Positions 1-24,377 of a DNA stretch of 24,377 bases are shown piece by piece (the stretch's first letter is position 1; each line of letters begins with the position of its first letter). Source of the stretch: a virus; IMG/VR virus record IMGVR_UViG_3300032797_000185, positions 1 to 24,377 of that record; one strand, 5' to 3'. The position numbers and the translations under genes were made by a program. The notes below the pieces were generated by a model that saw nothing but the letters and a program-made list of their open reading frames with translations, searched no databases and had not been told where the DNA came from.

Positions 1-127
1 GATCTTCCTTGGATCCACCATCAACCACAATGATCTCCGCTTTTGGAAACCAGAAGCAGTAGTCCCTGATCGTTTTGCCAATACTGCGCCCTTCATTCAG
101 GGCGGGAATGACAATGCTTGTTTTCAT
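1..127 (-). CDS. Family 2 glycosyltransferase, N-terminal part (runs off window)
   Basis: Only the first 42 residues are present, beginning MKTSIVIPALNEGRSIGKTI. The N-terminal beta-strand SIVIPALNE followed by IIVVDGGS is the nucleotide-sugar-binding start of a GT-A fold family 2 glycosyltransferase. The family transfers sugars from nucleotide-sugar donors, but the acceptor cannot be deduced. The ATG overlaps the TGA of the upstream glycosyltransferase gene (ATGA), so translation is probably coupled. In a phage, such enzymes may glycosylate virion proteins, DNA or host surface polymers; which one applies here is not shown. The catalytic part lies outside the window. Confidence 0.85.
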   Translation of the reverse strand, partial: MKTSIVIPALNEGRSIGKTIRDYCFWFPKAEIIVVDGGSKED

Positions 128-798
128 TCGGTGATCACCTCCTCGGGATAGTCCTTGATCTGATCCTGCGCTCCGTAGGTGATCGAGCCGTCCGCCCGCT
201 TGATGCCGCAATGCAAAACCAACTCCTCTTTTAAATGCCCAACCTTCAAACCCAACTCTTTGGCCTTACTGCAGAACTCCGTATCGTCCACGCCATAGTC
301 AACACCTACCTGCAAAGGTCCACACTTATCCCAAATCTCTCGCCTCATGAACCAGGAATAGCCGGGCTGCTGTTCGGCAAAACAAACCTCCACGCCGGCT
401 TTCTCTCCAGGCACACCGCCAACATAAGTCCTGCCGATAGTCGGCCACCACGGATGGCCAAGCGCCCCTAGTATGGCCGTCTCGTCCGTGTAGGCTTTCA
501 TCAAGGTCTCAAGCCAGCCTGCTTTAAAGTACATATCCGAGTCGGAGATGTAGAGAAACTCGCAATCGCCCGCTTCCTCAACCCCCTTGTTTTTGGCTGC
601 ACCTGGGCTCGTGTAATGTCCTAGAACGGTCAAATCGATGGGTTGGGTAGATAGATACTCCTTTGTGCCATCGGTTGACCCGCCGTCGACAACAATAAGC
701 CTGTACAGCTCAACAGGTGTCGCTTTGTACAGGCTCTTCAAGGTCTGCCTGACCAGACTGAGCCGATTGAAAGTGGGTAGAATTATGGGAATCGTCAC
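124..798 (-). CDS. Family 2 glycosyltransferase, 224 aa
   Basis: GT-A fold glycosyltransferase of family 2. The N-terminus reads MTIPIILPTFNRLSLVRQTL. The nucleotide-binding segment LIVVDGGSTDGT sits near residues 34-45. The DXD-type metal site is in the ISDSDMYF segment near residue 86, and a later GVDDTEFCSKAKELG segment resembles the usual acceptor-side ED region. Its length of 224 residues is a minimal catalytic domain without membrane segments, so it should be cytosolic. It overlaps the next glycosyltransferase by ATGA and overlaps the upstream 91-residue gene by 4 bases, so it sits inside a tightly coupled operon. The sugar and acceptor are unknown. Confidence 0.9.
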   Translation of the reverse strand: MTIPIILPTFNRLSLVRQTLKSLYKATPVELYRLIVVDGGSTDGTKEYLSTQPIDLTVLGHYTSPGAAKNKGVEEAGDCEFLYISDSDMYFKAGWLETLMKAYTDETAILGALGHPWWPTIGRTYVGGVPGEKAGVEVCFAEQQPGYSWFMRREIWDKCGPLQVGVDYGVDDTEFCSKAKELGLKVGHLKEELVLHCGIKRADGSITYGAQDQIKDYPEEVITE

Positions 799-1070
799 AA
801 CTTCAGTAAGCTGGTAATAACGTCAAACTGTCTCTTAACGGCCTCCCTAAGCCCGTGTGTGCCTGCCTGTGCCATCATGTCAGCATAGCCATCTGTCACT
901 TTCTCTCCCGAGGTCTTGGCCGCCAACCATTGGCTGGCGTAAGCTTCATCAATGCTAGCTATTGCCTCAACGAGCCTTTGCTGTAGCTCGACGAGCTTTC
1001 TTTTTTCCTGCCCGTTTAGGACTGCCTCCCTGATCTGAAACAGGAGACTTTGTATCTCCATGATTGTCAT
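795..1070 (-). CDS. Hypothetical helical protein, 91 aa
   Basis: I do not recognise this protein. The start is set at the ATG preceded by GGAGGG with about six bases of spacing. Residues upstream in the same frame are low-complexity Arg/Ser and are the shadow of the overlapping Zn-ribbon gene. The product is mostly helical and charged, with an early helix rich in Glu and Gln (about residues 5-40), and it ends in LLKL. Its first 104 bases lie inside the 3' end of the upstream gene in another frame, which is unusual overprinting. Its end overlaps the glycosyltransferase start by 4 bases, which fits coupled translation. Confidence 0.7.
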   Translation of the reverse strand: MTIMEIQSLLFQIREAVLNGQEKRKLVELQQRLVEAIASIDEAYASQWLAAKTSGEKVTDGYADMMAQAGTHGLREAVKRQFDVITSLLKL

Positions 1071-1419
1071 TTTTACCCTCCATAAACACGCGATGGTGTC
1101 GCTTAATATAACTCTCGATGAATGCTTTGCTTGAGGGGTCGTTCTCGGGCATAGAGAACTCCCCCTGTCCTGGGTTCTTCTTGCTCCGTTCGAACTCCTC
1201 CTTGCTGATGGTCCGACGGTTGTGGATGCACTTCTGGATCGTCCGTTTCTGCTCGGCTGTCCAGGGCTTCTCGCAATGCTGGCAGAACGGCGCCCACACG
1301 GTGCTTCCTTCGCACTTGCCGATCGGCACCATCGTGACCAACCTTCCGCATTTCGGACAGGTAAGCGGGCGAGTTTTCTTGTTGGCTGAGGGTGGTGTCC
1401 AGAAGGTATCAGTCGGCAT
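967..1419 (-). CDS. Zn-ribbon protein, 150 aa
   Basis: Residues 22-50 contain two CxxC knuckles (CPKCG and CQHCE) that should form a zinc ribbon. The rest is charged, and the last 20 residues are strongly basic (KKKARRATAKAR), as in a nucleic-acid-binding tail. No catalytic motif is visible, so a DNA- or RNA-binding accessory role is only an inference. The 3' third overlaps the start of the next gene by 104 bases in a different frame. If the true product were shorter, the Zn ribbon would still be intact. It starts inside the end of the preceding 88-residue gene. Confidence 0.65.
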   Translation of the reverse strand: MPTDTFWTPPSANKKTRPLTCPKCGRLVTMVPIGKCEGSTVWAPFCQHCEKPWTAEQKRTIQKCIHNRRTISKEEFERSKKNPGQGEFSMPENDPSSKAFIESYIKRHHRVFMEGKNDNHGDTKSPVSDQGGSPKRAGKKKARRATAKAR

Positions 1420-1675
1420 GGAGTACCTCCTTTATTGCTTCCCAGAGGGCGTCGCAAAGCTCGCCTCTGTAGTATCTCCTGTATACTGACCCGTCATTTC
1501 CACCCTCGGCTACTAGATAAGCCCACTCCAGATGGTGATCCTCCAAAAACTCAATCATCTGGCCGATAGAAAGAAGTAGGGGGTTGTAATTCCTCTTCAC
1601 ACACCACTCACCAAGCCTAACTGCCCCTTTGTGTGATAGCTCGTCATGTTGTTTTGGTGTGATGTGTTGCTTCAT
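1409..1675 (-). CDS. Hypothetical phage protein, 88 aa
   Basis: Not assigned a function. It begins MKQHITPKQHDELSHKG and carries the segment LLLSIGQMIEFLEDH. This ITPKQ...LSIGQMIEFL style is familiar from small uncharacterised phage proteins, but I cannot name the family with confidence. It has no membrane segment and only single cysteines. Its ATG overlaps the stop of the upstream glycosyltransferase (4 bases) and its 3' end overlaps the Zn-ribbon gene by 11 bases, so it belongs to the same leftward operon. Confidence 0.75.
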   Translation of the reverse strand: MKQHITPKQHDELSHKGAVRLGEWCVKRNYNPLLLSIGQMIEFLEDHHLEWAYLVAEGGNDGSVYRRYYRGELCDALWEAIKEVLHAD

Positions 1676-2589
1676 ATTCTTGCTGGCAGATGCGCCATGT
1701 ACTTACTAACAAACAACTCCTTGTTCGTATACCAACTCTCCTTCGGCTCGCCCATTGATTGGTGCTCGATTAAGAGTGGGATGGTGTAGTTCTTGTAGCC
1801 TGCCAGGTGTGCCCTGAAACAGGGGTCAATATCGTAGAAGTCATAACCCACGTAAGGTGGCATCCCCGCGTAGTGATAGCCTTGCAACTCCTCATACAGG
1901 CTCTTCTTTAAAATCAGACACAAGCCGTCCAGAACCAATACCTGACCGAAAGGGCCGTAGGCGTTGGGCCAAGTTTGACCGTCTTTGGTGTGAATGGCCA
2001 TCCCCGATAGTCTGTTCCCGTCAGGCTGTCCCATTCCCTCCCACCACCTGCCAGTGCCGGTGAGGTCCTTGGAGCCAGCCACTCCCAAAATGCCCACCTT
2101 CGGATCGTCAAAGTACTTCCCCACCTCCCTTAGCCAATAGGACGATGAAAGCAACCTGGCATCCTCGTGGATGAAGCAAAGGATCGAGTAGTGGGCTTCC
2201 TGGGCGCCGGCGTCGTAAGCTTGGAAGATATTGAGGTTCTCCGGCCGGGTGTCGATCACCACGAATTGATGCTCCTCCCCCACCGACTCCTTGATGGACT
2301 TGATGCACTCCTCAGCCGATTGTGGGCGGTAACTGGCTATAATGAACGAGACTCTCATAGATACCTGCCTTTTCTTGGCTTCAAGGTTATTAACAGGCAA
2401 CATCTCAAATCTTCTGGTCTGCTGCCGGTAGACCCTCACTCTCAGCTTCCTCAGCGCCCTCTTGACCTCCAGATGCGGGCTGAAATACCGCAGTGGGCAG
2501 TCCGTGTCGACACAATCCCCTAGGTTGGCGCAATCCGCGCAAAACCTGCTCAATCCTTCAGCGACTGTTTTTGGCCTAAATATCCTCAT
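1672..2589 (-). CDS. Family 2 glycosyltransferase with N-terminal Cys-rich phage module, 305 aa
   Basis: Two parts are fused in one open frame. Residues 1-77 carry a Cys cluster (C17, C20, C26, C31) ending CPLRYFSP, followed by a basic helix. Residues 78-305 are a GT-A glycosyltransferase beginning MRVSFIIASYRPQ, with a QFVVIDTR strand, an FIHEDARL metal-site-like segment and VLDGLCLILKKSLYEE in the acceptor half. An internal ATG at 2358 with a weak AGG upstream could make the transferase alone. No stop codon separates the parts, so either a real fusion or a dual start is possible. A related Cys module stands alone at 12524-12817. The start at 2589 has only a poor ribosome site. Confidence 0.8.
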   Translation of the reverse strand: MRIFRPKTVAEGLSRFCADCANLGDCVDTDCPLRYFSPHLEVKRALRKLRVRVYRQQTRRFEMLPVNNLEAKKRQVSMRVSFIIASYRPQSAEECIKSIKESVGEEHQFVVIDTRPENLNIFQAYDAGAQEAHYSILCFIHEDARLLSSSYWLREVGKYFDDPKVGILGVAGSKDLTGTGRWWEGMGQPDGNRLSGMAIHTKDGQTWPNAYGPFGQVLVLDGLCLILKKSLYEELQGYHYAGMPPYVGYDFYDIDPCFRAHLAGYKNYTIPLLIEHQSMGEPKESWYTNKELFVSKYMAHLPARI

Positions 2590-2596
2590 CGGGCAG

Positions 2597-2773
2597 TTAC
2601 GCTTTCCTTGACTCCTTCTTCAGAGTATTCCAGTAATCCCTCCATCTCCTGGCGGTTGCTGGATCGCTCTTGTAAGACCTTCTTGCATACCAGCAATCCA
2701 AACAGTACGGACTGGCTCCGTTCCTCAACTTCTTCCCGCACTCTTTGCACCAGAAATTGTACTTCACCACCAT
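2597..2773 (-). CDS. Zn-ribbon microprotein, 58 aa
   Basis: Found by reading the minus strand; it is shorter than usual ORF cut-offs. The protein has CKEC (residues 9-12) and CLDC (24-27), a classic single zinc ribbon, followed by a basic aromatic helix (RRSYKSDP...RRWRDYWNTLKK). The ATG lies inside the last codons of the upstream 45-residue membrane protein, with AGGG just before it, and the stop is 7 bases before the glycosyltransferase start. Such small ribbons often bind nucleic acid, but nothing here shows a partner. Confidence 0.65.
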   Translation of the reverse strand: MVVKYNFWCKECGKKLRNGASPYCLDCWYARRSYKSDPATARRWRDYWNTLKKESRKA

Positions 2774-2901
2774 CCCTGTTTCTTGCCGTACCAGTACGTC
2801 ACTCCCATCGCCAATGCCCAGGCCACGATCCCAATCGGGCCGAACATCAGCAGGGCCACGATTAACATGATGACCCCCACTATTGGGAAAAGCATGATCA
2901 T
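2764..2901 (-). CDS. Membrane microprotein, 45 aa
   Basis: Start ATG at 2901 is preceded by AAGGAGG with five bases of spacing, which is strong support for translation. The peptide is almost entirely hydrophobic: one or two transmembrane stretches cover residues 3-40 (LFPIVGVIMLIVALLMFG, then GIVAWALAMG), with a short GKKQGWW tail. No family is recognised. It follows another 45-residue membrane peptide by 9 bases. A holin-like, superinfection or envelope role is conceivable but not shown. Confidence 0.7.
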   Translation of the reverse strand: MIMLFPIVGVIMLIVALLMFGPIGIVAWALAMGVTYWYGKKQGWW

Positions 2902-2910
2902 TTGCCTCCT

Positions 2911-3048
2911 TTACAGGTTTACTAACTTTCTGATGATCTCGATGATTCTCTCCACGCTGCCTCCCAGTCCGATCAGGATGAGCAACAACGCTCCAAGTCG
3001 CCAGTGGATAAGGAAAGCTAGCCCAAGGATCAAATAAGTTTGGTTCAT
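2911..3048 (-). CDS. Membrane microprotein, 45 aa
   Basis: ATG at 3048 follows GGAGGA with a four- to five-base spacer. The product has a hydrophobic core (YLILGLAFLIHWRLGALLLI continuing to about residue 29) followed by an amphipathic helix ERIIEIIRKL. This gives one membrane anchor and a short charged tail. No family is recognised. It lies 19 bases after the upstream RHH-like gene and 9 bases before the next membrane peptide, so the two are probably made together. Confidence 0.65.
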   Translation of the reverse strand: MNQTYLILGLAFLIHWRLGALLLILIGLGGSVERIIEIIRKLVNL

Positions 3049-3067
3049 ACGTTCCTCCAAAAAAGGA

Positions 3068-3265
3068 TCAGGGCGTCTCTGGCGGTTGGGTATGGGTCAC
3101 ACATTCTTCCTCCTTTAAAACGTATTCTTTTACTGCTTCTTCAAGTATGACTGTCATTGGCAATCCTTTCTCTTGGCTGAGCCGCCAAAGCTCGCTGATC
3201 CACCTTGAGTGGAGTCGCGGCTGGTAGGCAGGCTCATCATCTTTTCGGCTGATGCGTTCGGTCAT
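3068..3265 (-). CDS. Ribbon-helix-helix-like protein, 65 aa
   Basis: The central part (about residues 18-52, LHSRWISELWRLSQEKGL, then PMTVILEEAVKEYVLKEE) has the short strand plus two helices pattern of ribbon-helix-helix DNA-binding proteins. That would make it a small dimeric regulator, though this is inferred from pattern only. The start overlaps the upstream gene by 29 bases and has no clear ribosome site, so expression probably depends on coupling. The last residues THTQPPETP are likely disordered. Confidence 0.55.
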   Translation of the reverse strand: MTERISRKDDEPAYQPRLHSRWISELWRLSQEKGLPMTVILEEAVKEYVLKEEECVTHTQPPETP

Positions 3266-3380
3266 AGATTGCTTTTTTTCTGGCTTCCCACGCCTTGCCT
3301 TGGAATGGCGGGGTACGCTTCTCGATCTCCTCTTTGGTCAACAGTTTGCGCGCTAATCTCAATTTGTCTCTATGTTTCAT
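3237..3380 (-). CDS. Hypothetical basic phage protein, 47 aa
   Basis: The start is placed at the ATG at 3380, preceded by AGGTGA that spans the stop of the upstream nuclease (TGA then AA then ATG). An open frame continues 19 codons further upstream but would overlap the nuclease gene and lacks a better site. The product begins MKHRDKLRLARKLLTKEEIE, then PPFQGKAWEARKKA, and is basic. I recall similar small uncharacterised phage proteins but cannot name a family. It is coupled to the nuclease upstream and the RHH-like gene downstream. Confidence 0.6.
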   Translation of the reverse strand: MKHRDKLRLARKLLTKEEIEKRTPPFQGKAWEARKKAIYDRTHQPKR

Positions 3381-3382
3381 TT

Positions 3383-3700
3383 TCACCTGGGGTTCATGAC
3401 CCTGGTAAATGACCTCCACCCCATCACAACGACCCACTCACCTCGGTCTCTTTTCACCATTGCCAAGGGTATCTCGTCCTTCTTTGCCTCTGCCTGGGCT
3501 TCCCTCAAAGCCTTCCAGATGGACGGGTTCGCGCCTACTTTGATCTGGACAAGGTAAGGCTCGGTATTGACCAAGTCCCTGCCGCTTCTCTCCTGATACT
3601 GGCTGATGTTGCGCCTGCAGAAAGGAAAGCCAATCTTCCGCCAGAGCTCAGCGGCCTGCTGTTCACTTCGTCTTCCCTTGTTTCTTTGATACTTGCTCAT
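3383..3700 (-). CDS. Putative Holliday-junction-resolvase-like PD-(D/E)XK nuclease, 105 aa
   Basis: Small nuclease-fold candidate. The N-terminus KYQRNKGRRSEQQAAELWRK carries the helix with a conserved Glu. It is followed by FCRRNISQYQERSGRDLV (an acidic D in GRDL near residue 42) and LVQIKVG (a QxK motif near residue 52). E...D...QxK is the arrangement of archaeal-type Hjc and phage resolvase-like proteins that cut branched DNA. The length of about 105 residues fits. Its start overlaps the HNH-AP2 gene by ATGA. The catalytic reading is inferred from motif spacing, and another PD-(D/E)XK function is possible. Confidence 0.65.
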   Translation of the reverse strand: MSKYQRNKGRRSEQQAAELWRKIGFPFCRRNISQYQERSGRDLVNTEPYLVQIKVGANPSIWKALREAQAEAKKDEIPLAMVKRDRGEWVVVMGWRSFTRVMNPR

Positions 3701-4167
3701 ATTGGGTTTAAACAGGCAAATTCTCCATGGTATTTTTCTGCTACCTCGTTGTAGGCTCGTGCGGCTTCAATGGCACTATCGAAATATCCAATGGTTCGGT
3801 TCATACCTTCAGCTTTAATATGTGTTACCCATTTTTTCCTTGCCATCCAGTAATAGACTCCTTTATAGCCGCTGGCTCCTCTGACTACTGAAGAATTCCA
3901 TGCGTTCTGGGCCTTGTTACAGAACCTCAGATTGCACCTGCGGTTGTCCAGACCATCATGGTTCGCATGGTCAATCATCGAACCTATAGGTGCATCAAGG
4001 ATAACACGGTGCATCATTATGGTCATTTTCTTATGGCCGATCCTGATTGACCGCACCGCATATCTGTCACAATAGTACCATTTGAGGTGTCCTACCTTTT
4101 CATAGTCCTCTGCATCTATTATGGCATACTTGCCTTGCGATAATGGAAGACGCATTGTCTTACTCAC
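3697..4167 (-). CDS. HNH-AP2 homing endonuclease, 156 aa
   Basis: Residues 53-83 form an HNH nuclease (MHRVIL, IDHANHDGLDNRRCNLR, with H53, D66-H67 and N75 type residues). Residues 99-153 form an AP2 DNA-binding domain (SGYKGVYYWMARKKWV, then IGYFDSAIEAARAYNEVA). This pairing is a well-known free-standing or intron-encoded phage homing endonuclease architecture. The start is GTG at 4167, overlapping the SprT-like stop (GTGA), with AAAGGA upstream. The stop overlaps the resolvase start (ATGA). The mobile gene is therefore fitted seamlessly into the operon and no host gene is visibly broken. Confidence 0.9.
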   Translation of the reverse strand: MSKTMRLPLSQGKYAIIDAEDYEKVGHLKWYYCDRYAVRSIRIGHKKMTIMMHRVILDAPIGSMIDHANHDGLDNRRCNLRFCNKAQNAWNSSVVRGASGYKGVYYWMARKKWVTHIKAEGMNRTIGYFDSAIEAARAYNEVAEKYHGEFACLNPI

Positions 4168-4937
4168 TTACCATCCTTTCCTGCGTCATACAGCACAAAA
4201 CTAACCCGCTTACCCGATCTATCTGAACAAGGATTGCAGGAGGCATCGAACACTTTCGTCCCCACACGAGCCTTCTGGCCGCATTCTGGGCATTCCCATT
4301 TGTGCAGGGTAGAACGACCTTCCTTCCTTTTCCCTGGTGCCTCCCACCAATTCCTCTTATCTCCATCTCCAGGCATCACGATTCCCTCTACTGGTTTGAG
4401 GATTCCGTACTCTTTCAGAAGTTGCTCAAATGAGCCATCTGCTGGTTTCCAATGCCACCCGAAGATGGGCAAAGGATGAAGCCCGAATGACTCACACTTA
4501 TCGATGAACTCGGCATTGTGGTAATTCCTTTTGACTGGGTGTTGTCCAAAACGTTGTTGCCATAGATGTACGTTTTCGTGAAGTACCGTTTCTAAAATGC
4601 AGTAGAGGGGTTGGTTCAAATATAGTTCGTTCAATATCACTTCGTCTTCTAGTCCGTGGGCGTTGTGGCCGAGGTGGTAGTAAGCAAGTATGCGGTGGTC
4701 GGTTTTCTCAAATCCTAGTACAGGGCCTGGGAGCTTGCCTTGGCGGTCGAGTCTAGCGATGGGGTCGAGAAAGCGGTCCCGGAAGATGTCCGTCCAGCCG
4801 TAAAGCCTGGTAGCAATCTCGTGGTGTTGCCAGGTGGTATCCTGCTCGACATGGTAGCGCACCGCCCCCTTGGCTCGCTCCGAGGATCCTAGGTCAACCC
4901 CCTTGGTCAAATCGATGCCCTTTAGACGTTCATGCAC
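4164..4937 (-). CDS. SprT-like metalloprotease-fold protein with C-terminal Zn ribbon, 257 aa
   Basis: A zincin motif HENVH lies at about residues 120-124 in the helix ETVLHENVHLWQQRFG. A downstream acidic and His-containing region follows, and a C-terminal zinc ribbon (CPECGQKARVG, then CNPCSDRSGKR) completes it. This is the layout of SprT/Spartan-like proteins, which in other systems cleave DNA-protein crosslinks. In phages their role is unknown. I favour the GTG at 4937, preceded by AAGGA, over an in-frame ATG at 4994 that overlaps the upstream gene by 73 bases. It is coupled to the HNH-AP2 gene downstream. Confidence 0.8.
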   Translation of the reverse strand: MHERLKGIDLTKGVDLGSSERAKGAVRYHVEQDTTWQHHEIATRLYGWTDIFRDRFLDPIARLDRQGKLPGPVLGFEKTDHRILAYYHLGHNAHGLEDEVILNELYLNQPLYCILETVLHENVHLWQQRFGQHPVKRNYHNAEFIDKCESFGLHPLPIFGWHWKPADGSFEQLLKEYGILKPVEGIVMPGDGDKRNWWEAPGKRKEGRSTLHKWECPECGQKARVGTKVFDASCNPCSDRSGKRVSFVLYDAGKDGK

Positions 4938-5140
4938 CTTTTTCCTTTCTTCTTTCCCTCCACCAGTTTCTCGGATTCCTTGTAGGAAGCCCATACTTCA
5001 GGTATCCATCTGTAATACCAGGACTTCCAACCGACAATATCCCCAATGGCATTTTGAACAAGCCACCACTTATTAAAAGAACAAGGATGACTCTTAAGCC
5101 ACTCTGGTAAATACTTCTTGATCTTTTCCTCAAGTGTCAC
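4922..5140 (-). CDS. Hypothetical protein, 72 aa
   Basis: Begins at a GTG preceded by AGGAGG with good spacing. The GTG overlaps the stop of a 16-codon mini-ORF (GTGA). The protein is rich in Trp and Tyr (LVQNAIGDIVGWKSWYYRW, then IPEVWASYKES) and ends in a basic tail EGKKKGKRCMNV. No family is recognised. It lies directly before the SprT-like gene, whose start is within its last codons. Confidence 0.65.
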   Translation of the reverse strand: MTLEEKIKKYLPEWLKSHPCSFNKWWLVQNAIGDIVGWKSWYYRWIPEVWASYKESEKLVEGKKKGKRCMNV

Positions 5141-5187
5141 TTCTTCCCTCCTATCAGTTTCTCAGGTTTGACTCGTTGCTTGGTCAT
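5137..5187 (-). CDS. Mini-ORF, 16 codons, probably for translational coupling
   Basis: The peptide MTKQRVKPEKLIGGKK starts at an ATG overlapping the stop of the upstream 56-residue gene (ATGA) and ends overlapping the GTG of the next gene (GTGA). A purine-rich GGAAGGGGGGG lies upstream. Both junctions overlap exactly, and its own 3' codons form the AGGAGG of the next gene. A relay of ribosomes seems more likely than a functional peptide, though the peptide could be real. Confidence 0.45.
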   Translation of the reverse strand: MTKQRVKPEKLIGGKK

Positions 5188-5354
5188 TTTGTGAACCCCC
5201 CCTTCCTTAAGACCCAATGCGTTCTCCCAATCCGGAAGCCAATTTCATCCCCCAAACGGACTTTCTTCATCAGGTTTCTAATCACTCTCCAAGTCCAGCC
5301 GTCTTTGTTTTTGACTCTCTTTGGCGGACTGCCGATGTTCTGAGCATCTTTCAT
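5184..5354 (-). CDS. Hypothetical basic protein, 56 aa
   Basis: Read directly from the minus strand; it begins MKDAQNIGSPPKRVKNKDGW. It continues TWRVIRNLMKKVRLGDEIGF, then RIGRTHWVLRKGG. It is basic and Trp-containing with no cysteines and no membrane segment. It overlaps its neighbours on both sides by 4 bases (ATGA), which supports it as a real member of the operon. Function not recognised. Confidence 0.6.
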   Translation of the reverse strand: MKDAQNIGSPPKRVKNKDGWTWRVIRNLMKKVRLGDEIGFRIGRTHWVLRKGGFTK

Positions 5355-5521
5355 TTTCCCCTTTTTTCCATTTCTAGAATATCCTTAAGAGTTAATTTCT
5401 TTCTCCTATCATCTTGATGGCAAGTTGCTAAATCCTGTGCATCGCACGGTGAACAAATACAATCATCTGGGTTAATGGGAAACTGATGACCAAGACATTC
5501 ACACTTTGGAGCTTTTTTCAT
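5351..5521 (-). CDS. Cys-rich microprotein, 56 aa
   Basis: Has a strong ribosome site AAGGAGGAAAGA before ATG. The N-terminal half holds six cysteines in CxC, CxC and C pairs (CEC, then CICSPCD, then C34), suggesting metal binding. The second half is a charged helix (RRKKLTLKDILEMEKRGK). It is the first gene after the 430-base non-coding region, so it may be the first gene of its transcript. Function not recognised. Confidence 0.65.
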   Translation of the reverse strand: MKKAPKCECLGHQFPINPDDCICSPCDAQDLATCHQDDRRKKLTLKDILEMEKRGK

Positions 5522-5550
5522 TCTTTCCTCCTTCTTATTTATTAACTAGC

Positions 5551-5574
5551 TTTGACCGCTCAATGCTCGAAGCG
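5551..5574 (+). repeat. TTTGA/CAATGCT repeat, copy D
   Basis: Reads TTTGACCGCTCAATGCTCGA then agcg on the plus strand. It is the left inverted partner of the copy at 5837-5860, with both TTTGA ends pointing outward. It matches that copy at most positions of the TTTGAC and CAATGCT blocks. Confidence 0.65.
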
Positions 5575-5714
5575 AGACTTCATGTTCTCGCAAGCTCACC
5601 AGCACTTAGAGAATTGGCAACCCTACTGGCTCTGATAGGTCTCTAACCCTTCAAGCCAATGTAAGTGCGTTATGTTAGGGTCGCCTTTCGGACTTACACC
5701 TTCGCATTATTCCG

Positions 5715-5738
5715 CCATTCGAGCATTAAATTTTCAAA
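5715..5738 (-). repeat. TTTGA/CAATGCT repeat, copy C (internal)
   Basis: On the minus strand it reads TTTGAAAATTTAATGCTCGA then atgg. It has the same orientation as the copy at 5837, about 122 bases away, and is the most diverged of the five copies. Confidence 0.55.
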
Positions 5739-5836
5739 TCTACTTAATACTTTTGGTGGGGCAAGCGTCGCCTATTACTGGGTCTGGCTACTTTACTGTT
5801 CAACCGACGGGCATTTTACGTCTGCCCTAATGACCC

Positions 5837-5860
5837 CCACCCAAGCATTGAATTGTCAAA
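5837..5860 (-). repeat. TTTGA/CAATGCT repeat, copy A
   Basis: On the minus strand it reads TTTGACAATTCAATGCTTGG then gtgg. All 24 bases are identical to the copy at 12481-12504, some 6.6 kb away. It includes a TTGACA hexamer but no matching -10 box 17 bases on. Confidence 0.75.
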
Positions 5861-5947
5861 AAACCCTAGGTTCTTTTCCGACCACCCATATCCTGCCCCT
5901 CAGAAGGTGGCGGTTGATAAAGATCATGATGCGATGAACGAGATGTC

Positions 5948-6352
5948 TCATGATGTCTCCTTCAGCAGTTCAGGGTTCTCGTAGATGTTGCCGATAACCT
6001 CACAATCTACGCCGGGCGAACGGACAAAACCTAACTCATTACCCCACCCATGAGTTCCAGGATTGCGAAGGTGATAGGAACATGACTCCTGTTGCCAATA
6101 GACCTCTGCTGTCTCTACAAGCTCTCCAAACAGGAATCTTGTAATCACATCTCCCTCGTATATCTTTTTGCCATTCTTGTCCTTGAGGCCGGTGTATTGC
6201 ATGAGTTCCAGGTTTTCTGGAATCTGGTTGTAAGCTCGCTTGTTGAAAACCGATAACAGAACCACCTCGCCACCATCTTCCATTGCTAGACCAACGACCG
6301 GGTACATTTTTCTGTCCTTTTTATGCCACGCTCTGAATTCGACCTCTCTCAT
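5948..6352 (-). CDS. YopX family protein, 134 aa
   Basis: Begins MREVEFRAWHKKDRKMY and carries LELMQYTGLKDKNGKKIYEG DVI, then CEVIGNIYENPELL at the C-terminus. These are the hallmark segments of the YopX family found in many phages of low-GC Gram-positive and other bacteria (FRAW, QYTGLKDKNG, IYEGD, VIGNIYENPEL). The biochemical role of YopX is unknown. The length is typical. Its start overlaps the stop of the glycosidase gene by 4 bases, so the two are co-translated. Confidence 0.93.
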   Translation of the reverse strand: MREVEFRAWHKKDRKMYPVVGLAMEDGGEVVLLSVFNKRAYNQIPENLELMQYTGLKDKNGKKIYEGDVITRFLFGELVETAEVYWQQESCSYHLRNPGTHGWGNELGFVRSPGVDCEVIGNIYENPELLKETS

Positions 6353-6966
6353 ATCTCGAATTCAAACTCCTTCAATTCTTCCATAAACTTCTTGATACCC
6401 CTCGTCCATTCTCTCGGCGTGTCGGGGTTGTAACTCAGCGCTAACTGGGCGATGTTCTTGGTATCCTCTCTCCATTCCTTGTAAGCAGGTAAGGTAGCTA
6501 GTTTACCGGCCAATGTCTCAATGGCCTTCTCCCAAGACTCAAAGGCCGTCTTGCCCCGATTCCAGCCAAAAGGGTTGAATCCCTTACAGCGCTTTCCGAA
6601 CGAACTCTCTTTGCCGGCGATAGCTACCAGCAGGTAGGGGTGGATGCCGTGCTTCTGAGCCTCGTCGTAAAACACTGCGCCCAACCCATAAAGCGGTGAG
6701 CCTTTTTTCTGAAGGTAGTGGTCAATGACGCTGCTGGTCGTTGACCTTCTTTCAGAGGGCGTGACTACCCAATCGGGGTGGTAGTTGTCCGGTAAGGGGC
6801 TGGCAAGGGGTTCGTTGGGAATAAGCGACAGTACATGCTCTCCTCCTTTGACTAAGGCTAAGGCCAACAAAAAAGCGGTGAGCAGGCTAACTATGAGCCT
6901 GACAGCACCGCCTCTGAGGGCAAACTTGCCTGTTTTGTCTCTATTCGTAAACTGCTTCTTTCTCAT
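6349..6966 (-). CDS. Membrane-anchored glucosaminidase/lysozyme-like cell-wall enzyme, 205 aa
   Basis: Residues 21-41 are a transmembrane or signal-anchor segment (AVRLIVSLLTAFLLALALVKG). A linker follows, then a catalytic-like domain from about residue 75: IDHYLQKKGSPL, HGIHPYLLVAIAGKESSFGK with the candidate acid E120, NPFGWNRGKTAF, and AIETLAGKLA. This resembles bacterial glucosaminidase (mannosyl-glycoprotein endo-beta-N-acetylglucosaminidase) and lysozyme-like folds that cut peptidoglycan glycan chains. It lies in the early-type region, away from the endolysin at 16504, so it could act in envelope remodelling rather than lysis. It has a strong GGGAGG site and a 5' leader resembling that at 9777. 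Confidence 0.8.
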   Translation of the reverse strand: MRKKQFTNRDKTGKFALRGGAVRLIVSLLTAFLLALALVKGGEHVLSLIPNEPLASPLPDNYHPDWVVTPSERRSTTSSVIDHYLQKKGSPLYGLGAVFYDEAQKHGIHPYLLVAIAGKESSFGKRCKGFNPFGWNRGKTAFESWEKAIETLAGKLATLPAYKEWREDTKNIAQLALSYNPDTPREWTRGIKKFMEELKEFEFEI

Positions 6967-7027
6967 TTTCCTCCCGTTTTAATATACTAACTATCTCTAC
7001 ACTATCACCCCTTTACATTATTGTCAA
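6967..7027 (-). promoter_or_regulatory. Leader and possible promoter of glycosidase-YopX unit
   Basis: TTGACA lies at 7027-7022, inside the end of the HTH gene, followed after 17 bases by TAGTGT, a weak -10. Downstream the sequence ATAGTTAGTATATTAAAACG then GGAGG closely parallels the leader at 9777-9806 (ATAGTTAATATAGCTAAAAC then GGGAGG). The similarity supports a shared regulatory leader more than the -10 itself does. Confidence 0.45.
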
Positions 7028-7190
7028 GTACCTCTTTGGCTTCAGTTTTAAACTTCCTCAACGACAAATGGATTGCCTGCCGTGATACACCTTCCATCTT
7101 GGCAATGTCGCCGATCCGATAGACCCTGCCCCCGCCTTTGTTCCGGCGGTTGTAGAGCCTGTACCTTCGTTTATCTGCTTCACTGACCAT
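7005..7190 (-). CDS. Helix-turn-helix microprotein, 61 aa
   Basis: The central segment YRIGDIAKMEGVSRQAIHLS followed by LRKFKTEAKE is a clear helix-turn-helix of the type that begins with an A-K-x-x-G-V-S-R turn (about residues 24-45). The N-terminus is very basic (KRRYRLYNRRNKGGGR). It is likely a small DNA-binding regulator or an adaptor of replication genes; the target is unknown. The upstream leader of about 100 bases carries two hairpins, and its ribosome site is weak (GAGAG). Confidence 0.75.
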   Translation of the reverse strand: MVSEADKRRYRLYNRRNKGGGRVYRIGDIAKMEGVSRQAIHLSLRKFKTEAKEVLDNNVKG

Positions 7191-7207
7191 GTTATAATTC
7201 TCTCAGT

Positions 7208-7240
7208 CCCTCGGTTACTCCCGTTTCCGAGGGGCTTTTT
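7208..7240 (+). terminator. Hairpin with T-run, plus strand
   Basis: CCCTCGG (7208-7214) pairs with CCGAGGG (7227-7233) and is followed on the plus strand by GCTTTTT. It has the form of a rho-independent terminator for rightward transcription, although no plus-strand gene lies just upstream. On the minus strand it would be a hairpin in the HTH leader. Confidence 0.5.
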
Positions 7241-7290
7241 CTCCTTGAGGCTTGGAACAGCTTCTGCATCTCGCTTGACCATTCCAACCC

Positions 7291-7331
7291 TCAAAGAGGC
7301 AAGACAAAGTGAGGGAATACCTCGTCTTGCC
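7291..7331 (-). terminator. Strong hairpin after the Zn-ribbon gene
   Basis: GGCAAGAC (7298-7305) pairs perfectly with GTCTTGCC (7324-7331), with an inner GAGG/CCTC stem. On the minus strand it follows the stop of the gene at 7340 by 9 bases and is trailed by a short TCTTT. It may therefore end that transcript or act as a processing or attenuation hairpin. Confidence 0.5.
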
Positions 7332-7339
7332 CCAGGGCA

Positions 7340-7651
7340 TCACCTTATCGGTGGGCTTGGGTTTCCCTCGGCCTCGGCTTTGGGCGTATATTTCTCAAAG
7401 TCGTGCCAGAAGTAACCTCCTGCCTTGTACTGCCCCAGTTTTGAGCGCGCCCCGCACTTCGGACACTTGAAGTTGATGTAAATGTTTCCCTCTTTGTCCT
7501 TGTTCGAGGCGAAGTAAAGCCCCTCGATGTTCCCGCAGAGGCATTTCCTTTTCGGAGTGGATAGTGTTATCGCTTTTGATAGCATCTCCATCTCGTCTCG
7601 CTCTTCGATCTCCAACCTGATCTTGTCGGTCAAAGCCACAAGCGCTTTCAT
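7340..7651 (-). CDS. Zn-ribbon protein associated with nuclease, 103 aa
   Basis: Residues 37-68 hold CLCGN and CPKCG knuckles of a zinc ribbon, followed by SKLGQYKAGGYFWHDFEKY and a Pro-rich tail. The first 30 residues form an acidic helix. It directly follows the PD-(D/E)XK nuclease with a 4-base overlap, so the two proteins may act together, for instance as a nuclease and a DNA-binding partner. This is inferred from gene order only. The family name is not known to me. Confidence 0.75.
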   Translation of the reverse strand: MKALVALTDKIRLEIEERDEMEMLSKAITLSTPKRKCLCGNIEGLYFASNKDKEGNIYINFKCPKCGARSKLGQYKAGGYFWHDFEKYTPKAEAEGNPSPPIR

Positions 7652-8346
7652 TTTGCTCCTTTCTTTGCGTACTCGCGCATCTTGGCGATGTCATCTTGGT
7701 TCTGCCAGTCCCAGATCACCTTGCAGGCGAAGAACTGCCTAAAGTAGTCCTTCTCGCTGAACTGGTACTTGTGGCTTCCGTCCTCCTGTAAGAGCAGAAC
7801 AGCGACTCCGGCGGTTGTCGTGCCTTCTTCCTTCAGGGCTTGCCTGTAAGCGGAGAGTTGTAAGAACGCTTCGGGATAAATGTCCTTCCCCGTCTTGCAG
7901 TCCACCACGATAGGCGTGCCGTTGCCGTTCAGCTTCACCAAAAGGTCGCATGTTCCCGCATAGCCGTACTTCTTGCTAACCACCGTCCTTTCGTGTTCCA
8001 CAATCGTGACGCGGTTGTCCTGTGTCCAGCGGTAGAAGGCTTGAGCATAGCCCTTGAACTCTTGGGGTACGTTGTCGATGTACTCCTTCGTGTGCTTGTA
8101 CGCTTCCACGATCGAGTGGATCGTCTGCCCTCGGCTTTGTGCGTCCGAGGTGATTTTGTAAGGTGCTGCTAGTGCCTCCTTTTCTGATAGGCTGGGGTTG
8201 GCCACTACCGCCATATAGACCTGTCTGCCGAACCAATACCGAAGCGGTTTCTTATCCAGCACATCGAGAACACCAGTGACAGATGCGTATGGTTTCCCAT
8301 CAATCCAGTAGTAACCACCTCGTTTTTCGCTCTTTAGATTTGCCAT
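7648..8346 (-). CDS. PD-(D/E)XK exonuclease (RecB/Cas4-like), 232 aa
   Basis: All core motifs of the PDDEXK_1 superfamily nuclease are visible. RGQTIHSIVEAY (H77, E81) is motif I, GYAGTCDLL (D134) is motif II, IVVDCKTGK (D149, K151) is motif III, and EAFLQLSAYRQAL (Q163, Y167) is motif IV. No Cys cluster for an iron-sulfur site is present, unlike true Cas4. In phages such proteins act in DNA recombination or end processing. AAGGTGA precedes the ATG, within the end of the HNH gene one base upstream. The Zn-ribbon gene follows with overlap. Confidence 0.92.
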   Translation of the reverse strand: MANLKSEKRGGYYWIDGKPYASVTGVLDVLDKKPLRYWFGRQVYMAVVANPSLSEKEALAAPYKITSDAQSRGQTIHSIVEAYKHTKEYIDNVPQEFKGYAQAFYRWTQDNRVTIVEHERTVVSKKYGYAGTCDLLVKLNGNGTPIVVDCKTGKDIYPEAFLQLSAYRQALKEEGTTTAGVAVLLLQEDGSHKYQFSEKDYFRQFFACKVIWDWQNQDDIAKMREYAKKGAK

Positions 8347-8347
8347 G

Positions 8348-8908
8348 TTATTTCACCTTGAACCCTTTCTGACAATATGGGCACCTTACTTCGCCAAGGT
8401 GCATCTTCTTGACCACCAACTCCAAGTTTTCTATTCGGTTGTCAGTCTTGATACCATTCTTGTGGTGTACCTCCTCGTTTTCTGATAGATACCTGCCAAG
8501 GGCTTTCTCCATAGCCAAGCGGTGTTCCGCTATAGCACCTCCACTGTTGCAGTTTGGATGCTCGGGCTGGAGAATATAGACATACCCTCCAACCAACCTC
8601 TTTCCGCCCTTCCAATTCCAGTGCTTTTCCTTCCTGAAAAACCGAGAAAGGTATTCTTGACTCTCATTGCGGCATTTGATGGAACAAAAACGCCTGAGTT
8701 TGAGGCTTGGTGGAACATAAAACTCCTTGCCACAAACCAGGCATTTCTTGTATTCGCCAGTCTTCTTGTAATGACCAGCGAACCCCTTGGGGATGAGGCC
8801 TCTATTGGCGATTCCCCTACACTGCATAGAGCAGTATTTGGCTGTCAGCCTCTTTTTTCCCTTACGGGTAAATGCTTTGCCACAAATCAGGCATCTAAAC
8901 CCCTCCAT
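8348..8908 (-). CDS. Zn-finger HNH homing endonuclease, 186 aa
   Basis: Two treble-clef style zinc knuckles come first (CLICG...YCSMQC and CLVCG...FCSIKC, residues 6-75). An HNH domain follows: EHRLAMEKALGRYLSENEEV, then HHKNGIKTDNRIENLEL near residues 126-162. A third knuckle CPYCQ ends the protein. This is a typical free-standing phage HNH endonuclease. It shares the EHRL-MEK-GRYL-VHH-NG-KTDNRIEN core with the plus-strand gene at 9932. No good ribosome site precedes the ATG. It lies between the nuclease and small coupling genes and appears to be an insertion. Confidence 0.9.
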   Translation of the reverse strand: MEGFRCLICGKAFTRKGKKRLTAKYCSMQCRGIANRGLIPKGFAGHYKKTGEYKKCLVCGKEFYVPPSLKLRRFCSIKCRNESQEYLSRFFRKEKHWNWKGGKRLVGGYVYILQPEHPNCNSGGAIAEHRLAMEKALGRYLSENEEVHHKNGIKTDNRIENLELVVKKMHLGEVRCPYCQKGFKVK

Positions 8909-8973
8909 ACGTCGAGCTCAGAAAGATCAGGTTTCACCTCCTCTCGTGGTTCTTCTTGTAAGTCATTGTTCAT
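8887..8973 (-). CDS. Small acidic ORF, 28 aa
   Basis: Begins MNNDLQEEPREEVKPDLSEL and ends WRGLDA. The ATG overlaps the stop of the upstream 56-residue gene (ATGA). Its 3' end overlaps the HNH start by 22 bases. It may be a small peptide, or the truncated start of a longer gene interrupted by the HNH insertion. It has no recognised motif. Confidence 0.4.
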   Translation of the reverse strand: MNNDLQEEPREEVKPDLSELDVWRGLDA

Positions 8974-9140
8974 TTTGCTTCCTTCCTGAGCTGTACCAAC
9001 TCCGCTCGCAACTCCTCACATTGACAACCATCCATCGGCGAGAGGTGGCAGTCGTGCTCGTCTAGCCTGCGTTCCAACCAACTAGCGCTGGCTTTGGCAA
9101 ACCTCTCTACAAGTTCAAGACATTGTGTGTTAGTGTTCAT
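8970..9140 (-). CDS. Hypothetical Cys-containing protein, 56 aa
   Basis: Starts at an ATG after AGGAGGAAAA and overlaps the upstream gene by ATGA. It is a helical protein (LELVERFAKASASWLERRLD) followed by HDCHLSPMDGCQCEELRAEL, where one His and three Cys could bind a metal. No family is recognised. Its tight coupling on both sides supports it as genuine. Confidence 0.6.
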   Translation of the reverse strand: MNTNTQCLELVERFAKASASWLERRLDEHDCHLSPMDGCQCEELRAELVQLRKEAK

Positions 9141-9388
9141 TTTTCCTCCTTTAAAAGTTCACCAATCTGTTCAAACATTCTTTTCGAGGCCGCTCGTGCT
9201 AATATCGTAAACTCTTCTATAATTCTGTGGTTCATTTCTTCAATTACCTCATCCGTCTTTTCTGGCTTCCCACCATACTCTTTGCAAAGATACAGGGTTA
9301 CGATTAGTGTTTTCAGTATAATATTCCTCACAAACCGCTCAACCCCGTATTCTGCCAATTTCTGATTTAGCTCGTCACTGTCGGTCAT
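9137..9388 (-). CDS. Hypothetical helical protein, 83 aa
   Basis: All-helical, charged protein beginning MTDSDELNQKLAEYGVERFV. A long amphipathic middle (IILKTLIVTLYLCKEYGG) and a second helix (EEMNHRIIEEFTILARAASK) follow. It contains no known motif. It overlaps the neighbours on both sides by 4 bases within the operon transcribed from the promoter at 9813-9841. Confidence 0.7.
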   Translation of the reverse strand: MTDSDELNQKLAEYGVERFVRNIILKTLIVTLYLCKEYGGKPEKTDEVIEEMNHRIIEEFTILARAASKRMFEQIGELLKEEK

Positions 9389-9561
9389 TTTGCCCTCCTT
9401 GTTTGACTAACAGTAATGGAATCTCCCCTACCGAGCACGCCCTCTGCGTGCAGTACATCGACTGCATTGAGCAGCCATTCCATCGCTTCCGACTTGGGAG
9501 GGAGCTTGACCGTAAAGACTAGACCATCGGCCTTGCGAATTGTGACTTGCTTGTTGGTCAT
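9385..9561 (-). CDS. Hypothetical protein, 58 aa
   Basis: The start is chosen at the ATG at 9561, which has GAGGGGGGAAG directly upstream and overlaps the TGA of the Zn-ribbon gene. An in-frame extension to 9600 lies inside that gene. The protein begins MTNKQVTIRKADGLVFTVKL and continues with a helix SEAMEWLLNAVDVLHAEGV, giving a small alpha/beta fold. Function not recognised. Confidence 0.65.
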   Translation of the reverse strand: MTNKQVTIRKADGLVFTVKLPPKSEAMEWLLNAVDVLHAEGVLGRGDSITVSQTRRAK

Positions 9562-9776
9562 CTTCCCCCCTCTCCGGCAGTAAGCCCGCAACCTTGACAA
9601 ATAAGCATCCCGTCAGACTCGACAAGGTTGCTTTGGCACTCCGGGCAAATCTCCTCGTCACACTCGATGCAGGCGATAACCGTTCTTTCCTCATCGCCGA
9701 TATCTATGGTGTGATGGGAACTGGCATGAATAACAGCGTCAGTCAGCGCTTTTTGGTTTTGTAGAAACTGGTTCAT
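9558..9776 (-). CDS. Zn-ribbon protein, first gene of leftward operon, 72 aa
   Basis: Residues 36-64 show CIECDEEICPECQSNLVESD and MLICQGCGL, giving three CxxC pairs as in zinc ribbons of the TFIIB/RNA-polymerase-subunit type. The N-terminal 25 residues form a helix. A strong promoter and GGGAGG ribosome site precede it, so this is the first gene of the leftward early-type operon. A nucleic-acid-binding or transcription-modulating role is plausible but only inferred. Confidence 0.75.
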   Translation of the reverse strand: MNQFLQNQKALTDAVIHASSHHTIDIGDEERTVIACIECDEEICPECQSNLVESDGMLICQGCGLTAGEGGR

Positions 9777-9805
9777 GTATACCTCCCGTTTTAGCTATAT
9801 TAACT

Positions 9806-9841
9806 ATACATAATAATAGAATAACTTTACACAAATGTCAA
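9806..9841 (-). promoter_or_regulatory. Strong sigma70-type promoter of leftward operon
   Basis: On the minus strand TTGACA (9841-9836) is followed by a 17-base spacer and TATTAT (9818-9813). Transcription would start near 9806, giving a leader of about 30 bases with the ATAGTTAATATA and AAAACGGGAGG elements shared with the leader at 6967. Confidence 0.75.
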
Positions 9842-9862
9842 GAGGATAAACGAAGCTAAAAA

Positions 9863-9917
9863 GACTACTTGTATGACATGATTATACAGTAGTCGTTGAC
9901 ACTCTAGCGTCTACTGT
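9863..9917. promoter_or_regulatory. Operator-like cluster of CTACTGTA half-sites
   Basis: Three half-sites are visible: GACTACTTGTAT (9863-9874), its inverted partner ATACAGTAGTC (9884-9894), and CTACTGT (9911-9917), which is inverted relative to ACAGTAG (9886-9892). The middle and last sites flank the -35 box of the rightward HNH promoter. A dimeric repressor binding here could block it, and the divergent leftward promoter lies only 20 bases further on. Confidence 0.6.
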
Positions 9918-9925
9918 ACTATAAT
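9896..9925 (+). promoter_or_regulatory. Promoter giving a leaderless HNH transcript
   Basis: TTGACA (9896-9901), an 18-base spacer and a perfect TATAAT (9920-9925). The ATG at 9932 is six bases after the -10, exactly where transcription should begin, and no Shine-Dalgarno sequence is present. Confidence 0.7.
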
Positions 9926-9931
9926 AATCAT

Positions 9932-10381
9932 ATGACCAACTGGCCATATAAAAAGAGATGTCTCCAATGCCATAAGATCTTTATCACCAAGTTCCGTAAG
10001 CCGGTATTTTGCTGTCGCAGTTGTTATTTGGCCAGTGATCTGTACCGAAGAGGTCTCGAGAAAGCGGCTAGGGTCAGAAACAGCCATAAAACTCACAAGC
10101 CCTGGATCATGATTGGACCATATAAGCTGGTTGAGTGTCCTGGCCATCCTCGAGCAAAGTGCGGGCGGTATGTACTCGAACACCGCCTGGTAATGGAAAA
10201 AAAGGTTGGCCGATACCTAGAACGCTTTGAGTCAGTACATCACATTAACGGCAATAAGACAGACAATCGAATAGAAAACTTTGTTTTGACGACATGGAGT
10301 GACCATCAACGCCTATACCATACAGAAACGATGAAACATAATCTAGGAAAAATCCATCAAACTAACCAACTCAACTTCTAG
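9932..10381 (+). CDS. Zn-finger HNH homing endonuclease, 149 aa
   Basis: A plus-strand gene opposite to most of the window. Residues 10-31 form a zinc knuckle (CLQCHKIF...VFCCRSC). The HNH core is LEHRLVMEKKVGRYLERFES, then VHHINGNKTDNRIENFVL (about residues 82-120), closely related to the endonuclease at 8348. No ribosome site is present and the promoter places the start at or next to the ATG, so the mRNA is probably leaderless. It converges with the gene at 10371 and overlaps it by 11 bases. It may be a mobile endonuclease placed under an operator-controlled promoter. Confidence 0.88.
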   Translation: MTNWPYKKRCLQCHKIFITKFRKPVFCCRSCYLASDLYRRGLEKAARVRNSHKTHKPWIMIGPYKLVECPGHPRAKCGRYVLEHRLVMEKKVGRYLERFESVHHINGNKTDNRIENFVLTTWSDHQRLYHTETMKHNLGKIHQTNQLNF

Positions 10382-10643
10382 AACCCTTAACTGCCAACTC
10401 GCGCAAATAAACAAGCAACATGTAACTGAAAGCCCATTTCTCTTCTTTGCTCCAACATAAAGTTTCCTTTAATGGTGGCAATTTTGGTAAGTCCCAAGTC
10501 TCTCCCAGCGAAACGGGTTGCCATTGGTGGTAGTCTCGCTTAGGTTGACACTCGCTGATACAGCTTTCACACCCATCAACCAAGCAATAACCGCAGATCT
10601 TCCAGTTTCGCTCTTGTCGGCGCTCCCCTGCTGATGGGTTCAC
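10371..10643 (-). CDS. Cys-rich hypothetical protein, 90 aa
   Basis: The protein has CGYC, C, C, C spacing within ICGYCLVDGCESCISECQPK (about residues 17-36). A Trp- and Pro-rich middle (QWQPVSLGETWDLPKLPPLK) and a C-terminal helix (EEKWAFSYMLLVYLRELAVK) follow. It is a probable metal-binding protein of unknown role. I place the start at the GTG at 10643, just outside the divergent regulator gene; an in-frame TTG at 10682 would overlap that gene. The ribosome site is weak, so the start is uncertain. Confidence 0.6.
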   Translation of the reverse strand: MNPSAGERRQERNWKICGYCLVDGCESCISECQPKRDYHQWQPVSLGETWDLPKLPPLKETLCWSKEEKWAFSYMLLVYLRELAVKGSRS

Positions 10644-10650
10644 TTCTAAA

Positions 10651-10932
10651 GTGAGTTTAATCCGAGGCGGAAGAAGTCCCAAGGTGTTTGCGGAGCTGTG
10701 CGGGTGGACGTATCACACGATCTGGCGACTCGAAACCGGAAGAACGCCGTTCGATTGGCACCACCTGTTAGTTCTAACGAACGTAGGGTTGATCAAGCGC
10801 GGCGACGAATGGTATCGAAGGTTCGAGGAGGCCATCCGAGAAGACGAGCAGGGGTTTTTTCTGAGTAAGGAGGAACTCAAGCTTGTCATTCTTGAGGCGA
10901 TCAGTCAGTACGAGGCACGGAAATCCGCATAG
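10651..10932 (+). CDS. XRE-like HTH regulator candidate, 93 aa
   Basis: Residues 9-45 (SPKVFAELCGWTYHTIWRLE, then TGRTPFDWHHLLVL) match the helix-turn-helix pattern of Cro/CI (XRE) regulators: an AELxG turn, a recognition helix with a T-x-x-x-L-E-T-G ending, and a following helix. A C-terminal helical part (RRFEEAIREDEQGF, then SKEELKLVILEAISQYE) could dimerise. The start is GTG at 10651, 7 bases from the divergent GTG of the Cys-rich gene. No clear promoter or ribosome site is seen. It could be the repressor for the nearby operator cluster, but that is speculative. Confidence 0.65.
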   Translation: MSLIRGGRSPKVFAELCGWTYHTIWRLETGRTPFDWHHLLVLTNVGLIKRGDEWYRRFEEAIREDEQGFFLSKEELKLVILEAISQYEARKSA

Positions 10933-11177
10933 GCAAGGCAAATGCCTTCGCCCTGGCTTCTTGACAGACAAAACAAACAGCCTATTATGTAGTTAGAAAC
11001 GCTCTTTCTTACCCATGCCTTTCTGTATTTGCGTTGATACTCTCGAAAACTGGCTAATCTGTCCGGATCGTTTCTGATTGCCTCATACTCCCTACGTACT
11101 CTTTCTTTTCGGTAACACTGATCACATAGCTTTACCCGAAAATGGGTAGCAGGTTTATCGCAAAGGAGGCATTTCAT
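10905..11177 (-). CDS. Zn-finger basic protein, 90 aa, leaderless
   Basis: Begins MKCLLCDKPATHFRVKLCDQ, so a CxxC...CxxC zinc finger occupies residues 3-21. A highly basic helix follows (RKERVRREYEAIRNDPDRLA, SFREYQRKYRKAWVRK). The C-terminal part contains two more cysteines. A near-consensus promoter lies so close that transcription should start at the ATG. The in-frame codons up to 11219 lie in the promoter and are not used. The layout resembles HNH-endonuclease N-termini, but no HNH motif is present. It overlaps the convergent regulator by 28 bases. Confidence 0.65.
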   Translation of the reverse strand: MKCLLCDKPATHFRVKLCDQCYRKERVRREYEAIRNDPDRLASFREYQRKYRKAWVRKSVSNYIIGCLFCLSRSQGEGICLAYADFRASY

Positions 11178-11183
11178 ATGTAA

Positions 11184-11212
11184 AGTATAGCAAAGTGAAG
11201 ATAGATTTGCAA
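11184..11212 (-). promoter_or_regulatory. Promoter giving a second leaderless transcript
   Basis: TTGCAA (11212-11207), a 17-base spacer and TATACT (11189-11184), preceded by TGC as an extended -10. The ATG at 11177 is six bases downstream, the same spacing as at 9932. Confidence 0.65.
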
Positions 11213-11274
11213 TACACAATTTACCTACGTTTCAGTCCGGTGGATCGTCTAAACATCAGTAAAAGGAGAAAAAC

Positions 11275-11667
11275 ATGAGCGAGATTCAGAGACCGAAGGT
11301 TTGCAGCGTTTCACTCGAAGAGCGTTACAAGCCCGATTGGTGGAATGGTTGCAGGTACATCTGCCAATGGGTGGCCGTTTGCCGGGGCCTCTTAGTTGAT
11401 CAAAGCACCTGGTTCCGAGACTACTACGCCACCGAGGTGGAACTGAGAGGAAGGTTTGCGCTGGCTCGTTACTCCCGCCGAATTCAGCAGAAACTCATCG
11501 ACCAAACGCGCGAACTATCAGCAAATTGCTACTGGAAGCTGATAGAACGTCTTGAGAAGAAAGGCTGGCAACCCGTCTACAGTAATGACGGAGGCGCTAA
11601 CTCGATGGTCAAGACGTCTCTTCCTAAGGCTGAACCGATCAAACCTAAGAAGTGGGGCCAAAGATAG
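11275..11667 (+). CDS. Hypothetical protein, 130 aa
   Basis: A plus-strand gene with a clear AAGGAG ribosome site six bases before the ATG. The protein is Trp- and Arg-rich (KPDWWNGCRYICQWVAVCRG, then RFALARYSRRIQQKLIDQTR) and mostly helical, with a disordered Pro/Lys C-terminus. It has no recognised family. No strong promoter is visible in the 95 bases before it. Its end overlaps the convergent gene at 11645 by 23 bases. Confidence 0.7.
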   Translation: MSEIQRPKVCSVSLEERYKPDWWNGCRYICQWVAVCRGLLVDQSTWFRDYYATEVELRGRFALARYSRRIQQKLIDQTRELSANCYWKLIERLEKKGWQPVYSNDGGANSMVKTSLPKAEPIKPKKWGQR

Positions 11668-11836
11668 TCTGTGCTTCCTCGAAACTAGCGGGGGGACTCT
11701 TCCTAAGGTAGAGTTCCCTCGCCCATTTTAAACACTTCCCTCTCGCTTCAATAACCCGGCGGTCGTTAGGTTTGTCTAGCCACTCCTGGCGGAGTTGTGC
11801 GAGTTTAGAGTCTAGTTGTACGAGGTAGGTGTCCAT
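11645..11836 (-). CDS. Hypothetical helical protein, 63 aa
   Basis: Begins MDTYLVQLDSKLAQLRQEWL and continues DKPNDRRVIEARGKCLKWAR, apparently two helices, with a short tail. No family is recognised. The ATG lacks a ribosome site. The protein-like helix pattern supports it moderately. Confidence 0.5.
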   Translation of the reverse strand: MDTYLVQLDSKLAQLRQEWLDKPNDRRVIEARGKCLKWARELYLRKSPPASFEEAQTIFGPTS

Positions 11837-12005
11837 ACGTTTGTTTTGGCGCGGTGGCGGATATATCTAACTTCCTGACATGGTTTGATATACTCCCCCT
11901 TAAACCCCCAGGGGCCTTCTTCTAAGACTCCCTTCCCTTCGCTCTCTCCCTCCCTCAGAGCTTGCTAGGCGATTTTCGCCTGAGTAACTCAGGATCAGTT
12001 ACTAG
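11837..12005. other. Short intergenic segment with palindromes
   Basis: There is no gene here. It contains AGGCGA-TTT-TCGCCT (near 11967-11981) and a directly adjoining CTGAGT-A-ACTCAG palindrome, with GTTACTAG just after. These could form stems or an operator at the end of the gene that starts at 12356. Confidence 0.4.
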
Positions 12006-12356
12006 CTAATCCCTATCTACCATAAAGGTAGCCCGTGCTCCTCGGTCGGTCGGTCGCTTCGGTCGGTCGCCGGTACTCCCATTACCCTGTACCAGCAGGG
12101 CTTTCCTAACTTGGATCATCAAACGCTCTGGAAAAGGAAGGTTTGGGTCAGGAACGCAGATATCGTCAAAATGAATGTGGAAAACCTTGATGAGGTGCTC
12201 CGCCAGGTCAAGCATCGTTTGCCTGTTCGTCTCTGGCAGATCGTCGAAAGCAACTCTGGTGCGCTTCTGAGTGCGCCAGTCGTTTTTCCAGGCAAAATAC
12301 TCGTAGTTACTGTGCATGAAGTCTGCTAGTCGGTATACGTCGCTATCTCTATCCAT
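12006..12356 (-). CDS. Hypothetical protein, 116 aa
   Basis: The start is set at MDRDSDVYRLADFMHSNYEY; an in-frame GTG at 12419 would translate through repeat copy E and is less likely. The protein has a W-K-x-x-W-R segment (FAWKNDWRTQKRTRVAFDDL) and a helix (TMLDLAEHLIKVFHIHFDD). The C-terminus GSTGDRPKRPTDRGARA is encoded by a CGGT tetranucleotide repeat and may vary. No family is recognised and neither start has a good ribosome site. Confidence 0.5.
   Translation of the reverse strand: MDRDSDVYRLADFMHSNYEYFAWKNDWRTQKRTRVAFDDLPETNRQTMLDLAEHLIKVFHIHFDDICVPDPNLPFPERLMIQVRKALLVQGNGSTGDRPKRPTDRGARATFMVDRD
12043..12074. repeat. CGGT tetranucleotide repeat
   Basis: Two blocks of CGGT units (ctcggtcggtcggtcg and cggtcggtcgccggt) lie at the 3' end of the gene above. 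As non-triplet units, they could shift the C-terminal reading frame by slippage. Confidence 0.6.
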
Positions 12357-12367
12357 ACTATTCTGAG

Positions 12368-12391
12368 CTTGATAACTCAATGCTTGGGGCA
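12368..12391 (+). repeat. TTTGA/CAATGCT repeat, copy E
   Basis: Reads CTTGATAACTCAATGCTTGG then ggca on the plus strand. It is the inverted partner of the copy at 12481-12504. The two could pair over about 21 positions, counting G-U pairs, around a loop of about 90 bases. Confidence 0.65.
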
Positions 12392-12480
12392 AGCTGACAG
12401 GTTTTCCTTTGACTTCCACTTTGCCGTTTGCAGGCTTACTACCGACCCCAGGAAAGCCCTAGTTCGGCAGGGGAATGTCG

Positions 12481-12504
12481 CCACCCAAGCATTGAATTGT
12501 CAAA
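12481..12504 (-). repeat. TTTGA/CAATGCT repeat, copy B
   Basis: Identical over 24 bases to the copy at 5837-5860. It lies 19 bases after the stop of the Cys-module gene. A further partly matching block (TAGGT...TCTTTTCCGACCA style) lies on the outer side at both loci. Confidence 0.75.
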
Positions 12505-12523
12505 GAAACAGTAAACGGCCGTT

Positions 12524-12817
12524 TTAGGTCGTCTTTCCGACCAAACTCGGCCTCGAATTTCTTATCCGTGCAACAATGTTTTGGTCGTTGTGATATGCCT
12601 CTGCAAGTTCTACAAGTTTCTCTTTAAACGCTTTGCTTCTGACCGTGCCGTATTGAGGAAAGTGCTTACGAAGAGGACATTCCTTGCTGGTGCAAGGCTC
12701 GTAGGGGTCGAGGAAAAAGCCGAGGCAATCGCCACACTTGAGCCAGATGGCCGCTTTCAACTCGACAATCTGCTTTTTGAAGTCTCGTTTCAGTTGTGCT
12801 TGAGTGGTCTTGAGCAT
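12524..12817 (-). CDS. Stand-alone Cys-rich phage module protein, 97 aa
   Basis: The middle holds CGDC...C...CPLRKHFPQYG (about residues 28-54), the same CxxC...C...CPL(R) pattern as the N-terminus of the glycosyltransferase at 1672. Small proteins with C-x-x-C...C...C-P-L-x-P are common in phages and probably bind a metal; their function is not known. Helices precede (QAQLKRDFKKQIVELKAAIW) and follow the module. An in-frame TTG at 12829 is an alternative to the ATG at 12817; neither has a good ribosome site. Confidence 0.6.
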   Translation of the reverse strand: MLKTTQAQLKRDFKKQIVELKAAIWLKCGDCLGFFLDPYEPCTSKECPLRKHFPQYGTVRSKAFKEKLVELAEAYHNDQNIVARIRNSRPSLVGKTT

Positions 12818-12833
12818 AAGTTCAAACAAGTAA

Positions 12834-12971
12834 CTAACACAATTGCTTCCACTGCCGTGGGCAAGGTAGATACCAAACTGGATAGGTGCGATTCATCTGA
12901 AAGTAGAGGAGTACGCCCAGCAGAATGAGCAGCCAACCGAGGTTTAGTAGTACGAATGTTTTTGTTGCCAT
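12834..12971 (-). CDS. Membrane microprotein, 45 aa
   Basis: The ATG at 12971 opens MATKTFVLLNLGWLLILLGV, continuing LLYFQMNRTYPVWYL, which gives one transmembrane segment (residues 5-25) and a short cationic, aromatic tail. TAGGAG eight bases upstream is a usable ribosome site, but it lies in the 3' arm of a long hairpin, so translation may be hairpin-controlled. The length matches the other two membrane microproteins near 2.8-3.0 kb, although the sequences differ. Confidence 0.6.
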   Translation of the reverse strand: MATKTFVLLNLGWLLILLGVLLYFQMNRTYPVWYLPCPRQWKQLC

Positions 12972-13038
12972 GAAAAAAGCTCCTACAAGAGCGGTGTGAA
13001 AGTGGAAAGACTTTCGGTAGCCGCCGCTCTTGTAAGAG
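12972..13038 (-). terminator. Long hairpin with U-run after the methyltransferase gene
   Basis: GCTC-TACAAGAGCGG (12980-12995) pairs with CCGCTCTTGTA-GAGC (13023-13038) with one bulge per arm. An inner GAAAGT/ACTTTC stem lies between them. On the minus strand it is followed by TTTTTT, as in a rho-independent terminator. It lies 60 bases past the methyltransferase stop. Confidence 0.75.
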
Positions 13039-13097
13039 CCCTACTTCCCACCTTCTTTTAACTACCAAGTTCACCCTACAATAACGAGGGGCTTTTG

Positions 13098-14069
13098 TCA
13101 AGAGGGAGTAAGACCTAACTGCTCTACCTGGCCGTTAAGACTCTGTTTCGTTCTCTCGCAGGCTTTCTCTGCCATTTGTACATACTGAGGTTGATTATCG
13201 ATACCGATGTAGTGCCGCCCCATCAAGATCGAAGCTACCGCTGTAGTACCGCTGCCAACAAAGCAATCTAGTACCACATCTTCAGGGTCAGTGAGCAACT
13301 GAATCACCCGACGCGGTAGCTCAAGTGGGAATTTCGCTTCGTGGTCATCATTCGCCCGAACGGATGGAATAGTCCAGACCGCTCGTGAACCCCAGTTAAC
13401 CCATTCTTCTTTAGTTAACCGGCTTCGGTCTACTTTAGTAATCCCAGGTTTCCAAAAAACATACAAATACTCGAATTCGTCAACGGCCCGATAGGATATG
13501 GTGTGCCATCGGGAGTTTTCCCAAGCAGCATCTTTCACCCATACTCGACGGTCATACAGGTACAAGCCAGCTTCCAGAGCCATTTCTTCAAGAAAGCCAC
13601 CGACCAGCTTTACCCTTGTCTGGCTCTCGTATTTTCCGCCCCTGATGTTGTTTCCGTGAAGGCGTCGGTCGATGGTCTGCTCGCTACAACCGAGTAGTTC
13701 AGCTAACTGGTATCGATTATATCCCGGGTGTACTTCTAACGCCTGAAGTACTTGTTCTTTGGTGATGCCGACTTTGTGCCGACTGATATTCGCCGCCATG
13801 ATCCTGGGCATTTCTGCGTCTTTGAAGCACAGGATGTCAGCGATGTTTACGACCAGAAAGGCGCCAGGTCTCAAGATCGGAAAATGAAGTCGGACTACCT
13901 CACGTAGCAAGACTTGCCACTCGTCATAGGTAACACCGGCCTCATAGTTCTTGCCTACATGGTATGGAGGCGACCAGATACTACACGCTATCGAATCAGC
14001 CTCGATGCGCTTGAGAGCGTCTCTGCTATCGGACAGAACTATTGAGTCCGGACGGATCAGCTCGTCCAA
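13098..14069 (-). CDS. N4-cytosine/N6-adenine DNA methyltransferase of the R-M system, 323 aa
   Basis: Beta-class amino-methyltransferase: the catalytic motif SPPY is at residues 33-36 and the S-adenosylmethionine motif DCFVGSGTTAVAS is at 268-280. SPPY favours N4-cytosine, though N6-adenine cannot be excluded. A helix-turn-helix of about 36 residues (GYNRYQLAELLGCSEQTIDR region, 104-140) is inserted between them, in the expected target-recognition part. It starts at a TTG with GGAAGGG upstream, directly after the restriction gene, so both come from one transcript. It presumably protects the SfiI-like target. The long hairpin downstream ends the cassette. Confidence 0.93.
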   Translation of the reverse strand: MDELIRPDSIVLSDSRDALKRIEADSIACSIWSPPYHVGKNYEAGVTYDEWQVLLREVVRLHFPILRPGAFLVVNIADILCFKDAEMPRIMAANISRHKVGITKEQVLQALEVHPGYNRYQLAELLGCSEQTIDRRLHGNNIRGGKYESQTRVKLVGGFLEEMALEAGLYLYDRRVWVKDAAWENSRWHTISYRAVDEFEYLYVFWKPGITKVDRSRLTKEEWVNWGSRAVWTIPSVRANDDHEAKFPLELPRRVIQLLTDPEDVVLDCFVGSGTTAVASILMGRHYIGIDNQPQYVQMAEKACERTKQSLNGQVEQLGLTPS

Positions 14070-14070
14070 A

Positions 14071-14793
14071 CTACCCTTCCCAGTTTCCTGTACAGGTTTC
14101 TGCCGCCTCGTCGTAGTAGATGTGTTGCACGCGCCAGGGGCGAGCTCGCTTCAGCAGAGCAAATGAAAGACGAACGCGGAAGACTTCTCCGAGGGTGGGT
14201 GCATTTCTTCCAGCTAACCAGATTGTACTATCACTGTCTGGATTATACAAATCCTGAAGCAAGCCGTTGGGAATGCAGCAAATAGTCGCTTTCTTCAGGT
14301 GATGGAAGTTCTCTGCGTCATCCTTGTACAGGAAGTGCACGAAGGCAGTCGTCGTTAGGTACTGCCTTGCGGCGTATCTTGAGATTTTCGGCAAGGTCCC
14401 CTGCTCGACGACGTCCACGCCACTTCTTTTTTGACGCACTATCATCGAGGTCTGGGACATCTGCAAAGTGGCAGTTCTATCCTCTTTCTCGGCCTTGGAG
14501 TCCACGAAAAGGGCTTGTCTAATCATCATCTCAGGCAGAATGATGTACCTGGCCTTCTTGTAGTCCACGGTTCCCAATATGCGTTGAGGAAGGTTGTATC
14601 CCGGCAACCGGGTAAGCAATTCCTCCACAATGTCTTCGGCCACGTCTTTGACATCATCTGGCGACTGGAAGAAAATGTCGTAAGCATCAAACCCAAAGTC
14701 GAGTGTCGCTTGAAATAGCCACCTAAGCGTCAGTTTCTCAATATCTTCGATTCGCTCAGGGGTTAGCCCGGAGAGATCCTCAAGGATGCTCAT
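14071..14793 (-). CDS. SfiI-like type II restriction endonuclease, 240 aa
   Basis: Strong resemblance, from memory, to SfiI along its length. VDYKKARY (D77) is followed 21 residues on by FVDSK (D98, K100), the same spacing as the SfiI active site (D79, D100, K102). TTAFVHFLYK, LYNPDSDSTIWLAGRNAP, GEVFRVRLSFALLKRARPWR and a VQHIYY segment match the C-terminal half. SfiI is about 269 residues and cuts GGCCNNNNNGGCC as a tetramer; the target here is inferred only. The start is the ATG at 14793 with GGGAGG five bases upstream. A TTG at 14835 lies in the -10 box and cannot be used. Confidence 0.88.
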   Translation of the reverse strand: MSILEDLSGLTPERIEDIEKLTLRWLFQATLDFGFDAYDIFFQSPDDVKDVAEDIVEELLTRLPGYNLPQRILGTVDYKKARYIILPEMMIRQALFVDSKAEKEDRTATLQMSQTSMIVRQKRSGVDVVEQGTLPKISRYAARQYLTTTAFVHFLYKDDAENFHHLKKATICCIPNGLLQDLYNPDSDSTIWLAGRNAPTLGEVFRVRLSFALLKRARPWRVQHIYYDEAAETCTGNWEG

Positions 14794-14834
14794 TGCAGCC
14801 TCCCAAGAGTGGATGCGAGGCGACGTTGGACCCA

Positions 14835-14862
14835 ATTATAGGCGCAACCGATAGCAGGTCAA
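14835..14862 (-). promoter_or_regulatory. Promoter of the R-M cassette
   Basis: TTGACC (14862-14857), a 16-base spacer and TATAAT (14840-14835) on the minus strand. Transcription should begin near 14828, giving a leader of about 35 bases to the GGGAGG site. This makes the R-M genes independent of the late operon upstream. Confidence 0.8.
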
Positions 14863-14881
14863 GTTACTTTAAAAACGGACC

Positions 14882-14904
14882 AAAAAAGCACGGACTGGCC
14901 GTGC
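14882..14904 (-). terminator. Rho-independent terminator of the late operon
   Basis: On the minus strand GCACGG-CCAGT-CCGTGC is followed by TTTTTT: a perfect 6-bp stem, a five-base loop and a U-run. It lies 45 bases past the last late gene and just before the R-M promoter. Confidence 0.85.
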
Positions 14905-14910
14905 GTATGG

Positions 14911-14977
14911 TATAATCGTGCCGGCGAGGGGATGGTACACCACACCGACTACCTTGATGGTGGTTTAAACCCTCGCC
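14911..14977 (+). ncRNA. Possible structured RNA or extended terminator arm
   Basis: GGCGAGGG (14923-14930) pairs perfectly with CCCTCGCC (14970-14977), and inside it CCAC and GGTGG segments can pair. TGGTATAAT at 14908-14916 is an extended -10 on the plus strand just upstream, so a short RNA could be made. It may equally be part of the leftward terminator region. Confidence 0.35.
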
Positions 14978-15140
14978 CTCTTCCGTCTCTTGTTTCCGGC
15001 TTATGCGCCGGCGTATACCTGACTATGTTGATGACTTCGGCTGGCACTCGCACGTCTTGGTGTTGCTGCTTGAGTTTTCTGTCCGTCTTGTAGCAGACAT
15101 CCTTGAACAAGTTCCAGCCGGTGTATCTTTCATTCCTCAT
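14949..15140 (-). CDS. Hypothetical basic protein, 63 aa
   Basis: Begins MRNERYTGWNLFKDVCYKTD and continues RKLKQQHQDVRVPAEVINIV, then a Gly/Arg/Pro tail. It lacks a good ribosome site, and the stop lies in the loop of a large inverted repeat. It is the last open frame before the late terminator. No family is recognised, and it may not be expressed. Confidence 0.45.
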   Translation of the reverse strand: MRNERYTGWNLFKDVCYKTDRKLKQQHQDVRVPAEVINIVRYTPAHKPETRDGRGRGFKPPSR

Positions 15141-15165
15141 ACGTTTGTGCTAACTTGGAAACTAC

Positions 15166-15387
15166 TCAGAACCTCGTTAGCCCAAGTTCCAAAGTCTCAT
15201 CTTTTGCTGCTTTTCCAACTTCGTGAAGGAATTTGTCGATGAACCGCAATACTAGCACGATTACTCCCGCCCACTCATAGGGAAGCTCGGTAAAATAGGC
15301 AACCCCGAAAGGTATTACCGCCAATACCAAAAGCCTTAACGGTTCTTTCATTGCCTCCAAAACAGGCTTCCAGTTCATTCTAGACAT
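15166..15387 (-). CDS. Holin-like membrane protein, 73 aa
   Basis: Two hydrophobic segments (PLRLLVLAVIPFGVAYF and EWAGVIVLVLRFI, about residues 16-50) are followed by a charged C-terminal helix (DKFLHEVGKAAKDETLE). The size and layout fit small class II holins. Its place in a lysis neighbourhood (endolysin at 16504) supports that, but no specific family is recognised. AGGTGA lies about nine bases before the ATG. It follows the phosphoesterase by 9 bases. Confidence 0.65.
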   Translation of the reverse strand: MSRMNWKPVLEAMKEPLRLLVLAVIPFGVAYFTELPYEWAGVIVLVLRFIDKFLHEVGKAAKDETLELGLTRF

Positions 15388-15396
15388 TTAGTTTTC

Positions 15397-16368
15397 TCAC
15401 CTCTTTTCTGTCTTACCTTTGATGGTCTGCAAAATCTTAAAATACGTTTTCGCATCCTCGACCGATTTCAGTATCGAGATGTTTCTCTTATCTGGGGATA
15501 GTTCAAGAACGAACCCGCCGAGCTGTCCCCTCCTGCCAATGCCTCTCTCGGCTGCCCATTCGTCATCGACCTTGTAGGTTCCTCCGATGACGGCATAGCG
15601 GTAGTCGGTTCCGCCCTCCCTTTTAAAGTACAGCGACTCTGCCTGGTGAGTATGTCCCAGGAACAACACGTCAGCCATTGGGTACTCATGCTCCATATAC
15701 CTCTTGGCAGCGTTGGTCGGGTTTAGCTTTGATGCTCCCCAGTAGCGGTGCGTCATTGCTATTCTGTACTCCTGTACCCCGTATCTTACTGTGAGCAAAC
15801 CGCCGCAGTTGAGAATGGGGCACCTGAAGTCCCTGAGCCAGGTATTCTCGAACTTGTACCCCGCACCCCTAACCCATTGGTTATGATTGCCGAAGCTGAA
15901 AGCAAGCATCTTCCCCTGATCGTCCAGTCTTTTGAACAGGCTTCTCATCAGGAGTGCTTGTTGCTGGGGGGTTATCGCGTTTTCGTAGACGCCTGTGGCG
16001 GCACTCCCAAGAGTAACCATGAAGCTATCGACCTCATCTCCATTGCTAAGGCAAAAAAAGTTCGGGGTTTCCCGAACTACTTGGTAATCGTCTACGAACG
16101 CACTATAGTCCGTGAGCACCGATCCCAAATGGTCATCGCAGTTAAGCCAAATGAAGGCAGGCAGATTGGGATATTTCGGTTTGAGTTCAACCGTCGCCTG
16201 TCTCTGACCAACCTCCATTTCTCGGTAAACCTCTCTGGCGCGCTCCAGGTGTCTGAGGATTGACTCTTCATCAAGTACCGCGGCCTTTTTGTCAACGAAC
16301 ACAGTAGTCTCTAGGGGGTAGATCGTCTTTTCAGTACCTTTTTCGTCTACTATTATCCGTTCCAGCAT
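15397..16368 (-). CDS. Calcineurin-like metallophosphoesterase, 323 aa
   Basis: The metal-binding motifs are in order: WLNCDDHLGS (D78-H80, motif I variant DxH), LSNGDEVD (GD at 110-111, motif II), FGNHNQW (GNH at 160-162, motif III), MTHRYWG (motif IV His) and FLGHTHQAE (GHTH, motif V). These mark a dinuclear-metal phosphoesterase. The substrate is unknown; nucleic acids or nucleotides are possible. About 70 extra N-terminal residues include a helix (LRHLERAREVYREMEV). It lies between the endolysin group and the holin-like gene. Phage genomes often carry such enzymes, with unclear roles. Confidence 0.88.
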   Translation of the reverse strand: MLERIIVDEKGTEKTIYPLETTVFVDKKAAVLDEESILRHLERAREVYREMEVGQRQATVELKPKYPNLPAFIWLNCDDHLGSVLTDYSAFVDDYQVVRETPNFFCLSNGDEVDSFMVTLGSAATGVYENAITPQQQALLMRSLFKRLDDQGKMLAFSFGNHNQWVRGAGYKFENTWLRDFRCPILNCGGLLTVRYGVQEYRIAMTHRYWGASKLNPTNAAKRYMEHEYPMADVLFLGHTHQAESLYFKREGGTDYRYAVIGGTYKVDDEWAAERGIGRRGQLGGFVLELSPDKRNISILKSVEDAKTYFKILQTIKGKTEKR

Positions 16369-16396
16369 ATTTCAGCGGTTAATAAGAGTAGTTTTG

Positions 16397-16421
16397 CCTG
16401 ATGTCCCGTCGAAACATCAGG
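16397..16421. other. Hairpin before the phosphoesterase gene
   Basis: CCTGATGT (16397-16404) and ACATCAGG (16414-16421) form a perfect 8-bp stem with a nine-base loop. On the minus strand it follows the 32-residue gene directly and has no U-run, so it may be an RNA-stability or processing element in the leader of the next gene. Confidence 0.5.
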
Positions 16422-16520
16422 TCATTTCTTGCGTTTAGGTGCCAAAACCTGCATTAGACGCCTAAAGCTGAATGGCTCCGACTTGACTTTAGGGCGTTTG
16501 CCCTCACCTTTTTTGGTCAT
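16422..16520 (-). CDS. Small basic protein, 32 aa
   Basis: Begins MTKKGEGKRPKVKSEPFSFR and ends RRLMQVLAPKRKK. The ATG has a perfect GGGAGGAG site within the end of the endolysin gene, overlapping it by 17 bases. It is strongly cationic and Cys-free. A role in nucleic acid or membrane binding is possible but unknown. Confidence 0.55.
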   Translation of the reverse strand: MTKKGEGKRPKVKSEPFSFRRLMQVLAPKRKK

Positions 16521-17499
16521 TTCTCCTCCCAAGGAAATACTTACCGGCCTTCCAGACAACGGTATACTTGCTGGCGTTTTTCAGCTGTTCTACTCTTTCC
16601 AGGAGTTTGGTGTTTTCGATGGCAATGTCCTCAATTTCTCTTGTGAGGTCCTGTGACCGCCTTGAAACGGCTCGAAAGCCCTCGGCGGTACATTCATCTA
16701 TCCCCAGGATGTCCATCGCCCATCCTTCAATCTCTTTGCGCATGTATTTGGCGTTGTCCCTTTCGCTCTCTACGCCCCGAAGGCGAGCCATAATGTCAGC
16801 ATTATCCTTCTCCTGTTGAGTAAGTGCCGCCTGTAGCGAAGCATTGTTCTGAACTTCCTGAGCAATTGTCTCCTTAGCGCCAGAAAGCTCCTTGGTAATC
16901 GTGTCAATCGTATCAATCGGATTTCTCTCATATGATGCCAACGTCTGGCCTTTGTAGACGACCTGATAGTTGTCCTCCTGTACAACCACCGGGCCAGAGT
17001 AGAGTCTCAGCCCGTAGATTCCCTTGGCCGGATCGCCGTATTTCGCCTGGAAGAAGTAGGTTGATCCGTCCCAAGGATCGTCTATCAGATAACTTCCCTG
17101 CTCGTCCTTCCCAATCACCAAGACAAAATGTTGCTGGAGACCTTCCTTTGGATCAAAGTCAACGCAGACGATAACCGGCTTGCCGTGGTTGAGGTAGTCG
17201 TCAATGACGTCCAGCGGGGCGGGTAAATCAGGGCAGTCTATCCGCCGATCCCACTTGATGTCGGGAAAGAGAAGGGAAAGTGCCTCCCATTTCATGAGGT
17301 TCTGGTTAGCAAAGCCGTTGACGTTCACGAGTAGGTCATTTAGTTGATCGGGGGTGACGGGGTGCTTGTAGTAAGTGCAGAGCATGGAGAGGCAAGTGAG
17401 GACACAACCGGAGGTCTTTATCTTGACCGCACTTGTTCCCAAGTTCTTTTCCCCCCAACGGGAGTCTCTTTGGCAAAGTGGATCAATCGGTAATTTCAT
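16504..17499 (-). CDS. C39-family peptidase endolysin candidate with coiled coil, 331 aa
   Basis: Residues 1-150 are a papain-like peptidase of the C39_2 type. QRDSRWGEKNLGTSAVKIKT then SGCVLTCLSML supplies the oxyanion Gln and the catalytic C32; QQHFVLVIGKD supplies H124, and YLIDDPWDG the Asp (about 140-141). Residues 190-310 form a long coiled coil (KETIAQEVQNNASLQAALTQ, EIEDIAIENTKLLERVEQL). The C-terminus is basic. It probably cuts peptidoglycan peptide bonds during lysis or tail-tip entry. It is coupled by 4 bases to the membrane protein upstream. Confidence 0.85.
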   Translation of the reverse strand: MKLPIDPLCQRDSRWGEKNLGTSAVKIKTSGCVLTCLSMLCTYYKHPVTPDQLNDLLVNVNGFANQNLMKWEALSLLFPDIKWDRRIDCPDLPAPLDVIDDYLNHGKPVIVCVDFDPKEGLQQHFVLVIGKDEQGSYLIDDPWDGSTYFFQAKYGDPAKGIYGLRLYSGPVVVQEDNYQVVYKGQTLASYERNPIDTIDTITKELSGAKETIAQEVQNNASLQAALTQQEKDNADIMARLRGVESERDNAKYMRKEIEGWAMDILGIDECTAEGFRAVSRRSQDLTREIEDIAIENTKLLERVEQLKNASKYTVVWKAGKYFLGRRNDQKR

Positions 17500-17885
17500 T
17501 TGAGTTTCAGCAACAAGCCAATAAGACCAATCAACAAACTAAGGAAGGAAACCGCCAGCGTAACGTTCAGAGCTTGCTGACTTGCCTTGCCTTCTAGCAC
17601 TGCCCTGTTAAGCTCTAGGTTTTTAATGCTCAGGTTTATCCTCTCTATAAGTGCCTCCATTTCGTTTCTGGTGACAAATCTGCTAGCTTGGTCTTTCAAC
17701 TGCTCTCTAAACTCGTTCATCGTTCCAAGTCTCAGATCCAGTTTCTGTTCCGACTTGTCAATAGAGACTTTATTCATATCAAAGATAACTTGTATCTTTT
17801 CCTCCAAGTCATCTAGTCTCTGGCAAAAGAACTCCTTGAGGGTTATGGAGTCCTGCCAACAGAAGCTGTTATCCTTCTTGCTCAT
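17496..17885 (-). CDS. Coiled-coil protein with C-terminal membrane anchor, 129 aa
   Basis: Charged helices (LKEFFCQRLDDLEEKIQVIF, then KLDLRLGTMNEFREQLKDQA) are followed by one C-terminal transmembrane segment (VTLAVSFLSLLIGLIGLLLK, about 108-128). The arrangement resembles haemolysin XhlA-like and other phage holin-associated proteins. It overlaps the endolysin start by 4 bases and the upstream membrane gene by 4 bases, so these three form a lysis unit. The specific function is inferred from position. Confidence 0.75.
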   Translation of the reverse strand: MSKKDNSFCWQDSITLKEFFCQRLDDLEEKIQVIFDMNKVSIDKSEQKLDLRLGTMNEFREQLKDQASRFVTRNEMEALIERINLSIKNLELNRAVLEGKASQQALNVTLAVSFLSLLIGLIGLLLKLK

Positions 17886-18151
17886 TTCTTCTCGGGGTTT
17901 TCAACTTTAATTTCCTTCTCAAAACGCATCTTCCTCTCCTCGGGCGGCCTTCTCTCAATGTTGACCCAAAGGCCGAACAGCAAACCAGCGATAAAAGCAA
18001 AGACGGGGGGGATGTCTCCACGGATGAGGGCGATAAGGGCGGTGAGGATTACGATGGCTACCAGAGCCACATTGACGGGGTTCCTGAGCGGCTCGATAAC
18101 GGAGATCGGAATCCACTCTTTCTTAATGGGTGATTTGGGTACTACAGGCAT
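17882..18151 (-). CDS. Two-segment membrane protein, holin-like, 89 aa
   Basis: Two transmembrane segments (VNVALVAIVILTALIALIRG and VFAFIAGLLFGLWVNI, about 27-46 and 50-66) are flanked by a Pro/Lys N-terminus and a charged C-terminal tail (RRPPEERKMRFEKEIKVE). With the anchored coiled-coil protein and the C39 peptidase it makes a likely lysis module. Holin function is inferred; there is no family-specific motif. Confidence 0.75.
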   Translation of the reverse strand: MPVVPKSPIKKEWIPISVIEPLRNPVNVALVAIVILTALIALIRGDIPPVFAFIAGLLFGLWVNIERRPPEERKMRFEKEIKVENPEKK

Positions 18152-18153
18152 AG

Positions 18154-18621
18154 TTACTTCCTTAAACCTCTTTGGTTTAGTTTAGACATATTATTGAACA
18201 GTTTTTCCCTTTCTTTCTTAATGTTGTCAGGTAGACCTCTATTACCGTGCCAACCAATTGTCTTTTCAAAACGCAAGGCAATTTCCCCCTGTGGTTTTTT
18301 TGCAATTAGATGAGGCATAACTAAACCTAAGAGTGAATAAGCCTGCCTCGCACGGACTTGCCAAATCCAAGCTCTTTTTCTATTTCCCAATGTTTTGGCG
18401 GGTCGCATGGAACCTAATCCAGTCGTTTTATGCAAGAACGAGATAACTTCCTTATTTGTCATCACAACCTGAACATTGATGGCAATTCTTGAAGTATTGC
18501 CCCTTTCATACCTTTTCCCTTTGTACACTCGACCTGTCCATTTGCTGCTTGATCGGTATAACCCCACACAACCCTCACCATCAATTATCCCTGCAATATA
18601 AGCCAACTCTTCATTCGTCAT
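18154..18621 (-). CDS. LAGLIDADG homing endonuclease, 155 aa
   Basis: Residues 6-16 (LAYIAGIIDGEGCVGLYR) are a LAGLIDADG motif with the usual acidic catalytic residue. Only one motif is evident, which predicts a homodimer. The following strands (SRIAINVQVVMTNKEVISFL) and RAWIWQVRARQAYSLLGLVM fit the family's saddle fold. The ATG overlaps the TGA of a 46-residue basic gene (ATGA). In the same frame about 49 upstream residues are the shadow of that gene, so this shorter start is preferred. It is the third catalytic type of homing endonuclease in the window. Confidence 0.88.
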   Translation of the reverse strand: MTNEELAYIAGIIDGEGCVGLYRSSSKWTGRVYKGKRYERGNTSRIAINVQVVMTNKEVISFLHKTTGLGSMRPAKTLGNRKRAWIWQVRARQAYSLLGLVMPHLIAKKPQGEIALRFEKTIGWHGNRGLPDNIKKEREKLFNNMSKLNQRGLRK

Positions 18622-18758
18622 CTTCTTTTTGTTGAAACACGCTTGGCTTTGTGGCCTTTTACCTTGGTTTCCACCACCTTGTTGCCTCGAAAGGCCAAGC
18701 GGATCATCTTTCCGCCTTTTCTGACCCAACGATAGCGAACGTTTTTCCCTAATGGCAT
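18618..18758 (-). CDS. Small basic protein, 46 aa
   Basis: Begins MPLGKNVRYRWVRKGGKMIR and continues LAFRGNKVVETKVKGHKAKR to VSTKRR. It is extremely cationic, with no acidic cluster or Cys. AAGGTGAGAG precedes the ATG, which overlaps the previous stop as TAATG. The stop overlaps the LAGLIDADG start. It may bind nucleic acid; no family is recognised. Confidence 0.65.
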   Translation of the reverse strand: MPLGKNVRYRWVRKGGKMIRLAFRGNKVVETKVKGHKAKRVSTKRR

Positions 18759-18925
18759 TATCTCTCACCTTCTTTCCCTAACATCCTCTTAGTGCGATAG
18801 CCAAAGTTGTTCGGACGGTTGCCTTCCCTGGCCATCTTCTCGTAAACGAAACGGCCATTGACCTTGCCGTAGCGTTTGGTTAATGCTTTCAAGAGCTTCT
18901 TCTCTTTGGTTATAAAGGGCTTCAT
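18758..18925 (-). CDS. Small basic protein, 55 aa
   Basis: Begins MKPFITKEKKLLKALTKRYG and continues KVNGRFVYEKMAREGNRPNN. It is basic and mostly helical. The stop and the next start overlap (TAATG), which supports coupled translation. The upstream ribosome site is poor. It follows the tail-tip-like gene by 18 bases. Function not recognised. Confidence 0.6.
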   Translation of the reverse strand: MKPFITKEKKLLKALTKRYGKVNGRFVYEKMAREGNRPNNFGYRTKRMLGKEGER

Positions 18926-18943
18926 CGTTGTCTGTAAAGAACC

Positions 18944-19537
18944 TTACTTTCCCAGGACTACATATCCAAGTTGGTTGTTATTCAGTGCAATCGTGGCGGT
19001 ATAACTTGCATTCGTCGTTTTGAACTGTCCCTTGACGGTATGTGAGCCAGCCGTGATGTTGTAGATAGCGATCACCGCAGCACTGCTAAAGTCAGATGAA
19101 ATACCGTCATACGATTCTCTTCCAGGCAACACTATGGCCGATCCAATCTGAGTCGCACCATCAAGTAATAGGCGGACACTACAATTAGCGGAAACACTGG
19201 CGCTATCCGGTCGGACAATGTAACCATAGGAAGTCAGGTAAAAGAGGATGTTCGCATCACGGTTTAGAGTAAACGAGGTGCTCATGCTCGTCATATCCAC
19301 CCAGTCGGTGCTGTTCGTGTTCTGCGAGCCTGAGCCCGTAACATAGTTGCTGATGTAGCTCGCATCGGCCATTAACTGGCTTCCCGTCTGCGCATGTGTC
19401 TCTATTGCAACTAGGCGCTTTTCTATCTCATCGAGCCTTTGGGTGGTGTTTTCCGGGTGTAGAATATCCATAAAATCCTTTCTGAGGCTTAGCCCCACTA
19501 AGGCAATCACCCCGAATATCAGTAATATACGTTTCAT
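18944..19537 (-). CDS. Membrane-anchored beta-rich tail-tip or surface protein, 197 aa
   Basis: The ATG at 19537 overlaps the stop of the upstream tail protein (ATGA) and starts MKRILLIFGVIALVGLSLRK, a signal or anchor segment. A short coiled coil follows (TQRLDEIEKRLVAIETHA). The C-terminal 120 residues are Ser/Thr/Asn-rich alternating strands (VDMTSMSTSFTLNRDANILF, SVRLLLDGATQIGSAIVL, ending NNQLGYVVLGK). It resembles the tip domains of phage fibre or receptor-binding proteins, but no family is certain. Confidence 0.65.
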   Translation of the reverse strand: MKRILLIFGVIALVGLSLRKDFMDILHPENTTQRLDEIEKRLVAIETHAQTGSQLMADASYISNYVTGSGSQNTNSTDWVDMTSMSTSFTLNRDANILFYLTSYGYIVRPDSASVSANCSVRLLLDGATQIGSAIVLPGRESYDGISSDFSSAAVIAIYNITAGSHTVKGQFKTTNASYTATIALNNNQLGYVVLGK

Positions 19538-21123
19538 GCTTTGGTAGTGTCTAGATAGAGATCGACCGACTCCTCCGAATTGTCGGCAATCGTCACCTTC
19601 AGCCCGATAATCCTCCGCCACTCACTGTAACTCACCGAACCCCAATTGATGTTGATTTTGAGATTATCCCCGAGGTCCCAGCCATCGAGAGGGGCAACAT
19701 TGGTGGACAGTTTGCCCGAGAAATCCTTGCTCGGGTCTTTGGAAGTCTTCAGATAGTCGGCCACCTTGCCTGACAGGGCACCCGAAGTGTCCACGTCTTT
19801 GAAGTAGACTGCTTTCTCAAGAAGGTCGTAAGTGCCAGTAGAGGCGTTGTCCGTTTGCACGCTTTTAAGATAGTTGACTCCCGCCCCTGCGGCAAAACCG
19901 TAGACCTTGTTGGTGATTGATCGTCCATCTTCTCTACCGACAAAGTTCACCAAGTTTGACGGCTGCTTGTCGTCAAGATAGAGTTCAAAGCTGGTAATGT
20001 CCGACCCTTTGCGGCGATAGAACTCAATCCGTTTATCAGCCGGGAGTATCTCCCAATCGCACGATCCAATCTGTGCCATTGTCTGAATGGCGGTGTAGAT
20101 GTCCTGATAGTCAAAGGTGTAAGTAATCGAGGAAGTAGCACCCGTCGGCTCCTCAAAGACATTCGAGCTTATATCATAGAGCTTATCAGTTTTCTCCTTG
20201 GCATTGACAAAGAGATCTTCGGCAATGTAGCCCGGGCCTTTGTTGGTAAACGTGCGGGCTGATCCTGAAGCCTCGTTATCGGGTGAAACAAGGAGATAAC
20301 GGAGCAGTTCCTCCAAACTGGAGGCCATGTAAGTGATACCATCCTGGGTAGGCTCGCGGTAGTCTATCTCGCCATACCAGATTGTTATGCCGTTACGGGT
20401 TATCTTCAGGCGAGTGGAACGTACAGTAATGAGGGAAATCTTGGGGTCATCGTACTTCAGCCAGAAAGAAGCTTCACCCCAGTCGGAGAGGAATCGTGTC
20501 CAAACACGGTTCTTGGCTTGTTCGACCTCCCCGATCTCGGTATCGCCTGTGTATGCGTGGTCACAGAGGATAAACTTGTAGGTGGAGTTTGACCAACCTG
20601 CCACCGATAGTCTTTTGGTTCCATAGAGATAAAAACACGTATCATAGTTAGCAGTCGTCGCGGGAGTATCGCTCACGTTTCTATAGTAGAGATTTCCAGC
20701 ATGGGTATAGGGGGGGCCACTGTCGCATTGGCCACCGATATACTTCCCCCCACCATAATCCCCGCCGGAGAAGTAGAATTCCACACAGTAGTCTCCCGCC
20801 GACACCTCTACTGGGGTTGAGAAAGTAAAGGTTATCAGACTAGGACCAGCCGGAATAGTGGTCACATCAACGGCATCGGAAGTGCCCAGGGCCGAACCTG
20901 TTGGTGTAGCGTCTGTTCCCACTGTCCCCGTAGCCGCATATATCTTGGCGTAAGAATTGCCAGTAGGAGTGCCTGCTTTACCGAGATAGAACTTAACCGA
21001 CGTTAATGAATAGGCATAATTAGCTGGAAGTGTAATTGCCTGCCCCACCGCGTGGTTGATTGTGTCGCCTATATCGATCACCGTAGAGGCGTAGCTATAT
21101 GAGTATGAGTCTATGTATGCCAT
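19534..21123 (-). CDS. Tail protein (hub/fibre type), 529 aa
   Basis: Residues 1-165 are a beta-sandwich domain of the kind seen in fibres (AITLPANYAYSLTSVKFYLG, GDYCVEFYFSGGDYGGGKY). From about 166 the protein has the make-up of siphovirus tail-hub, baseplate or Gp37-like proteins: RTFTNKGPGYIAEDLFVNAK, IYTAIQTMAQIGSCDWEIL, RIEFYRRKGSD, and a DGWDLGDNLKININWG segment followed by a IIGLKVTIADNSEESVDLYL strand typical of hub domains. It probably sits at the tail tip and may bind host polysaccharide. It follows the distal-tail-like gene by 4 bases. Confidence 0.78.
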   Translation of the reverse strand: MAYIDSYSYSYASTVIDIGDTINHAVGQAITLPANYAYSLTSVKFYLGKAGTPTGNSYAKIYAATGTVGTDATPTGSALGTSDAVDVTTIPAGPSLITFTFSTPVEVSAGDYCVEFYFSGGDYGGGKYIGGQCDSGPPYTHAGNLYYRNVSDTPATTANYDTCFYLYGTKRLSVAGWSNSTYKFILCDHAYTGDTEIGEVEQAKNRVWTRFLSDWGEASFWLKYDDPKISLITVRSTRLKITRNGITIWYGEIDYREPTQDGITYMASSLEELLRYLLVSPDNEASGSARTFTNKGPGYIAEDLFVNAKEKTDKLYDISSNVFEEPTGATSSITYTFDYQDIYTAIQTMAQIGSCDWEILPADKRIEFYRRKGSDITSFELYLDDKQPSNLVNFVGREDGRSITNKVYGFAAGAGVNYLKSVQTDNASTGTYDLLEKAVYFKDVDTSGALSGKVADYLKTSKDPSKDFSGKLSTNVAPLDGWDLGDNLKININWGSVSYSEWRRIIGLKVTIADNSEESVDLYLDTTKA

Positions 21124-21127
21124 GTGT

Positions 21128-21925
21128 TTACAACCAGGCTGACCGCCAGTGGCCAGTGACTGTTGTCAAACTACCGGTAAGTGTGCTGCTCCCTGATGGA
21201 AGGCTGAAAAAGGCTGAGCCAGTGGTCTTCTTGCCATAGACGTTGCCCGACGACGAACCGCTAGTGATGGTGCGCTTCTCCATGTTGATCCAAGCGGTCG
21301 TGCCACCCGCGGGCATGCCAGTAATGGTCATAGCAGACGACCCAGAGATGCCGAAAGAGGCGGAGGTCGTCCCAGAGGGCAGAACCACATCGAAGGTTGG
21401 CCAGGTGGGGAAGTTGCCTGCATTTGTATAGGTACCCGTAGTGCCGCTTGAGGCGGTCTGAGCATACTCTCGCGGGTCTTCGGCATAGAGGTAGAGTTTA
21501 AAGCCGAAGTTGTAGCCTTCGTTCCTCGCCTCGCTGATGTCGGGCAGTCTGTACGGCTTGACGTTCATCTGGCGGGCGGAGGTGGCCGCGGTGGTTTCTA
21601 GGGTATAGGTCATCGGTCGGAAGCTGCCGCTGGCGGAGTAGGTCTGTTCCAAGAGGTAGGGGTTGAAGACTCGGTGCAACTCCTCCCGCTTGGCATTCAG
21701 CGACCCTCGGGAAGGCGCCCGAGCAATGCCAGTAAAGGTAATCAGTCTCTGTTTGATCTTAACCGGCTGGGCCTCTACGCCTGGTAGTGAAATCTTCGAC
21801 TCGACAGCGGATTCGGTAGCAAAGGAGTCATCGATGCGGGTGATGAGGTAGCAGTTGGTCGGAGAGGTAACGTCGTTAAAAGTGAGTCCTTCAAAGGTAA
21901 TGTTTTGAGATTCAATAATGGGAAT
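21128..21925 (-). CDS. Distal-tail-like (Dit) protein, 265 aa, apparent AUU start
   Basis: The frame is open from an ATT at 21925: IPIIESQNITFEGLTFNDVT, then SPTNCYLITRIDDSF, RLITFTGIARAPSRG, LHRVFNPYLLEQTYSASGSF, and EARNEGYNFGFKLYLYAEDP. These fit a siphovirus distal tail protein (hub of the tail tip). No ATG occurs in the first 80 codons, and internal TTG or ATG starts would delete the Dit fold. AAAGG lies five bases before the ATT. An in-frame TGA closes the frame just upstream, and the endonuclease gene overlaps the first 14 bases. The start codon may have been displaced by that insertion. Confidence 0.7.
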   Translation of the reverse strand: MPIIESQNITFEGLTFNDVTSPTNCYLITRIDDSFATESAVESKISLPGVEAQPVKIKQRLITFTGIARAPSRGSLNAKREELHRVFNPYLLEQTYSASGSFRPMTYTLETTAATSARQMNVKPYRLPDISEARNEGYNFGFKLYLYAEDPREYAQTASSGTTGTYTNAGNFPTWPTFDVVLPSGTTSASFGISGSSAMTITGMPAGGTTAWINMEKRTITSGSSSGNVYGKKTTGSAFFSLPSGSSTLTGSLTTVTGHWRSAWL

Positions 21926-22649
21926 CGCCCCCTTTCAGTACAGATAGGACTATTTGTTCGTTCAGTTCTGATCCTTCAATAAAAACTATTTGCCATCCGT
22001 ATTTCCCAAAGGTTTTTAGTCTGTCTTTTTTCCATCCTTCAAAACCACCTTTGGAAAAGTGGTCTTTATGCGTTTTACAGAAGACTTCAACTGCTACTTT
22101 TTCTCCATTGGTGTTGACAAAATCAGGGCATTTTCTTTCGATCAAAAAGTCTCCATTACCAACAAACCGGTAGGGTAGTTTATTCCTATTTATGATTGCT
22201 AAAACTGTTTTCTCTACGCCTGACATTCCTTTATAACCTAAAACCCTTTTTCTATATTCACTATTTTTCCAACGTTCATAACCCATTAACGTTAGTTTCT
22301 TCCTCGTTTCTTTAGAATGATGTTTGCCATACATACCATTTTTTTCTCCTTTACGAATTTCACTCATTTTCCTTTTAGTCTCTTTGGAATGATGTTTCCC
22401 TAACATTCCATAATGAAAACCATTAAGCCCAATTCTTCTTTTAGTTGCTTCAGAATGATGCTTACCAAGCATGTTTTGGTTTCCTAATCTAGCCAGACTT
22501 AGTTTTCTCCTCGTTTCCTCAGAGGGTCTTATACCAAGGTGGGCTTTGCGGTTGTGTTCAATAGACTCCTGAGAAGCTTTGCGACCAGCCAGGGCTTCAC
22601 CTATATGTCTTTTGTGTTCCTCCGTCATCTCGTGAATACCTGTCGGCAT
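21912..22649 (-). CDS. NUMOD3 plus EDxHD-type homing endonuclease, 245 aa
   Basis: The N-terminal half carries four NUMOD3-like DNA-binding repeats of the form GKHHSKETKRKMSEIRKG (about residues 40-120). The C-terminal half is a PD-(D/E)XK fold of the Vsr-like EDxHD group: SGVEKTVLAIINRNKLPYRF, KCPDFVNTNGEKVAVEVF, RLKTFGKYGWQIVFIEGSEL, with E146, D176 and E188 as likely catalytic residues. I-Bth0305I is the characterised relative type. It lies between two tail genes and ends in the repeated 17-base sequence. It probably makes a break in uninfected cognate DNA to spread. Confidence 0.88.
   Translation of the reverse strand: MPTGIHEMTEEHKRHIGEALAGRKASQESIEHNRKAHLGIRPSEETRRKLSLARLGNQNMLGKHHSEATKRRIGLNGFHYGMLGKHHSKETKRKMSEIRKGEKNGMYGKHHSKETRKKLTLMGYERWKNSEYRKRVLGYKGMSGVEKTVLAIINRNKLPYRFVGNGDFLIERKCPDFVNTNGEKVAVEVFCKTHKDHFSKGGFEGWKKDRLKTFGKYGWQIVFIEGSELNEQIVLSVLKGGDSHY
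21923..21939 (-). repeat. 17-base endonuclease-end repeat, copy 1
   Basis: On the minus strand ACTGAAAGGGGGCGATT, identical to 23489-23505. Its last three bases are the apparent AUU start of the Dit-like gene. Confidence 0.85.
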
Positions 22650-22654
22650 ATCTA

Positions 22655-23491
22655 CTATCGTCCTTGAGCAAACGACCTCCCTCCGAAGTAAAACCTTCTG
22701 CTTAGCCTATCATAGTCACCCTGGACGCTGTTTTTTAGCCCAATAAGCTCACTCACGCTAGTGTCGTCCGTTTTCGCCTGTGTGCCCCACTGAGCGAACC
22801 TGGCCCTCTTCTGGATCTGTCTCTGCAGAACCTTGAGGAGCGTCGCGGCTACCAGCAAGCCATCATACTTCTCGTCAATATCCGACTCATTACGGGACTT
22901 CTTCTGGTAGTAAATCCACATGGTGTAGCCGCTGCCGACTGCCCTCTTGAGTGAAAGAGTTCTTCCCACCTGTATGAAGTTAGTCACCTCTCCGCAGTAG
23001 TCTGTCCCCGAATACAGTTTGATTTTAAAGATGCTCTCGCAGTATTCGGGCAAGGTGTACTCGTAAGTTTCGTCTATGCTGGTAAGGGACTTGTCGATCT
23101 GCTCGTTCTTGACGATCTCGGAGTGATCGAGGATGGCCTCAGTAATGCAGTCCCAGATTAGGTCATCGGAGAACTCGTAGGTGGTGGAGTCGGTGTCATT
23201 CAGCCTTCTTCTCACCACGTTATACAAGCGGGATGTCCCCCCCTGCAGGGCATCGCCAATCCAGTCAGTTGTAGGAGCTACTGAGGTGCCATACTTGATC
23301 TTGTACCAGTTGGCCGTGGTGCCAGCGACGTGGGTATAGACGGTGGTGTTTTGGGCGGTGCCAGTCGTGGCGGGGATAGCCGAGATAGACGAGGTGAACG
23401 TACCCGTCGAGCTGGTGTCCGAGTACAGCCAGATGTGGGTGTCCGTGGATTCCATGGGGTTTGAAAATTCAAGATAATTCGAAATGTTAAT
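22655..23491 (-). CDS. Virion adaptor-like protein with Fn3-like N-domain, 278 aa, apparent AUU start
   Basis: The frame runs from an ATT at 23491 (INISNYLEFSNP) through an ATG at 23455. Residues 20-80 form a beta-domain (IWLYSDTSSTGTFTSSISA, HVAGTTANWYKIKYGTS). RLYNVVRRRLNDTDSTTYEF, SDDLIWDCITEAILDHSEI and a YDRLSRRFYFGGRSFAQGR end are typical of head-tail adaptor or neck-like structural proteins. The N-terminal residues before the ATG look like part of the domain, and the ATG has no ribosome site, whereas the ATT follows AAAGGGGG. It lies between the two NUMOD3 endonucleases. Confidence 0.68.
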   Translation of the reverse strand: MNISNYLEFSNPMESTDTHIWLYSDTSSTGTFTSSISAIPATTGTAQNTTVYTHVAGTTANWYKIKYGTSVAPTTDWIGDALQGGTSRLYNVVRRRLNDTDSTTYEFSDDLIWDCITEAILDHSEIVKNEQIDKSLTSIDETYEYTLPEYCESIFKIKLYSGTDYCGEVTNFIQVGRTLSLKRAVGSGYTMWIYYQKKSRNESDIDEKYDGLLVAATLLKVLQRQIQKRARFAQWGTQAKTDDTSVSELIGLKNSVQGDYDRLSRRFYFGGRSFAQGR

Positions 23492-23505
23492 CGCCCCCTT
23501 TCAGT
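23489..23505 (-). repeat. 17-base endonuclease-end repeat, copy 2
   Basis: Exact copy of 21923-21939. It contains the TGA stop of the upstream endonuclease and ends in the apparent AUU start of the adaptor-like gene. Confidence 0.85.
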
Positions 23506-24259
23506 GCGTCAAGAGATGACTTCTACTGTTTACCTCTAGCTCATCAAGTTTATCTGTGAATTTACCACTCTTGATCTCAGTTTCAGACAATCGGAGAAGG
23601 CCAAAACCGCATTTGCCCAAGTAGGCATCCTTTGCCTTGTCTCTCCTGATGTTCTTCGGCAGAGAGTGCCAGTAATCACCATCTGCCTCGACGACGAGGT
23701 TCAGGCCTGGAATGTAGGCATCAACCCTGAATTTTCCCTTGATTACCTTCTGTGTTTCAAACAGAAAGCCACGTCTCTTCAGTTCATCATAGACCTTCAC
23801 CTCAATCGAAGTTGGTGTGTTGTGCAGGACGATGTTGTGTCCATGCACATATTGGCGTCTTTTTCCCCATACACTCATGTTTACAAGCGTCCTTCCACAC
23901 CCGCAAGCACAACTAATGAGATGCCTCTCTATCTTTTTTGGAGAAGCCATTCCTTTTTTAAAGGAACCAGAGTTTGCCTTGGCTCCCCTGTGTGCTAATC
24001 TCATTTTCTCGATAGCTTCTTTAGTATGTTTTCTGCCCTTCATCCCTGATACTTGGCCTTTGCGAGCTTCACTTAGTTTTCTTAGACACTCTGCCGAATA
24101 GATTCCTGTCTTTCCTTTATTCCAAGCAGGCTGTCCCTTATGAGCTTCACTCAGTCTCTTTTTATGTTCTTCAGAGAGACTTCTTCCTTTATGAGCCTCA
24201 CTTATTTTGTGTCGCGTCTCTTCGGTTACAATATGTCCTTTTTGTGCTCCTCTTGTCAT
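23501..24259 (-). CDS. NUMOD3 plus DUF559-like homing endonuclease, 252 aa
   Basis: Four to five NUMOD3-like repeats (TRHKISEAHKGRSLSEEHKK, LRKLSEARKGQVSGMKGRKH) fill residues 12-95. A small CACGCG zinc knuckle is at 117-122. A DUF559/Vsr-like PD-(D/E)XK nuclease domain follows at about 150-240: SIEVKVYDELKRRGF, KFRVDAYIPGLNLVVEADGD, YWHSLPKNIRRDKAKDAYL, with E153, D180, E191 and H198 as candidate active residues. It belongs to the same broad homing group as the gene at 21912 but has a distinct nuclease domain. Both share the 17-base end. Confidence 0.88.
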   Translation of the reverse strand: MTRGAQKGHIVTEETRHKISEAHKGRSLSEEHKKRLSEAHKGQPAWNKGKTGIYSAECLRKLSEARKGQVSGMKGRKHTKEAIEKMRLAHRGAKANSGSFKKGMASPKKIERHLISCACGCGRTLVNMSVWGKRRQYVHGHNIVLHNTPTSIEVKVYDELKRRGFLFETQKVIKGKFRVDAYIPGLNLVVEADGDYWHSLPKNIRRDKAKDAYLGKCGFGLLRLSETEIKSGKFTDKLDELEVNSRSHLLTH

Positions 24260-24264
24260 GTTTT

Positions 24265-24377
24265 TTATGTATTTTTTGCCCGTATAACACCTATTCGTTG
24301 GTCTCTCGCGTGATAGACTCCCTCGAAAGCTCCTTTGGTTGTCACAATGCCTTCTATGGTCTTAGCCGCCGAGATGA
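24265..24377 (-). CDS. C-terminal end of an unidentified gene (runs off window)
   Basis: The last 36 residues in frame read ISAAKTIEGIVTTKGAFEGV, then YHARDQRIGVIRAKNT and a TAA. It has a beta-rich, virion-like composition but is too short to assign. The endonuclease ATG follows 6 bases after the stop, so the mobile gene begins immediately after this gene. Confidence 0.55.
   Translation of the reverse strand, partial: ISAAKTIEGIVTTKGAFEGVYHARDQRIGVIRAKNT

Follow-up and report, generated by a model that had tools for sequence, protein, structure and literature searches.

Two endonuclease genes and the genes behind them

The window, that is, the whole stretch of DNA analysed here, corresponds to an IMG/VR virus record with a length of 24,377 bases. 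On its minus strand, two homing endonuclease genes (HEGs) run into structural genes, and the two junctions carry the same short sequence. The features discussed below are the following, in minus-strand order.

23501..24259, minus strand: HEG2, 252 aa, with NUMOD3 repeats and a nuclease domain of the DUF559/MTES_1575 (Vsr/EDxHD-like) type
23489..23505, minus strand: motif copy at the HEG2/gene 2 junction, putative extended Shine-Dalgarno (SD) sequence GAAAGGGGGCGATT including ATT codon 1
22655..23491, minus strand: gene 2, putatively displaced, 278 codons, open from ATT codon 1, without Pfam or PHROG family
23483..23485, minus strand: preferred AUU start of gene 2, codon 3, 8 nt after GGGGG, at the end of a 23-base block shared by the junctions
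21912..22649, minus strand: HEG1, 245 aa, NUMOD3 homing endonuclease, overlapping the start of the Dit gene
21923..21939, minus strand: motif copy at the HEG1/Dit junction, putative extended SD sequence GAAAGGGGGCGATT including ATT codon 1
21128..21925, minus strand: Dit (distal tail) gene, putatively displaced, 265 codons, open from ATT codon 1
21917..21919, minus strand: preferred AUU start of Dit, codon 3, 8 nt after GGGGG

Both endonucleases match the PHROG homing endonuclease family (1e-11 for HEG1). In Pfam, HEG2 matched NUMOD3 (6e-16), MTES_1575 (1e-8) and DUF559 (5e-7), and HEG1 matched NUMOD3 (6e-23), with no Pfam nuclease match for its nuclease part. A preliminary description of the sequence had called the two enzymes distantly related, and indeed they can be aligned in the NUMOD3 repeats only (39% over 93 aa). 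A segment EADGDYWHS is invariant in 11 relatives. Neither a group I intron nor a tRNA was found, and no Rfam family was detected in the window up to E=1; since the ATG of HEG1 lies 3 nt past the preceding stop codons, there is no space for a ribozyme before it. Further HEG-like genes of the window are of the HNH type with AP2 (3697-4167, minus strand) and of the HNH_3 type (8348-8908, minus strand, and 9932-10381, plus strand), all by Pfam, and one without Pfam match looks LAGLIDADG-like by eye (18154-18768, minus strand). The genes after the three minus-strand HEG-like genes (3700, 8346, 18151) have kept their ATG; as these other HEG families of the window leave a downstream ATG, its loss is common, not universal.

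The assignment of the first downstream gene as Dit-like was confirmed (Pfam SPP1_Dit, E=1e-6; PHROG Dit, E=2e-8), and the PHROG Dit profiles align from residues 11-13 of the long frame. This frame contains no ATG, GTG or TTG until codon 83 (TTG, 21679). The adaptor-like character proposed for gene 2 was not borne out, because the protein matched neither Pfam nor PHROG families, nor, by profile, a phage gene family that occupies the equivalent position in the operon. Gene 2 has an ATG at codon 13 (23455), without an SD of its own. Single-sequence AlphaFold models of the two proteins were uninformative (mean pLDDT 33 and 32). A match of locus L008 to a 529-aa tail protein was discarded, as it appeared to be of low complexity. 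No relatives of the window Dit, of gene 2 or of the next tail gene were found in phages, viral contigs or genome contigs, and no insertion-free homologue of Dit or gene 2 in those collections; an ancestral ATG at the window junctions can therefore only be inferred.

The 17-mer ACTGAAAGGGGGCGATT occurs in two exact copies, as had been noted before, and there is no third site in the window at up to 3 mismatches; none of 100 shuffles contained two matches. After two further bases the identity goes on, giving the block ACTGAAAGGGGGCGATTnnCATT, in which 21 of 23 bases are identical between the junctions. The motif does lie at both HEG junctions, but its earlier placement exactly at the 3' ends of the HEGs needs correction: HEG2 stops inside it (TGA 23501-23503), whereas the HEG1 frame, which differs from that of HEG2, crosses it and ends beyond it at TGA 21912-21914. 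The TGA closing both downstream frames, described previously as lying just upstream of them, is internal to the motif. Since the two copies fall in different HEG frames, the motif is an RNA or DNA signal and not a conserved protein end.

GAAAGGGGGCGATT nearly equals GAAAGGAGGTGATCC, which is complementary to a widespread 16S rRNA 3' tail; the CCUCC core of this tail is near-universal. With a B. subtilis-type tail assumed for the host, the anti-SD duplex was calculated at -21.1 kcal/mol for HEG1/Dit and -19.4 kcal/mol for HEG2/gene 2, as compared to a median of -8.5 and a best value of -16.2 kcal/mol among 29 further gene starts in the window with the same assumed tail. The predicted pairing at the two junctions is thus the strongest among the window gene starts tested, and this extended complementarity to the assumed tail precedes a near-cognate codon in both genes. 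A base error behind the ATT was ruled out, as both copies and unrelated contigs have ATN starts.

Start codons behind endonuclease genes in related loci

Relatives of HEG2 were found at 60 viral loci. For the structural gene behind two of them, an insertion-free version turned up as well; this gene, which belongs to a different family from the window genes, was used as test family and expanded to 55 loci with 46 distinct alleles; gene 2 as a homologue of this family was unsupported. The HEG-free alleles start with ATG in 40 of 42 cases, while ATG is absent from all four alleles carrying a HEG exactly at the start (Fisher p = 9.2e-5 for ATG loss versus HEG presence, 46 distinct alleles). The HEG-bearing alleles start with TTG (L095, L105, L130) or ATA (L106), each after a strong SD. 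Their endonucleases are of several kinds, namely DUF559 nucleases in L095 and L105, NUMOD3 plus HNH in L130, and in L106 an HNH type recognized by eye without a Pfam match. In all four, the HEG's own ATG occupies the place of the gene's ATG, mostly directly past a promoter-like box. In a maximum-likelihood tree each of the six non-ATG alleles of the family requires a change of its own, and several have an ATG allele as neighbour. In these relatives, allele comparison thus shows that HEGs have inserted at the start codon and that the displaced genes have lost their AUG and acquired an SD, as had been proposed for the window. No prophage relatives of the test family were found.

Among the 40 HEG-free ATG alleles within the loci L093-L147, 25 have a TATAAT-like box within 30 nt of the ATG, and the median SD energy of these alleles is only -3.8 kcal/mol; the nearby box together with the weak SD suggests that they are expressed from leaderless mRNAs. 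A separate observation concerns the HEGs of L095 (1885-2508) and L106 (2047-2529), which occupy the same site and are 72% identical across 60 aa of their repeat/DNA-binding part, while their nuclease parts differ. This suggests exchange of the nuclease domain, a pattern that would be expected if binding specificity directs different nucleases to one site.

Two HEG-free alleles of the test family, L113 (ATA) and L100 (ATT), also lack the ATG. L113 reads promoter-ATG-GCAGTTGGGAGGAAACAAAAATA-ACACC, as compared to promoter-ATG-ACACC in L107; within L113 2451-2515, a 23-base insert with an SD lies between the original ATG and codon 2, yielding an 8-codon mini-frame (MAVGRKQK) and leaving the gene with an ATA start. 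The leader of L100, GGATACTAAC, is similar to the end of the L105 HEG, GGATACTAAA, and L101, a near twin of L100, starts with ATG. Both alleles look like the remains of lost HEGs. The preliminary description had proposed a comparison with insertion-free relatives; this was possible in the test family, not for the window genes, and it did not refute the proposed ATG loss; the two scar-like alleles just described are insertion-free and lack ATG as well.

A broader view was obtained from 22 HEG/gene junctions curated by hand, in which both window genes are counted among the ATT starts. The downstream genes start with ATG (9), TTG (4), ATT (4), GTG (3), CTG (1) and ATA (1). At positions 4-15, the first codons of HEG and downstream gene share 107 identical bases over the 22 pairs, versus 84 plus or minus 7.3 when the pairs were permuted (p = 0.002, a value that is indicative only because the junction list was hand-curated). 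The likeness is clear in L009 (ATGGCAGACAA / CTGGCAGACAA), L022 (MADLG / MADLG) and L150 (GACCAAAAA in HEG and gene), and not apparent in HEG1 and HEG2, the first codons of which are unlike those of the genes behind them. In our reading, many units retain the AUG and opening codons of the target for their own N terminus and provide a new start at their 3' end. Nearest to HEG2 is the L009 HEG (contig IMGVR_UViG_3300005613_000396), at 65% over the nuclease part; it has only 121 aa and lacks NUMOD3 repeats. The fibre gene behind it contains no ATG, GTG or TTG for over 150 nt and likely starts at a CTG, or at an ATT just before it.

Choice of the start codon and alternative explanations

The reading that we consider reasonably probable is that HEGs inserted at the start codons, with an SD at the HEG end and an AUU start, most likely at codon 3. 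Each of two free-standing HEGs would have landed on the start codon of a virion gene, taking the upstream sequence and an AUG for itself. The 3' end of the HEG would supply the displaced gene with an extended SD, GAAAGGGGGCGAUU, complementary to the 16S rRNA 3' tail, followed by a short spacer and AUU; the strong SD, together with HEG translation ending at the same place, would offset the weak AUU codon. The 23-base block, near-identical in otherwise diverged HEGs, probably reflects recent exchange of an end module. For the window genes, we infer AUU initiation and, by analogy to the test family, the insertion with AUG loss. Counter-points are that no insertion-free homologue of the window genes was found in the collections covered, that HEG and gene differ in their first codons here, that 9 of the 22 curated junctions keep a downstream ATG, and that an SD spacing of 8 nt is outside the window norm of about 3-6 nt.

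The AUU originally proposed is codon 1, with which the 17-mer ends. AAAGG is indeed found five bases upstream of it, as described, but the SD core GGGGG is only two bases away, and the first ATT is probably within the predicted extended SD helix; the in-frame ATT codon 3 lies 8 bases after the core. In Dit, codon 4 is a further ATT, which adjoins codon 3 and overlaps the HEG1 stop. A core-to-start spacing of 8 nt is also found in L100, L105, L113, L130, L150 and L172, the start being defined by homology in all of these except L172. The L130 junction, TGAAAGGGGG-N8-TTG, has this 10-mer in common with the window and TTG at the exact place of the window ATT codon 3. In L150 the HEG is followed by CTGAAAGGAGG-N8-ATT, and the fibre gene begins ATT AGC GAC CAA AAA ATT ACA GAA; in the alignment its residue 1 falls on the CDS start annotated for Pelagibacter phage HTVC008M and Methylophilales phage Melnitz-3, so that the ATT is at the homologues' start position. 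L172 has TGAAAGGAGG-N8-ATT after the HEG, with the start deduced from the open frame. The TGAAAGGAGG-N8-ATT pattern thus occurs at two HEG junctions beyond the window, in one of which homologues confirm the position of the AUU; for the downstream proteins of L172 and L130 no relatives were found in phages. As codon 1 is in the predicted helix and several relatives, among them L130 and L150 with nearly identical SDs, start 8 nt past the core, the AUU used in the window is probably codon 3, two codons past the first ATT. Initiation of both genes at codon 1 is rather unlikely, yet we still count it among the alternatives, given that the spacer of other SD-led window genes is about 3-6 nt; exact identity of the two copies ends at this ATT, and shorter spacers are present in L095 (4 nt) and L106 (5 nt).

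Three other explanations dispense with an AUU start or with the SD as the primary function. That the repeat is primarily DNA, a homing or recombination site common to both endonucleases with a secondary likeness to an SD, seems improbable to us. Near-identical DNA in diverged HEGs and in different frames looks like end-module transfer, as this explanation would have it, but the complementarity of the motif to a 16S tail is almost complete, the equivalent place in other HEG ends is taken by varied SDs and not by the window's sequence, and no exact copy of the 17-mer was found elsewhere in the viral contig collection. Starts further in would use the canonical codons at 23455 (ATG, gene 2) and 21679 (TTG, Dit), giving shorter proteins and leaving the upstream frame untranslated. 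We regard this as very improbable, since both lack an SD, the strong SD is at the HEG end, and a start at codon 83 would delete the PHROG Dit match that begins at residues 11-13. Fusion of the virion proteins to the endonucleases, with no independent start, is hardly credible: HEG2 and gene 2 do share a frame across one UGA, which could be read through, and the G-run of GGGGG would permit a +1 shift from the HEG1 into the Dit frame, but this would take two distinct kinds of recoding and burden the virion proteins with a large fused N terminus, the SD would be left unexplained, and displaced genes of relatives have a canonical TTG or GTG at the same place.

Taken overall, the idea that mobile units inserted at the start codons of these genes is largely supported, with a shift of the probable AUU from codon 1 to codon 3. 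More tentatively, and with somewhat less than even confidence, we suggest that homing to the start codons of virion genes, with a 3' rescue cassette, is a general strategy of free-standing phage HEGs of several nuclease types, the loss of which leaves a scar. The unit would keep the promoter, AUG and first codons of the target for itself, and the cassette would consist of an SD, a near-cognate start and re-encoded first codons, restoring the essential gene and at the same time destroying the unit's own target site; after HEG loss, the altered start would persist.

Significance and comparison with known systems

If correct, the proposed arrangement would show how a phage can survive the arrival of mobile endonuclease genes on its essential virion genes, and HEG junctions would be a source of AUU, AUA and CUG starts overlooked by ordinary gene finders; as gene finders ignore these codons, genes behind HEGs may frequently be annotated with wrong N termini. 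Translation of each displaced gene would also be tied to the HEG, and this link may determine how much of the low-copy tail proteins is made. We found no report combining start takeover by a HEG, a replacement end, and AUU with an SD in a search of largely open-access literature; several systems share parts of it.

The free-standing seg and mob HEGs of T4-like phages, for which stop/start overlaps and translational coupling have been described, likewise involve neither intron nor intein and are lodged between conserved phage genes (PMC2988022). Those overlaps, however, concern translation of the HEG from its upstream neighbour (PMC2988022), whereas here the HEG would occupy the start position of its downstream gene, which would be deprived of its AUG and receive an SD instead; the DUF559/Vsr-like type with NUMOD3 also sets the nuclease apart from seg and mob. 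HEG2 may belong with the EDxHD (Vsr-like) homing endonucleases such as I-Bth0305I, to judge from its DUF559/MTES_1575 matches and the EADGDYWHS segment of the relatives.

A comparable case is that of the mobile endonuclease ORFs known from fungal mitochondria (Allomyces atp6; Glomus atp6, atp9, cox2 and nad3), which bring a replacement gene end with synonymous differences, so that the invaded gene still works (PMC3630166). They replace the C-terminal part (PMC3630166), whereas in the phages considered here the translation start, and sometimes the first codons, would be replaced; a duplication of host sequence of the fungal type may be reflected in the alike first codons of HEG and gene in several relatives, a likeness that the window HEGs do not show. 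In Staphylococcus, cvfC1, ccpN and infC have AUU or AUA starts with an extended SD and start-proximal pairing, and initiation was measured as reduced but real (PMC13009471). These are cellular regulatory genes with measured initiation, in contrast to the putatively displaced virion genes behind a mobile element, for which AUU initiation is predicted.

ShiLan, found in phage methylase genes, is likewise an insertion of neither intron nor intein type that leaves the gene readable (PMC11855218). It sits inside the gene and is read through in frame, with the HNH in another frame (PMC11855218), whereas here the gene would restart after the HEG. A further parallel is offered by engineered cleave-and-rescue elements, which combine a recoded start with a broken target site.
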